Origin: Agrobacterium vaccinii
Lineage (GTDB): Bacteria > Pseudomonadota > Alphaproteobacteria > Rhizobiales > Rhizobiaceae
Length of the DNA stretch: 64,000 bases
Direction: 5' to 3'
Assembly (NCBI RefSeq): GCF_021310995.1
Contig: NZ_CP054150.1
Coordinates: forward strand, 744,001-808,000
Shown here: piece after piece, positions 1-64,000 of the stretch
Numbering within the stretch: position 1 is the first letter of the stretch
Layout: each line of letters opens with the position of its first letter
Notes under the pieces: model-generated
What the model was told of the DNA's origin: nothing
The model's input: the letters and a program-made list of their open reading frames with translations, nothing else
Database searches by the model: none
Program-made: the position numbers and the translations under genes

Positions 1-171
1 TGCCATCACGTGAAGTGTCGTCCAAACCGGCGGGGTGTCCGGAACAGCACGGTTACGAGGTCTGATGTTTCAGGCCTTAGGACCCTGTGTCTCTTTTCCC
101 CGTGGTGAATGTTGAATGCGGTCGTGTGGCGTTTGATCAGAATACGCCCACCCGCACAGGAAAGGGTCACC
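1..171. other. Upstream region of cbtB, no gene seen
   Basis: No convincing coding region is seen. The stretch would hold the promoter and leader of cbtBA. Such genes are often controlled by a cobalamin riboswitch, but I cannot find a clear B12-box consensus here. A purine-rich ribosome site (aggaaagggtcacc) lies directly before the cbtB start. Confidence 0.5.
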
Positions 172-351
172 ATGTCTATCCAGCAGAATACGGCCTCAGC
201 CGTCTCAACCAAAACATCGAAAATCGCGCAATCATTGACGGCAGCCGCACTCGGCCTGTTCATCGTCGGCTTTGTCGGTTTTTCGCATGTCGAAGCCGTG
301 CACAATGCCGCGCATGACACGCGTCATGCCAACGCTTTCCCTTGCCATTGA
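172..351 (+). CDS. cbtB: CbtB, small subunit of a predicted cobalt transporter
   Basis: The 59-residue protein has a short polar N-terminus, one membrane segment (about residues 23-42, AALGLFIVGFVGFSHVEAVH) and a His-rich tail ending HANAFPCH. One transmembrane helix plus C-terminal histidines is the usual layout of CbtB, the small partner of CbtA in predicted cobalt uptake for cobalamin synthesis. The ATG at 172 is chosen because aggaaaggg precedes it; a longer upstream reading adds an Arg-rich stretch that looks non-coding. cbtA begins 14 bases after the stop, so the two are co-transcribed. Function is inferred from family and context. Confidence 0.88.
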   Translation: MSIQQNTASAVSTKTSKIAQSLTAAALGLFIVGFVGFSHVEAVHNAAHDTRHANAFPCH

Positions 352-365
352 AGGGAGAGAGATCA

Positions 366-1079
366 ATGCCATTTTTCCGTAATATCGTCTTTACCGCCGT
401 TCTGGTGGGGCTGATTGCCGGTCTGGCCGTCAGCGCCCTGCAGGCCATCGGCACCACGCCGCTCATTCTCCAGGCGGAAACATTCGAAAGCGCGGGTGGC
501 GAAGCAGCCCCCGCTCACGCCCACGATGCGGCAACACCTGCCGACCATCACCACGATACCGAGGCATGGGCACCCGCCGATGGCTTCGAGCGCAACGCCT
601 ATACCCTTGCCGCCAATGTGCTGACGGCTATCGGTTACGCGCTGGTACTGACAGCCCTTATCTCGCTGCGCAGCACGCAGGGCGGCTGGCGTGAAGGCCT
701 GTTCTGGGGCCTTGCCGGTTTTGCCGCCGTCATGCTGGCACCCATGATCGGCCTGCCACCGGAATTGCCGGGAAGCCCAGCTGCTGCTCTCGAAGCACGG
801 CAAATCTGGTGGGTCGCGACCGTTGCGGCAACGGCTGGCGGCATTGCGCTGCTTGCCTTCAAACGCAACGAACCATGGGCCATCCTTCTTGCTGTGGTGC
901 TCATCGTCGCACCGCACGTCGTCGGCGCGCCACTGCCGCCAGAGGGTGAACATGCACTGGCCCCGTTGCCGCTGGAACGCCGTTTCATGGTGCTGGCAAC
1001 GGTAACGAGCTTCGTGTTCTGGCTTATCCTCGGCTCGCTGAGCGGCCTGTTCCTCAAGCGCTTCGACGTTGCCCGATAA
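366..1079 (+). CDS. cbtA: CbtA, membrane subunit of a predicted cobalt transporter
   Basis: This 237-residue integral membrane protein has several hydrophobic segments: near residues 5-25 (IVFTAVLVGLIAGLAVSALQ), about 88-110, 120-140, 155-172, 180-195 and a final one near 217-235. Between the first two lies a His-rich periplasmic loop (HAHDAATPADHHHDTEAW) suited to metal capture. Five or six helices and the His loop match CbtA, predicted to import Co2+ for vitamin B12 synthesis. The ATG at 366 follows gggagagagatca and fits the family N-terminus better than the start 24 bases upstream. It is translated directly after cbtB. Confidence 0.88.
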   Translation: MPFFRNIVFTAVLVGLIAGLAVSALQAIGTTPLILQAETFESAGGEAAPAHAHDAATPADHHHDTEAWAPADGFERNAYTLAANVLTAIGYALVLTALISLRSTQGGWREGLFWGLAGFAAVMLAPMIGLPPELPGSPAAALEARQIWWVATVAATAGGIALLAFKRNEPWAILLAVVLIVAPHVVGAPLPPEGEHALAPLPLERRFMVLATVTSFVFWLILGSLSGLFLKRFDVAR

Positions 1080-1080
1080 G

Positions 1081-1395
1081 ATGGAAAACGCAGCGGAATG
1101 GAGTGACGAGCTCGACGCCGTGCGTTTTTCCATCCCCGGTCATGGCGCACCTTGCGCCATGCATCGCCTGGCCTTCAGGGCGCTTCTGGCAGAAGAACCG
1201 GGCAGGGAGGCCTGCCTCGCATTCTTTGCCGAAAACAGCGAGGCATTCTTCACCGCCGCCACCGCCAAGATCGCGCGACTTGCGTTGCCATTCGACCGCA
1301 GCCTGCACATCAACAGCCGTGATGTCAGACGCGCGATGGCCGGAAATGCGAGGGAGGGCGCAGCCCGCGCCTGCCGCGTTCTCGATCAGCGCTGA
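1081..1395 (+). CDS. Small DUF1488-like protein downstream of cbtA
   Basis: The 104-residue soluble protein starts one base after the cbtA stop codon, so it is probably the last gene of the cbtBA transcript. The pattern VRFSIPGHGAPCAMHRLAF followed by a Phe/Ala-rich helix and a late NSRDVRRA resembles the short DUF1488 family, whose function is unknown. I cannot confirm the match by alignment. A TTG start at 1069, inside cbtA, is possible, but the ATG at 1081 is the simpler choice. The end sits two bases from the convergent DJ-1-like gene. Confidence 0.65.
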   Translation: MENAAEWSDELDAVRFSIPGHGAPCAMHRLAFRALLAEEPGREACLAFFAENSEAFFTAATAKIARLALPFDRSLHINSRDVRRAMAGNAREGAARACRVLDQR

Positions 1396-1397
1396 TC

Positions 1398-1964
1398 TCA
1401 CCGATGCTCCGCTGAAAACACCGCGATTTCGGCTTCTGCCTCCGGTCCCCACAGATCGAGCGCCTTTAGCACTTCGGCGGCAAAAGTCACCGGGGCGCTG
1501 CCGGGTGCAGTGACGATGCCTTCGTCGCTGACGGCCTGCGGCTGGTCGCGGTAGTGCTCCACGCCCTGATAGGTCTCGTATTTGCCGTGCGATTCCAGGG
1601 AATTGCCGGTATGGGCCACATGGTTCAACACGCCGGTTCCCGCCAGCGCGCTTGCCGCGGCGCAAATGCCGGCGACCACGCGGTGCTGGGTGCGAAAGCG
1701 GTGGACGAGATCGGTAAAATCCGGTGCGGCGCCCTTTTCCCAGGCCAGCCCGCCGGGAATGACCAGCGCATGGATCGTTTCCGGGTCGAGCGCGTCATAG
1801 GCCATGTCGGGCGTGACCCTCAGGCCGCCCATGGATGTCACGGGCGCGCCATCCGGTGAGGCCGTGACAATATCGACTCCTAGATATCCCCGTGCTGCCG
1901 CGGCCAGCAAAGCGGGTTCCCAATCGGCGAATTCCTCGGTCAGAGCCAAGGCGATGCGAGGCAT
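1398..1964 (-). CDS. DJ-1/PfpI (ThiJ) family protein
   Basis: The 188-residue protein has the class I glutamine-amidotransferase-like fold of the DJ-1/PfpI family. VIPGGLAWEKG (about residues 68-78) is the glycine-rich loop, and VVAGICAAASALA (about 95-107) is the nucleophile elbow with the reactive Cys (GIC). The later ALDLWGPEAEAEIAVF stretch completes the domain. Members act as proteases, deglycases, chaperones or stress proteins, and the sequence does not say which. The start at 1964 follows aggaga six bases upstream; a TTG start 15 bases earlier would place the Shine-Dalgarno inside the gene. It is a single gene, convergent with the cbt operon. Confidence 0.85.
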   Translation of the reverse strand: MPRIALALTEEFADWEPALLAAAARGYLGVDIVTASPDGAPVTSMGGLRVTPDMAYDALDPETIHALVIPGGLAWEKGAAPDFTDLVHRFRTQHRVVAGICAAASALAGTGVLNHVAHTGNSLESHGKYETYQGVEHYRDQPQAVSDEGIVTAPGSAPVTFAAEVLKALDLWGPEAEAEIAVFSAEHR

Positions 1965-2065
1965 AGTCTTCTCCTGCAATCAACGACATCAAGATCAGCG
2001 AACGGATGTCCGGCCGTCAAGCGAAACCTGAAAACGGCTGGGTCGGTTCCGTCTCGTTCGATGCT

Positions 2066-2554
2066 CTACGCCAATGCCTGCATGAAGCGCATGCCGGTGA
2101 CGGGGCGGGGGACGAAATCCATGTTTTCGTAGAACTTGTGCGCAGCGAAATTGCCAGTGGCAGCGCCGACGGACAGGAAGTCGCAACCGCAACGCTTGGC
2201 CACATCGCGTGCACGCCCGACCAGATGCTGGCCGGTGCCGTGGCCACGATGTCCATCCCGCACGAAGAGGTGGTGAAGCTCCATGCCGCGACGGCCTTCC
2301 TGCGCGCGGTACTGCGGCACGAGAATGGCGTAGCCGATCAATTCGCCATCCGCCTCGGCCACCAGCGCGGTGATCCACGGCATCTGCGCAAACAGATCGC
2401 GCTCCAGCTTCTCAGGTGTAATCGCAGCCGCATCGCCATGGTGGGCGGCCAGCAGCGTGATCATCTCGTTCAGCTCAGGCAAATCCGTCTTGCGCGCCCC
2501 ACGAATGGTCACGACAGGCGGTCTCGGCAAAGTCAGAAGGCTGTCCTCAGTCAT
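2066..2554 (-). CDS. GNAT family N-acetyltransferase
   Basis: The 162-residue protein is a single GNAT domain. VAEADGELIGYAIL is the beta-strand pair of motif D/A, RGMELHHLFVRDGHRGHGTGQHLV (about residues 92-115) carries the acetyl-CoA pyrophosphate loop in the form R-G-H-G-T-G, and GNFAAHKFYENMDF is the motif B helix with the typical Asn and Tyr. The substrate is not deducible. Its 5' side holds a strong hairpin (2602-2630) in the divergent spacer. Confidence 0.88.
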   Translation of the reverse strand: MTEDSLLTLPRPPVVTIRGARKTDLPELNEMITLLAAHHGDAAAITPEKLERDLFAQMPWITALVAEADGELIGYAILVPQYRAQEGRRGMELHHLFVRDGHRGHGTGQHLVGRARDVAKRCGCDFLSVGAATGNFAAHKFYENMDFVPRPVTGMRFMQALA

Positions 2555-2597
2555 TTTCTCGTCCCTCGGTTTCTTGGTGGTGCCGTCAGGACGTTTG

Positions 2598-2709
2598 AAA
2601 ACAACAAAGCCGCCTGACGGCGGCTTGTTGACAAAGTGATCTGTCGAGCCGCCCTTAAAGGAAGGCCCAAAAATACGAGCAGGAAATGGGTGCGCGTTCG
2701 TTGATCATG
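2598..2709 (-). ncRNA. Candidate small RNA or attenuated leader
   Basis: On the minus strand a perfect TTGACA (-35 like, bases 2744-2739) is followed 17 bases later by a weak CATCAC. Transcription from about 2709 would run some 110 bases to the hairpin at 2602-2630. No coding region is apparent in this stretch. The evidence is only promoter-like and terminator-like signals in an otherwise empty spacer, so this is a tentative call. Confidence 0.3.
2602..2630 (-). terminator. Intrinsic terminator-like hairpin in the leader of the acetyltransferase gene
   Basis: The arms aagccgcc and ggcggctt are perfect with a tgac loop, extended by caac/gttg around one bulged base. Read on the minus strand the hairpin is followed by ttgttttc. 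It lies about 48 bases before the acetyltransferase start, so it either ends a short upstream transcript or works as an attenuator. Confidence 0.6.
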
Positions 2710-2902
2710 GCGTGAGTGATGCGCCGGAATTTGGAAGGTGTCAAGGGCGGTAAAAGGGATTTGGACTGCCTCTAAAGAAATAGCAAAACAACAGAGGACC
2801 TTGATCACAATTTTGCACGTCCAAGTTCGCGTTCTAGGACGCGAATTACTCCGTTTCCCCTTTTGGTAAGTACGCGAAACCCTTGCGCACCAAGAGGAAC
2901 AA

Positions 2903-3958
2903 ATGAAATTCTTCATAACAGTCGTTGCTTCCGTGTTTGGCGCGATCTCTTCTTTGCTGATTGTTTTGCCGTTATCGGCAGCGGCGAATGAAGCTGTCGG
3001 CGTACGTCAAATTACCGCACATTCCACAGAACGTAACAGCGATCTCTCCGTTACAGTCTGGTACCCGTCAATGGGCGGCGGAAAGCCGGTAATGCTCGGC
3101 GAGAGCCCGTTTTTCGTGGGAACGCCAGCCTTGCTCGACGCACCAGCCAGCAAACACAGATATCCTTTGATTTTGCTCTCGCATGGCGCTGGCATTGCGG
3201 GGAGTGCGCAAGCCGTAAGCTGGATTGCGGGCCCCTTGGCAGCGCGCGGATTTATCGTCGCTGCGCCTACGCATCCGGGAAATGGCGGCACGAGCAGATC
3301 CGCGGCAGAAACGATGAAGCTGTGGTTGCGCCCAAAGGATATAACGGAAACGTTGAACACGTTGAACAAAGACGAATTTTTCAAAGACAATATCCAGTCT
3401 AAAGAAGTCGGTATGCTGGGGCTGTCAATGGGTGGAAACACAGCCCTTGCGATCGCTGGTGCGCGTATCGATCCAGCAATGCTTGCTCACTATTGCGACG
3501 ATAACACGCGCAATGCCTCGCTTTGCGACTGGGTCACCAGAAGCGGCGTAGATCTACATGCCATGGACATGACATTGGCTGGCCGTGATAACCGAGATGA
3601 TCGCATCAAATTTGTCATGGCGATTGATCCGGCACCAATGGATATTTTCGCGTCAAGGAGTTTTGCGACGATTTCGCTTTCTGTCCATCTGGTCAATCTC
3701 GGCAAATTATCGGAAATTCCACAGACGGTCAGGGCGGATAAAGCCGCACAGTCCATGCCTAATGCATCATACGCGACGATAGAGGATGCAAGTCACTATA
3801 GCATGTTTGCCGATTGTAAGCCCGGCATAGCGGGGAGTTCGGCAGAGAAAGAAGTCGGTGATCCTATTTGTTCAGATGGCGACGGAAGGTCTCGGAAGGA
3901 AATTCACGATCAAATGATCGATATGGCGAATGCCGCTTTTACGCAGGCGCTTAAATAA
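2903..3958 (+). CDS. Secreted alpha/beta hydrolase, predicted dienelactone-hydrolase type
   Basis: The 351-residue protein starts with a signal peptide (about residues 1-29, ending LPLSAAA). PLILLSHGAGIAGS is the oxyanion-hole strand, VGMLGLSMGGNTALA carries the nucleophile elbow G-L-S-M-G, and the late EDASHYSMF supplies a candidate catalytic His. The layout matches the predicted dienelactone-hydrolase group of periplasmic esterases; the true substrate is unknown. Base composition is clearly lower in GC than the flanking genes, which suggests acquisition by transfer. The start follows agaggaac. It stands alone, with a 7-bp inverted repeat (ttcgcgt...acgcgaa) about 60 bases upstream. Confidence 0.85.
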   Translation: MKFFITVVASVFGAISSLLIVLPLSAAANEAVGVRQITAHSTERNSDLSVTVWYPSMGGGKPVMLGESPFFVGTPALLDAPASKHRYPLILLSHGAGIAGSAQAVSWIAGPLAARGFIVAAPTHPGNGGTSRSAAETMKLWLRPKDITETLNTLNKDEFFKDNIQSKEVGMLGLSMGGNTALAIAGARIDPAMLAHYCDDNTRNASLCDWVTRSGVDLHAMDMTLAGRDNRDDRIKFVMAIDPAPMDIFASRSFATISLSVHLVNLGKLSEIPQTVRADKAAQSMPNASYATIEDASHYSMFADCKPGIAGSSAEKEVGDPICSDGDGRSRKEIHDQMIDMANAAFTQALK

Positions 3959-4071
3959 GAGCCGTAAGCCTGTTGACCCACGTTCCGAAAGGCGGCCACG
4001 CGTCTTCCACTGTTCAATAAAAACCGTCTTTTGGCCTTCGCAGGTCCTGATCCGAGATTGCACCCTCTGGC

Positions 4072-4629
4072 TCACAGCCCTTCCGGGTGAGGGGAGAGCC
4101 ATTGGCGAAATGCGGTCCGCAATTCATCCGCTTTTTGAAAGCTCGCGGGAAACACGTCGAAGCCGCCGTCATAGGGAGCGAAAATGGTGGCATTTTCGCC
4201 ATGCAACCACAGAGTGGGGCCGGTCGCATCGTCGGCGATTGAGCGCAGCAACGGGTCATGCTCGCCCATGCGCCATTTTGTTTTAGTGACAGTTGCGACC
4301 CAGCAGCTTTGTTCAGCGTCATCGTTAAAAATGAATGTGCCGGGAAGATTATCTTCGTGGGTGTGCTCGTGGTCAGCATGGCGGCATTCGATCTGCCAGC
4401 ACTCTGTCCCGTCCTCTAACACGGCATTTCCGAGAGTATAGGCCCTTTCGAGGATGACTGCTGTTTCGTCGTCATGCTCGGCATAGCGTTTTGAGTTAGG
4501 CAGTGCATGAAATCGAACCCATGGGACGGATTTATCCTGCCGCAACAGATGCGACAGAGGCGTGCGACGACCATAGACGCGGCACCAATACAGATGAAAA
4601 TTCTGTTCCACGCTTTTAGTCGATCTCAA
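4072..4629 (-). CDS. Uncharacterised protein (DUF3885-like) coupled to a MerR regulator
   Basis: The protein has 185 residues. WVRFHALPNSKRY (about residues 37-49) is a motif I associate with a widespread uncharacterised bacterial family, and the C-terminal part, IFAPYDGGFDVF followed by an aromatic-rich helix, resembles DUF3885-like proteins. No catalytic motif, signal peptide or membrane segment is visible; a short His-rich patch (HADHEHTHED) lies mid-protein. The likely start is a TTG whose bases overlap the TGA of the upstream MerR gene, indicating translational coupling. That position suggests the gene answers to, or serves, the metal sensed by the regulator, but this is only inference. 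Confidence 0.65.
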   Translation of the reverse strand: MRSTKSVEQNFHLYWCRVYGRRTPLSHLLRQDKSVPWVRFHALPNSKRYAEHDDETAVILERAYTLGNAVLEDGTECWQIECRHADHEHTHEDNLPGTFIFNDDAEQSCWVATVTKTKWRMGEHDPLLRSIADDATGPTLWLHGENATIFAPYDGGFDVFPASFQKADELRTAFRQWLSPHPEGL

Positions 4630-5039
4630 TGCTCGTGCTCACACAAAGCATGGTTCGACAGCGCGCGGATAACATAGCAATCCTCGATCGAATGCCCGTC
4701 GCAATGGGAAACGATGCGTTCCAGCTCGTGCTCTAGCTTCTTCAGCTTAACGATTTTTTCGCGGACGGTTGTCAGGTGGTCGGCGGCGATGCGGTCGGCG
4801 TCGGTGCAGGGCATTTCGCGGTGCTGGCTGAGCGCGATCAGTTCTTTGATCGCGTCGAGATTGAGGCCGAGGTCGCGGGCGTGGCGCACGAAGGCGAGGC
4901 GCTCGAGGTCGGACTTTTCGTAGCGCCGTTGGTTGCCCTCGGACCGTTCCGCTGCCCGCAGCAGGCCCATCTGCTCGTAATAGCGAATGGTCGGCACCTT
5001 GACGCCGGTATTTCGAGACAGATCACCGATGGAGTACAT
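4626..5039 (-). CDS. MerR family metal-type transcriptional regulator (CadR/ZntR-like)
   Basis: The 137-residue protein has the MerR helix-turn-helix at its N-terminus (YSIGDLSRNTGVKVPTIRYY), a wing and dimerisation helix, then C-terminal Cys/His residues: MPCTDADRIAADHL near residue 77, HCDGHSIEDC near 112-121, and the tail CEHEH. Cys in the first helix plus a Cys/His C-terminus is how CadR, PbrR and ZntR sensors bind divalent metals, so a Zn/Cd/Pb-type sensor is likely. The ATG at 5039 is preferred to that at 5045 because gagga sits six bases before it. The last codon overlaps the next gene. A near-palindromic operator lies at 5055-5075. Confidence 0.85.
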   Translation of the reverse strand: MYSIGDLSRNTGVKVPTIRYYEQMGLLRAAERSEGNQRRYEKSDLERLAFVRHARDLGLNLDAIKELIALSQHREMPCTDADRIAADHLTTVREKIVKLKKLEHELERIVSHCDGHSIEDCYVIRALSNHALCEHEH

Positions 5040-5054
5040 GTTCATTCCTCAAAG

Positions 5055-5075
5055 CTATAGCTTCTGGAGATATAG
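5055..5075 (-). promoter_or_regulatory. Putative MerR-type operator of the regulator gene
   Basis: The 21-base sequence ctatagcttctggagatatag is an imperfect dyad just upstream of the regulator start. MerR sensors usually bind such dyads in their own promoter, so autoregulation is likely. No binding consensus could be checked. Confidence 0.45.
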
Positions 5076-5134
5076 ATCTTCAGCGCCACGGTAGCAAGGG
5101 GAGGGAGCAGCACCTTGCACACAGCGTCACTTCT

Positions 5135-5158
5135 CTATAATATACCCCCCTATACTAT
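5135..5158 (+). promoter_or_regulatory. DmeR operator
   Basis: The sequence is tataatata, a run of six C, then tatactatt: AT-rich half-sites around a C-tract. This is the form described for the DmeR operator of rhizobial dmeRF promoters, and RcnR/CsoR-type repressors generally bind G/C-tract dyads. It ends 14 bases before the dmeR start, which fits autorepression of dmeRF relieved by Ni2+ or Co2+. Confidence 0.8.
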
Positions 5159-5172
5159 TTTGAAAGAAACTC

Positions 5173-5445
5173 ATGTCACACACCTCCCAGAACAAGGACA
5201 AGCTGCTTGCCCGCATCCGTCGCCTCAAAGGCCAGATGGAAGCGGTGGAGCGGGCGTTGGAAGGTGGCAAGCCATGCGGGGAGGTGCTGCAATTGCTGGC
5301 ATCCGTGCGCGGTGCGCTGTCCGGGCTGACGGGCGAGGTGATGCAGGACCATCTGCATGAGCATGTTCTGCATGCCGAAAATGACGAAGAGCGTGCCCGT
5401 GCCACCGAAGAGCTGGCGCAGGTTCTGAAAACCTATATCCGATAG
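5173..5445 (+). CDS. dmeR: DmeR, RcnR/CsoR-type nickel/cobalt-responsive repressor
   Basis: The 90-residue all-helical protein belongs to the FrmR/RcnR/CsoR family. LLARIRRLKGQMEAVERALE is the first helix with the conserved R-R-x-x-G-Q, KPCGEVLQLLASVRGAL carries the Cys ligand at about residue 35, and DHLHEHVLHAEND gives His ligands. A Cys with following histidines suits Ni/Co sensing. It is followed nine bases later by dmeF, which matches the dmeRF operon described in Rhizobium leguminosarum and Agrobacterium. The operator directly upstream supports self-repression. Confidence 0.92.
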   Translation: MSHTSQNKDKLLARIRRLKGQMEAVERALEGGKPCGEVLQLLASVRGALSGLTGEVMQDHLHEHVLHAENDEERARATEELAQVLKTYIR

Positions 5446-5454
5446 AGGTGTGCC

Positions 5455-6474
5455 ATGACGGCAGCGACTGACCATTTCCACCCGCATCCCCATCCCCATC
5501 CCCATCCCCACGGCACGCATAGCCATGTCTTTCTTGGCGATAACCACGAGCGCAACGAGCGCCGCGTCTGGGCCGTCATCGGCCTGACGACGGCGATGAT
5601 GGTGGCGGAAATTGCCGCCGGTAGCTGGTTCGGCTCCATGGCGCTGACGGCGGATGGTTGGCATATGGCGACCCATGCGGGCGCGATGCTGATTTCGGCG
5701 CTCGCCTACCTCTATGCCCGCCGTCAGATCGCCAATGACCGTTTTACCTTCGGGACGGGAAAATTCGGCGATCTCGCGGGCTTTGCCAGCGCCGTGGTGC
5801 TGGGCGTTGCCGCCATCATGATTGCGTGGGAAAGCCTGCTGAGGTTCTTTGCACCGGTGGATATCGATTTCAACCAGGCAATCGCGGTTGCCGCCATCGG
5901 TCTCGTGGTCAACCTCGTCAGCGCTTGGCTATTGAAGGACGATCACCATCACGACCACGGACATGGACATTCGCATGGAAGCCATGCGCACCACGGAAGC
6001 CACGCCCATCAAGGTGATCACGCGCACCATGAAAGCCATGGCAGCAAGGATAACAACCTGCGTTCAGCCTATCTGCATGTGCTGGCCGATGCGCTGACAT
6101 CGGTGCTCGCCATCGTCGCGCTGTTGCTTGGCAAATGGAATGGCTGGACGTTCCTCGATCCCGCCATGGGCATCGTCGGCGGCATCGTGATTGCGCGTTG
6201 GTCCTGGGGGCTGCTGCGCTCTACCGCATCCGTGCTGGTCGATGCAGCGCCAGAAGCGCAGGACCTTTCGCGTGAGATTCGAAATGCGGTTGAAACCCCG
6301 CAAGAGCAGATCACCGATCTCCACGTCTGGCAGGTAGGGCCGGGGCACCATGCGGCCATCGTCTCGATCCAGGCATCGTCACCGCAGGCGCCAGCATTCT
6401 ATCGGCAGAAGCTGGAAGCAATCCACGAGCTGTCGCATGTGACGGTAGAGATCAACGCTGCCCATCCGGCGTGA
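5455..6474 (+). CDS. dmeF: DmeF, CDF-family Ni2+/Co2+ efflux transporter
   Basis: The 339-residue cation diffusion facilitator begins with a His-Pro repeat. Six membrane helices follow (starting at about residues 40, 62, 100, 135, 205 and 232). The fourth and fifth are separated by a long His-rich loop (about residues 164-200), the metal-binding loop of the DmeF subgroup. TADGWHMATHAGAM and HVLADALTSVLA give the H/D transport-site residues of helices II and V. The C-terminal cytoplasmic domain (EQITDLHVWQVGPG) ends the protein. It should export Ni2+ and Co2+ by proton exchange. It is operonic with dmeR. Confidence 0.93.
   Translation: MTAATDHFHPHPHPHPHPHGTHSHVFLGDNHERNERRVWAVIGLTTAMMVAEIAAGSWFGSMALTADGWHMATHAGAMLISALAYLYARRQIANDRFTFGTGKFGDLAGFASAVVLGVAAIMIAWESLLRFFAPVDIDFNQAIAVAAIGLVVNLVSAWLLKDDHHHDHGHGHSHGSHAHHGSHAHQGDHAHHESHGSKDNNLRSAYLHVLADALTSVLAIVALLLGKWNGWTFLDPAMGIVGGIVIARWSWGLLRSTASVLVDAAPEAQDLSREIRNAVETPQEQITDLHVWQVGPGHHAAIVSIQASSPQAPAFYRQKLEAIHELSHVTVEINAAHPA
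5485..5508 (+). repeat. Four tandem copies of catccc in dmeF
   Basis: A perfect 6-base direct repeat encodes alternating His and Pro at the N-terminus of DmeF. Copy-number change would keep the frame and only lengthen or shorten the metal-binding tail. Confidence 0.8.
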
Positions 6475-6777
6475 TGTGTTGAGGTCAAAGGCTCGAACGA
6501 TAAGACGTGAGCTTGGTCCAGCGGGTACATCCCTCATTCCTGTGCTTGTCACAGGAATCCAGTCGTCGCGCGTCTGCGCGGCGGGAAAACTCCTTGCGCT
6601 TGCACTAGCTGAGAAAAGCTGGAGATCGCGGCGTCATAACTCAAGCCGCAGAGCGTTGATATAGAGCGGCGCGAAAAACTTTGAGCGCAGCCACTCCCAG
6701 GCCATTAATCAACTTTTAATCTAAAATATGCTTGCTGGCGACGTTAACTCAGTGTGAGCGATGCGATTCGGGGCAGA
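6475..6777. other. Spacer between dmeF and a small gene
   Basis: No gene is seen. It contains half of a dispersed palindromic repeat at about 6531-6596 (cctcattcctgtgcttgtcacaggaatcc, followed by gcgcgtctgcgcggcggg) and a TTAA-N7-TTAA match at 6705-6719 lying downstream of both flanking genes. Confidence 0.5.
6531..6596. repeat. Dispersed repeat, family C, partial copy
   Basis: The stretch from ccctcattcctgtg to the gcgcg...cggcggg segment recurs in fuller form at 47028-47150, where both inverted arms are present. Here only the left half is kept. Confidence 0.65.
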
Positions 6778-7050
6778 TCAATGTTCCGTATAGGCTTGGC
6801 GAAACCATGCGCTGTCCAGCTGCGACGTGGCGCCTTCGCTGCCCTGCGCGGTGCTGGCATCCGCGTCATTGCTAACGGTCCACAGAACGTTGGCAAGAGA
6901 TGTCGTTTCCAGCACGTTGACAAAGGAAAGTCTGCCGCCGCCGGAAACCGTTTGCTGCTGCTCGGGAGCGACAGGCTCAACCGTGCGCTTTTCGATGTGC
7001 TGAGAGCGGCTTTGATGCGCAGATCCGCCGATATTATTATCGATATTCAT
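6778..7050 (-). CDS. Small protein of unknown function with a CtrA-type promoter site
   Basis: This 90-residue protein begins MNIDNNIGGSAHQSRS and is rich in Ser, Thr, Gln and Asn, with no membrane segment, signal peptide or recognised domain. The middle part, RLSFVNVLETTSLANVLWTV, may form a helix. Translation is supported by gaaagagg before the ATG, and transcription by a perfect TTAA-N7-TTAA site 23 bases upstream. I do not recognise the family. Confidence 0.6.
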   Translation of the reverse strand: MNIDNNIGGSAHQSRSQHIEKRTVEPVAPEQQQTVSGGGRLSFVNVLETTSLANVLWTVSNDADASTAQGSEGATSQLDSAWFRQAYTEH

Positions 7051-7072
7051 TGCAAGCCTCTTTCTTGACCGA

Positions 7073-7088
7073 TTAACGAATTGTTAAC
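7073..7088 (-). promoter_or_regulatory. CtrA-type binding site
   Basis: The sequence ttaacgaattgttaac has TTAA, seven bases and TTAAC, matching the CtrA consensus TTAA-N7-TTAA(C) on either strand. It lies just upstream of the small gene ending at 6778, suggesting cell-cycle-timed expression. Confidence 0.55.
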
Positions 7089-7230
7089 GGCCGAAGCTTG
7101 CGCGAAGCTTGCGTCATTGTGTTTGGCTTGCGTTCTTCGCTTGACAGCATGGAAAGTGCTGCTTCGTTTTTACGTTTTTTAGGGTTGCCAAACCAGAAAA
7201 CCGCCATTTCGAGCGATTCCCTAACGTAAG

Positions 7231-7262
7231 ACGCCCTCCGCAAGGTGAGTCGTGGAGGGCGT
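7231..7262 (-). terminator. Hairpin after choV
   Basis: The arms acgccctcc and ggagggcgt are perfect 9-base complements around a 14-base loop, nine bases beyond the choV stop codon. The following minus-strand bases (cttacgtt) are only moderately T-rich, so termination strength is uncertain. Confidence 0.55.
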
Positions 7263-7271
7263 TGGGTAGAA

Positions 7272-8372
7272 TCAGGCGATCCGTTTTTCCGGTTCCGGCG
7301 ATTCTGACGGCTCTGTCAGTGGCACGCCCGTCGGCACGGCCTCATCATCCTGCGTGGCAGGTGTCACCATGGCTGCCATCAGCGTTTCGATGCCGATGCT
7401 GCCGACCGTCTTGCCGTCTTCGTCCACCACCTGCGCAGTGGTCTCGTTGGCATCTGTCATGTCACGGGCAATGTTTTCCAGCGTGTCGGTTTCCAGAACC
7501 GACAGGTTTTCCGGCGCCGTCGTGGCCGGTTCCATCACGGTTGTTGCCTGCAACACGCGGCCACGGTTCACGTCACGCACGAAGTCGCTGACATATTCGT
7601 TGGCCGGATGCTGGATGATGCTCTGGCCATCGCCCTGCTGCACCATCTCGCCGTCTTTCAGGATCGCGATATGGTCACCAAGCCGCAGCGCTTCATCCAA
7701 ATCGTGGGTAATGAAGACGACGGTCTTCTTCAGCTCCTGCTGAAGATCGAGCAGCATGGTCTGCATATCGACGCGGATCAGCGGGTCGAGCGCCGAATAG
7801 GCCTCATCCATCAACAGAATATCGGCATCGTTGGTCAGTGCCCGGGCAAGGCCTACGCGCTGCTGCATGCCGCCCGACAGCTGGTTCGGGTAATTGTCCT
7901 CGTAACCATCGAGGCCCACGCGGTTCAGCCAGTAACGGCCTTTTTCCAGACTGTCCTTGCGGGACACGCCCTGAATATCGAGACCATAGACGCTGTTCTC
8001 CAAGACGGTGCGATGCGGCAAAAGGCCGAATTTCTGGAACACCATCGCCGTCTTGTGGCGGCGGAAATCGCGAAGGGCGGACGTGCCCATCGAGCAGACG
8101 TCCTCGCCGCCATACAGCACTTCACCCGCACTCGGCTCGATCAACCGGTTGATGTGGCGGATCAGCGTAGACTTGCCGGAGCCCGAGAGGCCCATGACCA
8201 CGGTGATCTTGCCGCCGGGCATGGTGATGTTGATGTTGTTGAGGCCGAGAACGTGGTTGTGCTTGTCGTTCAGCTCGGTCTTGCTCAAGCCGTTTTTAAC
8301 GGCTTCGAGATGTCTCTCAGGGTGCTTGCCGAAGATCTTGTAAAGTCGGCGGATTTCGATGTCCTTAGCCAT
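7272..8372 (-). CDS. choV: ChoV, choline ABC transporter ATP-binding subunit
   Basis: The 366-residue ATPase has Walker A (GLSGSGKS), the Q-loop region (MVFQKFGLLPHRT), the ABC signature (LSGGMQQRVG) and Walker B (ILLMDEAYSALDP). The N-terminus (IEIRRLYKIFGKHP) and the C-terminal regulatory stretch are typical of the ProV/ChoV/OpuAA quaternary-amine group. It powers the ChoXWV importer that brings choline in for glycine betaine synthesis or catabolism. The ATG at 8372 overlaps the end of choW by eight bases, so the two are co-translated. It is the last gene of the minus-strand operon and is followed by a hairpin. Confidence 0.92.
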   Translation of the reverse strand: MAKDIEIRRLYKIFGKHPERHLEAVKNGLSKTELNDKHNHVLGLNNINITMPGGKITVVMGLSGSGKSTLIRHINRLIEPSAGEVLYGGEDVCSMGTSALRDFRRHKTAMVFQKFGLLPHRTVLENSVYGLDIQGVSRKDSLEKGRYWLNRVGLDGYEDNYPNQLSGGMQQRVGLARALTNDADILLMDEAYSALDPLIRVDMQTMLLDLQQELKKTVVFITHDLDEALRLGDHIAILKDGEMVQQGDGQSIIQHPANEYVSDFVRDVNRGRVLQATTVMEPATTAPENLSVLETDTLENIARDMTDANETTAQVVDEDGKTVGSIGIETLMAAMVTPATQDDEAVPTGVPLTEPSESPEPEKRIA

Positions 8373-9273
8373 GTTGCACCTCGCGATATTTCTGCAAACG
8401 CTTGCCGAAGGCCTGGCTGGCACGGTCAAACATGATGGCGATAGCCACCAGCGCAAAGCCGTTCAGAAAGCCGATTGTGAAGAACTGGTTGTTGATGGCC
8501 TGAAGCACGTTCTTGCCCAAACCGCCGACACCGACCATGGAGGCGACCACGACCATGGCCAGCGACATCATGATTGTTTGGTTGATGCCGGTCATGATGG
8601 TGGGCAGCGCCAATGGCAGTTGCACATTGAACAGCTTCTGGGTGTTGGACGAGCCGAAGGCGTCTGCCGCCTCCAGCGTTTCCCGGTCCACCATGCGAAT
8701 GCCCAGATTGGTCAGGCGGATCATCGGCGGTATCGCGTAGATGACGACCGCAATCAGGCCCGGCACCTTGCCAATGCCGAAGATGACGACGACCGGAATG
8801 AGATATACGAAGCTCGGCATCGTCTGCATCACATCCAGACCCGGATTGATGAAGCGTTGCAATCGCTCGGACCGCGCCATGAGAATGCCTAGCGGCAGGC
8901 CGATGGCAACGGCGATCAGCGTCGCAATCGCTACGATCGACAGCGTCGTCATCGCATCCCGCCACAGGCCAACAGCGCCAATCAGACACAGCGAAACGGC
9001 AGTGCCAAGCGTAATGCGGAAGCTGCGCCCGGCCAGATGCACCATGGCCAGCAGGCCGAGAAAAATGATGATCCACGGCGTCTGCGTGAAAAAGCGTTCG
9101 GATGAATTCAAAAACAGCTGCAGCGGGTGCATGACCGTATCGATGACATCGCCGTAGCTACGAACGATATCACGGAAGCCGTCATCGATAGACTTGCGCG
9201 CCACGCGCATGGTGCTGTTGCCAATGGCCGGAAACTTGCACAGCATATCCGGCAGGAGATTACAGAGGGCCAT
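8365..9273 (-). CDS. choW: ChoW, choline ABC transporter permease
   Basis: The 302-residue membrane protein has about seven hydrophobic segments. The binding-protein-dependent transport signature lies near ALEAADAFGSSNTQKLFNVQ (E-A-A-x-x-x-G loop, about residues 195-215), where the permease contacts ChoV. The start is an ATG with a distant aaggga; the next Met, 21 residues later, is an alternative. Between this gene and choX lies a 165-base palindromic repeat, so expression of choW and choV relative to choX may be set by the RNA structure there. Confidence 0.92.
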   Translation of the reverse strand: MALCNLLPDMLCKFPAIGNSTMRVARKSIDDGFRDIVRSYGDVIDTVMHPLQLFLNSSERFFTQTPWIIIFLGLLAMVHLAGRSFRITLGTAVSLCLIGAVGLWRDAMTTLSIVAIATLIAVAIGLPLGILMARSERLQRFINPGLDVMQTMPSFVYLIPVVVIFGIGKVPGLIAVVIYAIPPMIRLTNLGIRMVDRETLEAADAFGSSNTQKLFNVQLPLALPTIMTGINQTIMMSLAMVVVASMVGVGGLGKNVLQAINNQFFTIGFLNGFALVAIAIMFDRASQAFGKRLQKYREVQHG

Positions 9274-9331
9274 TATTGTTTTTTTCCCTTAGTTTTTGTT
9301 GGAGGGGCTTGTGGGTCGATGCCGAGTATGC

Positions 9332-9496
9332 GGCTTACCCCCTCTGTCCTGCCGGACATCTCCCCCACAAGGAGGGAGATCGACTCGGGGCGACCTCTCG
9401 GTCACCTCAAACGTCGAGAGTGGAGCGATGTCGGCGCGCCTTGCTTATCTCCCCACCTGTGGGGGAGATGCCCGGCAGGGCAGAGGGGGGTAAGCC
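9332..9496. repeat. Dispersed palindromic repeat, family A, copy 1
   Basis: The ends ggcttacccccctctgtcc-like and cagaggggggtaagcc are mutually inverted, with inner arms gacatctcccccac/gtgggggagatg. Similar elements lie at 36287-36470 and 60201-60378. This copy sits inside the choline operon between choX and choW and will fold into a long hairpin in the mRNA. Confidence 0.85.
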
Positions 9497-9543
9497 ACGC
9501 ATTCAAGGGCTGCGATCAAACCGCAGCCCCAAACACACTCACA

Positions 9544-10557
9544 TCACATCGAAGCCTTGATCTTCTCAGCCACCTCGGGCGAAACCCACTTCGTCCAGAT
9601 GTCCTCATGGTTCTCGAGGAAATACGCTGCACCGTCTTCATTGGTGCCCTGGTTTTCATCCATCCAGGCCAGAATTTTCGCCAGGGTTTCGTTATCCCAC
9701 TGGCGCTTCTTCACGTATTCGCCTGAAGGGCCAGCTTTTTCGGCGAATTCCTTGGTCACGACGGTAAAGACGTCCGCGATGGGATAGGCGTTCGGCTTGG
9801 GGTCGGCGCAATCGGCCTTGGCGATGCAGGTGTCGTAGGCCTCGCGGTCGAGTTCGACACCGTCATCCAGCTTGACCATATCGTATTTGCCCATGATCGC
9901 CGTTGGTGCCCAGTAATAGCCAAGCCAACCCTGCTTCTTCTCGTAAGCGTTGGAGATGGAGCCATCGAGACCCGCAGCCGAGCCGGTATCGACGAGGGTA
10001 AAGCCCTTGTCTTCCGCCTTGCGCGCCTTGAACAGATTGGCCGTCGTTGGCTGGCAACCCCAACCGGGAGGGCAACCGAAGACGGCGCCCTTGCTGGCAT
10101 CTTCGGGGGCGGGGAACAGTTCGGGATGCTTCAACGCATCTTCAACCGTCTTGATGTCGGGATGTGCATCAGCCAGATACTTCGGAATCCACCATCCCTC
10201 GATGCCGCCATCGCTCAGAATCTTGACGTCCTGAATGAGATTGCCGGACTTGATGGCTTCCTCGTAAGGCGCGCCCAGCGTGTTCACCCACATCTCAGGC
10301 GCCATATCCGGCTGGCCTTTTTCGTTCATGGAGGTGAAGGTCGGTGTTGTATCGCCGGTCACGATATCGACCGTGCAGTCATAACCGTTTTCCATGATGA
10401 ACTTATCGACATAAGCCGCGACACCCGCAGATGCCCAGTTCATTTCGGCGATGGAGATATTGCCGCAGGTCTCAGCGGCGTTGGCGGTGCTTGCGCCAGC
10501 GGCGGCGGCAAGGGTGAAGCCCGTGACAAGAATGGTCGAGGCGAGGAGTTTCTTCAT
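9544..10557 (-). CDS. choX: ChoX, periplasmic choline-binding protein
   Basis: The 337-residue protein carries a signal peptide (about 1-27, cut after STANA). It is a type II solute-binding protein of the OpuAC/ProX group. The aromatic residues expected for the quaternary-amine box are present: IAEMNWASAG, PEMWVNTLG, GWWIPKYLADAHPD and LGYYWAPTA. These correspond in order to the Trp/Tyr cage known from Sinorhizobium ChoX. Four Cys (GCPPGWGCQP and CIAKADCADP) may form disulfides. First gene of the operon; its ATG follows gggggtcttac. Choline specificity is inferred from overall similarity and the conserved choXWV order. Confidence 0.92.
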   Translation of the reverse strand: MKKLLASTILVTGFTLAAAAGASTANAAETCGNISIAEMNWASAGVAAYVDKFIMENGYDCTVDIVTGDTTPTFTSMNEKGQPDMAPEMWVNTLGAPYEEAIKSGNLIQDVKILSDGGIEGWWIPKYLADAHPDIKTVEDALKHPELFPAPEDASKGAVFGCPPGWGCQPTTANLFKARKAEDKGFTLVDTGSAAGLDGSISNAYEKKQGWLGYYWAPTAIMGKYDMVKLDDGVELDREAYDTCIAKADCADPKPNAYPIADVFTVVTKEFAEKAGPSGEYVKKRQWDNETLAKILAWMDENQGTNEDGAAYFLENHEDIWTKWVSPEVAEKIKASM

Positions 10558-11102
10558 TGTAAGACCCCCAAGTCTAATGCAGTGTTTATGTGAGGCATAC
10601 CGGGGCACTGCAGAGCCCGGCCTGCCAAAGCGCCGGCGCGACATCAACGATATCGGCTGCCAGAACGCAGAGCTAAGGCCATGGAGCGTGAGTTCCGCCA
10701 GCATGCGCCAGCGAAAGCCCCAGGACGAAATGACATGCGCGGAAAGACGAGTGGAAACCCGTCAAAGAAAAGTCGCTCGACAGCGACGAAAAGAGCCGCA
10801 GTCGCAGCGGCGAAAAGCGCGTAAATATGTCAACGGGTTTTATAATACGGCGAGAAGATGATATTGCAACGCAAAATGCCGCATTGCAGCCATGCACATT
10901 GCTGCGGAACCATTTTTGTGGATGGGTAATACTTTTGGATGGTTATATTATACTGATAAAACGTAGATTTAAATTTCTTGAAAAATTAAAATGCAATTAA
11001 TTTTGAAGATACATTCAAATAAACTGATGATTTGATTTTTTGTGGAAAAAAATCTCAAATAAATCATTTTAGGAGGTATTTTTCTCCAAGAAATCCCGAG
11101 TT

Positions 11103-11190
11103 CGTCATCCTCGGGCCTGTCCCGAAGATCTCATCATGCTTCTGCGGATGATACGTGGCAGATGCTCGGGACGAGCCCGAGCATGACGAC
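11103..11190. repeat. Dispersed repeat, family B, copy 1
   Basis: It runs from cgtcatcctcgggcctgtcc to gagcccgagcatgacg with an internal cttctgcggatg. The ends are inverted. Related copies are at 22889-22976 and, split by the insertion sequence, at 11250-11269 plus 12550-12627. Confidence 0.8.
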
Positions 11191-11249
11191 GGTAGGCGTC
11201 CGGCTTGAAATAGCAGCCTTTGCCCTAAGCAAGTGCAAAACGGCTAGCC

Positions 11250-11269
11250 GTCATCCTCGGGCTTGACCC
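11250..11269. repeat. Left part of family B repeat split by the insertion sequence
   Basis: The sequence gtcatcctcgggcttgaccc is the start of a family B repeat that continues at 12550 on the other side of the insertion sequence. Its last 11 bases are the left target duplication. Confidence 0.75.
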
Positions 11270-12549
11270 ACTGCTGTCCGGTTTAAACTTATGTCCATTG
11301 GAGCATCAGCTGGTCATTGTGGCATCTGCTGCTGTTGGGTGGTTTTAGAAGACTGTCTGTTCTTTTTCGATGCATGAGGTTGGCCCGCACGAGGCGGGCG
11401 AAGATCCAGGGGCTTTTGATGGTCTTCTGGTCTGCCTGCGCCATGCGCAGAAGCAGGAAAGCGATGAGGGCCACGGTGATCTGAATGCGCACGGCGTTTT
11501 CTGAGACACCCAGGAAATGCTTGATCTTCAAGGTCTGCTTGACCCATTTGAAGAACAGTTCGATAGCCCAGCGGCGCTTGTAGAGATCGGCGATCTCTTG
11601 CGCAGTGGCATCGAGATCGTTCGACAGGATCCGCAGCACCTTGCCGGTATCGCTTTGCACCGTGATCTCGCGAACCGGGTCGCTGAACGGGTTCTTGCGG
11701 TTGCCGGCCTGACGGGCAGGCAGCAGACCAATGCGATCCGACAGGATGCGACCACCGTTTGCATCCGCGTCCTCCAGCGGCTGCTCATGCAACACCGTCA
11801 AGGGTGTATGGGACTTGAAGCGGGTGACGATGCGGCATCCGGCCTGATCCATCCTGGCCCACCACGAGAAATCATAATAGCCCAGATCAAAGACGTAGGT
11901 CGCGCCCGGTTCGATCGGCATGGCCTTGGCGGCGGTGATGTCATTGACATTGGCGGGTGTGACGGCGGCATAGATCGGTCGCTCTGCGCCCGCATCATAG
12001 ACGATGTGGACCTTGGCCCCGCAAGCCTGATGGGAGAACCGCGCCCATTGCGATCCTGCACCGGAAAGGCGAAGGCTCGTGGCATCGATCAGATAGGTCG
12101 CCTCGCCGACGGCCCGTCGCAACCCGCGCCCGGCTCGTGCGACCAGCTCGGCAAACAGACCGGTAAAGACCGCACTTGAGCGTTTGGCATTGGCATCAGC
12201 CAGTGTCGAACGTGAGGCCGGGCGTGCGCCGAGATGATAAAGGCGTGTCGAATGGCTTTCCAGACCACCTTCGATCTCGCGCAAGCTGACAGCGCCGGCC
12301 AGTTGCCCATACAGCAGGGCGATCAACTGGCTCTTGGTGGACAATCGCCGGATATGCTTATCGGTACCATGCTCATCCACAAGCCGCTCGAAGGTCGACC
12401 AGGAAATGCGCTTCAAAAGATCATGAAAAACGCTATTGTGATGCCGCACGGTGTTGCCCCTCTTTCGTGTCCAAATCGTCGCCAAACGTTTGAATACGAA
12501 TAGAATCAACACCGTGCGCCGTGTCTACAAATTTAAACCGGACAGCAGT
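11270..12549 (-). mobile_element. IS4-family insertion sequence, complete
   Basis: The 1280-bp element is bounded by near-perfect terminal inverted repeats: actgctgtccggtttaaa at the left end and its complement tttaaaccggacagcagt at the right. It carries one transposase gene. It is flanked by an 11-base direct repeat, gggcttgaccc (11259-11269) and gggcttgtccc (12550-12560), with one mismatch, the size expected for IS4-type target duplication. The target was a family B palindromic repeat. Intact ends and gene suggest the copy may still be active. Confidence 0.88.
11289..12449 (-). CDS. IS4-type DDE transposase
   Basis: The 386-residue protein has an N-terminal helical domain (VFHDLLKRISWSTFERLV) and a DDE nuclease core. 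LIDATSLRL holds the first Asp, YVFDLGYYDFSWW the second, and YKRRWAIELFFKWVKQ is the Y-(2)R-(3)E-(6)K signature of the IS4 superfamily with the catalytic Glu. The start is taken as the GTG at 12449 because gaaagagggg precedes it; the reading frame is open further upstream into the inverted repeat. No frameshift or stop interrupts the gene. Confidence 0.9.
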   Translation of the reverse strand: MRHHNSVFHDLLKRISWSTFERLVDEHGTDKHIRRLSTKSQLIALLYGQLAGAVSLREIEGGLESHSTRLYHLGARPASRSTLADANAKRSSAVFTGLFAELVARAGRGLRRAVGEATYLIDATSLRLSGAGSQWARFSHQACGAKVHIVYDAGAERPIYAAVTPANVNDITAAKAMPIEPGATYVFDLGYYDFSWWARMDQAGCRIVTRFKSHTPLTVLHEQPLEDADANGGRILSDRIGLLPARQAGNRKNPFSDPVREITVQSDTGKVLRILSNDLDATAQEIADLYKRRWAIELFFKWVKQTLKIKHFLGVSENAVRIQITVALIAFLLLRMAQADQKTIKSPWIFARLVRANLMHRKRTDSLLKPPNSSRCHNDQLMLQWT

Positions 12550-12627
12550 GGGCTTGTCCCGAGGATCTAATCACGCTCCTGCGGATGCAACGTTGGTAGA
12601 TGCCCGGGACAAGCCCGAGCATGACGA
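12550..12627. repeat. Right part of family B repeat split by the insertion sequence
   Basis: It continues the interrupted repeat from gggcttgtcccgaggatc through tgcggatgcaacg to aagcccgagcatgacg. Joined to 11250-11269 minus one target copy it restores a full family B unit. Confidence 0.75.
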
Positions 12628-12645
12628 ACGTGAGCCTATTGGCCT

Positions 12646-14745
12646 TCAAACCCCAGCCTTACCCGCCACCTTCAACGCAAACGCATACTCAAACGCAATC
12701 TCTTCCAACCGCTGGAACCGCCCGGACTTGCCGCCATGCCCCGCCGCCATATTTGTCTTAAGCAGAATGGGCGCTTCACCCGTCGTGTGCTCGCGAAGCT
12801 TCGCCACCCACTTGGTCGGTTCCCAATAGGTCACGCGCGGGTCGGTCAGGCCGGAAATGGCCAGAAGCGGTGGGTAGGGCTTCGCACCGACATTGTCATA
12901 AGGCGAATAGGCTGCGATCCACTGGTACTCTTCTTCGGACTCCAGCGGGTTACCCCATTCCGGCCATTCCGGCGGCGTCAGCGGCAGGGTGTCGTCCAGC
13001 ATGGTGGTCAGCACGTCCACGAAGGGAACGGCAGCGATGATGCCTGCGAATTTCTCCGGTGCCATATTGGCCACCGCGCCCATCAGCATGCCACCGGCAG
13101 AACCACCTTCCGCGATGATGCCGCTGTAGGAGGTGAAACCGTCCTTCACCAGATGGTCGGCCGCCGCGATGAAGTCTTTGAACGTGTTCTGCTTGTGCTC
13201 CATCTTGCCGGTTTCGTACCACTCGAAACCCTTGTCCTTGCCGCCGCGAATATGGGCCACAGCATAGACGAAGCCGCGATCGGCCAGCGACAGATTGTTG
13301 GTGCTGAAGGACGCGGGGATGGAAATGCCGTAAGCGCCGTAACCATAAAGCAGGCAAGGGGCAGAACCATCCAGCGGCGTATCCTTCCGGTAGAGCAGGG
13401 AAACCGGCACCTGCGCGCCATCATGCGATGTCGCCATGATGCGGCGCGTCACGTAGTCGTCAGAGTTATGACCGGAGGGCACTTCCTGCGTTTTCAGCAG
13501 CGTGCGCTCACGCGTCACCATGTCGTAATCGAACAGCTGGCTCGGCGTCGTCATGGAAGAGTAGCTGAAGCGGATGACATTGGTGTCGTATTCGGCGGCA
13601 CCATGCAGACCCAGCGAATAGGCTTCCTCATCAAAGGCAACGCTGTGTTCCTCACCGCTCACACGGTCGCGAATGACGATGCGCGGCAGGCCATCGCGGC
13701 GCTCCAGCCAGATCAGATGGCGGGCATAGGCGTCGATATCGAGGATGAGACGGCCCGGCTCGTGCGGCACGACCTCGGTCCAATTTTCCTTGCTCGGAGC
13801 CGTGACCGGCGTCTGGCAGATGCGGAAATCCTTGGCATCGCCGTCATTGGTCAGGATGTAGAAGACATCGCCGCCCTCGCACAGCGAATATTCGATGCCT
13901 TCCTCACGCTCCGCCACGATCTGCGGCTCGGCTGTCAAATCCTTGGTGGAGAGAATGCGGTATTCGCTGGTTTCGTGGTCGTGAATATCGATGAAGATGA
14001 AATCGTCCAGCACAGATGCGCCCACGCCCATGAAGAAGCCGGGGTCTTTTTCCTCATAGACCAATCGGTCGGATGATTGCGGCTCACCGATAATGTGGTG
14101 GAAGACCTTCGATGGGCGGTGGTTCTCGTCCTGTAGCGAATAGAAGAAGCTCTTGCCATCCGGCGCCCATGCACCACCACCGGCAGTGTTCTCGATCACG
14201 TCGGCCAGGTCCTCGCCGCTCTCCAGCTCACGAATGCGCAGCGTGTAATATTCCGAACCCTTGTCGTCGTAACCCCAGATGCCGCGACTGTGATCGCTGG
14301 TCTGGTCGAGACCGGCGAGCCGGAAATAATCCTTGCCTTCGGCTTCCTTGTCGCCGTTCAACAAAACGTGCTTCTCGCCACCGCCGCGCGGCGTGCGGAA
14401 ATAATGCGGCTGCTCGCCACCGGTCACGAACAGGGTGCCATAGGCATAGGGACCGTCATTCACCGGCACGGATGAATCATCCTGCTTGATGCGGCCTTTC
14501 ATCTCCTCAAACAGCTTTTCCTGAAGCGGCTTGGTATCGGCCATGGCCGCTTCCATATAGGCGTTCTCGGCTTCCAGATGGGTGCGGATGGCGGGGTCCA
14601 GCAGCGTCGGGTCCTTGAACATCGCCTGCCAGTTGTCGGCGCGAAACCACGCATAATCATCCGTGCGCGTTATGCCGTGATGCGTATCGGTGGTCGGCTT
14701 TTTCGCTGCAACGGGCGTTGCGGGCAGGTTCTTGAAAATGGACAA
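12646..14745 (-). CDS. ptrB: Oligopeptidase B-like S9 family serine peptidase
   Basis: The 699-residue protein has an N-terminal beta-propeller (about 70-400) and a C-terminal alpha/beta-hydrolase domain. The nucleophile elbow is GGSAGGMLMGA (about residue 545); the acid is likely the Asp in GLTDPRVTYWEP and the base the His in AAGHGGKSGRF. Length and motif order fit oligopeptidase B (PtrB), a cytoplasmic enzyme that cuts after Arg and Lys in short peptides. No signal peptide is visible. It is a single gene with its start close to the divergent spacer of the DUF930 gene. Confidence 0.9.
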   Translation of the reverse strand: MSIFKNLPATPVAAKKPTTDTHHGITRTDDYAWFRADNWQAMFKDPTLLDPAIRTHLEAENAYMEAAMADTKPLQEKLFEEMKGRIKQDDSSVPVNDGPYAYGTLFVTGGEQPHYFRTPRGGGEKHVLLNGDKEAEGKDYFRLAGLDQTSDHSRGIWGYDDKGSEYYTLRIRELESGEDLADVIENTAGGGAWAPDGKSFFYSLQDENHRPSKVFHHIIGEPQSSDRLVYEEKDPGFFMGVGASVLDDFIFIDIHDHETSEYRILSTKDLTAEPQIVAEREEGIEYSLCEGGDVFYILTNDGDAKDFRICQTPVTAPSKENWTEVVPHEPGRLILDIDAYARHLIWLERRDGLPRIVIRDRVSGEEHSVAFDEEAYSLGLHGAAEYDTNVIRFSYSSMTTPSQLFDYDMVTRERTLLKTQEVPSGHNSDDYVTRRIMATSHDGAQVPVSLLYRKDTPLDGSAPCLLYGYGAYGISIPASFSTNNLSLADRGFVYAVAHIRGGKDKGFEWYETGKMEHKQNTFKDFIAAADHLVKDGFTSYSGIIAEGGSAGGMLMGAVANMAPEKFAGIIAAVPFVDVLTTMLDDTLPLTPPEWPEWGNPLESEEEYQWIAAYSPYDNVGAKPYPPLLAISGLTDPRVTYWEPTKWVAKLREHTTGEAPILLKTNMAAGHGGKSGRFQRLEEIAFEYAFALKVAGKAGV

Positions 14746-14981
14746 GGGAAACTCGCTTTCATGGGAAATCAGTCTGCGTAGCCAAAGATGTAGAGTGCCA
14801 CCGCAGGTGGATCAAGGTCGAAATCTTGTCGGGGTGAAACCGAACACGGGCACAATTCTGTCAGCTTTCCATCACAATTTCATACTAGATCGCAAATCTG
14901 ACACATCCATGTCGATGCTGTCGATCAGTGGGTTTGCCCAGCGAATCAAAAAGAAGAAACGAAGAGCCCGAACAGGATCCC

Positions 14982-15383
14982 ATGCAAAAGCTTCTCCCCG
15001 TCGCCCTTCTTGCAACCTTGGCCGGCCTGCCTGCGGCCATGCCCGCATTTGCCATCGATGCCAATGTTCTCAGACAGTTGAACGTGCTTGCCCCGGAAGA
15101 ACGCCTCGAGCAGCGTTGCGACATCGAAGCCATGGAGCGCATCGCCAAGGAACAGAAGGGCATGAAGCCCGACAAGGTCATCGCCTACGCCTTCGGCGAC
15201 CCGGATGTAACCTCCGACAGCATCAAGGCCTCCGGCGCCGTGTTCAGAAGCGGCGGCGAATGGTTCCGCCTGCGCTACAAATGCCAGATCACGACGTCCA
15301 CGCTTGGCATCAAGGATTTCGATTACAAGGTGGGAGACAAGGTGCCGGAAGCGCAGTGGGCGAAGCATTATCTGTATGATTGA
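14982..15383 (+). CDS. Secreted DUF930 family protein
   Basis: The 133-residue protein has a signal peptide (about 1-20, ending AMPAFA) and the DUF930 pattern: LNVLAPEERLEQRCDIEAME, then DKVIAYAFGDP, then GAVFRSGGEWFRLRYKC and a final VPEAQWAKHYLYD. The two Cys probably pair in the periplasm. The function of the family is not known. The start at 14982 is preferred because the upstream in-frame Met adds a highly charged stretch before the signal peptide. A palindrome just downstream (15389-15428) may act as terminator. Confidence 0.85.
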   Translation: MQKLLPVALLATLAGLPAAMPAFAIDANVLRQLNVLAPEERLEQRCDIEAMERIAKEQKGMKPDKVIAYAFGDPDVTSDSIKASGAVFRSGGEWFRLRYKCQITTSTLGIKDFDYKVGDKVPEAQWAKHYLYD

Positions 15384-15388
15384 GCCAC

Positions 15389-15428
15389 AACGTCCCTCAT
15401 TCCTGTGACGCGCACAGGAATGAGGGCA
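15389..15428. repeat. Inverted repeat, family C short copy
   Basis: The arms cctcattcctgtg and cacaggaatgagg flank a short acgcg spacer. The sequence is shared with the family C elements at 6531 and 47028. Its place between the DUF930 gene and the aldolase gene suggests a terminator role. Confidence 0.7.
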
Positions 15429-15543
15429 GAGAGACTGCCAGTTGCCAATCCGCAACGATATCTAACTGATTTCTTATTGATATTGCCGCCTGCTGAATTG
15501 CCGACTAATCCTTGTGTGAGAGGGTTTTTCAGGGGCAGGTTGC

Positions 15544-16464
15544 ATGAGTGTGCGTTTTCACGGGCTTTCGGCGTTTCCGCTGACACCGGCGGATGAAGAA
15601 GGCGTCGTCGATGTCGAGGCACTGTCGCGGTTGATCGACAGGGCAGGGGCCGCGCAGGTGGATTCCATCGGCCTGCTGGGTAGTACGGGAAGCTACGTCT
15701 ATTTCTCTCGCGAACAGCGCCGCCGGGCCGTGGAAGCGGCAGCGGAGTGCCTGAAAGGCAGCCGTCCTCTTCTCGTCGGCGTGGGCACGCTGCGCACCAA
15801 CGATGCGGTCCTGCTGGCAAAGGATGCGGAAGCGGCAGGCGCGAATGCGCTGCTGCTGGCACCGGTGTCCTATGCCCCGCTGACGCAGGAAGAGGTCTAT
15901 CACCACTTCGCAGCGGTGGCCGGTGCCACCAGCCTGCCGCTCTGCATTTACAACAACCCGTCCACCACCCATTTTACCTTCACCGACGAGCTGCTGGTGC
16001 GGCTGGCTTACATCCCGCATATCCTGGCGGTGAAAATGCCCTTGGCGCCAAACATGGAATTCAAGCCGGAACTGGAGCGTCTGCGCCCGCGTCTGGGCGA
16101 CAATTTCTCCATTGGCTATAGCGGTGATTGGGGCTGTGCCGACGCCGTGCTGCAAGGGGCAGACGCCTGGTACAGCGTCATCGGTGGCCTTTTGCCGGTG
16201 CCATCATTGCGGCTTTTGCGCGCCGCACAGGCAGGCGACAGCGCCGAAGTTCAGCGGATCAGCGCTTACTTCGAACCGCTCTGGGCCTTGTTCAAGGAGT
16301 TCGGCAGCTTCCGCGTGGTCTATGCCGCCGCCAACCTGCTGTCGCTCACCCACCGCCAGCCACCTCTGCCGGTCATGCCCCTCAGCGTCAGCGATTGCGC
16401 GCGGGTGGAAGAGGCGCTGGCAAAGCTTGCAGAACTGGATGGCCTGCCCAACGCCACGCCATAA
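15544..16464 (+). CDS. Dihydrodipicolinate synthase/N-acetylneuraminate lyase family aldolase
   Basis: The 306-residue TIM-barrel protein has the family marks: GLLGSTGSYVYFSREQR (substrate loop, normally G-S/T-T-G-E), LPLCIYNNPSTTHF (Tyr of the proton relay) and ILAVKMPLAP with the Schiff-base Lys (about residue 163). The usual Glu of the GSTGE loop is replaced by Ser-Tyr, which argues against a housekeeping DapA and for another 2-keto acid aldolase or dehydratase. Alternative substrates include keto-deoxy sugars and hydroxyproline-derived acids. The start is preceded by ggggcagg. A secreted deacetylase gene follows after 55 bases, possibly in one transcript. Confidence 0.85.
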   Translation: MSVRFHGLSAFPLTPADEEGVVDVEALSRLIDRAGAAQVDSIGLLGSTGSYVYFSREQRRRAVEAAAECLKGSRPLLVGVGTLRTNDAVLLAKDAEAAGANALLLAPVSYAPLTQEEVYHHFAAVAGATSLPLCIYNNPSTTHFTFTDELLVRLAYIPHILAVKMPLAPNMEFKPELERLRPRLGDNFSIGYSGDWGCADAVLQGADAWYSVIGGLLPVPSLRLLRAAQAGDSAEVQRISAYFEPLWALFKEFGSFRVVYAAANLLSLTHRQPPLPVMPLSVSDCARVEEALAKLAELDGLPNATP

Positions 16465-16519
16465 TTCCGGCACTTTGCGGGCAGATTTGCCATGCAGTTG
16501 AAGATTGAAAGCACCTGAC

Positions 16520-17245
16520 ATGCTGAAGAAACTTGCCCTTGCCTGCATGCTGACCGCCGTCGCGTCTCCCGTTTTCGCGAGCTCCGGCCTGCTGGAGCCG
16601 ACGTTGAAAATGCAGCCGGGCAAGGCGCATGCTCCGCGCGTTGCGATCACGCTGGATGCCTGCATGGGCAAGACGGATTTTCGCATTCTCGATACGCTCG
16701 TAAACGAGAAAATACCCGCCACCATCTTCGTCACCGCCCGCTGGCTCAAGCACAACCCCGAAGCGCTTGCGGTGATGCTGTCGCACCCCGACCTGTTCGA
16801 GCTTGAAAATCACGGCGAAAACCACATTCCCGCCGTCGATAAGCCCGTCTCGATCTACGGTATTGCTGCTGCCGGTTCGCAAGCAGCTGTGGAGCAAGAA
16901 GTAGAAGGCGGCAGGCTCGCCATCGTTGCTGCCACGGGCCACCAACCGCAATGGTTTCGCGGCGCAACGGCCAAATACACGGCCTCATCCATGACCACCA
17001 TCAACCGCCTCGGCGAACGCGTCGCGGGTTATTCCATCAATGGCGATGGCGGATCGCTTCTGGGCGCAGGCGCAACGGCCAAACACATCGCATCCGCAAA
17101 AGACGGCGACGTCATCATCTCCCACATCAACCAGCCGACGCACGAAGCAGGCGAAGGCGTGGTCAAGGGCCTGCTGGCCCTGAAAGCCAGAGGCGTCATC
17201 TTCACCCGCCTCGACAGCCCGGCTTTTATCGTTCCGTCGAATTGA
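16520..17245 (+). CDS. Secreted polysaccharide deacetylase-like protein
   Basis: The 241-residue protein has a signal peptide (about 1-21, ending VFAS) and a NodB-type carbohydrate esterase domain. VAITLDACMGKTD is the first motif with the conserved Asp, and ELENHGENHIPAVD holds the two metal-ligand His (H-x-x-x-H). QWFRGATAKY corresponds to motif 3, and the late VIISHINQP to the final His motif. The usual T-F-D-D-G is altered to T-L-D-A-C, so activity on a typical chitin-like substrate is not certain. It lies just after the aldolase gene and converges with the AI-2E transporter gene, one base apart. Confidence 0.85.
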   Translation: MLKKLALACMLTAVASPVFASSGLLEPTLKMQPGKAHAPRVAITLDACMGKTDFRILDTLVNEKIPATIFVTARWLKHNPEALAVMLSHPDLFELENHGENHIPAVDKPVSIYGIAAAGSQAAVEQEVEGGRLAIVAATGHQPQWFRGATAKYTASSMTTINRLGERVAGYSINGDGGSLLGAGATAKHIASAKDGDVIISHINQPTHEAGEGVVKGLLALKARGVIFTRLDSPAFIVPSN

Positions 17246-18412
17246 TCAAGACGGCAAATTCGGCACCACTCTGCGCGATGGAAACAGCTCGCGTGCCACG
17301 GTCATTCCGATGAGGGAGAGGGGCAGGGCCAGCATGGCACCGGCGGCACCCCACATCCAGGTCCAGAAGATGATGGCGACGAAGACGAGGAAGGGGTTGA
17401 TTTCCATGTTCTTTCCCACCACTGCCGGAAACGCCAGGTTTTCCATCAACAGGTGAATGGTGAAGAAGACGATGGCGGGCAGGAGGCCGAGGATGAGGCT
17501 GTCGTGGGTCAGAATGCCGCCCACCGTCAGGGCCAGCGTCATGGCGGTGATGCCGAGGAAGGGCACGAAGCTGGAGAGGAAGGCGAATAACCCCCACAGG
17601 AAAGGCATGGCGAGACCGCCGACATAGGCGATGATGATCATCGAGACGCCAAGCCCCGCATACATCATCGATGCTGTGGCAAAGTAGGAGCTCAAAACCT
17701 GCTCGATGGACCCGATGGTGCGGATAGTGCGCAGGCGCTGGTGGCGCTGGGGGAAGGCCATGATGGTGGCTTTGCGCAGGCGCACGCGGCTGTAGAGAAA
17801 CAGCAGCAAGGCTGCAAAGAAGATCAGGGCCTGGACGATGGCAGGCGTGATGTTGGAGCCGATGACGGCGATGATATCGCCGCTGCGTGAAATCAACGAT
17901 TCCATCGACATCGAACTCAGGCTGAAGGTGGCGGCGGAAACATTCAGCCAGCGCAGGCTTTGCAGGTAGGGCAAAAAGCGGTCGATGGCTTTTTCGACGA
18001 TATTGGGGCCTTCTGCTGCCAGCGTCGACAGCGGGTCGATCAGCGAGTTGACGACCAGAAACAGAACGAGTGCCACGGCAGACGACAGAATGAGCGCCAC
18101 CGCAAAGCCCGGAATGCCATAGGAGTTCAGCTTGGTGGCGGCCACGCCGAGAATCATGCCCACAACGATGGCCATGACCACGGGGATGAGGATGATCGAC
18201 AAAGAATGGATGACGCTCATCATGATGACGACGAAGATGCCGACGGTGGACCAAGCCACGGCCACATCCAGAGCCTCGCGGCCCAGCGGCTGTTGGCTTC
18301 TTTCATCGTCCTGCGCAGAGCCAACAGCCCCGCGCATATACGGATCCTTCGGGTCGGCAGCAAGAAGGCTGCGTTCCGCCTGTTTCCGGTTGGCAATCGT
18401 CTGGTCATTCAT
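17246..18412 (-). CDS. AI-2E family (PerM-type) membrane protein
   Basis: The 388-residue protein has eight likely membrane helices, two near residues 55-100 and the rest spread to the C-terminus, separated by a long soluble stretch between about 130 and 200. This is the layout of the AI-2 exporter/PerM superfamily. Members export small molecules or act as Na+/H+ antiporters; the ligand here is unknown. The start at 18412 has gggggactgctcg upstream. It shares no operon with its convergent neighbour and precedes no obvious partner. Confidence 0.85.
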   Translation of the reverse strand: MNDQTIANRKQAERSLLAADPKDPYMRGAVGSAQDDERSQQPLGREALDVAVAWSTVGIFVVIMMSVIHSLSIILIPVVMAIVVGMILGVAATKLNSYGIPGFAVALILSSAVALVLFLVVNSLIDPLSTLAAEGPNIVEKAIDRFLPYLQSLRWLNVSAATFSLSSMSMESLISRSGDIIAVIGSNITPAIVQALIFFAALLLFLYSRVRLRKATIMAFPQRHQRLRTIRTIGSIEQVLSSYFATASMMYAGLGVSMIIIAYVGGLAMPFLWGLFAFLSSFVPFLGITAMTLALTVGGILTHDSLILGLLPAIVFFTIHLLMENLAFPAVVGKNMEINPFLVFVAIIFWTWMWGAAGAMLALPLSLIGMTVARELFPSRRVVPNLPS

Positions 18413-18522
18413 CGAGCAGTCCCCCATCAGGGCGTATAACGCTCAACGGGTACGCCGGTTCCGGTGCATGGCCAATTTCGGTGTGGGGCGGCAAAGACGC
18501 AACCGCGCTTGCCGCCAGCACC

Positions 18523-19383
18523 TCAGGCCGAGAGCTTGAGGCCGATGCCCCATGGGTCTTTCAGCGCAATGCCATCGCTCTGCCGCTCCGTTGCGATTTC
18601 CATCCGCTCGAGGGCGGCAATCGCGGTGTCGAGTGCTGCTTTCTCGTTGAATTTCAGCGAGTAACCGGAAAGCCCTGTCATATTGGCTTGACGCGCCTGC
18701 GCACCCCGGCTGTTCCAGATGTTGGCCGCCACATGGTGGTGGTAGGCGCCGGAGCCGAAGAAGCTTGCACCGGGATACCGCGCCATGATCTTCAGCCCCA
18801 GCACATCCTGATAGAAGGCATCCGCCTCCGGGATATTGCCTACCTGGAGGTGGATATGGCCAATCGCCGTGTCTTCGGCAGCCTTGGCAAAGGTGGCCTT
18901 CGGCGCACTGTCGTAGAGTTCCTGAAGGTTGAGCCGCAAGGTGGACATGCTGATCGTGCCGTCCGCTTGGTAGGACCACTCCTGCGGTGTGCGGTCGCGG
19001 TAGACCTCGATACCGTTGCCTTCGGGGTCAGCCAGATAGATGGCTTCGCTGACGAGGTGGTCGGATGCGCCCTGCAAGGCGACATTGTTGTTGGCAACAT
19101 GGGTCAGCCACAGCGCCAGATCGCTGCGTGTCGGCATCAGAAACGCGGTGTGGAACAGGCCCGCAGCGCCACCCGGTGCCCGCGTCGTGTTCTGCCCTGT
19201 GGTCAGCGTCAACAGCGGTTTGCCGCCTGCGCCCAGAACCTCGCCGCTCGGCGACGTCTCCAGCACCGAGAGACCGATGATCTGCTGATAGAAGGCCGAG
19301 ACGCTTGCCAGGTCCTGCACCACCAGATGCGCCTGTCCCACATAAGCCGGGCGCGTCACCGCGAACATCTTGTCTTCGTTCAT
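18523..19383 (-). CDS. VOC family protein, catechol-2,3-dioxygenase-like
   Basis: The 286-residue protein consists of two vicinal-oxygen-chelate modules. VGQAHLVVQDLASVSAFYQ (about 15-33) and IGHIHLQVGNIPEADAFYQ (about 173-191) each start a beta-alpha-beta-beta-beta unit with a metal-ligand His. LADPEGNGIEVYRDR supplies a third metal ligand (Glu) in the first module, and FHTAFLMPTR another His. Two-module proteins of this shape are usually annotated as CatE-like ring-cleaving dioxygenases, or glyoxalase relatives. The ATG at 19383 has aggag eight bases upstream; a GTG nine bases earlier is possible. It is divergent from the stress-protein gene. Confidence 0.83.
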   Translation of the reverse strand: MNEDKMFAVTRPAYVGQAHLVVQDLASVSAFYQQIIGLSVLETSPSGEVLGAGGKPLLTLTTGQNTTRAPGGAAGLFHTAFLMPTRSDLALWLTHVANNNVALQGASDHLVSEAIYLADPEGNGIEVYRDRTPQEWSYQADGTISMSTLRLNLQELYDSAPKATFAKAAEDTAIGHIHLQVGNIPEADAFYQDVLGLKIMARYPGASFFGSGAYHHHVAANIWNSRGAQARQANMTGLSGYSLKFNEKAALDTAIAALERMEIATERQSDGIALKDPWGIGLKLSA

Positions 19384-19513
19384 GTCATGCACTCCTGTCG
19401 GTTGCGCCCTTGCGGCGACGTTGGAGCCAATATGCGCGCGAATGATCGTTCACGAAAGACAGTGATTTGGTGAAGCAGCGTGCACTCAGTGTTGACAATG
19501 AAACGCGCTTACT

Positions 19514-19527
19514 TTGACGTCGATCAA
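19514..19527 (+). promoter_or_regulatory. FNR/FixK-type box upstream of the universal stress protein gene
   Basis: The sequence ttgacgtcgatcaa matches TTGAT-N4-ATCAA at all but one position. Its centre is about 66 bases before the ATG. A class II position (-41.5) would place the transcription start near 19562, leaving a normal 25-base leader. It suggests low-oxygen activation by an FnrN/FixK protein. Confidence 0.6.
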
Positions 19528-19586
19528 TTCCATCCGTGCCGGGAACGTGTAGATTAGCATCAGATCAACATCGAAGGGAGACCGAT

Positions 19587-19997
19587 ATGTACAACAAGAT
19601 CCTTGTTCCGGTTGATTTGAGTGGCACGGAAAAAGCCCAAAAAATCCTGGCAAAGGCCGAGACCTTGCTGAACCCGGATGGTCAGATCGTGCTGCTGAAC
19701 GTGGTCGAGGATTTGCCGAATTACCTCGCCATCGACCTGCCGATGGACCTCATCGAAAACGCCATAAAGGACGCGAAAGACCGGCTTGCCGTGTTGAAGC
19801 AGGGATCGCCCCGCGTCGGGCTGGTAGAAATTCGCAGCGGTGCGCCCGCGCGTGAAATTCTCGCCGCCGCTGCCGATCTTGAGGCCGACCTCATCATCAT
19901 CGCTTCGCATACGCCCGACCTGACGAACTACTTCATCGGCGCAACGGCAGACCGGGTCGTGCGACACGCCAAATGCTCGGTACTGGTGGACCGATAG
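19587..19997 (+). CDS. Universal stress protein (UspA family)
   Basis: The 136-residue single-domain protein begins YNKILVPVDLSGTEKAQKIL and ends with VVRHAKCSVLVDR. The ATP-binding loop of UspA-type proteins is usually G-2x-G-9x-G-S/T; here the corresponding segment is IIIASHTPDLTNYFIGATADRVV, which keeps G-A-T-A but lacks the first glycines, so nucleotide binding is uncertain. Many such proteins in rhizobia belong to the microaerobic regulon, in line with the FNR-type box upstream. The ATG at 19587 follows gaagggagaccgat. A hemolysin-III gene follows after 134 bases. Confidence 0.87.
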   Translation: MYNKILVPVDLSGTEKAQKILAKAETLLNPDGQIVLLNVVEDLPNYLAIDLPMDLIENAIKDAKDRLAVLKQGSPRVGLVEIRSGAPAREILAAAADLEADLIIIASHTPDLTNYFIGATADRVVRHAKCSVLVDR

Positions 19998-20131
19998 TTC
20001 GAGGCGCTGCCGCGGTCCCATAGCGTTTTGCAACAGGCGTGAATGCAAAGTGATCGCCTTTTGCAACCGTGGTCTTGTTCCCGTCTCATATTGCCTGCAT
20101 GATCTCAAAACTAACATGCAGGAACAGATTT

Positions 20132-20800
20132 ATGAGTGAGCTTTGGCGCTTCGGACGCCGTTATGACCTTCCCGAAGTCGTCGCTGATGGCATTGTCCAT
20201 GGAGTAGGCATCGTTTTTGCGCTGATCGGCACGACGGCGCTGATTTTCTACGTCACGCTGTGGGGCAGCATAAGCGCCATTGCCGCCGTGTGGATTTACG
20301 CGCTGGGGCTGGTGGCCTGCCTGTCCATCTCCTTTACCTACAATATCTGGCCCCATTCCAACGTGAAATGGTACCTGCGCAGGCTGGATCATTCCGGCAT
20401 CTTCATTCTCATCGCGGCCACCTACACACCGATTCTCCAGCGCGGTATCGAAGACCCGTTGATTGCCGTCACGCTGGCGGGAATCTGGGTCGCGGCGCTG
20501 TCCGGTATCATGCTGAAATGCTTCTTCCCCGGACGGTTCGACCGCCTGACCATTCTGCTTTACCTCGCCATGGGCTGGAGCGGCGTCATGGTGGCGGATC
20601 GCCTGTCCTATCATCTTCCGCCGCTCAGCCTCTGGCTCATCGTCATCGGTGGCGTCATCTATTCCATGGGCGTCATCTTCCACGTCTGGGAACGGCTGCG
20701 CTTCCAGAACGCCATCTGGCACGGCTTCGTGGTTACGGCGGCAGCGGTGCATTACGTGGCGGTGATGACCAGTTTCAGCATGGCCCCGGTCAGCGCGTAG
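20132..20800 (+). CDS. Hemolysin III (PAQR/YqfA) family membrane protein
   Basis: The 222-residue protein has seven hydrophobic segments. The family's conserved polar residues are present: DLPEVVADGIVHGVGIVFAL (E and H of helix I), WYLRRLDHSGIFILIAATYT (R-x-x-D-H-S), and IWHGFVVTAAAVHYVAVM (H-x-x-V and H of helix VII), which together form a metal site in the PAQR superfamily. Bacterial members were first linked to hemolysis, but most are thought to act in membrane lipid homeostasis. The start at 20132 was chosen because the family's N-terminus (YDLPEVVADG) follows at once. Confidence 0.88.
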   Translation: MSELWRFGRRYDLPEVVADGIVHGVGIVFALIGTTALIFYVTLWGSISAIAAVWIYALGLVACLSISFTYNIWPHSNVKWYLRRLDHSGIFILIAATYTPILQRGIEDPLIAVTLAGIWVAALSGIMLKCFFPGRFDRLTILLYLAMGWSGVMVADRLSYHLPPLSLWLIVIGGVIYSMGVIFHVWERLRFQNAIWHGFVVTAAAVHYVAVMTSFSMAPVSA

Positions 20801-20888
20801 AGCACTGTAATTTAACAGCCAGACGACTGTACGGTGCCGCAGCTTTCGTTATGTTGGCCGCGACATTGATTTGCAGCGGATAAACAGC

Positions 20889-21392
20889 ATGACCATCGAG
20901 ATGCGCGATGCCACCCCGGATGACCTTCCCGGCATCATGGAAATTTACAACGACGCGGTGCTGAACACCACGGCGATCTGGAACGATGTTCTGGTCGATC
21001 TGGAGAACCGCAAGGAGTGGTTCAAGGCCCGCAAGGACCGTGGCTTCCCCGTCATTGTCGCGGTGAGGGACGGTTCTGTCGTAGGCTACGCCTCCTATGG
21101 AGACTGGCGTGCCTTCGATGGCTACCGCCACACCCGCGAACATTCCATTTACGTGCACAAGAACGCCCGTGGCGCAGGCTTAGGCAAGCTGTTGATGCAG
21201 GCTTTGATCGAACACGCCAAAGCCAATGGCGTGCATGTGCTGATCGGCGCCATCGAATCGGAAAACACAGCATCCATCCGCCTGCATGAGGCGCTGGGCT
21301 TCCGCATTGCCGGCAGATATTCGGAGGTCGGTCGAAAATTCGACCGCTGGCTGGACCTGACCAGCATGGAACTCAAGCTTCCTACGGTGTGA
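20889..21392 (+). CDS. GNAT acetyltransferase, phosphinothricin-acetyltransferase-like
   Basis: The 167-residue protein follows the PAT/BAR subfamily of GNAT. EMRDATPDDLPGIMEIYNDAV is the N-terminal strand and helix, AVRDGSVVGYASYGDWRAFDGYRHTREHS (about 55-83) the typical central region, and YVHKNARGAGLGKLLMQAL the acetyl-CoA loop R-G-A-G-L-G-K. IESENTASIRLHEALGF is motif B. Chromosomal members acetylate methionine sulfoximine, phosphinothricin-like or other amino-acid analogues. Its last 11 bases overlap the end of the convergent ftrA gene. Confidence 0.88.
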   Translation: MTIEMRDATPDDLPGIMEIYNDAVLNTTAIWNDVLVDLENRKEWFKARKDRGFPVIVAVRDGSVVGYASYGDWRAFDGYRHTREHSIYVHKNARGAGLGKLLMQALIEHAKANGVHVLIGAIESENTASIRLHEALGFRIAGRYSEVGRKFDRWLDLTSMELKLPTV

Positions 21393-22374
21393 ACTGAACT
21401 GCGCCGAAGCGCTCGCGATAGCTCGCGGGTGTGGTGGCAAATTGCTGGCGAAAATGGTGCCGCAGATTGGCGGCACTGCCGAGGCCGCATGTCTCGGCCA
21501 GCGTTTCCATACCCATATCGGTCGTCTCCAGCAGATCCCTGGCCTTCGCCAACCGTTGCAGCAACAGCCATTTGGCAGGCGTGGTGCCGGTCGCGGCCTC
21601 GAAGCGACGCAGAAACGTACGGCTGCTCATGCCCGCCATTTGCGCCAAACGGGCGACACTGTAATCGCCGGTCAGATCGGCCTGCATTGTGTGGAGCAAT
21701 GGCCCAAGCCTTGATTTTTCGTGCGGGTCCGGCACGGCCTTGTCGATGAATTGTGCCTGTCCGCCGTCCCGGTGCGGCGGCACCACCAGCCTTCGCGCCA
21801 CCATATTCGCCGCCCGCGTGCCGAAATCACGGCGGATGAGGTGCAGGCAGAGATCGATCCCGGCGGCGCTGCCCGCCGAGGTCAGCACGTTGCCACCATC
21901 GACATAGAGCACGTCGGGCAGTACCTCGATATGGGCGAAGCGTTCCTTGAGAGCATCGGTATAACGCCAGTGCGTCGTCGCCTTGCGGCCCGTTAGCAGA
22001 CCCGCTGCCGCCAGCACGAATACGCCGGAACAGATGGAGAGCAAGCGTGCGCCGTTGTCATGCGCCTTGCGCAGGGCCTCGCACAGCGCTTCGGGCACAG
22101 GGCAATCGATACCACGCCAGCCCGGCACGATGATCGTTCCCGCTTGCTCGATCAACTCGGTCCCGCCATCGGCAACGAACCGGACGCCGCCCGTCGCCCG
22201 CATTTCACCGCCATCGACCGCCGCCACCGCAAACCGGTACCAGTCGTCGCCCATCTCTGGCCGAGCCAGCCCGAAGACTTCGACCGCAACGCCGAATTCG
22301 AACGTGCACAGCCCGTCATAGGCAAGGGCAACGACGAGGCGGTTGGGTGGGGCGGTGAAGCCAGGTTTTGTCAT
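21382..22374 (-). CDS. ftrA: FtrA-type AraC/GlxA family transcriptional regulator
   Basis: The 330-residue protein has an N-terminal DJ-1/PfpI-like domain (about 15-190, with LLSICSGVFVLAAAG as the nucleophile-elbow-like stretch) and a C-terminal AraC helix-turn-helix pair (about 225-320; SVARLAQMAGMSSRTFLRRF and MGMETLAETCGLGSAANLRH). This arrangement defines the GlxA/FtrA regulators. Its start is divergent, 88 bases away, from a rhodanese gene; that pairing is common for FtrA and points to the rhodanese gene as target. The inducer is unknown. Confidence 0.88.
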   Translation of the reverse strand: MTKPGFTAPPNRLVVALAYDGLCTFEFGVAVEVFGLARPEMGDDWYRFAVAAVDGGEMRATGGVRFVADGGTELIEQAGTIIVPGWRGIDCPVPEALCEALRKAHDNGARLLSICSGVFVLAAAGLLTGRKATTHWRYTDALKERFAHIEVLPDVLYVDGGNVLTSAGSAAGIDLCLHLIRRDFGTRAANMVARRLVVPPHRDGGQAQFIDKAVPDPHEKSRLGPLLHTMQADLTGDYSVARLAQMAGMSSRTFLRRFEAATGTTPAKWLLLQRLAKARDLLETTDMGMETLAETCGLGSAANLRHHFRQQFATTPASYRERFGAVQFTP

Positions 22375-22462
22375 GATCCTAACGATATATGGCAATCATG
22401 CCATCTGCCAGTCTTTTCGCATCCGGGTTAGGTTTGGACATCGCAACACGAAGGAGAAGCCC

Positions 22463-22867
22463 ATGAGCACCGTCACAGACATTCCCGCCGCATCGCCGCA
22501 GGTCGCCGCCGATCATTTTTTAAAATTGCTGTCATTGGAAACAGATTGCTGGGACGTATACGGGGCGATGAACGCGGGGGAGCAGGATTTCGTCCTGCTG
22601 CACGTGGTCGGCACCGCGGACGTGTTCGCCCGCAGGCACATTCCCGGCGCGCTTCACCTTCGCCATGCGGAGATGACGGCAGAGCGCGTCGCGCAGTGGC
22701 CGGATGATACGCTGTTCGTCGTCTATTGCGCTGGCCCCCACTGCAACGGCGCCGACCGCGCCGCCCTCAAGCTCGCCCGCCTGGGTCGCCCCGTCAAAAT
22801 CATGATCGGGGGAATGACGGGTTGGGAAGATGAAGGGTTTGGTTTTGTGAAGGGCGGTGTGGAATAG
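22463..22867 (+). CDS. Rhodanese-like domain protein
   Basis: The 134-residue protein is one rhodanese domain. FVLLHVVGTADVFARRHIPGALHL carries the R-x-I-P-G-A motif, and FVVYCAGPHCNGADRAALKL the active-site loop with Cys89 and a second Cys94. A cytoplasmic sulfurtransferase or related thiol role is expected. It is transcribed away from ftrA, and aaggagaagcc precedes the ATG. A family B repeat starts about 20 bases after the stop. Confidence 0.88.
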   Translation: MSTVTDIPAASPQVAADHFLKLLSLETDCWDVYGAMNAGEQDFVLLHVVGTADVFARRHIPGALHLRHAEMTAERVAQWPDDTLFVVYCAGPHCNGADRAALKLARLGRPVKIMIGGMTGWEDEGFGFVKGGVE

Positions 22868-22888
22868 GTGGCAAGTTCCACCCAATAC

Positions 22889-22976
22889 CGTCACCCTCGG
22901 GCTTGTCCCGAGGGCCTAATCACGCTTCTGCGGATGCAACCTAGCAGATCCTTGGGACAAGCCCAAGGATGACGGA
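22889..22976. repeat. Dispersed repeat, family B, copy 3
   Basis: It runs cgtcaccctcgggcttgtcc, then cttctgcggatg, then gacaagcccaaggatgacgg. It lies between two convergent genes (rhodanese and msrB) and can fold as a hairpin on either strand. Confidence 0.8.
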
Positions 22977-23049
22977 GGTAGGGTCTTGCCGTGATTGCGA
23001 AGTTCCCGGCGGTAGGGTGGTGCTGTTGCAAGCCATAGTAACCGCACCA

Positions 23050-23460
23050 TCACTCCTGCGGTTCAAACACCATCGAATGGCCGTTAATGCAGTAACGCAG
23101 ACCCGTGGGCGGTGGGCCATCGGGGAACACGTGGCCGAGGTGGCCGCCGCAGTTGGCGCAGCGGATTTCCGTGCGCACCATGCCAAACGCGTTGTCGCGA
23201 TGTTCGGTCACGGCATCCGGCTTTACAGGCTCAAAATAACTCGGCCAGCCGCAACCGGCATCGAATTTCGTGTCCGAGTAAAACAGTTCCTCATCGCAGG
23301 CAGCACAACGGTACAGTCCCTTTTCGGTGCTGTTCCAGTACGGGCCGGTGAACGGCCGTTCGGTGCCGTGCTCGCGCAGAATGCGGTACTGGTCCGCCGT
23401 CAGTTCCTCGCGCCACTGCGCATCGCTCTTGGTGATTTTCGGGGATTTGAGATCGCTCAT
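23050..23460 (-). CDS. msrB: MsrB, peptide-methionine (R)-S-oxide reductase
   Basis: The 136-residue protein is a complete zinc-type MsrB. Two CxxC pairs bind zinc (RCAACDEEL and [11 protein letters not shown]). [11 protein letters not shown] is the substrate Trp/Ser/Phe region, [19 protein letters not shown] ends with the catalytic Cys (about residue 123), and NGHSMVFEP closes the domain. It repairs methionine-R-sulfoxide in proteins using thioredoxin. No signal peptide is present, so it is cytoplasmic. Confidence 0.95.
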
Positions 23461-23654
23461 CGGGGGATCCTTTCGTTTGGCATAGAGATAGTGTGGCAGC
23501 CTGCGCGATAAAAGAGGAAGCGGCTTTTCCCGGCAATAAAGCTGCTGTGATCCCGCTAAAGTCCGAAAACAGTTGAGGTCATCGCCACCTTGCCCTAATT
23601 GATTCCCTCAAAATCGTGTCGCGAAAAACAGAGCGGCGGGGGCTGGGAGACGAG

Positions 23655-26012
23655 ATGATTGCCAATGTCACGCTGCTGACATTCGTTGTGCTGTTTTTGC
23701 CTTTCGTCATGGCATTGTGCGCACCGCTGGCACTCGCCCGGCTGGGGCACAATGCTGTCTGGCTTCTGGCGCTGGCACCGGCGCTTGCGTTCGTGCATTT
23801 CCTTGGTTTCATACCCACGATCTCGGCAGGTGAGGTCGTCACCGGCGGTTACGCCTGGGTGCCCAGCCTCAACCTCAGTTTCTCCTGGTTCATCGATGGT
23901 CTCTCGCTGACATTCGCGCTGCTCATCACCGGCATCGGCACGCTGATCGTGCTCTACGCGGGCGGCTACATGAAGGGCCATCCACAGCAGGGGCGTTTTC
24001 TGGCCTTTCTGCTACTGTTCATGGGCGCCATGTTGGGCGTTGTGGTGTCCGACAGCCTGTTGATGCTGTTCATCTATTGGGAACTGACATCGATCACCTC
24101 CTTCCTGCTGATCGGCTTCGATCACCGGCGCGAAGCGGCACGACGGGCGGCGTTGCAGGCGCTGGTGGTGACGGGCGGCGGCGGGCTTGCGCTTTTGGCG
24201 GGGCTCATCTTCATCTGGAACATCAGCGGCACGACGCAGCTTTCGATGCTGGTGCATGGCGATGATGTGCTGCGCCAGAGCCCGTTCTATTTCGCCACGC
24301 TGGTGCTGGTGCTGGGCGGTGCCTTCACCAAATCGGCGCAGTTTCCGTTTCACTTCTGGCTGCCCAATGCCATGGAAGCGCCGACGCCGGTGTCGGCCTA
24401 TCTGCATTCCGCGACCATGGTAAAGGCGGGCGTCTATCTGTTGATGCGGCTTAACCCCGTCATGGGCGATACGGTGGCCTGGGAAATCCTGCTGCCCTTC
24501 TTCGGTGGGCTGACCATGCTGACCGGCGCGTTTCTGGCGCTGCGCCAGACCGATCTGAAACTGATGCTGGCCTATACGACGCTCTCGTCCCTCGGCCTTC
24601 TGGTTCTTTTGACCGGGTTCGGCGCACCCTATGCCATCGAAGCCGCCGTGCTGTATCTGGTGGCGCACTCCCTGTTCAAAGGCGCCCTGTTCATGGTCGT
24701 CGGCACCATCGACCATGAGACGGGAACGCGTGATGTGACGAAGCTTTCCGGCCTTCGCCGGGCCATGCCCGTCACCTTCGTCGTCGCCATCACTGCCGCG
24801 CTGTCCATGGCGGGCCTGCCGCCCTTATTCGGCTTTCTGGCAAAGGAAGAGATTTATGCGGCACTGGCGCACGCCAATCCCCGCGCCATTCTTTTTGTCG
24901 GCGTCGCTATCATCGGCAATGCCGCCATGCTCGCCATCGCCCTTGCCGTCGGCCTGAAACCTTTTATCGGCAAGCCTTCCAAAACGCTGAAACATCCGCA
25001 TGAGGGACCGCTTCTGCTCTGGCTCGGACCTGCGGTCCTGGCCTTGGCCGGTCTGATCTCCGCGCTGTTTTCAGAAGTGTTTCACGCCGCCATTTCCACA
25101 CCCATGGCAACGGCCATTGCGGGTGATTCCTCCCCGGTCGAGATATCGCTGATACCGCATATCGGCGTTCCCCTGGCGTTGTCGCTGTTTACGGTGGCGC
25201 TGGGCGTGATGATCTACACCAAGCTTTCCCTAGCACGCCACCTCATGGTCCGCGCTTTCGCCGCTGCCGGGCCGGGACCGGACAAGGCTTTCGATGCCGT
25301 CATCTCCAGCCTCGTCAAACTGTCCTTCCACGTCACCCGCATGATCCAGCCGGGCAGGCTGGAATTCTACGTCACCGCGACCTTCGCCATCATCGCGCTG
25401 GTGCTGCTGGTGCCGCTGTTTGCCTATGGCGAGTTGCCGGTCATGCCGGTCTGGCCTGCCGATATCCAGCTGCCCGAACTCACCTTCATCGCCATCGCCA
25501 TCATCGGCCTCATCGCCGTTCTGACGGCAGCAAGTCGCCTGACGGCCATCGTTGCGCTCGGCATTCAGGGTTTCGCCGTGGCGGTGTTGTTTCTACTCTT
25601 CGGTGCACCGGACCTGTCGTTTACGCAGTTCATGGTCGAAACGCTTTTCGTCGTCATCCTGACGCTGGTCATGACACGCCTTCGCCTGTCTCCCACCGAT
25701 CATCGCAAGCTCGGACAGAAACTGCTGGATGGCACGATCGCGCTGTCCTGCGGCACCGGCTTTGCGCTGATGCTGCTCAAATCCACGCAAGCGCCTTTCG
25801 ATACCAGCCTTACCGCCTTTTTCAGCACCTATTCCAAGGTCATCGCCCACGGAAACAACGTGGTCAACGTCATCATCGTTGACTTCAGAGGCACCGATAC
25901 GCTGGGCGAAATCGCCGTCGTCATGGTCACCGGCCTTGCCATTCTGGCGCTGATCCGCATTCGCCACGGCGCAAAACCGGCGCCTGTCGGTAAGACGGAG
26001 GGTAAGCCATGA
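23655..26012 (+). CDS. mnhA: MnhA/MrpA, antiporter subunit A
   Basis: The 785-residue membrane protein is related to complex I NuoL. It has about 20 helices, with the proton-translocating antiporter domain at about 100-400 ([40 protein letters not shown] with its H-FWLP-x-AM motif, and [16 protein letters not shown] with the conserved Lys) and a C-terminal part (about 640-770, with [19 protein letters not shown]) resembling NuoJ-like/MbhD. The start at 23655 has gggagacgag before it. First gene of a seven-gene operon whose genes mostly overlap by 1-4 bases. The complex exchanges Na+ or K+ for H+; in rhizobia the name pha is also used. Confidence 0.93.
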
Positions 26013-26428
26013 ACACGCTCATCTTCCGTACCGCCGCGCCCGTCATCACCAGCCTCATGGTCATGTTTTCCATCTTCGTCCTGCTGCGCGGTCATAACGA
26101 GCCGGGCGGTGGGTTCATCGGCGGGCTGATCGCGGTTTCGGCGCTGGCGATTTACGGCATCGCCTATGGCGCCGCTGCTGTCAGGCGCGCCATCGTCTTT
26201 CATCCGCTGTCCATTTCTGGCTTCGGCCTGCTGCTTGCCACGCTGTCCGGCGTCGTCTCGGCTTTCGTCGGCGTGCCCTTCATGACCGGGCTGTGGGTTA
26301 CCCCCAGTTTCGCGGGGGTAGAGGTGCCGCTCGCAACGGTCATCTCCTTCGATATCGGCGTCTACCTTGTCGTGGTCGGTGGCTTCACCTCCATTGCGCT
26401 GGCCCTGGAAGAACGGGAGCGTGACTGA
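26009..26428 (+). CDS. mnhB: MnhB/MrpB, antiporter subunit B
   Basis: The 139-residue protein has four hydrophobic helices. [20 protein letters not shown] starts the first, and [20 protein letters not shown] is the MnhB signature with G-x-G-G-G-F-x-G-G. It starts with an ATGA overlap onto mnhA. A separate MrpB, rather than one fused to MrpA, marks this as a group 1 (seven-gene) operon. Confidence 0.93.
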
Positions 26429-26805
26429 TGGAAGCCGTGTTTTCGATCCTCGTCGGCATCTTCTTCAGCGTTGCCATTTACCTCATGCTGTCGCGCCACA
26501 GCGTACGGCTGCTGCTGGGCATCGCCGTGTTCGGAAACGCCGTGAACCTGCTTCTGTTTACCGCGGGTAGGCTGACACGCGAGGTGCCGCCCATGATCGG
26601 CGCGGGGCAGGATGTGCTGTCGCCAACCGCTGCCAATCCGCTGCCGCAGGCGCTGATCCTGACCGCCATCGTCATATCCTTCTGCTTCTTCTGCTTTTTG
26701 CTGGTCCTTGTCTGGCGGGCGTTTCAGGAGCTGAAAACCGACGATACCGACGAGATGCGCGCAGCCGAACCGGCACGTGAACCCTTGCCGCCGCTGAAGT
26801 ATTGA
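26428..26805 (+). CDS. mnhC: MnhC/MrpC, antiporter subunit C
   Basis: The 125-residue protein is a NuoK-like subunit with three helices. LLLGIAVFGNAVNLLLFTAG holds the G-x-x-x-x-x-N-x-x-N pattern of the family, and DVLSPTAANPLPQALILTAI the P-L-P-Q-A-L-x-L-T-A-I signature. Its first base is the last base of mnhB. A polar, acidic C-terminal tail of about 25 residues follows. Confidence 0.93.
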   Translation: MEAVFSILVGIFFSVAIYLMLSRHSVRLLLGIAVFGNAVNLLLFTAGRLTREVPPMIGAGQDVLSPTAANPLPQALILTAIVISFCFFCFLLVLVWRAFQELKTDDTDEMRAAEPAREPLPPLKY

Positions 26806-26822
26806 AAGCGAACACGACTGAT

Positions 26823-28385
26823 ATGGCCGCACCCGGTTCCACTCCCATCGATCTTGCCGCTGCACTGGTGACCCAGCCAACCGTGCTGTCGGATTGGCTG
26901 ATCATCGCCCCGGTCGCGCTGTGCATATCGGTCGGCGCTATCCTGATGATGGTTCGGCACGCCACGCGCCTGCATTCCACCATCGCAATTTCGGCCCTCG
27001 CCATGCTCACCGCCATCGATGCTGCATTGTTGTGGAAGGTTGCGACGGGCGGTCCCTTCACCATGGTCATGGGCCGCTGGCTGGCGCCCTTCGGTATTGC
27101 CTTCACCGCAGACCTGACCGGCGCGGCGCTCGCCCTTGCGGGCGCAATCGCGGCCCTTGGCTGCGCCATCCACGCGCGTGGTGAAATCGGTGACGCGTCC
27201 ACGCGCTATGGCTTTTACCCGTTTCTGATGCTGCTGATGGCAGGCGTCAGCGGCGCGTTTCTGACCGGCGATATTTTCAACCTCTATGTCTGGTTCGAAG
27301 TTCTGCTGGTCTCGTCCTTCGGCCTCATCGTGCTCGGCTCCCGCAAGGAGCAGATCGATGGTGCACTGAAATATGCCGTGCTCAATCTCATCGGCACCAC
27401 GCTGTTTTTGATCACGGTCGGCTACCTATATGCCATCTTCGGCACGCTCAACATGGCCGACATTGCGCTGAAGGTCAGGGTGGCAGATGGCGGCGCTCCG
27501 CTGATGACGCTCGGCGCGTTGTTCCTGCTGGCCTTCGCCATGAAGGCGGCGGCGTTTCCCGTCAATTTCTGGCTGCCCGCCTCCTATCACACGCCCAAAC
27601 TCGTGGTATCCGCGCTGTTCGGCGGGTTGCTCACCAAGGTCGGCATCTATGCGCTGTTGCGCGTGATGGTCATGCTGTTTCCGGTGCAGCGGGAAGAACT
27701 CAGCCTCGTCATCGCCGTCGTCGCCGCGCTCACCATGCTCCTGGGCGCCATGGGTGCGCTGGCCCAGAACGATCTTCGCCGCCTGCTGGGCTATATCGTC
27801 GTGTCGGGCATAGGCACCATGCTGGCAGGCCTTGCCATCGGCTCTCCTTCGGCGCTCGGCGGCCTCATCTTCTATGCGCTGAATTCCGTGATCGTCATGA
27901 CGGCGCTTTATCTCGCCATCGGTCACGCCATACGCCTTGGCGGTGCGTCGACGCTGTCGGAACTCTCCGGTCTCTATGCAAAGGCACCGCTGTTCTCCGG
28001 CCTTGCGCTGGCACTGTTTTTCGCAGGCTCCGGCCTGCCGCCTTTCTCCGGCTTCTGGCCGAAACTGATGCTGACGAAATCGGCCATCGATATCGGCGCA
28101 TGGTGGCTGGCGGCTTCGATCCTCATTTCCGGCTTCCTCTGCACTATCGCCTTTGCCCGCATCTACCTGCTGTGCTTCTGGCGTTCCTCGCCGCCGGGCA
28201 TGAAGGCGGTCGAGACCGAGTCACCTGCGCCATCCCTTGTCCCGCTCGTGGGCCTGACACTGCTCATCGTCGGCTTTGGCCTGTTCCCCGACGCCGTCGT
28301 GCGGCTTAGCCAGCAGGCGGCGGATCAACTGGCAGAGCCATCGGCCTATATCCGCTCGGTCTTTCCGCAGGAGCGTGCGCCATGA
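26823..28385 (+). CDS. mnhD: MnhD/MrpD, antiporter subunit D
   Basis: The 520-residue membrane protein is NuoN/NuoM-like with about 14 helices. GDIFNLYVWFEVLLVSSFGL holds the conserved Glu of the antiporter core, MKAAAFPVNFWLPASYHTPK the Lys and the Pro-rich loop, and FAGSGLPPFSGFWPKLMLTK the late conserved stretch. The ATG at 26823 is chosen; a TTG at 26802 overlapping the mnhC stop would add seven residues and would fit the overlapping style of the operon, so the start is uncertain. Confidence 0.9.
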   Translation: MAAPGSTPIDLAAALVTQPTVLSDWLIIAPVALCISVGAILMMVRHATRLHSTIAISALAMLTAIDAALLWKVATGGPFTMVMGRWLAPFGIAFTADLTGAALALAGAIAALGCAIHARGEIGDASTRYGFYPFLMLLMAGVSGAFLTGDIFNLYVWFEVLLVSSFGLIVLGSRKEQIDGALKYAVLNLIGTTLFLITVGYLYAIFGTLNMADIALKVRVADGGAPLMTLGALFLLAFAMKAAAFPVNFWLPASYHTPKLVVSALFGGLLTKVGIYALLRVMVMLFPVQREELSLVIAVVAALTMLLGAMGALAQNDLRRLLGYIVVSGIGTMLAGLAIGSPSALGGLIFYALNSVIVMTALYLAIGHAIRLGGASTLSELSGLYAKAPLFSGLALALFFAGSGLPPFSGFWPKLMLTKSAIDIGAWWLAASILISGFLCTIAFARIYLLCFWRSSPPGMKAVETESPAPSLVPLVGLTLLIVGFGLFPDAVVRLSQQAADQLAEPSAYIRSVFPQERAP

Positions 28386-28861
28386 GCCGTTTCGTCATCG
28401 GTCTGCTGTTTCTTGTCGTCTGGTTCGCCATCACCGGAAGTTTTACGGTAGCGAACGGGCTGTTCGGCGCGGGTGTTGCGGCGCTGTCGCTCTTTCTCAT
28501 CCGCCATCAGGTGAGGGAGAGCGAGACCTATTGGGGCCGCATCCCGGCCATTGTGTCGCTCGCGCTGCTGTTCATCAAGGAATTGGCGCTGTCCGCCTGG
28601 ACCGTAGCCATGCTGGTCATCAGACCGCGCCTTGCCCTGACGCCGGGCATTTTCGCTTATCCGCTGGAGGTGAAAAGCGATTTCGAAATCACGTTGCTCG
28701 CCAATCTCATTACGCTCACACCCGGCACGCTCTCGGTGGATGTGTCTTCCGATCGCGCGACGCTCTATGTCCACGCGCTGGATTGCAGCGATGTGGAGGC
28801 CACAAAACGCTCCATTGCTGAGGGTTTCGAGCGTAAGATCATGGAGGCATTCCGCAAATGA
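28382..28861 (+). CDS. mnhE: MnhE/MrpE, antiporter subunit E
   Basis: The 159-residue protein has two or three N-terminal helices, then a cytoplasmic domain with the family signature [20 protein letters not shown] and [15 protein letters not shown]. It begins with an ATGA overlap on mnhD and ends with one on mnhF. Confidence 0.92.
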
Positions 28862-29247
28862 CACCGGAAACGCTGGTCTCCGGCGCAACCTTCGCCGCTT
28901 CCGTCATCCTCTCCATCGCGTTCCTCTTGACTGTGGTGCGGGTGGTCCTCGGGCCTACCCTGCCGGACAGGGTCATCGCGCTGGATATGCTGGTCGGCAT
29001 CGCCATCGGTTTTCTGGGCGTCATCGCCATTCGCACGGGCTTTGATCTTTACGTGGATATTGCCATCGCGCTCGGGCTTGTCGGCTTTCTTGCGACAGTT
29101 GCATTCGCCCGTTTCATCCTGTCCCGCAGGCCGCAGGCAGGGCAGCATGGAAAACAGGTGCTCGATGGCACCGACCAGATGCCCGCGGGCAAGCCATCGC
29201 ATCCACCCAAACAGCGCAAACGGTCGGGCAGGGGGAAGCGATCATGA
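28858..29247 (+). CDS. mnhF: MnhF/MrpF, antiporter subunit F, with basic C-terminal tail
   Basis: Three helices cover about residues 8-85, with [20 protein letters not shown] as the MnhF signature. The last 35-40 residues form a hydrophilic tail rich in Arg, Lys, Gln, Gly and Pro (ending KRSGRGKRS), longer than the usual 90-residue family length. The overlaps with mnhE and mnhG are four bases each. Confidence 0.92.
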
Positions 29248-29585
29248 ACTGGATCATTGCCATCGCAGTTTCGGTTTTGCTGATCAGCGGCGCACTTTTC
29301 TCGCTGGCCGCCGCCATCGGTATCAACCGTTTTCCCGACCTCTATACTCGCATGCACGCTGCATCCAAGGCGGGAACAGTCGGCTCCGGCCTGCTTCTTC
29401 TTGCCGTCGGTCTGAATTCACTTGAACTTGCCGTATTCACGCGGTCTTTCATTGGTTTTTGCTTTGTTATTCTCACTGCCCCGGTATCGGCGCATTTGTT
29501 GGCCAAAGCTGCACATGAAGCTGGATATCGCTTATCAGGCATAACCATAAAAGATGAGTTGAAAGTAAACCGTAAGTTGAGTTGA
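29244..29585 (+). CDS. mnhG: MnhG/MrpG, antiporter subunit G
   Basis: The 113-residue last subunit has three helices. [20 protein letters not shown] is the family motif (R-x-P-D-x-x-x-R-x-H-A-x-x-K), and [18 protein letters not shown] a second conserved stretch. It closes the mnhABCDEFG operon. The base composition falls at its 3' end and in the spacer that follows. Confidence 0.93.
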
Positions 29586-30000
29586 TGCTAATGCTTTATT
29601 GTAAGCTTGGCCACAATTCCAACATAAGCTCTAATTTTGTTACCTGTCATTTCTTGTAGGTAGAATAGTCGGTATTTGCTCTGGAATGTTCCAAAATAAT
29701 AATTGGACTTTTTTTGGTTTGGTGTTATCCACATCAGGTAACGTGAATGATGTTGATTTGCAGCACGCGCAACAGCGAAATCGTCTTGGTATTTTAATAA
29801 TGCCTAATCTATCCTCCTTCGAGAATAGCACGATATTTCTTCGGTGTTTGCAAATGTCGTAAGCATTACTCCCTGTTCTGTGGAGATCAGAATCGGGAAT
29901 TGAACTTCGCAAGATGCAATCAGTGGGTAGGGTTTAACTTTGTTTCACAGGTAGGCGGGATATGCCCATGCCGGTGAAAATACGAACAGGAGAGACATAA
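29586..30000. other. AT-rich spacer before mucR/ros
   Basis: No gene is supported in these 415 bases. The DNA is AT-rich, with runs such as ccaaaataataattggact and tggtattttaataatgcc, and probably holds the promoter and self-repression sites of the downstream Ros/MucR gene. I could not identify a specific Ros-box. A ribosome site (aggagagacataa) ends the stretch. Confidence 0.5.
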
Positions 30001-30429
30001 ATGACGGAAACTACATACGGCGGTGCGCAGGATCTGCTCGTTGAACTGACGGCGGATATCGTTGCTGCCTATGTTAGCCACCACGTCGTTCCGGTCACGG
30101 AACTGCCTGGCCTTATTTCCGACGTGCATACGGCGCTGAGCGGCACTTCCACACCGGTGGTGGCTGCTGTTAATGTTGAAAAGCAGAAGCCTGCGGTCTC
30201 CGTTCGCAAGTCGGTTCAGGATGACCAGATCATCTGCCTGGAATGTGGTGGTTCGTTCAAGTCGCTCAAGCGTCACCTGACGACACATCACAGCATCAGC
30301 CCGGAAGAATACCGCGACAAGTGGGATCTGCCGGTCGATTACCCCATGGTGGCTCCCGCCTACGCAGAAGCGCGCTCGCGCCTCGCCAAGGAAATGGGCC
30401 TCGGCCAGCGCCGCAAGTCCGGTCGCTAA
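30001..30429 (+). CDS. mucR: MucR/Ros family zinc-finger transcriptional regulator
   Basis: The 142-residue protein has an N-terminal oligomerisation region (about 1-50) and the prokaryotic zinc finger: [21 protein letters not shown], that is C-x2-C-x9-H-x4-H with a basic recognition helix, followed by [20 protein letters not shown] and a basic tail. This is the Ros/MucR family, which represses virulence, exopolysaccharide, motility and cell-cycle genes by binding T-rich, AT-rich DNA. Genomes of this group carry several paralogues, so orthology to ros itself is not proven. A strong terminator follows. Confidence 0.92.
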
Positions 30430-30451
30430 TCACACCAATCTTTCTAACGGA

Positions 30452-30478
30452 AAGCCGGTCCTCGTGGCCGGCTTTTTT
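30452..30478 (+). terminator. Intrinsic terminator of mucR/ros
   Basis: The arms aagccgg and ccggctt flank a 9-base loop and are followed by a T run (gctttttt). It starts 23 bases after the stop codon. Confidence 0.85.
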
Positions 30479-30637
30479 GTGCGTTCTGGGTCAAAGAAAA
30501 TATGAAAATAATCCTTAATAAATTTCTTATTGCAGAATATATGATTTAAAACCTGTTATTTCCTACTAGAATTACCGGATTGTCGCCATCGCTTTGCTGA
30601 TGTATGAATTAATTCCTATTTAACGAGGAATTGCATC

Positions 30638-31051
30638 ATGACGTTCAATCTCGACCCTTCCGGCCCACCACCGCCCGTCGCCCCCCATCACTCTGCCCCG
30701 CCAATCCCTACGCCGCCTGTGCCCAAGGTCAACCGCGATGCCTGCCAGCGAGTGCGGGAGATCACCTATCAGCTGTTCGTGGATATCGTTGATAGAGAGA
30801 TGGTGCGTCGCGACCGTCGCCATGCCATGGCCCATATCCGCCAGATCGCGCTCTATATCAGCCATGTCGCGCTGTCCCTGCCCATGTGGCAGGTCGCAAT
30901 CTGTTTCGGTCGGGAGCAATCCACGGCCAGCATCACCTGCCAGAATGTCGAGGATCGGCGCGACGATGCGGGTTTCGATGAGTTCGTGCTGGCCGTGGAA
31001 GAGGCCGTCAAACCGCTTATCCCAACGTTGGAGATCGCACACGATGCCTGA
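30638..31051 (+). CDS. DnaA domain IV-like helix-turn-helix protein
   Basis: The 137-residue protein has a Pro-rich N-terminus (about 8-32) and a C-terminal helical domain. HAMAHIRQIALYISHVALSL and MWQVAICFGREQSTASITCQ resemble the DnaA domain IV origin-binding helices (R-Q-x-A-x-Y and F-G-R-x-x-S/T). It lacks the AAA+ ATPase part of DnaA. Such stand-alone proteins are common in Rhizobiales and lie next to DUF6456 genes, as here with an 8-base overlap. A DNA-binding or regulatory role is likely; replication control is possible but unproven. AT-rich DNA precedes it. Confidence 0.75.
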   Translation: MTFNLDPSGPPPPVAPHHSAPPIPTPPVPKVNRDACQRVREITYQLFVDIVDREMVRRDRRHAMAHIRQIALYISHVALSLPMWQVAICFGREQSTASITCQNVEDRRDDAGFDEFVLAVEEAVKPLIPTLEIAHDA

Positions 31052-31850
31052 AGCACCCGCCAAGCAAAACCGCGCCCTCGTGCGCCTGCTGCGTTTCATC
31101 GGTCGCGATGCCGCGATGGTGACAGACCAAGGCGCCTATATGGAAATCACCCTCGAAAAGACCGGTGAGATCAGGCAGATCGACAACGGCGTTTTGGAAG
31201 AGGGCCGCTCCGCCGGATTGCTGCGCCGTGAAAACGACCGGCTTTTCGCTCAGCCCGCGGCCAGCGCCTTCCTCAAACGTGCGATGGTCAAGGAACGGGA
31301 CGAGATATTTCAGGCGCAGCACCGTGACTGCGAAGTCGTCTCCGTCGAAATCGAAGGCGAGCGCCAGACCGCAAGACGCAACGAACTGTCGTCGCCCCTC
31401 TTGGCCCTGCTGCGTTTGAAGGATCGCGATGGGAAACTGTTCTTTCCCGCCCATACGATCGAAGCGGGCGAAAGGCTGGCCAGCGATTTCCACCGGGGAC
31501 AGCTCAGCCCGCGTATCACCGCAAGCTGGGAGCCACGTCTGGCGAAACGCACCAAAGGGCAGGCCAATGGCGCGCAAGACCTGACCGACACAGCCGTCGC
31601 CGCCCGCATGCGCTTCTCCCGCGCCGCCGACGCCATGGGCCCGGAACTGGCGGGCGTCGCTATCGATATCTGCTGCTTCGAAAAAGGCCTTGAGGTCGTG
31701 GAGCGCGAAAGGCAATGGCCGGTCCGCTCCGCAAAACTCATGCTCCGCACCGCCCTCCAAAGCCTTGCCCGCCACTACGCCCCACCGTTAGCTCCGCAAA
31801 GCCGCAGCCAGCATCATTGGGGCGCGGAGGGTTACCGTCCGGTTTTGTAA
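31044..31850 (+). CDS. DUF6456 family protein
   Basis: The 268-residue soluble protein has an N-terminal winged-helix-like stretch (RALVRLLRFIGRDAAMVTDQ, then SAGLLRRENDRLF) and a C-terminal domain (SPLLALLRLKDRDGKLFFPA, then AGERLASDFHRGQLSPRIT and a late VDICCFEKGLEVVERERQWP-like segment) that matches my recollection of DUF6456. The C-terminal part resembles phage-like DNA-binding proteins. It overlaps the DnaA-like gene by eight bases, so the pair is translationally coupled and probably works together. Function is unknown. Confidence 0.75.
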   Translation: MPEAPAKQNRALVRLLRFIGRDAAMVTDQGAYMEITLEKTGEIRQIDNGVLEEGRSAGLLRRENDRLFAQPAASAFLKRAMVKERDEIFQAQHRDCEVVSVEIEGERQTARRNELSSPLLALLRLKDRDGKLFFPAHTIEAGERLASDFHRGQLSPRITASWEPRLAKRTKGQANGAQDLTDTAVAARMRFSRAADAMGPELAGVAIDICCFEKGLEVVERERQWPVRSAKLMLRTALQSLARHYAPPLAPQSRSQHHWGAEGYRPVL

Positions 31851-31859
31851 AAAGGGGGC

Positions 31860-32276
31860 TCAAGCCGCCAAAACCTGCGCTTCCCCACGGATGCGGTTGA
31901 TCATGGAGCGCAGGCCGTTGGCGCGTTGGGAGGAGAGGTGTTCTACGAGGCCGATTTTGCCGAAGACTTCGATGGCGTCGAGGCCGGCGATTTCGGAGGC
32001 GTGTTTTCCCGAGTAAACGGCCAGCACGATGGCCACCAGTCCGCGCACGATGTGGGCGTCGGAATCGCCCTCGAAGGTCAACACGGGGTCATCGCCGCCA
32101 TCGCTGTGGCTGACGACCCAGACCTGACTGGCGCATCCCTGCACCTTGTTTTCGGCGGTCTTCTTCTCGTCTGCGAGATCGGGCAGGTCCTTGCCCAGTT
32201 CGATGACATAGCGATAGCGGTCTTCCCAGTCGTCCAGAAAGGCGAAGTCATCGAGGATTTTATCGAGAGAAGTCAT
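31860..32276 (-). CDS. sufE: SufE family Fe-S cluster assembly protein
   Basis: The 138-residue protein has the SufE fold. FAFLDDWEDRYRYVIELGKD is the N-terminal helix region, ENKVQGCASQVWVVSH holds the sulfur-accepting Cys (about residue 50), and LVAIVLAVYSGKHASEIAGL the core. It should accept sulfur from the SufS desulfurase and pass it to the SufBCD scaffold. The suf operon is not in this window; a stand-alone sufE is common in this family of bacteria. The ATG at 32276 fits the family start. Confidence 0.92.
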   Translation of the reverse strand: MTSLDKILDDFAFLDDWEDRYRYVIELGKDLPDLADEKKTAENKVQGCASQVWVVSHSDGGDDPVLTFEGDSDAHIVRGLVAIVLAVYSGKHASEIAGLDAIEVFGKIGLVEHLSSQRANGLRSMINRIRGEAQVLAA

Positions 32277-32356
32277 GGGTCGGTCGTCCGTTCGTCGGAT
32301 GCGTATAGGCAAGCATATAGGTCAAAGCCTGCGTGAATTGAACAGCCGCAGGGATG

Positions 32357-32395
32357 AAAAAAAGCCCTGCGACGAAGCAAATTCGTGCAGGGCTT
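32357..32395 (-). terminator. Intrinsic terminator of the DUF5330 gene
   Basis: The arms aagccctgc and gcagggctt, extended by acgaa/ttcgt, are followed on the minus strand by a run of T (ctttttttc). It lies about 90 bases after the stop of the minus-strand gene that starts at 32919. Confidence 0.8.
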
Positions 32396-32487
32396 GCAAG
32401 TCGGGCAGTCAGGCGGCTCACGCATGAGCCGCAAGGGGTGTCACGAGGCGGGCGGCCTCGGAAAGAAATCGCGTGAACTGTTTTAGA

Positions 32488-32919
32488 TCAGAGCGCTGGG
32501 CGGCGCTGGGGCAGGGGCACGTAGGGCTGCGATTTGATGGTGCCGGTCTGGATCGCATCGGCCTTGACGTCTTCGATCGCCAAGGGAGCATCGACATGGA
32601 CGACAGGCGCTTCGGCGGTAGCAAGTTTTGCGGGCTGTTCGCTGCCTGCAAGCTGGGCATCGATCAGCTGGTAGGCAACCTTGGCGCCTTCGCGGGCTCT
32701 TTCGCCAAGGGCGTGGAATGTTTCGGCGCCTTTTTCGCAGACCTCGGGTTTCTCAACGCAGATGGCGCTGACATAGCGGTAGGCTTCGCTGGCTGCCGAT
32801 ACGGCGCCTGCGACATTCATCTGCGAGGTCGGTGCATTGCTGTCGCTGGAACCGCCGAAGTAGGACAGCGCCACCAGTACCAGCGAAAAGAAGATCGACC
32901 CTTTGATCAAAAACCACAT
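32488..32919 (-). CDS. DUF5330-like small membrane-anchored protein
   Basis: The 143-residue protein begins MWFLIKGSIFFSLVLVALSY, a single N-terminal membrane anchor or signal sequence. A helical region then carries two Cys (VSAICVEKPEVCEKGAETF), which could pair in the periplasm, and a Pro-rich tail ends QPYVPLPQRRPAL. It resembles small rhizobial proteins grouped as DUF5330; function is unknown. The ATG at 32919 is favoured because the membrane segment follows directly. A good terminator lies downstream. Confidence 0.7.
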   Translation of the reverse strand: MWFLIKGSIFFSLVLVALSYFGGSSDSNAPTSQMNVAGAVSAASEAYRYVSAICVEKPEVCEKGAETFHALGERAREGAKVAYQLIDAQLAGSEQPAKLATAEAPVVHVDAPLAIEDVKADAIQTGTIKSQPYVPLPQRRPAL

Positions 32920-33231
32920 TGCGACACTACCCTGTTTGACCGTTGCCCTTTGCGGGTCATCCGTGTTTGCCCTGTTTTTCGGGCTTGCAATCACCCTAGA
33001 GCCAACAGACCAACAGCCATTTGCAAAAACCGGCAGAATTTAATTCAAATTGTCTCTATTTGTTCCGTGGCTGGACGAAGATTGCGAATTCGAGACAAGT
33101 TTAACGGATGCTATTAAGCATAATTGCGGCGCTGGCCCGCAATTGCAGGGGATAAGCCCACTACGCCGTGCCTTAAATGTTAACGCGAAGGGAAAAATAT
33201 AACGAAATCCTTCGCTTACCCGTCATTAACC
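32920..33231. other. Divergent promoter region before the histidine kinase gene
   Basis: These 312 bases separate two divergent genes, and no gene is seen inside. The kinase-proximal half is AT-rich with several TTAA and TTAAC half-sites (for example ccttaaatgttaacgc and gtcattaacc), but none has the exact seven-base CtrA spacing. Confidence 0.45.
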
Positions 33232-34929
33232 ATGAAATGCAAAGTCTGCCCCAAATGCCTCGAAATGGGATTCCACGGGGCTTTAACCGGGGGCAGCGGC
33301 TCCGCTTTTAGCCTTTCCTTAAGCCGCGGGCCGCTATTGTCGGGCATGGTTAAGGGCGGCCTCGCCCCTTTGGAATTCGGTGTTCAAGTATTGCGTAAAA
33401 TCACGGAAAAAGCGATTGCGTTGATTGATCATGCCACCGGCATGTGGCTTTCGCGCATGGAAGAAGACGCCAGCATACGGGTGGAAACGGTCCACGCGTT
33501 GCGTCGTCTCGTGGCCTTCGGCATGGCCGCGCTGGTCGTTTTGCCAGCTGCTTTCTGCCTGGCTTTTTCCGTATCGGTTGCGCTGCCGCTCGGCGTTGCG
33601 ACCGTGTTCGCAATCTTCCTCGCCGCCGCTGCGTCCATGCTTGCCCTGCGTCGCCCCCAGAAAGTGCAGGACGTCGTGGCCTCTCCGGTTATGGGCAACA
33701 TGGTGCTTGCGTCGCAGGTGCCCGGCCTGCTGCTGGTGTTCGATGAGCATGGCGTGGTCAAAAACGTTGCGGGCCGCGATGTCAGCCAGTTTCCATCGAA
33801 GTTTCAGAACTGCGCCGGTCATTTCTTTGCTGAACTGGTGCATGTATCCGATCGCATCGGCCTGATGCAGGCTTTCGATGCCCTTCGCCAGGGCAACGAG
33901 TCCTCCATTGCCGATCTGCGCTTCGACAATCCTGTTTCCGCGCGCCAGACGCAGTTCCTTCATGCCCGCATGGATATGACCGCAGAGCGCGACGACTTCG
34001 GCAGGCTGACCGGCGTTATCGGTCAGTTGCGCGATGTTACCGAGAAGGAATTGCTACGAACCGAGGTTGCCCGCAAGGCGGCAGAGGCGGAATCGGCAAA
34101 CGATGCCAAGTCGCGTTTCCTCGCTGCCGTCAGCCATGAATTGCGCACGCCGCTCAATGCCGTGCTCGGCTTTTCGGATGTTCTGGCGGGCGAATATTTC
34201 GGCAAGCTGCAGAACGATCGCCAGCGCGAATACGTCTCTTTGATCCGCCAGTCGGGCGCCCATCTCCTGTCGGTGGTCAACACCATGCTGGATATGAGCA
34301 AGCTGGAAGCAGGCCGCTATGAGCTGATCATGGAACCCTTCCGCATCGGCGATGCCATCGCTACCTGCGAAGGCATGCTGGGTCTTCAGGCCAAACAGAA
34401 GGGCCTGACGCTGACGAGCCGCGTTCAGCGTGATATCGGTGAAGTCGTCGCCGATCAGCGCGCCGTTCAGCAGGTTCTCATCAATCTTGCAGGCAATGCC
34501 ATCAAGTTTACCGAATCGGGTGGTGTGGTCACCATGGACGCATCGCTGGAAGGCGGCATGCTAAAGCTCACCGTCAGCGATACCGGCATCGGCATCGCCG
34601 CAGACAAGATGGCGTTTCTGGGCCAGCCTTTCATGCAGGTGCAGAACGAATATACACGGCGCTACGAAGGCACGGGCCTTGGGCTTGCGCTGGTCAAGGG
34701 ATTGGTGGAGTTGCATGGCGGCAGCTTTGCGATTTCCAGCCGCGCGGGTGAGGGCACCATTGTAACGATCCTGCTGCCTGCGGATGGCTCTGGCCGCTCC
34801 GCTGGCGGTGACCGCGATGATGCGAGACACCCGGTGGAATTTCCGCCGCGTCTCAAGCAGGTCGTGGATGCAGATGAAATGACGAAGGAGGATGTTGCGG
34901 ATGGCCGCGCCAAAGCGAAAATCGCCTAG
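33232..34929 (+). CDS. Sensor histidine kinase, DivJ/PleC-like
   Basis: The 565-residue protein has two membrane helices near 95-140 (FGMAALVVLPAAFCLAFSVS and VATVFAIFLAAAASMLALRR), a PAS-like region at about 160-275 ending GVIGQLRDVTEKELLRTEVA, the dimerisation domain with the phospho-accepting His302 (AAVSHELRTPLNAVLGFSDV), and the ATPase boxes N (NLAGNAIKFT), G1 (VSDTGIGIA), F (FLGQPFMQV) and G2 (YEGTGLGLALVKGL). The H-box and size fit the DivJ/PleC kinases that feed CtrA. The start is uncertain: the ATG at 33232 lacks a clear ribosome site, and the Met at 33346 is an option. A peptidoglycan-binding protein gene overlaps its end. Confidence 0.83.
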   Translation: MKCKVCPKCLEMGFHGALTGGSGSAFSLSLSRGPLLSGMVKGGLAPLEFGVQVLRKITEKAIALIDHATGMWLSRMEEDASIRVETVHALRRLVAFGMAALVVLPAAFCLAFSVSVALPLGVATVFAIFLAAAASMLALRRPQKVQDVVASPVMGNMVLASQVPGLLLVFDEHGVVKNVAGRDVSQFPSKFQNCAGHFFAELVHVSDRIGLMQAFDALRQGNESSIADLRFDNPVSARQTQFLHARMDMTAERDDFGRLTGVIGQLRDVTEKELLRTEVARKAAEAESANDAKSRFLAAVSHELRTPLNAVLGFSDVLAGEYFGKLQNDRQREYVSLIRQSGAHLLSVVNTMLDMSKLEAGRYELIMEPFRIGDAIATCEGMLGLQAKQKGLTLTSRVQRDIGEVVADQRAVQQVLINLAGNAIKFTESGGVVTMDASLEGGMLKLTVSDTGIGIAADKMAFLGQPFMQVQNEYTRRYEGTGLGLALVKGLVELHGGSFAISSRAGEGTIVTILLPADGSGRSAGGDRDDARHPVEFPPRLKQVVDADEMTKEDVADGRAKAKIA

Positions 34930-35854
34930 GAAGACATCGGCTCGCAAGGAGCCCGGTTTCGTTTCCACGGTTGCTTCGGCCATGGGAAGGCAACTGTTGC
35001 AGCATCCAAAACTGGTCGGCGGCTGTACCGCCTTTTTCGTCGTTTTCGGCTTCATCGCCGCCAATGCGCTGTGGTATCAGCCCGGCCACCATCCATCGCC
35101 CTTCCTGCGCACGCGCGATGAGGAAAATCCCAACGGCATCGCCGGTTATCGCGTGGCCTCCGGCCTTGGCGAAAATGGCAACGTCACCACCTTCCGCATC
35201 GAGCGCCAGACGGACACGCCGCAACCGGCAGCGCCACCGCAAGCGCCCGCAGCAGCTGCGGTCCCCGACGATGCGCCTGCCTTGCCCCCGCTGGCGACGC
35301 CCCATCAGCCCTCCGAACTCGTAGCGGAAATCCAGCGTGAGCTTGCCCGTCGCGGCCTCTATGAAGGCGTTGCCGATGGCATGACCGGCCCGCGCACCAC
35401 CGCCGCCATTCTCTTCTTCGAAGAAACCGTCGGCATGGAACAGACAGGCGAGCCGACGAGCCGCATTCTGTCTGCCCTCAAGATCGATAGCGCCACGACG
35501 GTCGCCGCCATTCCCAAGGCGCTTCCGAAGGATCGTCCCGCCAGCGCCAATTCCGGCGGCGTCGCCATCGATCCCGTGGCTGCCGCCATTCGCAGCGCCG
35601 AGGAGAGCAAGCCGAAGGCACAGTCGGTTTCGTTGACATCAGGCAACGCGGCCAAGCCTGTGACCAAGGATATCGTCGCGAAGATCCAGCAGGGCCTCGT
35701 CAACATCGCCTATGCGGATGTGAAGGTGGACGGCATGGCGGGCGAACAGACCCGCACCGCCATCCGCAATTTCGAAAAGCACTACCGCCTGCCGGAAACC
35801 GGCGAGCCCAGTGAAGCCGTGCTGAAGAAACTGAAATCCATCGGCGCCTTGTGA
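34901..35854 (+). CDS. Membrane-anchored peptidoglycan-binding domain protein
   Basis: The 317-residue protein has a basic N-terminus, one membrane segment (about 45-65, CTAFFVVFGFIAANALWYQ), a Pro/Ala-rich linker, and two PG_binding_1 repeats: SELVAEIQRELARRGLYEGV with DGMTGPRTTAAILFFEETVG, and KDIVAKIQQGLVNIAYADVK with DGMAGEQTRTAIRNFEKHYR. Each has the D-G-x-x-G-x-x-T-x-x-A-I-x-x-F/Y pattern. It begins inside the kinase gene (29-base overlap) with aaggagg nine bases before the ATG. Coupling to a cell-cycle kinase suggests a link to envelope growth or polarity, which is inference. Confidence 0.83.
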   Translation: MAAPKRKSPRKTSARKEPGFVSTVASAMGRQLLQHPKLVGGCTAFFVVFGFIAANALWYQPGHHPSPFLRTRDEENPNGIAGYRVASGLGENGNVTTFRIERQTDTPQPAAPPQAPAAAAVPDDAPALPPLATPHQPSELVAEIQRELARRGLYEGVADGMTGPRTTAAILFFEETVGMEQTGEPTSRILSALKIDSATTVAAIPKALPKDRPASANSGGVAIDPVAAAIRSAEESKPKAQSVSLTSGNAAKPVTKDIVAKIQQGLVNIAYADVKVDGMAGEQTRTAIRNFEKHYRLPETGEPSEAVLKKLKSIGAL

Positions 35855-35878
35855 TGCCAGCCTGGAAATGCTCCTGCC

Positions 35879-36220
35879 ATGCGCCTTAAATCCGAGATCG
35901 TCGTCTCCGCCCTCCTGCGCCGCGTCTTCGCCGCCGGTGACTTCGCCGCCATCGAGCGCAAGGGTGCAGACGCCGCAGGCGCCATCTTCATTCGCCAGCG
36001 CCTTCGCAGCGGTCTGGAAAACCTCTACGGCCCAGCCCCGCAAAGCTTCTCCGACGATGAGGAAGAAAGGGCCGAACGCCGTTTCGAGCGCCGACTGACG
36101 AATGCGCAATCGCCGGATGTCGAGGCGCTGCTGGAGAAGGAACAGCGGTTCGACAGCGATCTATGGGTGGTGGAGTTGGAGACGGAAACCGTGGAGGGGT
36201 TGTTTACGGTTGTTGCTTGA
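35879..36220 (+). CDS. DUF1491 family protein
   Basis: The 113-residue soluble protein follows the DUF1491 pattern: MRLKSEIVVSALLRRVFAAG at the start, a G-A-D-A-A-G-A-I-F-I core and a charged C-terminal half with many Glu and Arg (EEERAERRFERRL). No function is known for this alphaproteobacterial family. It follows the peptidoglycan-binding gene by 24 bases and may belong to the same transcript, which would end at the palindromic repeat downstream. Confidence 0.8.
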   Translation: MRLKSEIVVSALLRRVFAAGDFAAIERKGADAAGAIFIRQRLRSGLENLYGPAPQSFSDDEEERAERRFERRLTNAQSPDVEALLEKEQRFDSDLWVVELETETVEGLFTVVA

Positions 36221-36567
36221 GGTTCGGGGGCTTTGGGCGGCAGTAACAGTCTTGGCGACGGTGGTTTGTCGCCTTGTCGCGGCTGTAGTGGGTGGGGCTC
36301 ACCCCCCTCTGTCCTGCCGGACATCTCCCCCACAAGGAGGGAGATCGGCTGGGCGCTCTGACACCACTTCACTCTCGACGCGAGAGATGGCCGAGAGCTC
36401 TCCACGAGTCGATCTCCCCACCTGTGGGGGAGATGGCCGGCAGGCCAGAGGGGGGTAAACCCCACCCACTGCCGCCTGCGAACTTACGCGCCGCCACAAC
36501 ACAAAAAGCGCCAACGCTAACGCATCGACGCCTTCCAACTGCATCCAAATTTCCGCTAAAAATCAGC
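36221..36567. other. Spacer between convergent genes, filled by a palindromic repeat
   Basis: No gene is seen. Most of the spacer is the family A element at 36287-36470; the rest is simple sequence between the DUF1491 and DUF2336 gene ends. Confidence 0.6.
36287..36470. repeat. Dispersed palindromic repeat, family A, copy 2
   Basis: The outer arms agtgggtggggctcaccc and gggtaaaccccacccact enclose cctctgtcctgccggacatc and gagatggccggcaggccaga as inner arms. Its position between convergent gene ends suggests it works as a two-way terminator. Confidence 0.85.
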
Positions 36568-37470
36568 TTACCGCCTCACCACCATCCGCTCACGGTCCCG
36601 CTCGTCCTGCTGCGGCACTGCGGTTTCCCGGCTCGGATCAACCGTATACCGGTCCGCGCGCCGCCAGCTCTCGATGCGGTCTTCGCATTGGGCGGCGTCG
36701 AGCTTGTCGAGCATGGCTTCCGCACGCGTCATGTCGTCTTCCCGGGCTTTGAGGTGCGGGTAGAAGCATTCCAGCACGAAGGCTGCGTCGGCGAAGTCCA
36801 TGCCGAGTCCGATCATGGTGGTGGCCAGTTGCTGGCCGGAAATGTCCAGCATGATGCGTTCCGACAGCCAGTGGCTTGCCGATAGGGAGTCCGACAGGGC
36901 GGTGGAAAACTGGCGGGCATTGCGTTCTCGGGCAAAGCGCACCAGCAGCGCTTCCTGAACGTCCGTGAGGCGCCGTACCCCAAGGCCATCGCTGACCGGG
37001 CGGTGAAGCTGGCGTGCCATGGTGCGCAACTGGCGGCGCAAATCTTCTTCGCGCTCGGCAATCGTCTTTTCCATGGTACGCGAGACGGTGGGCTGCTCCG
37101 TAGCAGGCGAGGGGGCATTGCGCGAATGGCGCAGTCCCACCAAGGCATCGATAACCGTAGGCGAAAGGTCGTCGCGGCGCACGATGGTGCGCGCATGGGC
37201 GCCACCCTGGCTGCGGGCAATGGCAATCAGCGTATCGTCATCAAGGCACTTCGACGACACCAGAAAGGGTGCGGAAACGCCGATGGGCTGGCTGGCGATG
37301 AAGAAGGCGACCGCCGAGGGGACGTTGGGGTTCTGTGACAATGCCGCCACCGCTTCACGCTTCGCTTCCGGTGTGGAGGCGGTGAAGAGCGGCATGAACA
37401 GCTCCGCAAACTGGCGAAGCTCGGATTTGGACGGATGAGAAAGCCCTTCAAAACTCGAAACAGTGGCCAT
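36568..37470 (-). CDS. DUF2336 family protein
   Basis: The 300-residue helical protein fits DUF2336: an N-terminal HEAT-like region (ELRQFAELFMPLFTASTPEA, then VAALSQNPNVPSAVAFFIAS), a repeat-like centre with LSPTVIDALVGLRHSRNA, and a C-terminal helical part. The family is common in alphaproteobacteria and its function is not established. Proteins of this type have been described near flagellar or cell-cycle genes, but nothing here confirms that. The start at 37470 is chosen because the upstream extension contains no typical sequence. Confidence 0.78.
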   Translation of the reverse strand: MATVSSFEGLSHPSKSELRQFAELFMPLFTASTPEAKREAVAALSQNPNVPSAVAFFIASQPIGVSAPFLVSSKCLDDDTLIAIARSQGGAHARTIVRRDDLSPTVIDALVGLRHSRNAPSPATEQPTVSRTMEKTIAEREEDLRRQLRTMARQLHRPVSDGLGVRRLTDVQEALLVRFARERNARQFSTALSDSLSASHWLSERIMLDISGQQLATTMIGLGMDFADAAFVLECFYPHLKAREDDMTRAEAMLDKLDAAQCEDRIESWRRADRYTVDPSRETAVPQQDERDRERMVVRR

Positions 37471-38245
37471 CAGCACCACATCTTTCTTCCTCTCGGCACT
37501 AGGCCTTTCTAACTCTCGAAACCGGTCGGTCAACGCAATACCCAATGTGACGCAAAACAAAACGATCCGTTCAAACTATAACAAACGTGTTGACGCGCTG
37601 TTAACCAGCACTGGCGCAAAGGACTTTTTTGCCGCTATGCACAGCAAATTTTTAAGACAATATTTTTGGGCGTACCGGGAACTCGGATGGGCATCGCAAC
37701 GTCGCGTATCCTCAGCGGGAACTCGTCCCATCGACCACTGGCCGATAAAGACGAGCCCCTGACCGCCATCATGTCGGCTAAGGCACGTTAGACAGCAAGC
37801 AAATGACGCCCGTCAAATTTATTGCGCTGCAAAAATAACCCGCAATTTCTGGATTTTTCGGAATTGGTTATTGATTACAATGACTTTGGGAGAAGGCCCG
37901 TTTCTGGACTCACAGAACCGTGAACTCAACCTTTACGGACGGTATAAATAACACACTCAATTTTAATGGCATATGGTTCAAAGCCGGAACATTAGTGTTA
38001 ACGAATGATTAACTTCTGCGTGTTTGTAATCCCATAGGCGGCTTTCAGATTCGGTGTTAGATTTCGATAAAGAAATTTAGGCTTTACTGTAGCAAGCGAC
38101 ATGGTTTGCAGCGGCCTCTCGTCTCCCATGCCAGTCTGTGGACTGGAAATGCACAATGTTGTGGTGATGGCATTCCCGCGCGTTTCTTTAATTCTCCGCG
38201 CGATTATTCAACAACCAAGCGTCATGCCCCTGAGAGGAGAAGACT
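37471..38245. other. Long AT-rich spacer with a CtrA-type site
   Basis: No convincing gene is seen in 775 bases. Open frames in this stretch lack ribosome sites and protein-like composition. From about 37800 the DNA is AT-rich. A perfect TTAA-N7-TTAAC site lies at 37998-38013, and a ribosome site (gaggagaagact) ends the stretch before a small gene. Confidence 0.5.
37998..38013 (+). promoter_or_regulatory. CtrA-type binding site
   Basis: The sequence ttaacgaatgattaac gives TTAA, a seven-base gap and TTAAC. It lies about 235 bases before the small gene at 38246. A related palindrome-like site occurs at 7073-7088, also near a small gene of unknown function. Confidence 0.55.
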
Positions 38246-38455
38246 ATGACGGAAATTATTTCGTTTTATGCAGCGGCCCGCCGCCTGAGCCGACCGACGG
38301 ATGTGCAAAAGCCCACGGGTGGTCCCGCCCAGCTTCTGTTCTTCACCGGCGTTCGCTACGAGCGCCCTGAGGTCGAGATCGATATTCAGACGCAGAGAAA
38401 ACCGAGAAAGCGCAAGGTCGTGTCCGTCACGCCGGATGCGGCTATTGGTTCCTGA
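38246..38455 (+). CDS. Small basic protein of unknown function
   Basis: The 69-residue protein begins MTEIISFYAAARRLSRPTDV and carries a later GGPAQLLFFTGVRYERPEVE and a basic stretch, QRKPRKRKVVSV. No membrane segment or known domain is visible. Translation is well supported by gaggagaag seven bases before the ATG. Its long AT-rich leader and upstream CtrA-type site suggest controlled expression. I do not recognise the family. Confidence 0.7.
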   Translation: MTEIISFYAAARRLSRPTDVQKPTGGPAQLLFFTGVRYERPEVEIDIQTQRKPRKRKVVSVTPDAAIGS

Positions 38456-38476
38456 GTTCAAACGTCAGGCCGCCGT

Positions 38477-39025
38477 TTACGACCACGGCGTCTGCTCGCA
38501 TTTTGCCTCGCTTAGAAATCGCGTGGCTTCCTCGCCGAAAGAGGACTGCGGCACCATGGTGCGCAACACGGCATAGCCCTTGTTCTGCCCCGCCTCCACC
38601 AGAATGGACTTGGAAAGGCCTGATGGCTGCGCCTTGCGAATAGCGGCCAGTTGCACCTGGTTTGCAACCAGAATATCCAGCTCGCCACCCGCTGAGGTAC
38701 GGTCGTTCATGCTGAAGATTTCGTTGGAGGCGCTGTCGAAAACGGCAACCGACCAGAACGGCACAGCCCCGAAAGCCGCCAGACGCACAGGCTTTTCATC
38801 CACATCGAACGTGCACACGGCGACCCGCATGAAGGGATCGCCACTGCCCAGAGCCTTCTTTTCACTGGCTTCATCCAACAGGTGAAATGCATTGGGCGCG
38901 CCTTCCGCCATCGCGCGTGTGTACGCATCGCGGTTGGAAAAATGCGGCGTTGCCAGCAGAATGACCAGATGCAGAACGGCGGCACCCACAAGTCCGACGA
39001 AGACGGCGAAAAGCACTTTAAGCAT
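38477..39025 (-). CDS. Membrane-anchored DUF1254-like protein
   Basis: The 182-residue protein has an N-terminal membrane anchor (about 4-27, VLFAVFVGLVGAAVLHLVIL) and a soluble domain with RVAVCTFDVDEKPVRLAAFG and VPFWSVAVFDSASNEIFSMN, which resemble DUF1254-related proteins. Its start overlaps the end of the DUF1214-like gene by eight bases, so the two form a translationally coupled pair in the envelope. Function is unknown. Confidence 0.7.
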   Translation of the reverse strand: MLKVLFAVFVGLVGAAVLHLVILLATPHFSNRDAYTRAMAEGAPNAFHLLDEASEKKALGSGDPFMRVAVCTFDVDEKPVRLAAFGAVPFWSVAVFDSASNEIFSMNDRTSAGGELDILVANQVQLAAIRKAQPSGLSKSILVEAGQNKGYAVLRTMVPQSSFGEEATRFLSEAKCEQTPWS

Positions 39026-39605
39026 TGCCGCATCCTGTCGTCTTGATGTCCGGCATCTTGATGTCGATCAGCCCCGTGCTGCCCGCAACAGGTGTGTCCA
39101 GCAGCGTCAGCACCAGCTTGAAATGGCCGTTAGGTGGCACCGCCAGCCAATTATAGGTCTGCGCAGAGGCGGCAACGCTGATGTCCATGCCACCGCCCGC
39201 ACCATGCAGCAACGTGCGGGAGTTCAACGCCATGGGTCGCCCGGTGCCGTCATCCAGAAGATTACCCTGTTGGTCCGCGACATAAAGCGTCCAGAAGCGC
39301 GCAGGCGGCAAGGTGCCGGTCAGCCGGTAACGGCAGTCGCCTGATAGCCGCTGGCCGCTGCTATCGGCGGCGGCAGAAAAGCTCAGGCCCTCTGCCGTTC
39401 CATACAGAAGCTTGCCCGCATCTGCCCGGTGCGATTTCGCGTAAGGGTCGGCCTCGATGGTCTGCGCTTCGGGAAACGCATCCCACGCGCCGATCTTGAT
39501 CGAACCGAACCCTTCGGTTGCTTCCAACGCCGCAAACGTTGACAATATGCCACCGCCAAAGGCGATGATGAGTGAAATCGCGACAAGGAATGGAACTCGA
39601 AACAC
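39018..39605 (-). CDS. Membrane-anchored DUF1214-like protein
   Basis: The 195-residue protein has an N-terminal anchor (about 4-27, VPFLVAISLIIAFGGGILST) and a DUF1214-type beta-rich domain: CRYRLTGTLPPARFWTLYVA, then NSRTLLHGAGGGMDISVAAS, then NWLAVPPNGHFKLVLTLLDT. DUF1214 and DUF1254 domains usually occur together, either fused or as neighbours as here. Their biochemical role is not known. It is probably the first gene of a two-gene operon. Confidence 0.8.
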   Translation of the reverse strand: MFRVPFLVAISLIIAFGGGILSTFAALEATEGFGSIKIGAWDAFPEAQTIEADPYAKSHRADAGKLLYGTAEGLSFSAAADSSGQRLSGDCRYRLTGTLPPARFWTLYVADQQGNLLDDGTGRPMALNSRTLLHGAGGGMDISVAASAQTYNWLAVPPNGHFKLVLTLLDTPVAGSTGLIDIKMPDIKTTGCGNA

Positions 39606-39822
39606 GCTGTTTTCCCGTTTTGGAACAGGCCAGCGTTAGCATTGATTTCGTTGCGGGGAAATGGGCAGAACGAAGCGGAGACAAGGCTTTGCGCAAATGT
39701 CCACGCCCTTTGCTGGTGATGCGCTGAATTGCCACCTAACCGCCCGATGCGGTGTGTAACGCGTTCGAGGGTTTCTGAGCGGCTGAAACCTATCAGCTAT
39801 CATGTCCTTGGGATGAACGAAC

Positions 39823-39854
39823 AAACGCCGCCAACCCGAGGGTTAGCGGCGTTT
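39823..39854 (-). terminator. Intrinsic terminator of the sugar dehydrogenase operon
   Basis: The arms aaacgccgc and gcggcgttt, extended by aaccc/gggtt around a small bulge and gag loop, lie 15 bases after the minus-strand stop codon. The minus-strand sequence continues gtttgttcgtt. Confidence 0.75.
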
Positions 39855-39868
39855 GCTGAAATGCAGCG

Positions 39869-41335
39869 TCAGTTCGCAGGGGCCGGTGCTGTTGGTGTCG
39901 GTGTTGCCGCAGGTGCCGGTGTCGCAGGGGCAGGTGTGGATGATGCAGCAGCAGTACCTGACACGTCGTCCGTCGCCACCGGCGCAGGTGTAACCTTGCC
40001 ATCGGCGGCAGCGACACGCCAGACCGTGTTGCCCGCATCGTCAGCCACAAGCAGCGCGCCAGTGCCATCGATGCCGACGCCGACTGGTCTGCCTCGGGCC
40101 TTGTCGCCCTGAATGAAGCCGGTGACCACATCCTGCGTCTTGCCTGCTGGCTTGCCGTTTTCGAATGGCACATAGGTCACGCGGTAACCGTTGAAGGCGT
40201 TGCGGTTCCAACTGCCGTGCTCGCCGATGAATGCGCCGTTTGCGTAGGCTGCGGGCAGGGCGGAGTTCAGCGAAAATGTTAGGCCGAGTGCGGCAACATG
40301 GCTTGAGAGCGCGTAATCAGGCTTGATAGCCTTCTCCACCATATCAGGACGCGGCGGGTGAACACGGGCATCGACATGGTTGCCGTAATAGCTCCACGGC
40401 CAGCCATAGAACGCACCTTCCTTTACCGATGTCATGTAATCGGGCACGAGGTTGGGACCGAGCTCGTCGCGCTCGTTGATGACAGCCCAGAGTTCCTTGC
40501 TTTCAGGGTTGAACGCCAGACCATTGGGGTTGCGCAGGCCGGACGCAAACAGCTTGAACGCGCCCGTCTGGCGGTCCACCTGCAAGATTGCCGCGCGGTT
40601 CTTTTCAGCCTCGATACCGTTTTCCACGATGTTGGAATTTGAGCCGACGGAGGCGTAGAGGAACTTGCCATCCGGGCTCAGCGCCAGATCCTTCGTCCAG
40701 TGGTGGTTGATCGGCCCGCCGGGCAGAGGCGTGAGGATTCTCGGCTCAGCCGTAATCTCGTTCTGCCCCAACTGGTAGGGATAGGCGACGATGTTGGACG
40801 CTGTCGCCACGTAGAGCGTGTTATCGGCAAAGGCGACGCCAAAGGGAGAATCCAGCTTCGTCAGCAACTCGTGGCGCTCATCTACCACGCCATCGCGGTT
40901 GGTATCTCGCAGCAGGGTAATGATGTTGCTTTCCTTGGGCGTACCGCCGGTTTCTCCATGCGCAATCGCCATGATCCAGCCGCGGATAATGTCTTTTGGC
41001 CGCGTCGGTGCCTCACCGGCAGGTGCACGGGACTGCACCACCAGCACATCACCGTTGGGCAGCGTGTGCACGGTGCGGGGATTGACCAGATCCTTCTGGT
41101 AAACCGAAATTTTCAAACCATCCGGCACGGTCGGCATCTCGCCGTCCTTCCAGCCGATGACCTCGGCCACCTTCAGGTCGGGAATGAGGTTCCGCGAAGG
41201 CTCCGGCAGCACAGGGTCGGCCCCGATCTGCTGGGCCGGATCGAAATTTGCGTCCTGCTGGTTGCATGCGGAAAGGACGACGGCGACACTGCCCATCAGG
41301 ACAGCCGTGTGAATAAGGCGGCGCGCGATCATCAT
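39869..41335 (-). CDS. PQQ-type soluble sugar dehydrogenase-like lipoprotein
   Basis: The 488-residue protein has a lipoprotein signal (about 1-24, with the lipobox VLSAC) and a six-bladed propeller of the sorbosone/glucose dehydrogenase class. Marker stretches are VHTLPNGDVLVVQSRAPAG, SPFGVAFADNTLYVATASNI, ALSPDGKFLYASVGSNSNIV, SGLRNPNGLAFNPESKELWA and IGEHGSWNRNAFNGY with the active-site-type His. A C-terminal tail made of Ala, Pro and Thr repeats follows. It is expected to oxidise aldoses or related sugars in the periplasm. It overlaps a small membrane protein gene upstream by four bases, suggesting a two-gene redox unit. Confidence 0.85.
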   Translation of the reverse strand: MMIARRLIHTAVLMGSVAVVLSACNQQDANFDPAQQIGADPVLPEPSRNLIPDLKVAEVIGWKDGEMPTVPDGLKISVYQKDLVNPRTVHTLPNGDVLVVQSRAPAGEAPTRPKDIIRGWIMAIAHGETGGTPKESNIITLLRDTNRDGVVDERHELLTKLDSPFGVAFADNTLYVATASNIVAYPYQLGQNEITAEPRILTPLPGGPINHHWTKDLALSPDGKFLYASVGSNSNIVENGIEAEKNRAAILQVDRQTGAFKLFASGLRNPNGLAFNPESKELWAVINERDELGPNLVPDYMTSVKEGAFYGWPWSYYGNHVDARVHPPRPDMVEKAIKPDYALSSHVAALGLTFSLNSALPAAYANGAFIGEHGSWNRNAFNGYRVTYVPFENGKPAGKTQDVVTGFIQGDKARGRPVGVGIDGTGALLVADDAGNTVWRVAAADGKVTPAPVATDDVSGTAAASSTPAPATPAPAATPTPTAPAPAN

Positions 41336-41763
41336 ACTCTCCAAGCCAGACGTGCATATTTGCGGGTAGAAGCGGCAACCGCCATCAGCGAAACGACGAA
41401 TGTCACCGCCGAAAGCAGCAACCCATAGGGCATCACCGCCGTCCAGCCATCACCGGCATGAACAAGACTGTTGGCGAAAGCCAGTACCAGCATAACCAGA
41501 AACAGAACGATCGCGAAAAACGACGGACGCATAGGCCGCGTGCGCGCCCGCAACACATCCACCACCCCCGCCAGGATCGCCAGCCCGCCGAACACCAGCC
41601 CGGCAAACAACAACCAGGCCGAAAAATTCTGCCACATCAGATTGGCCGTCTGCCAAAAGGCAATGTCGGTTCCCAGCGCCAGCGAAAAGCACACGAAGGG
41701 AAATGGCACGAATAGGGATTGAAAGGGATAGGCAGAGGCTTCTCTGCGAGACGCTTCACTCAT
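41332..41763 (-). CDS. DUF2231-like small membrane protein
   Basis: The 143-residue protein has four membrane helices (starting about 20, 43, 80 and 108). PFPFVCFSLALGTDIAFWQT near its start is typical of DUF2231 membrane proteins, which often accompany PQQ or cytochrome-linked dehydrogenases. The ATG at 41763 has ggag eight bases upstream. Its stop region overlaps the dehydrogenase start by four bases. It may transfer electrons or anchor the enzyme; this is inferred from context. Confidence 0.8.
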   Translation of the reverse strand: MSEASRREASAYPFQSLFVPFPFVCFSLALGTDIAFWQTANLMWQNFSAWLLFAGLVFGGLAILAGVVDVLRARTRPMRPSFFAIVLFLVMLVLAFANSLVHAGDGWTAVMPYGLLLSAVTFVVSLMAVAASTRKYARLAWRV

Positions 41764-41791
41764 AGGCCGAACTCCAACCTGAAATGGTAAG

Positions 41792-41822
41792 AACGTCCAA
41801 GTCATTGTGCGACTTGGACGTT
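41792..41822 (-). terminator. Perfect hairpin after the saccharopine dehydrogenase-like gene
   Basis: Twelve-base arms aacgtccaagtc and gacttggacgtt enclose attgtgc. On the minus strand the hairpin follows the gene ending at 41873 by about 50 bases, and cttacc continues. The other side also has a run of A/T (ttttaaa), so it could work in both directions. Confidence 0.7.
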
Positions 41823-41872
41823 TTAAAGGATATTGAGCTAACGGTTGGATGTGGGATTGGTTGCAGCAAAGA

Positions 41873-43534
41873 CTAACGGGTGGGGCGAAGATGTCCCTGG
41901 TATGAAACGATGAGACCGATGCCACGGAGCGAAATATTGACATGAAAGCAGAAATTGCCGTTTTGCTCCATCTCGAAGCTCTCTTCCTTTCCTAGTAGCC
42001 ATACGGGAAAGGGAATGCCAAACAGAGACCACCTTCTGGGAACAAGATAGAGTTTGTCGTCTTCTACTACGCAGGCCAGCGCGACAACTGTGGCGCCAAA
42101 CCGCTCCAAGACCAGATATTTGTTTCTGCCGCTGCCGACTGATTGTCGTGATGAGAAAGTCGTTTGCCCGAATGTTCTGGTCCATAATTCACAATTGTGC
42201 CCAGGCGTTATGACGACCTGCACCGGAACACCGTCCGAACCTTGTGGGAATTTCATGAATTTGCAGATAAGCCGCGCAAAGGCAGAGCGCCCGCGTTTGA
42301 CCGTGGCGCTTCCTTGCCAGCTGCGTGCCTGCTGGGAGTCATGCAAAGCTTTTACTGTTTCAGGTAAGGTTTCAAAACGAGGCCCCAATACCTGTTTGTA
42401 AACGGGATCGGTTTGGGTCTCGGCACCGCGAAATCCGGCGAATATGGAGCGAGTGGAAAATATCTGCTCGTAGTCCGCGAGTTCCAGTGCCCGGGTGGCC
42501 GGTCGTGCGCCAGTGGCTGGTCTGATGCCCGACAGAAGCTTGCGAATGATAATCTCTATCGCCATGGAAGGAATGTAAGGGCCGTCATCTCCTTCCGCCA
42601 ATAAGTGCCAGCTTTGTTCTGTCTTCTGTTCATTCCTAGTGCCGATCGCATGAACGAACATACCGCCGCGATGTTCTCCGAACTTCATGACGTTGAGAGC
42701 CGTGTAAAAGAGCCTGGAGAGCGGAACGAGCGAAGGCAGTGGAAATCTTGAACGTACTTTTGCGAGCACGTTGAGCACGCGATGCAAAATCTCTGGCACA
42801 GGTCCGGCCCCCATCCATATATTTTGTAAAGACGGGTGCTCGGGTGGGATAACCTGAAGGTCCGGCACATCCACCAACGAAAAATGGATGTTTTTAAGCG
42901 GTAGTTTTCCGGGGGCGGCAATGGTGTAACGCATACTTTCCGTAAGTCCTGGCGCATGAGCCTGCTTGCCGTTTCGCCAAAGCTTGACGGGTTCTCCCGC
43001 ATATCCCACCACCGCCCGCATGACATTCAGGCCAATTCCGGCAAAGGGGGAGGGCGCAATTCCGCCGCGCACGGAGATAATGTCCATTGTTTTCGCCATT
43101 TCCCGCAGAACTGCTGCGGTCAATACTGGAAAACTGCTGACGCCTGACAGAACGAATATTCCGGCAGCGTTTGCTGCGGCATCATATTGCGACACACCTA
43201 ACACGAAGTCTGACGAATCGGAAAAATCGACATAATTGACGCCATGCGTAATGCAAGCCTCGATCACGCCGTAGGGTTTCGGTCCATAATTTTGAAAGGG
43301 CCCGGACGCATCGACCAACAGTTCGGGTTGTTCCGTTTGAAGAAGACTGTCGATCTGGTCTCGGTCTGATTTCAGAGGGCGGACTTTTGACTTGCCGCGA
43401 TAGGTCGCACAAAAATCAACGGCTTTCGAAAGATTGCGTCCACCTATGAGGATTTCCAGATTGTCAATGTCGCCAAGCAGCTGAGCCAACCTGCCGCCAA
43501 AAACGCCGTATCCACCAAGAATGAGTATTTTCAA
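41873..43534 (-). CDS. Saccharopine dehydrogenase-like/DUF4166 fusion protein
   Basis: The 553-residue protein joins two domains. The N-terminal part is a Rossmann domain (ILILGGYGVFGGRLAQLL, G-x-x-G-x-x-G) of the saccharopine dehydrogenase-like type, with LLVDASGPFQNYGP. From about residue 375 a DUF4166-type domain follows (QVLGPRFETLPETVKALHDS, RLICKFMKFPQGSDGVPVQV, then ELWTRTFGQTTFSSRQ). The start is a TTG overlapping the stop of the upstream DCC gene, so the two are coupled. GC content is visibly lower than in flanking genes, suggesting transfer. The substrate is unknown. Confidence 0.82.
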   Translation of the reverse strand: MKILILGGYGVFGGRLAQLLGDIDNLEILIGGRNLSKAVDFCATYRGKSKVRPLKSDRDQIDSLLQTEQPELLVDASGPFQNYGPKPYGVIEACITHGVNYVDFSDSSDFVLGVSQYDAAANAAGIFVLSGVSSFPVLTAAVLREMAKTMDIISVRGGIAPSPFAGIGLNVMRAVVGYAGEPVKLWRNGKQAHAPGLTESMRYTIAAPGKLPLKNIHFSLVDVPDLQVIPPEHPSLQNIWMGAGPVPEILHRVLNVLAKVRSRFPLPSLVPLSRLFYTALNVMKFGEHRGGMFVHAIGTRNEQKTEQSWHLLAEGDDGPYIPSMAIEIIIRKLLSGIRPATGARPATRALELADYEQIFSTRSIFAGFRGAETQTDPVYKQVLGPRFETLPETVKALHDSQQARSWQGSATVKRGRSAFARLICKFMKFPQGSDGVPVQVVITPGHNCELWTRTFGQTTFSSRQSVGSGRNKYLVLERFGATVVALACVVEDDKLYLVPRRWSLFGIPFPVWLLGKEESFEMEQNGNFCFHVNISLRGIGLIVSYQGHLRPTR

Positions 43535-44001
43535 CGTAACAGTCTCTTTTGAACTTCAGAATGTGGCAATTCGCACAAATCGGCGCTTCCGAAAAAGCGG
43601 AGACGGTTGACTGCAAAAAAACGATAGAGGCGATCTTGTAAGGAAGTAGGGAGAATATCAAGCAAAGACAGTAGCTTCCATTTCCCACCTAATCGATGTC
43701 CGGCGCGAATGAAAGCGTTGAGCGAGCAGAAGGCGCGCCCATCCTCGACATATAACCAAGATGCTGGGTCGTCAGGATTCATGCCATAGTGAGCGATCAA
43801 AGCGTTCCCTAACGCCGATTGCAGCGGTACAATCTTGAATTCTTGTTTCAAGTCGTTCTGCGCAATCCAGGTAGCGCCCTTTGCGCAGAGACCGCACTGA
43901 GCGTCCATGACGGTGAACACAGCGGTGTCGGGAAAGGTTGGAACGGATTTGTCTTCCTTGTAAGAAAACGGCTCGCGGCTTTCGATCATCCCAAGGTGCA
44001 T
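43531..44001 (-). CDS. DCC (DUF393) thiol-disulfide oxidoreductase-like protein
   Basis: The 156-residue protein belongs to the DCC family. VMDAQCGLCAKGATWIAQND gives the D-x-x-C-x-x-C motif of the thioredoxin-like fold (about residues 33-39), and RAFCSLNAFIRAGHRLGGKW a second conserved stretch. A membrane-surface redox role is presumed but not shown. The first ATG (44001) has a weak ribosome site, and the Met at 43989 is an alternative. It shares the low GC of its downstream partner. Confidence 0.82.
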   Translation of the reverse strand: MHLGMIESREPFSYKEDKSVPTFPDTAVFTVMDAQCGLCAKGATWIAQNDLKQEFKIVPLQSALGNALIAHYGMNPDDPASWLYVEDGRAFCSLNAFIRAGHRLGGKWKLLSLLDILPTSLQDRLYRFFAVNRLRFFGSADLCELPHSEVQKRLLR

Positions 44002-44163
44002 CCGTATTGCGTCAGAAGCAACTTAGAGATGTCGAGCCCTACGGGCAACCGGAAGATTGTCTTGTCTGACGGTACGGTAAAACGGTGTGAAGCAGTATCC
44101 AACCTGGCGAGGGCGTAATAGCTGAAAGTCAAATACAGAAGCGACTAACTGCAGCATGTGCCT

Positions 44164-46344
44164 CTACCGCTTCACGCCCACATCCCCACCAACATCCGCC
44201 ACCTTCTGCACCGTCAACGAAGGCGCAGATGCCTCCTTCAATTGTTTGCCGATCGAGCGGATAACGCGTGTTGCCTCTGCGGAGAGAGAGCGGGGGCGGG
44301 TGAGGGCTGGTAGGGCGTTGGCGTCTGCTGCGGCCACTTCTGCGCCAGCCACTGGTTTGGGGCGAGAGCCTGATGGCAGCGGGTTCTGGATGCCGGGGAT
44401 GGGGCGCAGTTCCATGCCTTGGTGGGCATAGTCCATGAGGCGTTTGAACGTCATGGCGGGCAGGGCGCCGCCGGTCATGTTGTTCATGGAGGTGAAGTCG
44501 TCGTTACCGAACCACACGGCGGTCGTGTAGTTGCCGGTGAAGCCCACATACCAGGCATCGCGGTAGGATTGCGAGGTGCCGGTCTTGCCGCCGGAGACGA
44601 TGCCGTTATCCAACGCGCCGCGCCGGGCGGTGCCTTCCACGGGAATGGTCACCAGCATGCGGTTCATCTTAGAATTGGCTTCTTCCGACAGCACCCGGTG
44701 TGCGGGCGGTTCGTCGCGGTCGAAATCGTAGAGAACCTTGCCTTCATAATCCAGCACCTGCTCGATGCCGTGGCGGCGCGATTGCATGCCGTTGGCCGGG
44801 AACACGGCATAGCCGGTCGCCTGATCCAGCACCGTCAGTTCAGAGGTGCCGAGTGGGATGGTCTTGTCGGTGCGCAGCGGTGTGGCCACGCCCATGGCCT
44901 TTGCGGTATCGGCAATGATCTGCGTGCCCAGCACATCCTTGGCAAGGCGCACCGGCACGGTGTTGTAGGATTTGGCCAGCGCCACCTGCAAGGTGACCTT
45001 GCCGGCATAGGAGCGGCCATAGTTCTGCGGCGACCAGCCGCGCCATGTGACGGGCGCGTCCGAAATCAGCGTTTCCGGCTTGTAGCCTTTTTCCATGGCT
45101 GCGGAGTAGGTGTAGACCTTGAAGGACGATCCCGGCTGGCGTAACGCTGCCGTTGCGCGGTTGAACTGGCTTTCGCCATAGTCGCGACCGCCGACCATGG
45201 CGCGGATTCCGCCGCCATTTTCGATCATCACCATCGCGCCCTGCTTGACCTTGTAGCCTTCGCCGAACTCGCGGAGGCTGCCTTCCATGGCCTGTTCGGC
45301 GGCCTGTTGCAGGCCGCTGTCGATGGTGGTGCGCACCACGACGGTGTGGTCCCTGAGCTTGCCGTCCTTGGCCAGTTTCTGCACCTCGTCAAAGGCCCAG
45401 TCGAGGAAGTAATCCGGTGCTTTCACGTCTTCACGGTCGATGACGGTGGCCGGGTTGCGGCGTGCGCCGACGACCTGACCCTCAGTCATCAATCCACCCT
45501 GAACGAGGTTGGAAAGAACCGTGTTGGCGCGCGCGCGCGCCGCAGGAAGGTTGACGTGCGGCGCGTATTTCGCCGGTGCCTTGAACAGGCCCGCCAGAAT
45601 GGCGGATTCCGCCAGCGTCACATCCGTCAGGTTCTTGCCGAAATAGAATTGCGCCGCCGCCGCCGCACCAAAGGTGCCGCCGCCCATATAGGCGCGGTCG
45701 AGATAAAGGCTGAGGATTTCCTTCTTGGACATGTTGGCTTCCAGCCACAACGCCAGAAAGGCCTCCTTGATCTTGCGTTCCAGCGAGCGTTCATTGGTCA
45801 AAAACAGGTTCTTGGCCAATTGCTGCGTCAGCGTCGAGCCACCCTGCACGACCCCGCCTGCACGGGCGTTTTCGCTCATGGCGCGGGCAAGGCCGATGAA
45901 ATCGATGCCGAAATGCTCGAAGAAGCGCCGGTCTTCGGTCGCCAGAACCGCCTTGATGAAATGATCCGGCATCTGGTCGATCGGCACGGAATCTTCGTGG
46001 ATGATGCCGCGATGGCCGATGGTATTGCCGTAACGATCGAGGAATGTGACAGCAAAATCACCGCGATAACGCCAGTCCTTTTTGGTCTCCTCGAAGGCGG
46101 GCAGGGCCAGAGCGAGCATCAGCACGGTGCCAGCGGTGCCGACCGTCAGCGCATCGTCGGCAATGTTGATGAGGAATTTCTTCCACCCGCGCACGTGCAG
46201 TTTGCGGGATGCAATGGTAACGTCTTCCCAGAAATCCAAAACGCGGGATGCAGCCGTCCACAGGCCGGAATCGATGAAGGAATCGATCCGTAGCAGGATA
46301 TGGCGTTTACGACGCGCTTGTTTCTTGTCTTTATCTTCCTGCAC
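44164..46344 (-). CDS. Class A penicillin-binding protein (PBP1a-type)
   Basis: The 726-residue bifunctional enzyme has a cytoplasmic head, one membrane helix (about 68-86), a GT51 glycosyltransferase domain with Glu137 in LATEDRRFFEHFG and the GGSTLTQQLAKNLFL motif, then a transpeptidase domain with S406-x-x-K (QPGSSFKVYTY), S-x-N (KSYNT) and K-T-G (GGKTGTSQ). It makes and crosslinks peptidoglycan. In Agrobacterium the PBP1a homologue drives polar growth, and length and motif order agree; orthology is inferred. The likely start is a GTG with aggaa upstream. It is monocistronic. Confidence 0.9.
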   Translation of the reverse strand: MQEDKDKKQARRKRHILLRIDSFIDSGLWTAASRVLDFWEDVTIASRKLHVRGWKKFLINIADDALTVGTAGTVLMLALALPAFEETKKDWRYRGDFAVTFLDRYGNTIGHRGIIHEDSVPIDQMPDHFIKAVLATEDRRFFEHFGIDFIGLARAMSENARAGGVVQGGSTLTQQLAKNLFLTNERSLERKIKEAFLALWLEANMSKKEILSLYLDRAYMGGGTFGAAAAAQFYFGKNLTDVTLAESAILAGLFKAPAKYAPHVNLPAARARANTVLSNLVQGGLMTEGQVVGARRNPATVIDREDVKAPDYFLDWAFDEVQKLAKDGKLRDHTVVVRTTIDSGLQQAAEQAMEGSLREFGEGYKVKQGAMVMIENGGGIRAMVGGRDYGESQFNRATAALRQPGSSFKVYTYSAAMEKGYKPETLISDAPVTWRGWSPQNYGRSYAGKVTLQVALAKSYNTVPVRLAKDVLGTQIIADTAKAMGVATPLRTDKTIPLGTSELTVLDQATGYAVFPANGMQSRRHGIEQVLDYEGKVLYDFDRDEPPAHRVLSEEANSKMNRMLVTIPVEGTARRGALDNGIVSGGKTGTSQSYRDAWYVGFTGNYTTAVWFGNDDFTSMNNMTGGALPAMTFKRLMDYAHQGMELRPIPGIQNPLPSGSRPKPVAGAEVAAADANALPALTRPRSLSAEATRVIRSIGKQLKEASAPSLTVQKVADVGGDVGVKR

Positions 46345-46530
46345 GTAAAACGAATTCCTGTTCGATATGGCGAGCGGATGCTTGACGCAACAACCTTGCG
46401 CGGGTCATTTCCCTCACCACCACTCTGCCAGATTTTAGAGTTATCTTAAAATCCTGAAGATTGCGATATGACAAAACGGGCTATGCCATGTTGCCGCCCG
46501 GCGCCCCAAAATGAAACGGAAATGTTAACG

Positions 46531-47007
46531 ATGAGTGACGCGCCATTCTGGAAAACCAAATCGCTGGCGCAAATGAGTAACAGCGAGTGGGAAAGCCTGT
46601 GTGATGGCTGCGGCCTGTGCTGTCTCAACAAGCTTGAGGATTGGGACACAGGCGACGTGGTGTTCACCTCCGTTGCCTGCCAGTTGCTGGATGGGGATAG
46701 CTGTCAGTGCTCGGATTACCCCAACCGGTTCGCTACGGTGCCGGATTGCATTCAGCTGAACCTCAAGCTGGTCAACGAAATCGGATGGCTGCCACCCACC
46801 TGCGCCTATGCGCTGGTGCGCGATGGCGAGGACCTCTACTGGTGGCATCATCTGGTTTCGGGCGACCCTGAGACGGTGCATGTGGCCGGCATTTCCGCCC
46901 GTGGTCGTACAGTAAACGAGCTGAAGGTGGAGGTGGATGATTTCGAGAACTATGTGGTGGACTGGCCGTTGACGGTGGGAGAGCAGCCGGAGGCGCAGCA
47001 GCGGTGA
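46531..47007 (+). CDS. YcgN/UPF0260-like Cys-cluster protein
   Basis: The 158-residue protein contains the zinc or iron cysteine cluster of the YkgJ/YcgN superfamily: [20 protein letters not shown] at the start, [20 protein letters not shown] and [13 protein letters not shown]. Family members are small soluble proteins of unknown function. The ATG at 46531 is preferred because the family motif begins directly ([11 protein letters not shown]). It is divergent from the penicillin-binding protein gene. Confidence 0.88.
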
Positions 47008-47027
47008 GATCATCTTGCATCCACTCC

Positions 47028-47150
47028 ACCCTCATTCCTGTGCTTGTCACAGGAATCCAGCCAGCCCAAGTCCTTGGGCTGAAAAGACTCGTCCCGCCGC
47101 GCAGACGCGCGACGACTGGATTCCTGTCACAGGGACAGGAATGAGGGGGA
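47028..47150. repeat. Dispersed palindromic repeat, family C, full copy
   Basis: The left arm cctcattcctgtgcttgtca with aggaatccag is mirrored by ctggattcctgtcacaggga with caggaatgagg. Inside lies a small palindrome (cccaagtccttgggc). It sits between the YcgN-like gene and the class D beta-lactamase homologue. Partial copies are at 6531 and 15389. Confidence 0.85.
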
Positions 47151-47253
47151 TATGGGCTCGTCCTATTCCTGCCCCATCTGCATCCTAATATCTTCCGATA
47201 CCTTTAGACACGCCCGTTACCGGCGATGACGACCGGATATTCAAGGAAAATGC

Positions 47254-48072
47254 ATGCTGCCCCGCTGCGCCGTTCTTAAAGCTCTGTGCCTGACCGCTTT
47301 CGGTTTGTCACCCGTTTGGGCCTATGCCGCCACCCAGCCTTATGAATGCACCTTCGTAACATCGGTGGAAACCGGCGCGGTCATTACCCAGCAGGGCACC
47401 TGCGACAAGCGTGTTTCCCCCGGTGCCACGTTCAAGGTCCCGCTGGCGCTGATCGGCTATGATTCCGGCATTCTGCTGGATGAATTCAATCCCGTCTGGG
47501 ACTGGCAGAAGGGCATGGAGGCAGCGCCGCAGGAGCGCAAGAAGGTCGATCCGTCCACCTGGCAGAAAGAGTCGATCCGCTGGTACTCCCGCGAAATCAC
47601 GAGCCGCCTTGGGCCGGAGAAATTCGCCAGTTACGTCAAACGTCTGGGCTTCGGCAATGCCGATGTGGCGGGAGAGGCAGGCAAGGATAACGGCCTGACG
47701 GACGCCTGGGTCGGCACGTCTCTTGCCATTTCCCCAGTCGAACAGATCGGCTTCATGCGCCGCCTGCTGGCCAACAATCTGCCATTTTCCCGCGATGCCC
47801 AGAACAAGACCAAGGCCATCATCCCAGTATTCGATGGCGCCGAAGCCTGGAGCGCCCACGGCACGACCGGCACCGGCAACCTCAAGGGCGACGACGGCCA
47901 ACCAGACCCCAACCGCCCCTTCGGCTGGTTCGTCGGCTGGGCCGAACGCGAAGGCCAGCACATCGTTTTCGTCCGCTTCCGTGTGGCCGATAAGCCATCG
48001 GACAAGCCGATGGGAGAGGTAGTGCGTGAGGAGTTCTTGCGGGATATTCCTCGGTTTTCGGTGCACCGGTGA
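47254..48072 (+). CDS. Class D beta-lactamase homologue lacking catalytic residues
   Basis: The 272-residue protein has a signal peptide (about 1-25) and the class D fold. [16 protein letters not shown] matches the S-x-V region and FGN at 133-135 the Y-G-N motif. The S-x-x-K motif reads P-G-A-T-F-K-V-P, with Ala58 where the nucleophile Ser should be and Lys61 kept. The K-T-G motif reads H-G-T-T-G-T-G, with Thr204 in place of Lys. The rest ([33 protein letters not shown]) is intact and the frame is open, so this is a folded but probably non-hydrolytic protein. Both changes were checked codon by codon (GCC at 47425, ACG at 47863). Confidence 0.85.
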
Positions 48073-48080
48073 GGGCAGGG

Positions 48081-48827
48081 TCACTTCCCGGCTTCTGATG
48101 GTTTGACGTAAACGCCGGAAAAGCTGACGCCTTGTCCGCCACATCTGTCATTGTCTTCCACGACCATGAAGTGGGTTAGGGAACGAAGACGGACACGACA
48201 ACCGTCATCAGGTTCAGGCGTGCCCATGGCTGGCTCCGTGCCATCATAATGGTTATCTTGATACCCGGCCAACATGCCTTCCGGCTGAAGAAACGCCGGT
48301 CCCATAATCGACCCGGTGTGATAGGAGGGCGGCCCGTTGCCAGCGTCCCCCTCAATCATCACGAAGCTGCTGTTCTCTCCACCCGATATCGTGATGGTGG
48401 AATTTCCGGTCTTCCATGAACCCTGCATTTCCTGTGTATCGAACTTGGCGAAGACGTTGGTTTCGAAATCGAGGCAACGTGCTGGCAGAAGGCCCATTTT
48501 GCTGTTTCCCTTGGCGGAAATATACAAAACGCAAGACAGCTCGGCCGTTCCCGAGGACACGATCACCCTGTCTCCGGGGATCAGGTAGGCATCCTCTTCG
48601 CATTTGGTCCCGTCACTTGCGCATTGTTTGTCGGTCGCGGGATTTTTGACGAAATGGAGCTTACCCGTTCCATTGTCCAGCACCGTTGCGGTGTAGAGGT
48701 TCTTGGCCTGGACGACATCGTACTGACTGGAGCAGGGCAGGGACTGATCGCCGAACTGGATCCAGTTGGCATAGGCCTGATTCATCATTGCCACTGTCAG
48801 AAGAAAAACCATAAGTGAAAATCGCAT
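48081..48827 (-). CDS. Secreted protein of unknown function
   Basis: The 248-residue protein has a signal peptide (about 1-20, ending NQAYA) and at least eight Cys in the mature part (LPCSSQ, KQCASDGTKCEED, ELSCVLY, ARCLDFE, DDGCRVR, DRCGGQG), suggesting disulfides in the periplasm. The composition is beta-rich with a Gly/Ser/Thr character (SWKTGNSTITISGGENSSFV). I recognise no domain. The start at 48827 lies close to the upstream region of copA, transcribed the other way. Confidence 0.65.
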   Translation of the reverse strand: MRFSLMVFLLTVAMMNQAYANWIQFGDQSLPCSSQYDVVQAKNLYTATVLDNGTGKLHFVKNPATDKQCASDGTKCEEDAYLIPGDRVIVSSGTAELSCVLYISAKGNSKMGLLPARCLDFETNVFAKFDTQEMQGSWKTGNSTITISGGENSSFVMIEGDAGNGPPSYHTGSIMGPAFLQPEGMLAGYQDNHYDGTEPAMGTPEPDDGCRVRLRSLTHFMVVEDNDRCGGQGVSFSGVYVKPSEAGK

Positions 48828-48917
48828 CGGCGTTTCCAATCTCGCGTTTTAAAAATGGCGTGCATCAATATCGTGTAACCCTTTTAGACGGCATGCCGAG
48901 AAATACAATCACATCCC

Positions 48918-48948
48918 TTGACCTTCCCATCATGGGAAGCATTACATG
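48918..48948 (+). promoter_or_regulatory. CueR/HmrR-type copper promoter of copA
   Basis: A -35 ttgacc and a -10 like tacatg are separated by exactly 19 bases, and the spacer contains the dyad accttcccatcatgggaagc. Overlong spacing with a central dyad is the MerR-family promoter design, and ccttccc...gggaagc is the CueR-type operator. It lies 23 bases before the copA start. Confidence 0.82.
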
Positions 48949-48970
48949 GAGTCTCGAAAGGGGAAATCCC

Positions 48971-51634
48971 ATGAACGAGACCATCAAGACTTTAACCGCG
49001 CCAGAGCCGATTTCCGTGTCCGTGGAAGGCATGACCTGTGCGTCCTGCGTGCGGCGTGTGGAGGTGGCGGCGGGGAAGGTGCCGGGGGTGGCGGCGAGTT
49101 CGGTGAATTTTGCGACGAAGAAGCTAACGGTGGAACCGGGGGCGGGGTTTTCTGCAAAGACACTGGCTGCGGCGGTGAAGAAAATTGGTTACGAGGTTGC
49201 GCCTCAAACGATGACGCTTTCGGCGCATGGCTTGAAGGGTGCGGATGATGCGGCGCGGTTGAAGACTGTGCTGGAAGCTGCGCCGACCACTATAAATGTG
49301 GAGGTGGATGCGCAGAGCGGGACTGTGACCATCGAGAGCTTGGGCGGTGCGCGTCAGCGCGATGTGTTGGTGGAAACGGCTCGGCTGGCCGGGTTTGCGT
49401 TGAACGTTCCGGGTGCCGCTGGCCGCGATCATGCAGGGCATGAGCACAGCCACCATGCCAGCGACGAGGCGACGCTGAAGCGGGATGTCATTCTGGCGGC
49501 CATCCTCACCGCGCCGCTCTTCGTGCTGGAAATGGGTGGGCATCTTTATGAGCCGATGCACCATTGGTTGATGGGCGTCATCGAGACGCAGACGCTGTAT
49601 TACATCTATTTCGCACTGGCGACGGTGGTGATTTTCGGGCCGGGATGGCGCTTTCTAAAGTCCGGTTTTCCAGCGCTTGTGCATGGTGCGCCGGAGATGA
49701 ATTCGCTGGTGGCGCTGGGGGTGAGCGCGGCCTATCTCTATTCGCTTGTGACGACCTTTGCCCCAGGCCTGCTGCCGGAGAACGCCCGGCACGTTTATTA
49801 TGAGGCCGCGACCGTCATCGTCACGCTGATCCTGATCGGACGGTTGCTGGAGGCCCGCGCCAGCGGCAACACTGGCGATGCTATTCGTAAACTAGCGAAC
49901 CTTCAGGCCAAGACGGCACGGGTGGAGCGGGGCGGGCAAACGCTCGATATCGCGCCGGAAGAGGTGGTGGTGGGTGACATCATCATCATTCGCCCCGGCG
50001 AGCGCCTGGCCGTGGATGGAGACGTGGTCGAGGGCGCGTCCTATATCGATGAATCGATGATTTCGGGCGAGCCGGTGCCGGTGGAAAAGACGGTGGGCGC
50101 GCATGTCACTGGCGGCACCATCAACAGGAATGGCACGCTGAAATTTCGCGTCACCAAGGTCGGGGCGGATACGATGCTGGCGCAGATCATCCGGTTGGTC
50201 GAGCATGCGCAAGGCGCGAAATTGCCGATCCAGCTTCTGGTCGACAAGGTCACTGCGCTGTTCGTGCCTGTCGTCATCGCCATCTCGGTATTGACTTTCA
50301 TCGTCTGGGCGCTGTTCGGGCCACAGCCTGCCTATACCTACGCAATGATCAATGCCGTGGCCGTTCTCATCATCGCCTGCCCCTGTGCCATGGGGCTCGC
50401 CACACCGACATCCATCATGGTCGGCACGGGAAGGGCCGTGGAACTGGGCGTGCTGTTTCGCAAGGGCGCCGCCTTGCAGGCACTGAGTTCCGCCGGGATT
50501 GTTGTGGTGGACAAGACGGGGACGGTGACGAAGGGTCAACCGGAGTTGACTGATCTGGTGTTGGCAGAAGGGTTTGAGCGCCGTGAGGTATTGAGGCTGG
50601 TGGCGGCAGTGGAAAGCCGGTCGGAGCATCCGATTGCCGAGGCGATTGTGCGGGCGGCGCGTGGGCAAGAACCCCTCCCCAACCCCTCCCCACAAGGGGG
50701 AGGGACTAACCCAGCCGCACCGTTAGGAAATAGAATGGTGGGTCTGCCGCACGGTCTCTCCCCCCTTGTGGGGGCAGAGGAGCGGTCTGCGCAGCAGAGT
50801 AATCGATCCAGTGAATCGATTGCAGCGACGAAGCCCGGCAGGGCAGAGGGGGTCTTCACTCCTACAATAACCGACTTCCAGAACATTCCCGGTTACGGCA
50901 TCTCCGCCACCGTTGATGGCCGCAAAGTCGACGTCGGCGCAGACCGCTTCATGTCCAAACTCGGCCTTTCCATCGCGCCTTTCGCTGACACCGCACAAAA
51001 GCTGGGCGATGAAGGCAAGACGCCACTTTACACAGCCATTGATGGTCAACTGGCAGCGATCATCGCGGTGGCGGACCCGCTGAAACCATCTAGCGTCCAT
51101 GCCATAAAAGCCTTGAAATACATGGGCATAGAGCTGGCGATGGTGACGGGGGATAATGCCCGCACGGCAAAGGCCATCGCCCGTCAGGTGGGCATCGAGA
51201 AGGTGGTGGCCGAGGTGCTGCCGGAGGGCAAGGTGCAGGCGATCCATGATCTGCGGCGGGGCGGCACGACGCTGGTCTTCGTGGGCGATGGTATCAATGA
51301 CGCACCAGCGCTGGCTGAAGCCGATATCGGTATCGCCATCGGTACCGGCACGGATGTCGCCATTGAAAGTGCCGATGTGGTGCTGGTGGGTGGTGATCTG
51401 ATGGGTGTGGTCCATGCCATCGAGATGAGCTGCGCCACCATGCGCAACATCCGCCAGAACCTGTTCTGGGCGTTCGGCTACAACGTCGCGCTCATTCCCG
51501 TGGCGGCAGGCGCGCTTTATCCCGGCTTCGGCATCATGCTGTCGCCGATGATCGGCGCGGGTGCCATGGCGTTGTCCTCGGTCTTCGTGCTGGGCAACGC
51601 CTTGAGATTGAAAACAGCGGGGGTATCGCCATGA
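48971..51634 (+). CDS. copA: CopA, Cu+-exporting P1B-type ATPase, with in-frame repeat insertion
   Basis: The 887-residue pump has a heavy-metal domain with GMTCASC (Cys23, Cys26), a second degenerate one without Cys, and a His-rich stretch (about 157-166). Then follow eight helices with C470-P-C472 (IIACPCAMGL), D514 in the phosphorylation motif DKTGT, the SEHP motif, MVTGDNARTAKAI and GDGINDAPALAEADI. Between SEHPIAEAIVRAA and IPGYGISATVDG, residues about 566-629 are encoded by a palindromic repeat and are rich in Pro, Gly, Arg and Ser, so the protein is longer than usual. The ATG at 48971 follows aaaggggaaatccc. It overlaps cueR by ATGA. Confidence 0.93.
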   Translation: MNETIKTLTAPEPISVSVEGMTCASCVRRVEVAAGKVPGVAASSVNFATKKLTVEPGAGFSAKTLAAAVKKIGYEVAPQTMTLSAHGLKGADDAARLKTVLEAAPTTINVEVDAQSGTVTIESLGGARQRDVLVETARLAGFALNVPGAAGRDHAGHEHSHHASDEATLKRDVILAAILTAPLFVLEMGGHLYEPMHHWLMGVIETQTLYYIYFALATVVIFGPGWRFLKSGFPALVHGAPEMNSLVALGVSAAYLYSLVTTFAPGLLPENARHVYYEAATVIVTLILIGRLLEARASGNTGDAIRKLANLQAKTARVERGGQTLDIAPEEVVVGDIIIIRPGERLAVDGDVVEGASYIDESMISGEPVPVEKTVGAHVTGGTINRNGTLKFRVTKVGADTMLAQIIRLVEHAQGAKLPIQLLVDKVTALFVPVVIAISVLTFIVWALFGPQPAYTYAMINAVAVLIIACPCAMGLATPTSIMVGTGRAVELGVLFRKGAALQALSSAGIVVVDKTGTVTKGQPELTDLVLAEGFERREVLRLVAAVESRSEHPIAEAIVRAARGQEPLPNPSPQGGGTNPAAPLGNRMVGLPHGLSPLVGAEERSAQQSNRSSESIAATKPGRAEGVFTPTITDFQNIPGYGISATVDGRKVDVGADRFMSKLGLSIAPFADTAQKLGDEGKTPLYTAIDGQLAAIIAVADPLKPSSVHAIKALKYMGIELAMVTGDNARTAKAIARQVGIEKVVAEVLPEGKVQAIHDLRRGGTTLVFVGDGINDAPALAEADIGIAIGTGTDVAIESADVVLVGGDLMGVVHAIEMSCATMRNIRQNLFWAFGYNVALIPVAAGALYPGFGIMLSPMIGAGAMALSSVFVLGNALRLKTAGVSP
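50668..50858. repeat. Palindromic repeat inside copA, in frame
   Basis: The left side carries aacccctccccaca-type runs with cccacaaggg, the right side ctctcccccttgtgggggca, and the end gcccggcagggcagaggggg. These match the inner arms and end of the family A repeats, in a diverged form. It adds about 64 codons without a stop or frameshift. Confidence 0.8.
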
Positions 51635-52041
51635 ACATCGGTCAGGCATCGCAGGTCTCAGGCGTTTCAGCCAAAATGATCCGCTATTACGAGCAAATCG
51701 GCCTAATCACGCCCGCCGCCCGTACCGGCAACAATTACCGAACCTATGGCGAGCAGGACGTGCACAATCTGCGCTTCATCAAGCGCTCCCGCACGCTGGG
51801 CTTTTCGCTTGAAGAAACGGAAACGCTGCTGAAACTCTGGCAGGACAAGACCCGCGAAAGCTCAGCCGTGAAGGACATAGCGCTCGCCCACATCAATGAT
51901 CTCGAGCGCAAGATTGCCGAGATGAAAGCCATGGTCAAAACGCTCTCCCATCTCGCCCACTGCTGCGGCGGCGACCACCGGCCCGATTGCCCCATTCTGG
52001 ACGATCTGGCAGGCATCGACGCTGCCGCTTCGCAGACATAA
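51631..52041 (+). CDS. cueR: CueR/HmrR, copper-responsive MerR-family activator
   Basis: The 136-residue protein has the MerR helix-turn-helix (NIGQASQVSGVSAKMIRYYE), a dimerisation helix (about 78-108) and the C-terminal copper-binding loop HCCGGDHRPDCPI (about 110-122) with the two Cys of Cu+/Ag+ sensors. Its ATG overlaps the copA TGA, so activator and pump are co-transcribed. It should bind the operator at 48918-48948. The rhizobial orthologue is often called HmrR. Confidence 0.92.
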   Translation: MNIGQASQVSGVSAKMIRYYEQIGLITPAARTGNNYRTYGEQDVHNLRFIKRSRTLGFSLEETETLLKLWQDKTRESSAVKDIALAHINDLERKIAEMKAMVKTLSHLAHCCGGDHRPDCPILDDLAGIDAAASQT

Positions 52042-52067
52042 TTCGCAACGAAACAAAGGATACCACC

Positions 52068-52268
52068 ATGGAAACCAATACCTTCACCGTTCCCGACATG
52101 ACCTGCGGCCACTGCGAGAAGACCATCCGCGGCGCGCTGGCAGAGGCGCTTCCCGGCGCGAATATCGGCATCGATCTGCCCACACATCGTGTGACGGTGA
52201 CTGGTGATGCTGCGATGGCTGAGGAGGCGATACGAGAGGTGGGGTATAGCCCGGAACGGGTGGGATGA
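52068..52268 (+). CDS. copZ: CopZ-like copper chaperone
   Basis: The 66-residue protein is one heavy-metal-associated domain: TNTFTVPDMTCGHCEKTIRG with M-T-C-G-H-C, then ALPGANIGIDLPTHRVTV and a closing IREVGYSPERVG. It delivers Cu+ to CopA. It starts 26 bases after cueR, aaaggataccacc precedes the ATG, and it completes the copper operon. Confidence 0.9.
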   Translation: METNTFTVPDMTCGHCEKTIRGALAEALPGANIGIDLPTHRVTVTGDAAMAEEAIREVGYSPERVG

Positions 52269-52285
52269 TGTTGCAAAAGAGGTGG

Positions 52286-52309
52286 TATGTGCTACATATG
52301 TAGCACATA
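52286..52309 (+). promoter_or_regulatory. Perfect 24-base palindrome before mazEF
   Basis: tatgtgctacat is followed immediately by its complement atgtagcacata. It lies about 75 bases before the antitoxin start and is probably the operator bound by the AbrB-type antitoxin or the toxin-antitoxin complex. Confidence 0.72.
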
Positions 52310-52382
52310 TGATCCCACTTAAGGCTTCGTTTGTCTTGAAACTATTCGTGACGACGCAGAGCGGAAATCTGGAGCAGGAGCA

Positions 52383-52649
52383 ATGACGGTAACGACAAAA
52401 ATCAGACGGCAGGGCGGTGCTGCGGTCATGACCATACCGCCCGCTTTGCTGAAGCTCATGGGAACCGAAATCGGTTCGGAAATGACACTCGAAATCGACA
52501 ACGGAAATCTTGTCGCGAGCCCGGTGACAACGCAAAAAAAGCGCTACTCGCTTGCAGAATTGCTGGAGGGCGCTGATGAAATGGCTGAGCTGAACGTGGA
52601 AGCTTCGGCCTGGGACGCAGCGCCGCGTGTGGGCAAAGAAGCGCTGTAA
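52383..52649 (+). CDS. mazE: MazE-like antitoxin (AbrB/SpoVT DNA-binding)
   Basis: The 88-residue protein has a swapped-hairpin AbrB fold at the N-terminus (TTKIRRQGGAAVMTIPPALL, then GTEIGSEMTLEIDNGNLVAS) and a C-terminal helical tail (YSLAELLEGADEMAELN) that would bind the toxin. The position directly upstream of mazF, with a one-base overlap, identifies it. It should repress the promoter through the palindrome at 52286-52309. Confidence 0.87.
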   Translation: MTVTTKIRRQGGAAVMTIPPALLKLMGTEIGSEMTLEIDNGNLVASPVTTQKKRYSLAELLEGADEMAELNVEASAWDAAPRVGKEAL

Positions 52650-53008
52650 TGGTGCGCAGCAATGTTCCAAAGCGCGGCGACGTGTTTCTCATCGATCTCA
52701 ACCCGGTGGTCGGCAATGAGATGAAGGACGAACATCGCTGTGTCGTCATTACGCCAAAAGAGATAAATGCCGTTGGGCTGTGCTTGGTCGTACCGATAAC
52801 GACTGGAGGTATGTTTACCCGTAAAGCGGGCTTGGCGGTCAATATTTCCGGGCAGAGAACGACCGGCGTTGCGCTGTGTAATCAAGTACGAAGCCTCGAT
52901 ATTGCTGGGCGTATCGCGCTAAAGAAAGCAAAATTTCTCGAAACGTTGGATGATGCTACGATGCAGGAGATCGTGGCGAGGGTCGTCAGTGTGATCGACC
53001 CAGCATAG
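52649..53008 (+). CDS. mazF: MazF-like endoribonuclease toxin
   Basis: The 119-residue protein has the PemK/MazF core: RGDVFLIDLNPVVGNEMKDE (with the G-x-x-x-x-x-H region), HRCVVITPKEINAVGLCLVV, VPITTGGMFTRKAGLAVNIS, and VALCNQVRSLDIAGRIALKK carrying the catalytic Arg/Thr-type region (N-Q-x-R-S/T). It should cut mRNA at short sequences when free of the antitoxin. Its first base is the last base of mazE. The frame is intact. Confidence 0.88.
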   Translation: MVRSNVPKRGDVFLIDLNPVVGNEMKDEHRCVVITPKEINAVGLCLVVPITTGGMFTRKAGLAVNISGQRTTGVALCNQVRSLDIAGRIALKKAKFLETLDDATMQEIVARVVSVIDPA

Positions 53009-53016
53009 AGGTCGCA

Positions 53017-53205
53017 ATGGATGAGAGAGGCGTTACAACGAACGCGGCAATTCCCGACGATGAGATCGAGCTCAGAGAACTGCTTCTGGCCCGAATGCGT
53101 GGGAAGTTTGTGTCTGATGAAGACGCCAGATCGCGAACCGAGGCAATGATCAAGGCGAAGAAAGTCTTTTATGGCCTGGCGAAATCAGCGCCCCTCAAGG
53201 ATTGA
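53017..53205 (+). CDS. Small third gene of the mazEF operon, unknown function
   Basis: The 62-residue, mainly helical protein starts MDERGVTTNAAIPDDEIELR and ends VFYGLAKSAPLKD. agaggtcgca precedes the ATG, eight bases after the mazF stop, so it is in the operon. It does not look like an AbrB, MazF or known antitoxin. A role in modulating the toxin or an unrelated fused-promoter passenger are both possible. Confidence 0.65.
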   Translation: MDERGVTTNAAIPDDEIELRELLLARMRGKFVSDEDARSRTEAMIKAKKVFYGLAKSAPLKD

Positions 53206-53220
53206 GAAGCGCTTGTGATT

Positions 53221-53469
53221 TCAAACCTCGTCGAACTTTCCGCCTTCCATGGATGGATTGCGGTCCAAGACCTTTTCCTCATCGTCATCAGGCAGAGCGT
53301 CGTCGCTTTCCTGATAGGGATCGTCATCCGTTTCGGCCTCTTCGTCCCGCAGTTCATGCTCGATCTGCTGGGACAGTTCTCCGTCTTCGGGCAGATCGTC
53401 TACCTCGAGATCTACGATGTCTTGGTCGAGGGCGTCTTCGTTTTCTGTCAGTGGCTTGCGCGGGTCCAT
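53221..53469 (-). CDS. Small highly acidic protein
   Basis: The 82-residue protein is rich in Asp and Glu (EDALDQDIVDLEVDDLPEDG, then EEAETDDDPYQESDDALPDD) and lacks a recognised domain. The ATG at 53469 has gggagg five bases before it, which supports this frame over an overlapping hydrophobic frame on the plus strand. Intrinsically disordered acidic proteins of this kind are common and unassigned. Confidence 0.65.
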   Translation of the reverse strand: MDPRKPLTENEDALDQDIVDLEVDDLPEDGELSQQIEHELRDEEAETDDDPYQESDDALPDDDEEKVLDRNPSMEGGKFDEV

Positions 53470-53602
53470 GGGGGCCTCCCTGAGGGTTTTTGTTCTTGTC
53501 ATCAGTTAAACTGAATGGGGGGCGCAGAGTTCCGGCTGCGCATCAAAACAAAGTCTTGACCTCAACCGTGGTTGAGGACCTATTTTCCCTGCCGACCTTT
53601 GA

Positions 53603-55024
53603 ATGAGCATGGAGACGGCAGTGGTGGATGTGATGGAAGAGAGCAGTTGGGCAGCATTGTTGCGGGGTCGCAATCTGGCGCTGCTGATGGCGATTTCGGC
53701 GGGCATCGGGCTTCATGCCTTCAACCAGTTCGCCATTGTCGCGGCTTTGCCGGTGGCGGTGGCGGATATTGGTGGGGCGCTGATCTATAGCTGGGCCTAC
53801 AGCATCTACTTCGTCGGGTCTGTCGCAGGTGGTGTGACGGCCATTCTTCTGCGCGAACGGGTTGGCGCACGGGCGGCGCTGGTGGTGTCGGCGCTGTTCT
53901 TTTCTTTGGGTATGGTGATCTGCGCGGGTGCCATCAACTTTCCCATTCTGATCGTGGGGCGCGGTTTGCAGGGCATTGCCGATGGTTTGATCGTGGCCGT
54001 GTGTTACAGTCTGATCCCCGCAGGCTTCAGGTCCGATCTGCTGCCGAAGGTCTTTGCGGTTGAGGCTGGCGTGTGGGCGGCTGCATCCGTCGCGGGGCCG
54101 CTTCTGGGCGGGCTTGCCACCGAACATGTGTCGTGGCGGGCGACGTATCTGTTGCCGGTGCCGCTCATTCTGTTGCTGGTCGTCTATACGTGGGTGTCGG
54201 TTTCGCCGGAAAAGCTCGCCGTGTCGCAGCGCAAGGCGACATGGCCGCTGCTGCTGTGCCTGACGGGTGCGCTGGCCCTGTCGGCCCCCGCCGCCTTCGA
54301 AGGTCTGGAGATGCGCATTGCCAGCCTGGTGCTGGGCTCGGCATTGCTGTTCACGTCACTGAAAATGGGGGTGCGGCCCGACGCCGGACTGTTTCCCAAG
54401 GATGCGTTTCGGCCCGGCACGGTGGTGGGAAATGGTTTCTGGATGCTGTTTCTGATGTCCTATGCGCAGGCGCTGACCAGCGTCTATCTGGCGCTGATCG
54501 CCATCGGGCGGTGGGGCTACGAGCCGACATTTGCGGGGTTCATCGTGGTGGCCATGCCATTGGCTTGGAGCACGGTGGCGGTGATTGTCGGCAGCTTGCG
54601 GTCGCAGCGGCTGCGCGATGCGTGTGTGCATTACGGCCCGTGGCAGATGGCGCCGGGTTGCGCGCTGTTGGGGTATGGTCTGTTGACGGGAAGCTGGCTT
54701 GAAATGCTGGCGGGACAGGCCCTGATCGGCTCGACATTCGGCATGTGCTGGGCTGGCATCAACCAGAACGCGATGGAAGCCGCGCCGGAGCACGAGCGCA
54801 AGATGACCGGAGCGCTACTGCCGACCGTCGCCACCTTGGGCGCGGCTGCCGGGGCAGGGGCGAGCGGGACGATTGCTGCCGCCACAGCTCTCGTTCCCGC
54901 TCTTGAGCGCGGCGATTTATCGCCATCGCTATCTTCGATTTATGGAGTGGCAGCTGCGGTTTCGGTTGCCGCTATCTGGATCGGCCGGCGCGTCACGAAG
55001 GGTGCCGCGCCGTCGCCCTCATGA
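53603..55024 (+). CDS. Major facilitator superfamily transporter
   Basis: The 473-residue protein has about 14 membrane helices, starting near residues 22, 50 and 80. The N-terminal half has the typical loop 2-3 region (AILLRERVGARAALVVS) and RGLQGIADGLIVAVCYSLIP, the motif C-like stretch of drug/H+ antiporters (GPLLGGLATEHVSWRATYLL). The layout resembles the DHA2 multidrug group. The substrate is not deducible. The start lacks a clear ribosome site. The last bases are shared with the convergent small gene at 55019. Confidence 0.83.
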   Translation: MSMETAVVDVMEESSWAALLRGRNLALLMAISAGIGLHAFNQFAIVAALPVAVADIGGALIYSWAYSIYFVGSVAGGVTAILLRERVGARAALVVSALFFSLGMVICAGAINFPILIVGRGLQGIADGLIVAVCYSLIPAGFRSDLLPKVFAVEAGVWAAASVAGPLLGGLATEHVSWRATYLLPVPLILLLVVYTWVSVSPEKLAVSQRKATWPLLLCLTGALALSAPAAFEGLEMRIASLVLGSALLFTSLKMGVRPDAGLFPKDAFRPGTVVGNGFWMLFLMSYAQALTSVYLALIAIGRWGYEPTFAGFIVVAMPLAWSTVAVIVGSLRSQRLRDACVHYGPWQMAPGCALLGYGLLTGSWLEMLAGQALIGSTFGMCWAGINQNAMEAAPEHERKMTGALLPTVATLGAAAGAGASGTIAAATALVPALERGDLSPSLSSIYGVAAAVSVAAIWIGRRVTKGAAPSPS

Positions 55025-55189
55025 CTGGGTGGTCGCGAACACGATCATTGCCAGATAAATGACGAAAGCCATGATGCCGACGCCAGCGATGATGAGGATG
55101 ATGCCGCGACCGGCGCGTTTCTTCTCGCCCTTGTTCTCGTTGGCTTCGGAAGGAAATAGAATAGGATCGGTTTCCTGAATCTTGGTCAC
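55019..55189 (-). CDS. Small single-span membrane protein with GTG start
   Basis: The 56-residue frame reads M-T-K-I-Q-E-T-D-P-I, a charged part (NENKGEKKRAGRG), then one membrane helix (IILIIAGVGIMAFVIYLAMI) and a short tail, TTQS. agaggag precedes the GTG. It ends inside the stop codon region of the MFS gene (sequence tcatga is shared). It is unassigned; small charged-plus-helix proteins like this are common envelope proteins. Confidence 0.6.
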   Translation of the reverse strand: MTKIQETDPILFPSEANENKGEKKRAGRGIILIIAGVGIMAFVIYLAMIVFATTQS

Positions 55190-55255
55190 GCGGCTCTCCT
55201 CTGGATATTTTCGTTACCCAGAGAACGGTGTGGGCCCAGGAATGTTCCTACGCAC

Positions 55256-56971
55256 TTACTGTTTTAGCGCCCAAATCGTGGCATGGGCCACCGCGCCTTC
55301 GATGCTTTTCAGGTGCGCGGCCCGCACCGGCTTGAAGCTGTCGATGCGCTTGGTGCCGACATAGCGGCCATGGTCCGCGAACACTTCGATGGAGCCGTAA
55401 TCCAGGAAAATCCGTAGGCGGAAGGGGCGCGCGCCTTCAGCGATATAGCGCGGCGAGGGACCTTTGCGACCATCTTCATGGCGAATCCACAGGCCTGTTT
55501 CATCGCAGACAACGCCGAGTTTGACGCCGGGATGGTCCAGCTCAAGTTCGAAAGGCAGGCCGGGCGTGGTCAATTCGAACAGCAATTCAACGGCGCCTGT
55601 CGGAAACTCCACGCGCTCTCCTGCCGCCAGCCGTGTGCGGTCCAGAATACGGTGGCGCAGGCTTTCCGCCGCACCGATGGGCGGTGTCAGCAGCGCGCCG
55701 TGGGAGAAGTGCAGGCGGCGCGGCAGGGTCATGGCAGTGGGGAAGTCTATTTCCGGCGTCGCATCCGCCCAGTTGGCCAGCCAGCCGATGCCGACGATGG
55801 TATCGCCATCCAAAAAGGCCTGGAACGCATAATTATCCGTGCCGAAATCCAGCTCCTGGCCGAATTCCTTGACGAACGTCTTGCCATCGAACCAGCCGAC
55901 ATCTGCCATGGTCAGGTTCTTGCGGCCCGTGGCGGCATCTTCGGAATGCATGAGGCCATAGGTCAGCACCCAACGGGTAGAGCGGGCATTGGCAGGGCCA
56001 TCCAGCGGCAGAAGGCACGGGCATTCTATCGCCGTGGTCTTGTAGCGCGTTTCCACCCACAGCTTGCCGACATAGGTCCAGCCGGATGCGGCTGTCGGGT
56101 CCTGTGTTTCATAGAGCAGAATGACGCCGCCGCCATCGCTCTGGCTACCCAGCAGCATTTTCCACAGGCCATCCGGGCCGCGTACCACATAGGGGTCACG
56201 GAAATCCGGGGTCAACCCCTGCCCATCCGGGCGGTGGCCGAGAATGACATCTGCCTGGCCGGCCATGATGAGATCCGACGAGGTGGCAGTGAGCTGGATC
56301 TGTTGTTCCGGCACGCGGTCCTGCACCTGCTCGGTGAAGAACACGCGAATGCCGGTGCCTTCCACCAGCGGAATGGTGGAGCCGGAATAGGCCCCGCCGC
56401 GCTTGTCAGGCCTTGTCGTCAGGTCTTCGGAGGGGAACAGAAAGATCGGCAGATGCCGCCAGCGCAGGTAATCCGAAGAAACCGCGTGGCCCCAATGCAT
56501 GGTGTTCCAGCGCAGGCCGTGGGAATAATGCTGATAAAACAGATGCGGGCGCCCCTCGAAACGGCCAAAGCCGTTGGGGTCGTTCATCCAGCCAAAAGGC
56601 GGGCGGAAGTGGTAGCTATCGGGCAGATCGGGCGCTGCATTATCCGGCTTGGTGTGGACGACAGTAATGCCGGTTTCCAGAACATCGGAGGCGATGAACC
56701 AGTACATGACGGAGACCGCAGTGGTCACCGTATCATAGCTCAGCTCAACCCGCCCGCCGCCAAACACTTGATAAATACGGAAATTATACTCATCGACATT
56801 GGTGGTGGAGACTTCGCCGAACTTGCCATTATGATTGGAAAAGGACACCGAACCCGGCTCATCCGCCTTCTTCGCCTTCAGCCAGACGTGGAACGTGGCA
56901 TTGACCGGAAGATCGGTTTGTATGGTGCGAACAGCGCTCTCGATCTCTACGGGCAAAGCTGTATCGTTCAT
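55256..56971 (-). CDS. Glycoside hydrolase family 32 fructosidase
   Basis: The 571-residue enzyme has the GH32 marks: HFRPPFGWMNDPNGFGRFEG with the nucleophile Asp (WMNDPNG), FRDPYVVRGPDG (RDP, transition-state stabiliser) and AIECPCLLPLDG (the acid/base Glu in E-C-P). A five-bladed propeller is followed by a beta-sandwich (SIEVFADHGRYVGTKRIDSF). It should release fructose from sucrose, sucrose-phosphate or fructans. An extra N-terminal region of about 110 residues precedes the catalytic domain and is unlike a signal peptide, so the enzyme is probably intracellular. There is no sugar transporter or repressor beside it. Confidence 0.92.
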   Translation of the reverse strand: MNDTALPVEIESAVRTIQTDLPVNATFHVWLKAKKADEPGSVSFSNHNGKFGEVSTTNVDEYNFRIYQVFGGGRVELSYDTVTTAVSVMYWFIASDVLETGITVVHTKPDNAAPDLPDSYHFRPPFGWMNDPNGFGRFEGRPHLFYQHYSHGLRWNTMHWGHAVSSDYLRWRHLPIFLFPSEDLTTRPDKRGGAYSGSTIPLVEGTGIRVFFTEQVQDRVPEQQIQLTATSSDLIMAGQADVILGHRPDGQGLTPDFRDPYVVRGPDGLWKMLLGSQSDGGGVILLYETQDPTAASGWTYVGKLWVETRYKTTAIECPCLLPLDGPANARSTRWVLTYGLMHSEDAATGRKNLTMADVGWFDGKTFVKEFGQELDFGTDNYAFQAFLDGDTIVGIGWLANWADATPEIDFPTAMTLPRRLHFSHGALLTPPIGAAESLRHRILDRTRLAAGERVEFPTGAVELLFELTTPGLPFELELDHPGVKLGVVCDETGLWIRHEDGRKGPSPRYIAEGARPFRLRIFLDYGSIEVFADHGRYVGTKRIDSFKPVRAAHLKSIEGAVAHATIWALKQ

Positions 56972-57031
56972 TCCACTATCCTTTCATCAATATGCGGTGA
57001 CAGGATAGCAACGAAAGTGGCAGGTTAAAGT

Positions 57032-57307
57032 TCAAGTCCACTGTAGCCAGTCCGTAAGGACTGATATGCATAAGGCGATAACAAGCAGCCAAAGAGACGT
57101 TTTCACAGATATCTTCGGAAATAGCGGCGCTAGCAGAATATGAAACAAGGCGCTCACGGTCGCGAAAATCAAAAACAGACCGATAAGAAAGAGCTGTCCA
57201 GACAATGCTGGTTCGGCATCGGAATGCAATATTGGGGCCGCTATTAAAAAGCCGACTGCAGCCAAGGCCATAAACCCTGCAAAAATCATTGATTCACGAC
57301 GATTCAT
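57032..57307 (-). CDS. Small membrane protein, unknown
   Basis: The 91-residue protein has three hydrophobic helices (starting about 8, 38 and 72): SMIFAGFMALAAVGFLIAAP, LFLIGLFLIFATVSALFHIL and LWLLVIALCISVLTDWLQW. No conserved motif is recognised. GC is lower than around it. The gene is transcribed towards the GH32 gene start, and its ATG is at the edge of a 331-base spacer. Confidence 0.6.
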   Translation of the reverse strand: MNRRESMIFAGFMALAAVGFLIAAPILHSDAEPALSGQLFLIGLFLIFATVSALFHILLAPLFPKISVKTSLWLLVIALCISVLTDWLQWT

Positions 57308-57638
57308 CGGTCACCATATTCCGAATATTGCTCGCTTTGGTTTAACATAATCTGCGGAAATACGCAGTGCTGTGTAGGATGAGGCTGGGTGGCGCGGCAG
57401 AGGAGGTAGATGTTTGAAACGCGTGATTTCTAGGCGCTAACCCACGCATTTGCGCTCCGTCCTTTCATGAACACCGTCTTCGGGCTGTTTTTCGCGGTCG
57501 TCATTGCGACGCACATCTTCATTTATTGATCTTACTTCGAATTTAATTTGGATATTGACCTTTGGTTGTATTTGTTGATTCCTTGGACATGTTCTTCAAT
57601 TTTGTTTGTGCGGCGTTTGGTTTTTATAAGGGTGGCTG
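57308..57638. other. Spacer with a possible leader peptide
   Basis: No full gene is supported. On the plus strand aggagg at 57401 precedes a tiny frame at 57410-57433 (M-F-E-T-R-D-F), and a 20-codon hydrophobic frame, beginning M-N-T-V-F-G-L-F-F, lies at 57467-57529 without a ribosome site. Neither is certain. Confidence 0.35.
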
Positions 57639-58040
57639 ATGGCCGAATATTCGGACCGTATCATTCGCGTGGCAACCATTTTCACCGCCACTGATTTTGC
57701 AGTGACCACATCTTATCTCGAAGCATATGGCATCGTCGTTGTGGCAAAGCCGGTTCACGTCATCAATAATTTCCAGCATTACACAAACGCCGTTGGTGGT
57801 GCCGGTGTTTTCGTGCCGGAAAGACAAGCGCAGGCGGCGGTCAATCTCCTGATTGAAGCGGACAGAGGGGAGACGGAAATGAAAGACGGTGAGCCAAAAC
57901 TCATGATGCCGAAGACTTTGTTCGACAGGGTGATGGAGCTGTTTCTCTACATCTATATCGGCGGAGGAGAGCCCGCGCCGCCCTATGCGAGCCGCCTCGT
58001 TCACGGGCAATGGCAGGCTCTGGGCAAAGAGGAAATTTAG
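57639..58040 (+). CDS. DUF2007-like small protein
   Basis: The 133-residue protein begins AEYSDRIIRVATIFTATDFA and has LEAYGIVVVAKPVHVINNFQ, GVFVPERQAQAAVNLLIEAD, then a C-terminal extension with IYIGGGEPAPPYASR. The front part resembles the putative signal-transducing DUF2007 fold, in which a small beta sheet compares a residue with a reference. Function is unknown. aagggtggctg precedes the ATG. The next gene starts two bases after the stop. Confidence 0.65.
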   Translation: MAEYSDRIIRVATIFTATDFAVTTSYLEAYGIVVVAKPVHVINNFQHYTNAVGGAGVFVPERQAQAAVNLLIEADRGETEMKDGEPKLMMPKTLFDRVMELFLYIYIGGGEPAPPYASRLVHGQWQALGKEEI

Positions 58041-58042
58041 CC

Positions 58043-58645
58043 GTGGACACCAAGGAGCGAGTTCTGGACATACGCTATGTTTGTATGCGGTCTGACTTCA
58101 TTGCGGTCACCCGAGCATTGATCCGCAGACCCTTCTGGCACACTGCGTTGACAGTCGTCTTGTCACTAATCATTGCTGGAAATCTTTTCGTCATGGCATG
58201 GTTTTGGCCGGTCAAGGAGGGGGTGCCGACATGGTATGCCGAACTCTATTTCCGTTACTGGCCCATCTGGTGTCTGCCGCTTTTATTGACCGTTTTCAGC
58301 GGTCATCTGGCCGGTCTGATGGCGGCGATGGTATTCAAAACAAGGGCGGCGGCCAATCAGGACATCGTCGTTACGCTGTCAAAGGATGGCGTCAGGGCTC
58401 GTTCTGCGGATATCAACAGTGACATTTCTTGGAGTGGTATCGTCAAGGCGGTACAAACCAGGACGCATCTCTTTCTGGCCTTGTCCAAACGCGAGGCGTT
58501 GATCCTGCCGCGCCGGGGTTTTGCGTCCGATGCCGATTATGCCGAGGGGGTACGCCTGCTTCGCGCGCATCTCAAACCCTCCGCCCCGTTCGTCAGGCAC
58601 GAAGGGTTGCGCATTATCGACGTGAAGACGGGCGATGTGAAATGA
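58043..58645 (+). CDS. YcxB-like membrane protein
   Basis: The 200-residue protein has two membrane helices (about 35-58 and 73-93, ALTVVLSLIIAGNLFVMAWF and IWCLPLLLTVFSGHLAGLMA) and a cytoplasmic domain (VVTLSKDGVRARSADINSDI, then ISWSGIVKAVQTRTHLFLAL and REALILPRRGFAS) resembling the C-terminal region of the YcxB family. Its start is a GTG with gaggaaat before it. It probably forms a unit with the preceding gene. Function is unknown. Confidence 0.7.
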   Translation: MDTKERVLDIRYVCMRSDFIAVTRALIRRPFWHTALTVVLSLIIAGNLFVMAWFWPVKEGVPTWYAELYFRYWPIWCLPLLLTVFSGHLAGLMAAMVFKTRAAANQDIVVTLSKDGVRARSADINSDISWSGIVKAVQTRTHLFLALSKREALILPRRGFASDADYAEGVRLLRAHLKPSAPFVRHEGLRIIDVKTGDVK

Positions 58646-58714
58646 AGTCTCAGCGTCTGCTGCTGGAATATTGGGCTAAACCCGCCCATATAGATGGAAA
58701 CAGGGAGAGTACCC

Positions 58715-60178
58715 GTGATCCATTTTGACAATTCCTATGCGCGCTTGCCAGAGCATTTTACCGCCGCTGCGTTGCCCACGCCGGTGGCGGCACCGATGTT
58801 GATTGCGTTCAACCGCCCGCTGGCTGACGAGCTGGGACTGGAGCTTGAAGGCGTCGATGAGGCGCGTTTGGCGGCGGTCTTTTCGGGCAATGTCGTGCCG
58901 CAGGGGGCGGAGCCGTTGGCCATGGCCTATGCGGGGCATCAGTTCGGCAATTTCGTGCCGCAGCTGGGGGATGGCCGGGCTATTCTGCTGGGCGAAGTTG
59001 TTGATATCAGTGGCAAACGGCGCGATATTCAGCTGAAGGGTGCCGGGCCGACGAAGTTTTCGAGGCGTGGTGACGGGCGGGCTGCGCTGGGGCCAGTTCT
59101 GCGGGAATATATCGTATCCGAGGCCATGCATGCGCTGGGCATCCCGGCCACACGGGCGCTGGCGGCAGTAGCGACGGGTGAGCGTGTGCAGCGCGAAACC
59201 GGCCTGCCGGGTGGCGTCGTGACGCGTGTGGCGGCGAGCCACATCAGGGTCGGGACGTTCCAGTTTTTCGCGGCGCGTGAGGACAACGAAGCGATAAAGG
59301 CGCTGGCTGATTATGTGATCGACCGGCACTACCCGGATGTCAAACAGGCGGAAAAGCCTTATTTTGCTTTGCTGCAAGCGATTGCGGAGCGGCAGCGGGT
59401 GCTGGTGTGTCGCTGGCTGATGGTGGGGTTCATCCATGGTGTGATGAATACCGACAATGTGGCTATATCCGGCGAGACGATCGATTTCGGGCCTTGCGCT
59501 TTTGTGGATGAATATAATCCTAACAAGGTATTCTCGTCCATCGATGCGCAGGGGCGCTATGCCTATAACAGCCAGCCGGGCATCGCCCAGTGGAACATTG
59601 CGCGGCTGGCGGAGTGCCTGTTGCTGTTGCTGGATGAGGATGCCGAAAAGGCCGTTGAACTAGCCAATGGCGTGCTGGCGGAATTTGCCAGTGATTTCCC
59701 CAGACGCTGGCTTTCCGGCATGCGCGAGAAGCTGGGATTGTCCACGCAGGACGATGCCGACGAGCAACTGGCGCAGGATTTGCTGGCGCTGATGCAGCGC
59801 AATGAGGTGGATTTTACGCTGACGTTCCGCAGGCTTTGCGATGCGGCGGATGGCAGCACGGAGGCGTTTCGCGGCATGTTTACCGATCTGGCAGGTGCGG
59901 ATGAGTGGCTGGCCCGTTGGCGACAGCGGACATGGCGGGAAAGTGCCACCGAGAGTGACCGGGCGCAGGCGATGCGGGCGGTGAACCCGGCGGTCATTCC
60001 GCGCAACCACCGCATCGAGGAAGTGATTGCGGCGGCGGTGGAAGATGGCGATTTTGAGCCGATTCATAAGATGCTGAAAGCGACGGCACGGCCCTATGAG
60101 GAGGTGCCGGAGTTTGCGGTTTATATGCAGGCGCCGATGGGGCACGAGCGGGTGTTTCGGACGTTTTGTGGGACATGA
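58715..60178 (+). CDS. selO: SelO/YdiU family protein adenylyltransferase
   Basis: The 487-residue protein is a SelO-type pseudokinase that transfers AMP to Ser/Thr/Tyr. QLGDGRAILLGEVVDISGKR is the nucleotide loop, RDIQLKGAGPTKFSRRGDGR the Lys/Arg region, VMNTDNVAISGETIDFGPCA the N-x-x-D-N and D-F-G metal motif, and PRNHRIEEVIAAAVEDGDFE the C-terminal signature. The C-terminus ends F-C-G-T, keeping the conserved redox Cys near the end. The start is the GTG at 58715 with gggagag before it; an ATG at 58694 is possible. The enzyme acts in oxidative-stress responses in other bacteria. Confidence 0.9.
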   Translation: MIHFDNSYARLPEHFTAAALPTPVAAPMLIAFNRPLADELGLELEGVDEARLAAVFSGNVVPQGAEPLAMAYAGHQFGNFVPQLGDGRAILLGEVVDISGKRRDIQLKGAGPTKFSRRGDGRAALGPVLREYIVSEAMHALGIPATRALAAVATGERVQRETGLPGGVVTRVAASHIRVGTFQFFAAREDNEAIKALADYVIDRHYPDVKQAEKPYFALLQAIAERQRVLVCRWLMVGFIHGVMNTDNVAISGETIDFGPCAFVDEYNPNKVFSSIDAQGRYAYNSQPGIAQWNIARLAECLLLLLDEDAEKAVELANGVLAEFASDFPRRWLSGMREKLGLSTQDDADEQLAQDLLALMQRNEVDFTLTFRRLCDAADGSTEAFRGMFTDLAGADEWLARWRQRTWRESATESDRAQAMRAVNPAVIPRNHRIEEVIAAAVEDGDFEPIHKMLKATARPYEEVPEFAVYMQAPMGHERVFRTFCGT

Positions 60179-60200
60179 GGATCGAGGATTGAGGGCGGTG

Positions 60201-60378
60201 GTTGGGGCTTACCCCCCTCTGTCCTGCCGGACATCTCCCCCACAAGGAGGGAGATTGGCTGGGCGTACGAACCCCGCTCTATCCGCAGCGTTTGAGGTGG
60301 GCGAGACCTCTCCGCGATTCGATCTCCCCACCTGTGGGGGGAGATGCCTGGCACGGCAGAGGGGGGTAAGCCCCACCC
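60201..60378. repeat. Dispersed palindromic repeat, family A, copy 3
   Basis: The outer arms gttggggcttacccccctct and gaggggggtaagccccacc enclose gacatctcccccac and gtggggggagatgcc. It sits between convergent selO and the lysine dehydrogenase gene and can serve as a two-way terminator. Confidence 0.85.
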
Positions 60379-60394
60379 GCTTCCGCCAGTTGAG

Positions 60395-61495
60395 TTACCC
60401 CACCTTCGCTAAACCCTCACGCGGCGCATAATACTGCCCGAACCGATTGGCCAGGAAATCCGCCAAGCCGATATCCTCCTGTTTCACAAAGCCTTTTTGC
60501 GGTAGCTTCCCCTGGCTGAGCAAATCCAGAACTGTCGTGATCCCTGCTGCGGTGGTGATCTGGATGGCGCTCATCATGCGGCCGGAGACGGGGCCGGCGT
60601 AGACTTTGTGGGCGTAGGTTTCCTGCATGAAGCGGCCGTTCTTGGTGCCGCAGACAGTGACGAAGACGATGACGACATCCTGCATGGTGGCGGGGAGGGC
60701 GTTTTCGAACAGGTCTTTCAGCACATCGCGCCGGTTGCGCAGGTTGAGGTCGTTGAGCAGCGCCTTCATGATGGAAACGTGGCCGGGGTAGCGGATGGTG
60801 CGGTAATTCATGGTGCGCACCTTGCCCTCCAGCGTGGAGGCCAGCGTGCCGAGGCCGCCTGAGGTGTTGAAGGCCTCGTATGTCATGCCATCGAGCGAGA
60901 ATTCCTCGCGTTCTTCCAGCGCGGGAACGGCTGTCAGGCGGCCCTCGACGATGGCTTCGCAGGGCTCGATATACTCGTTGATGAGGCCGTCCGTGCTCCA
61001 GGTGAGGTTATAATTCAAGGCGTTGGACGGATATTGCGGAAGCGCGCCGACGCGCATGCGCACGCTGTCCAACTTGTCGAAACGGGAGGCAAGATCGGCA
61101 GCGACGATGGAGATGAAGCCGGGCGCAAGGCCGCATTGCGGGATGAGGGCGCTTTCGGACGTTTCGGCCAGTTTCTTGACCTTGCGGGTGGATTCGACGT
61201 CTTCGGTAAGGTCGAGATAGTGCGTGCCGACGGCGACGGCGGCTTCGGCAATGCCAGCGGTGAGGTGGAACGGGGCGGCGGAGAGGACCGCGAATTTGTC
61301 CTTCAACAGCGCTTGCAGGCCAAGACGATCTGTGATGTCGACGATCTCGGTGTCGACGCGTTCATGGCTGGGAACGTTGGCGAGCTGGTCTGCGGAACGG
61401 TCCGCGACGGTGACGCGGTAATCGCCTGTGACGGCGAGCATCCATGCGATGGCTGAACCGATATTGCCCGCGCCGATGATGACGATGTGTTTCAT
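60395..61495 (-). CDS. Lysine 6-dehydrogenase-like saccharopine dehydrogenase family protein
   Basis: The 366-residue protein starts with a Rossmann loop (IVIIGAGNIGSAIAWMLA, G-A-G-x-x-G-x-x-x-A). Conserved stretches are FAVLSAAPFHLTAGIAEAAV, IPQCGLAPGFISIVAADLAS, NYNLTWSTDGLINEYIEPCE, EEFSLDGMTYEAFNTSGGLG and KVRTMNYRTIRYPGHVSIMK. I recall these as matching Agrobacterium lysine 6-dehydrogenase, which oxidises L-lysine to allysine; a saccharopine-forming enzyme is the alternative. The divergent Lrp regulator with palindromes near its start supports an amino-acid-responsive role. ATG at 61495. Confidence 0.85.
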   Translation of the reverse strand: MKHIVIIGAGNIGSAIAWMLAVTGDYRVTVADRSADQLANVPSHERVDTEIVDITDRLGLQALLKDKFAVLSAAPFHLTAGIAEAAVAVGTHYLDLTEDVESTRKVKKLAETSESALIPQCGLAPGFISIVAADLASRFDKLDSVRMRVGALPQYPSNALNYNLTWSTDGLINEYIEPCEAIVEGRLTAVPALEEREEFSLDGMTYEAFNTSGGLGTLASTLEGKVRTMNYRTIRYPGHVSIMKALLNDLNLRNRRDVLKDLFENALPATMQDVVIVFVTVCGTKNGRFMQETYAHKVYAGPVSGRMMSAIQITTAAGITTVLDLLSQGKLPQKGFVKQEDIGLADFLANRFGQYYAPREGLAKVG

Positions 61496-61559
61496 TCTTT
61501 CCCCTTCAGATTTTTGTTGAGGTAACAGAATGCCGCTTTTCGCAGACGATTCGTAGCTT

Positions 61560-61617
61560 CACAATGTGCGAAAGAGCGATTAGAATTGTGCAGATCGCCG
61601 GGAGGATTGTGCACAAT
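61560..61617. promoter_or_regulatory. Cluster of Lrp-type palindromes
   Basis: In the divergent spacer the 12-base palindrome attgtgcacaat (61606-61617) overlaps the Lrp start codon, cacaatgtg (61560-61568) is another, and gaattgtgcag (61583-61593) repeats the half-site. The shared core is TTGTGC. It probably serves the adjacent Lrp regulator in autoregulation and in control of the dehydrogenase. Confidence 0.55.
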
Positions 61618-62044
61618 GCTAAGCGAAAAAGATCGGGCGCTGCTGTCGCTGCTGGCAGACAATGCGCGCATGCCGGTGGCGGAACTGGCGCGGAAGCTTG
61701 GCCTTTCCCGCACCACGGTGCAGGCGCGTATCGAGCGGCTGGAGGCGGATGGGGTGATATCTGGTTACGGCATCAAGCTGTCCGACGCTTATTTGTCCGG
61801 GCTGGTGCGGGCGCATGTGCTGATTACGATTGCGCCCAAGGCACTCGCGGGTGTGACCGCTGCACTTGCCGCGATCAAAGAAGTCACGACGCTGCATTCG
61901 GTCAGCGGCAGCTTCGACCTGATTGCTATTCTCACCGCGCCTTCGATTGCCGATCTCGACCGATTGATCGATGGCATCGGGGCGCTGGATGGGGTGGAGC
62001 GGACGTTGTCTTCGGTGATTTTATCGACGCGGATTTCGCGGTAG
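61616..62044 (+). CDS. Lrp/AsnC family transcriptional regulator
   Basis: The 142-residue protein has an N-terminal helix-turn-helix (LLADNARMPVAELARKLGLS and RTTVQARIERLEADGVISGY) and a C-terminal RAM domain (about 70-140, VLITIAPKALAGVTAALAAI, then HSVSGSFDLIAILTAPSIAD) for effector binding. Divergent transcription from a lysine-dehydrogenase-like gene suggests it controls lysine catabolism, as Lrp-type regulators often act on the neighbour. The ATG at 61616 has gggagg ten bases before it. Confidence 0.9.
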   Translation: MLSEKDRALLSLLADNARMPVAELARKLGLSRTTVQARIERLEADGVISGYGIKLSDAYLSGLVRAHVLITIAPKALAGVTAALAAIKEVTTLHSVSGSFDLIAILTAPSIADLDRLIDGIGALDGVERTLSSVILSTRISR

Positions 62045-62049
62045 GTGGG

Positions 62050-62364
62050 CTACTCTTCGTAGTCGAAGTCATCGTCGATATCGATAGATGGTGGTTTCTG
62101 CTGCCCGTGTCGAACCTTCAAAATGGTGATTTCGTCTGGGCGAATCTCATAATCCACAAGATAGTTACCCATGACGACGCGGCGCACACCGGGTAGGGGA
62201 AGCTCTTCGGTTTCGTGACCAAGGCGCGGAAATTGCAGGAGGTTTTGCCTTAGTCTCGCAAGGTCGTCACGGAAGTGAGTGGCCGCCTGCGGGCTGCGTT
62301 TTCGCAGATAGGCCGCTTCCGACTTGATGTATTCCCGCGCCAGCGGAGAGACAACAAGCTTCAC
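62050..62364 (-). CDS. ParE/RelE-type toxin
   Basis: The 104-residue protein begins KLVVSPLAREYIKSEAAYLR, has RSPQAATHFRDDLARLRQNL and PRLGHETEELPLPGVRRVVM, and later NYLVDYEIRPDEITILKVRH. This is the compact RelE/ParE fold, and the conserved Y-x-I/E and R-H positions occur late. It may poison DNA gyrase (ParE) or cleave mRNA (RelE). A ten-residue acidic tail follows. It overlaps the antitoxin gene by four bases. Confidence 0.85.
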   Translation of the reverse strand: MKLVVSPLAREYIKSEAAYLRKRSPQAATHFRDDLARLRQNLLQFPRLGHETEELPLPGVRRVVMGNYLVDYEIRPDEITILKVRHGQQKPPSIDIDDDFDYEE

Positions 62365-62624
62365 GCCGCAGCGCCCTTTACGATATCATCGACTTCGGCA
62401 ATGACGTCATCCAGATCGAAGCTTTCGCCGTTCTCGATTTGCTGTCGGGCTTGGGCGATCTCTATGATTTCCCGGCCTTCTGCAGCGAGATATGTTTTCA
62501 AGGCGCGGACGAAAACCCAGCTGCGTGTTTTGTCGCAGGCTGCTGCAATCTGTTCGATTTCCGCCAAGATATCCTGGGGTAGGCGCATCGTGATGGGTTG
62601 CGATAGATTTCTTTGATCCGACAT
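62361..62624 (-). CDS. Ribbon-helix-helix antitoxin (ParD-like)
   Basis: The 87-residue protein has an N-terminal RHH DNA-binding region (QPITMRLPQDILAEIEQIAA and KTRSWVFVRALKTYLAAEGR) and a C-terminal helix (AQARQQIENGESFDLDDVIA) to clamp the toxin. gaggaaaa precedes the ATG at 62624. It is the first gene of the two-gene module and probably represses it. A dispersed-repeat fragment lies upstream (62697-62747). Confidence 0.87.
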   Translation of the reverse strand: MSDQRNLSQPITMRLPQDILAEIEQIAAACDKTRSWVFVRALKTYLAAEGREIIEIAQARQQIENGESFDLDDVIAEVDDIVKGAAA

Positions 62625-62696
62625 CGATTTTTCCTCGATTTGTAATACAAAGATAGCCGAGAATGTACTTTTCGTCAAAGGCATTTTCTCACCGCG

Positions 62697-62747
62697 CAGA
62701 CGCGTGGTGGCTGGACCCCGGCTCAAGGCCGGGGTGACGGAGGAGAG
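62697..62747. repeat. Dispersed repeat fragment
   Basis: It reads cgcagacgcgtggtggctgg, then accccggctcaaggccgggg and tgacgg. The left part resembles the gcgcagacgcg segment of family C, and the arms ccccggc/gccgggg form a hairpin. It lies between the antitoxin and the hydrolase gene. Confidence 0.55.
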
Positions 62748-62750
62748 GGC

Positions 62751-64000
62751 TCACACCGGGTCCGTGCTGCCCCGTTTCGCCTTGAAAAACATCTTCAGCC
62801 GCTGGATTTCGGCGGGTGTCCAGCCCTGTGGTTGGGTCACTTCCAGCCAGGCGTCGATATAGTGTTCGGGGGCGTAGACGTGGCCGTAGCCCATGGGGGC
62901 GGTGGTGGCGGCGGCGACGTCCAGGAGCAGTTGTAGTTCGGTGACGACTGGGAACCAGCGGAAGGAGGTGGACACGTCGCGGCCGCGGGGTTGTTTCATC
63001 CATTCCGGGCGGCGGTAGAGGGCGGCGGCCTCAAAAAAGGTGATGGGGTCGCTGGCATATTGCAGATAGACGATGCGCATCGGCCCCCAGGGCTTATCCG
63101 GCATGTGGGCGTTGGTGTACTGGTCCGCAAAGCGGATGACCGAGGAATCGCGGAATTTGGGCAGCCAATAGGGTGAGCCGGAGGCGCGGCCTGATGTGGC
63201 CATGCGCCATGTGGGGCTGGAGAAAGGTGGGCCGCTCCACAGTGCGCCCTGGAAGGGGTCTGCCAGCACATCGTAGAGATCGGACGATTTCTGGCTGTTC
63301 AGCGCGCCGAGGCTGAGGCCGTGGAGGTAGAGCTTGGGGCGGGTGTCCTTGGGCAGCGTCGTCCAGTAGCCGTAGATGGCTTCGAACAGGGCACGGGCGG
63401 TTTCCACGCCGTAATCCGGTTCGGTCAAAAGCGCGATCCAGCTGGAGAGGTAGGAATATTGCACGGCGACGGTGGCGACATCGCCATTGTGCAAATATTC
63501 AAGCGTATCAATAGCTTCCGGATCGATCCAGCCGGTGCCGGTTGGGGCGACGACGACAAGGGTATCGCGCTCGAAACCGCCGGTGCGTTTGAGTTCTTCG
63601 AGCGCCAGTTTGGCGCGGTCCGCCGGTGTTGCGCCGGCATTCAGACCGGCGTAAACGCGGATGGGTTCTATGGCGGGGCGGTTGGTGAAGGCGGAAATTT
63701 CGGCGCTGTGCGGCCCGGTGGCCACGAATTCGCGGCCGCGGCGTCCCAGCGATTCCCATGACATGAGCGAGGCTTCGCTGCCGGTTTTCATGGGGTCGGA
63801 GGGGCGCGGCACATCCGGTTCGATGAGGCTATCCACCTGTTTCAGCGATGAGTCCATGAACCGCAGGCCGACATCGACCACCAGCCCGTTGAGCAGGAGC
63901 ACAGCGATGACGGCGGCGGCGGCAATGCCGACGACATTGGCCAGCGGGCGCGGCAAAAACCGGCGGCTGCGCAGGGCGAACAGCCGCCGCACGATCTGAA
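62751..64000 (-). CDS. Membrane alpha/beta-hydrolase family protein, cut by the window edge
   Basis: The visible part is 416 residues and continues beyond base 64000, because no start is needed before the edge and the frame stays open. It has a membrane segment near its visible beginning (VVGIAAAAVIAVLLLNGLVV), then ERDTLVVVAPTGTGWIDPEA and KLYLHGLSLGALNSQKSSDL, the latter carrying a G-x-S-x-G nucleophile elbow (G-L-S-L-G). The late YLQYASDPITFF and GYGHVYAPEHYIDAWLEVTQ supply candidate Asp and His. The protein fits the family with an N-terminal membrane half followed by Abhydrolase_9, whose substrate is unknown. Confidence 0.8.
   Translation of the reverse strand, partial: QIVRRLFALRSRRFLPRPLANVVGIAAAAVIAVLLLNGLVVDVGLRFMDSSLKQVDSLIEPDVPRPSDPMKTGSEASLMSWESLGRRGREFVATGPHSAEISAFTNRPAIEPIRVYAGLNAGATPADRAKLALEELKRTGGFERDTLVVVAPTGTGWIDPEAIDTLEYLHNGDVATVAVQYSYLSSWIALLTEPDYGVETARALFEAIYGYWTTLPKDTRPKLYLHGLSLGALNSQKSSDLYDVLADPFQGALWSGPPFSSPTWRMATSGRASGSPYWLPKFRDSSVIRFADQYTNAHMPDKPWGPMRIVYLQYASDPITFFEAAALYRRPEWMKQPRGRDVSTSFRWFPVVTELQLLLDVAAATTAPMGYGHVYAPEHYIDAWLEVTQPQGWTPAEIQRLKMFFKAKRGSTDPV

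Follow-up and report, generated by a model that had tools for sequence, protein, structure and literature searches.

A palindromic mosaic, made of a motif A, a spacer, a motif B and a nested module, is read in frame inside the copper pump gene copA in the window, as we call the whole 64,000-nucleotide stretch of Agrobacterium vaccinii analysed here. We think it probable that a REPIN- or BIME-like non-autonomous palindrome entered copA once, is tolerated as a linker in a loop, and has been kept as a palindrome, that is, as DNA or RNA. This extends a known phenomenon to the Rhizobiaceae, and the evidence favours retention of the palindrome over retention of the peptide.

The insertion in copA

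copA (48971..51634; this and all features inside it are on the plus strand) is a single open frame of 887 amino acids. Its product has HMA (PF00403), E1-E2 ATPase (PF00122) and HAD hydrolase (PF00702) domains in Pfam. It also carries CPC, DKTGT, SEHP and GDGIND, which we take to be the motif set of Cu+-exporting P1B-type ATPases (CopA); domains and motifs together place it in this class. The best solved relative found by phmmer is the copper efflux ATPase 3rfu (E 6.8e-177), and CopA residues 565-626 fall opposite a gap in that alignment, at the extra stretch. This stretch is free of stops, rich in Pro, Gly, Ser and Arg, lies between SEHPIAEAIVRAAR and NIPGYGIS, and adds about 55 amino acids to an uninterrupted gene. 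A sequence-only reading of the window had claimed an in-frame insertion at 50668..50858. Comparison with relatives agrees and places it at 50669..50853, downstream of the SEHP motif and ahead of the GYGIS strand of the nucleotide-binding domain; the ends were set by eye against insert-free rows and are uncertain by several codons. The open frame also bears out the claim that the insertion is read through, as residues rich in Pro, Gly, Arg and Ser, without stop or frameshift. In its own genome, copA has no second match at E <= 1e-100.

The insert is visibly palindromic. Positions 50688-50700 and 50761-50773 form exact 13-nt inverted repeats, and the core of motif A recurs, inverted, as the core of motif B. 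The RNA of 50664-50870 is predicted to fold at -93.8 kcal/mol (z = -3.41), and none of 200 dinucleotide shuffles reaches so low a value. When 50600-50900 is searched against the whole genome with blast, a second copy is found at C1:833916-834033 (82% identity, E 7.2e-23), along with two shorter ones; these copies rule out chance similarity as the source of the repeats. The sole Rfam match in copA and its surroundings, a frameshift element, scores 18.7 bits against a gathering score of 53 and was taken as chance.

That the insert derives from repeats, as the earlier reading proposed, is thus supported by exact inverted arms and genomic copies; that it is one repeat is not. Motif A (AACCCCTCCCCAACCCCTCCCCACAAGGGGGAGGG, 50670..50704) reads PLPNPSPQGGG and has three genomic copies at up to three mismatches, this one included. 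Its 12 codons are identical in four of the five insert carriers, with one silent change in the fifth (L009). A variable spacer of about 48 bases follows (50705..50752). The 5' half of motif B (TCTCCCCCCTTGTGGGGG, 50753..50774) reads LSPLVG and resembles a genomic B family. It is cut off from its 3' half by a nested module (50775..50832) that contains a short palindrome (50801-50821) and is single-copy in its own genome at up to three mismatches. The 3' half (GCCCGGCAGGGCAGAGGGGG, 50833..50853) reads PGRAEG, is identical in four species and also occurs at window position 9470.

The nested module is present in L005-L007, whereas L008 and L009 lack it. In L008 the insert is otherwise the same and motif B is undivided, so the module came later or was lost there. 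L009 (genome G018) keeps motif A, and other palindromes, of the TTCTCCCCGTGGGGGAGAAGG type, replace motif B and occupy the second half of the insert, which suggests that different repeats may pile up in one CopA loop. One genomic copy (L002) has the same A-spacer-B order as the insert in copA.

CopA insertions in relatives

A CopA orthologue is present in 34 of 39 genomes of the same genus; the other five have only a homologue that is more distant, with 53-61% identity. EHP and GYGI lie 29-35 residues apart in 29 of these orthologues and 71-119 in five. The extra loop is thus absent from 29 of the 34, as would be expected of an insertion. The five carriers form one side of a single branch (support 99/98), an A. 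rubi-like clade that includes the window's own species. Because the insertion is common to assemblies of five species, a sequencing error is very unlikely.

Among the best 80 of 586 confirmed stretches in a survey of named genomes, in which motif spacings only were compared, three further CopA proteins (L049, L064 and L094) have this repeat inserted in loops other than that of the window's copA. Orthologues in other genera therefore do have the repeat, but at different loops, which strengthens the case for insertion. At site 2 (L049 and L064) the insert follows a GADRF/Y-MVKLG motif in frame, with B before A in L049 and A before B in L064. Another genome (G272) has a CopA insert of the L049 type at this site (L333). 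At site 3 (L094) the in-frame insert precedes RKLAFVGDG and is missing from the relative with which it was compared (L041); the reading frame of motif B in L094 differs from that elsewhere. All nine CopA inserts examined (L005-L009, L049, L064, L094 and L333) are in frame and free of stops. No target-site duplication could be defined for them.

Two CopA proteins deviate in other ways. That of Rhizobium sp. Leaf306 (L108) has about 15 extra in-frame residues near site 3, without an obvious palindrome and unlike the repeat. In Rhizobium sp. LCM 4573 (L046) the tblastn match spans 3120 bases, and the open frame has 838 residues and normal motif spacing.

The motif B family

Motif B is found at 87 sites in its own genome, a count that leaves out the split copy in copA. 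The sites make up 46 elements, 41 of which are inverted doublets, and the 87 arms have a mean identity of 0.881. With arms as defined here, 28 of the 41 doublets are exactly 156 bp long and 30 have a length divisible by three. Stops are absent from 106 of the 246 doublet frames, compared to 23.4% in base-shuffled doublets, and 39 of the 41 doublets have at least one open frame; in the doublets inspected, stops lie mostly in the middle. Since stops are scarce in every frame of the G+C-rich arms, and since 156 bp, the length seen most often, is divisible by three, reading through the element should often be possible. Further motif B elements in the window lie at 9357-9470 and 36322-36435, both inverted doublets, and at 60232-60254.

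In the own genome, 31 frames span an element, and a domain scan covered the 20 longest, all of at least 152 aa. Two of these, RibD and a di-haem oxidoreductase, hold the element, a CcmH domain begins after it in one more, and 17 have no domain. Hence only two of the 46 elements were found in frame with residues upstream and a Pfam domain downstream. Across the Rhizobiaceae, a peptide search matched 32 of 297 genomes. Eight loci with long frames were inspected and five frames scanned: one is a CopA, one is terminase-like with the element near the N terminus, and three have no domain. The terminase-like frame (L334:226-1899, minus strand, genome G266; PF03237 and PF17289) carries a B-type doublet in frame near its predicted N terminus. 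Intragenic copies were also sought in a plasmid collection with an incomplete gene table: of 60 among 126 matching records, 53 had no annotated feature at the best place and 7 had no annotation; for 60 of 101 records matching a second search, these numbers were 56 and 4.

REPINs are associated with RAYTs, transposases of the Y1 type (PF01797). None of the 39 genomes of the genus has a match to this domain (the control matched in 5 of 14), which rules out mobilisation by a PF01797 transposase.

Other host genes

The search for the repeat inside other genes, proposed together with the copA claim, was successful: motif B doublets lie in ribD and apparently also in a di-haem oxidoreductase gene. 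In ribD one motif B doublet (P0002) lies in frame, and the frame matches RibD_C in two stretches. A complete in-frame insert is present in 24 of 39 genomes and an in-frame remnant in one (G034); 11 genomes have no insert. Proteins with the complete insert have 113-140 residues between two RibD anchors; nine of the 11 insert-free rows could be measured and have 66-83. The frame is broken within the insert in 2 of 26 complete cases (G013 and G027), leaving separate deaminase and reductase frames. In one A. rubi genome (G019; L223, L267 and L277) the assembly breaks at these repeats: contigs stop within the ribD insert, and one contig starts at that of the di-haem oxidoreductase.

On a tree of the RibD flanks from 34 genomes, presence of the insert needs two changes, well-supported branches included. 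Two insertions at nearly the same loop are therefore the simplest account. The flanks of G005 and G006 are 99.4% identical and the interiors of their inserts differ. Interior types, labelled by hand, are not clustered on the tree (138 and 125 of 500 shuffles are as low). That interiors can be exchanged fits gene conversion or recombination between copies; selection on the hairpin may also play a part. The number of elements in a genome is associated with the RibD insert (p 1.9e-5 with relatedness ignored; 28 against 11 genomes, the 28 including the remnant, the two broken cases and the one broken by contig ends).

In the di-haem oxidoreductase frame (PF06537) of four genomes (G000, G018, G022 and G031), a doublet is read in frame after an apparent signal peptide and ahead of the domain. 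In the own genome this frame is G000:C1:188886-190595 (L158; further loci L273-L275), with a less secure true start. Motif B is read there in a different frame from that elsewhere. G030 has a shortened, ambiguous version of the doublet.

Conservation of arms, spacers and hosts

Rates were compared over 22 of the 24 complete in-frame RibD inserts, leaving out G002 (ambiguous bases) and G006 (deletion) as well as the G034 remnant, and over four of the five CopA inserts, leaving out L009, whose second half differs. All pN/pS values are Nei-Gojobori averages over pairs, uncorrected for relatedness. In RibD the arms have a pS of 0.057 and a pN of 0.068 (pN/pS 1.20), compared to a pS of 0.458 and 0.325 in the two flanks, where pN/pS is 0.18 and 0.34; for the middle of the insert it is 0.84. 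The arms are therefore kept at silent sites too, and amino-acid changes in them are not avoided. In the four CopA carriers, each from a different species, motif A has no substitution, among few sites (about 10 of them silent); pN/pS is 0.82 in the spacer and 0.13-0.14 in the flanks. Taking both proteins together, insert parts with any silent change range from 0.8 to 2.8, depending on part and subset, and flanks from 0.11 to 0.34. By these values the arms appear to be conserved as DNA rather than as protein, the spacers look near-neutral, and the host proteins CopA and RibD are evidently under purifying selection.

The two RibD arms pair with each other in 97.4% of cells, and sliding them by 1-3 columns reduces this to 58.1% or less. 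Six of 45 pairs have changed on both sides. Of 500 shuffles, none reaches the observed covariation score, 2 reach the number of pairs changed on both sides and 25 that of further pair types. In copA, the inserts of all five clade members, and that of L049, fold more stably than every same-length window sampled from the coding sequence. In L064 and L094 the most stable window sampled elsewhere in the coding sequence surpasses the insert.

Discussion

Rickettsia palindromic elements (RPEs) are palindromic, dispersed and found in frame inside conserved proteins (sections of PMC2229807 and PMC10969869), and a guanylate kinase carrying one was shown to be active (PMC2229807, in the part available). 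The sequence-only reading had likened the copA insert to RPEs, and in kind the likeness holds: the motifs are dispersed in the genome and lie in frame inside conserved genes, CopA and RibD, with a further B doublet apparently in the di-haem oxidoreductase gene. The hosts differ, and the likeness, drawn from descriptions, need not be one of descent. Nearly half of the first RPEs were intragenic, according to the accessible text of a 2024 review (PMC10969869), whereas here in-frame reading was seen for just 2 of the 46 motif B elements.

The elements have the form of REPINs and BIMEs, two inverted palindromic units around a variable spacer, in 41 of 46 elements of the own genome and in copA. REPINs are described as inverted doublets whose arms are conserved and whose spacer is less so, with compensatory changes and an extragenic distribution (sections of PMC3116915). 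The doublet form is shared, and so are the compensatory changes, which are seen in RibD; the copA arms hardly vary. The differences are that our elements lie partly inside coding sequence and that no match to a Y1 RAYT was found in the 39 genomes, so we call them REPIN-like and not REPINs. In-frame REPs and REP dimers of the GTAG and CGTC families have been reported in many species; in some cases a gene is hit at nearly one position, as recB is in two Xanthomonas (PMC3733652, in part). GTAG repeats are often near RAYT genes according to the same sections, in contrast to the genomes studied here. Agrobacterium is absent from the main text of that paper, and CopA and RibD are unnamed in its section on intragenic REPs.

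Among rhizobia, the Rhizobium-specific intergenic mosaic elements (RIME) and the AB and C palindromes of Sinorhizobium are likewise repetitive and mosaic or palindromic, and are described as intergenic (PMC2573895, in part); our comparison with them is by description only. REPs of Sinorhizobium, Agrobacterium and Bradyrhizobium are treated in PMC1525189 and PMC5082802, in whose available sections no in-frame case was seen. We recognised no report of an in-frame palindromic insertion in Rhizobiaceae in the literature searched, which is weak evidence of absence since most subscription journals, and the supplements, lay outside the search.

Under our preferred explanation, a mobile element would have invaded copA a single time, before the A. 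rubi-like clade diversified, and landed with the frame kept at a loop of the N domain that is presumably exposed and disordered. The insert would have changed later, through the nested module in some species and through other palindromes in L009. Insertions that spoil the host would be removed by purifying selection, and CopA, presumably still active, would tolerate the Pro/Gly/Ser-rich peptide as a linker. Tolerance at a loop, already suggested by the earlier reading, is supported by the position of the insert in the alignment and by the selection on the copA flanks. Upkeep of the palindrome could come from the numerous copies in the genome, through gene conversion or re-invasion, from selection acting on the hairpin, or from both.

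One could also argue that the hairpin is useful in the coding RNA, for instance by slowing ribosomes or setting mRNA stability, and that selection on this role keeps the arms. Synonymous rates several-fold lower in the arms than in the flanks, the compensatory changes in RibD, and the stable folds of the five clade inserts and of L049 are all consistent with such a role. However, the arms are alike across the whole genome, so their conservation need not come from the gene; interiors differ between G005 and G006 despite nearly identical flanks, and in L064 and L094 the insert is not the most stable of the windows compared. We therefore regard such a role for the hairpin as rather unlikely. It is improbable that the peptide has been recruited for a function in the protein, for example as a regulatory or partner site of CopA. 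PLPNPSPQGGG and SPLVGEMPGRAEG-like peptides do recur in CopA lineages, and a motif B peptide recurs in RibD. Nevertheless, L094 and the di-haem oxidoreductase translate motif B in a different frame, the middle is unconserved, and we take the pN/pS of the inserts, far above that of the flanks, to rule out recruitment at the protein level.

Two further possibilities concern whether the segment reaches the protein at all. If ribosomes skipped it or the mRNA were cut, the broken ribD frames of G013 and G027 would be of less consequence. These two may be sequencing errors, however, and skipping does not require that 24 of 26 complete RibD inserts and nine of nine CopA inserts be in frame; we find this account very hard to believe. 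Least credible of all is an assembly artefact or a decaying pseudogene. The A. rubi contigs (G019) that break at the inserts are what speaks for it. It is already contradicted by the occurrence in five species of one clade, by the selection on the copA flanks and by the want of another copA-like match in the genome.

Returning to an element that entered copA and is tolerated there, a wider version of this explanation is possible, though we hold it tentatively. Two layers would act on one stretch of DNA: a palindrome kept with compensatory changes, and a host that is a mere tolerant carrier, with certain loops (three in CopA, and one in RibD apparently hit twice) repeatedly colonised. If this is true, Rhizobiaceae palindromes keep supplying free-living bacteria with new disordered loops. 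In-frame palindromic insertions have been reported from several bacteria, unusually often as the RPEs of Rickettsia. Similar protein evolution in other prokaryotes has been called conceivable (PMC10969869, in part). Here, such segments occur in free-living bacteria, in a copper pump and in the riboflavin enzyme RibD; those in RibD extend over most of a genus, and relatives have empty sites and the segments more than one origin. The gain of segments by proteins from mobile DNA thereby becomes testable in tractable hosts. A practical consequence is that some genes break in assemblies exactly at these repeats.

Neighbouring genes

By inspection, a MerR-type regulator and a small HMA-type copper chaperone lie downstream of copA (window 51631-52268), as in a cue/cop operon. 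They are followed by two small genes resembling a MazE/MazF toxin-antitoxin pair (52383-53008). On the other side of copA, a frame at 47254-48072 resembles a class D beta-lactamase.
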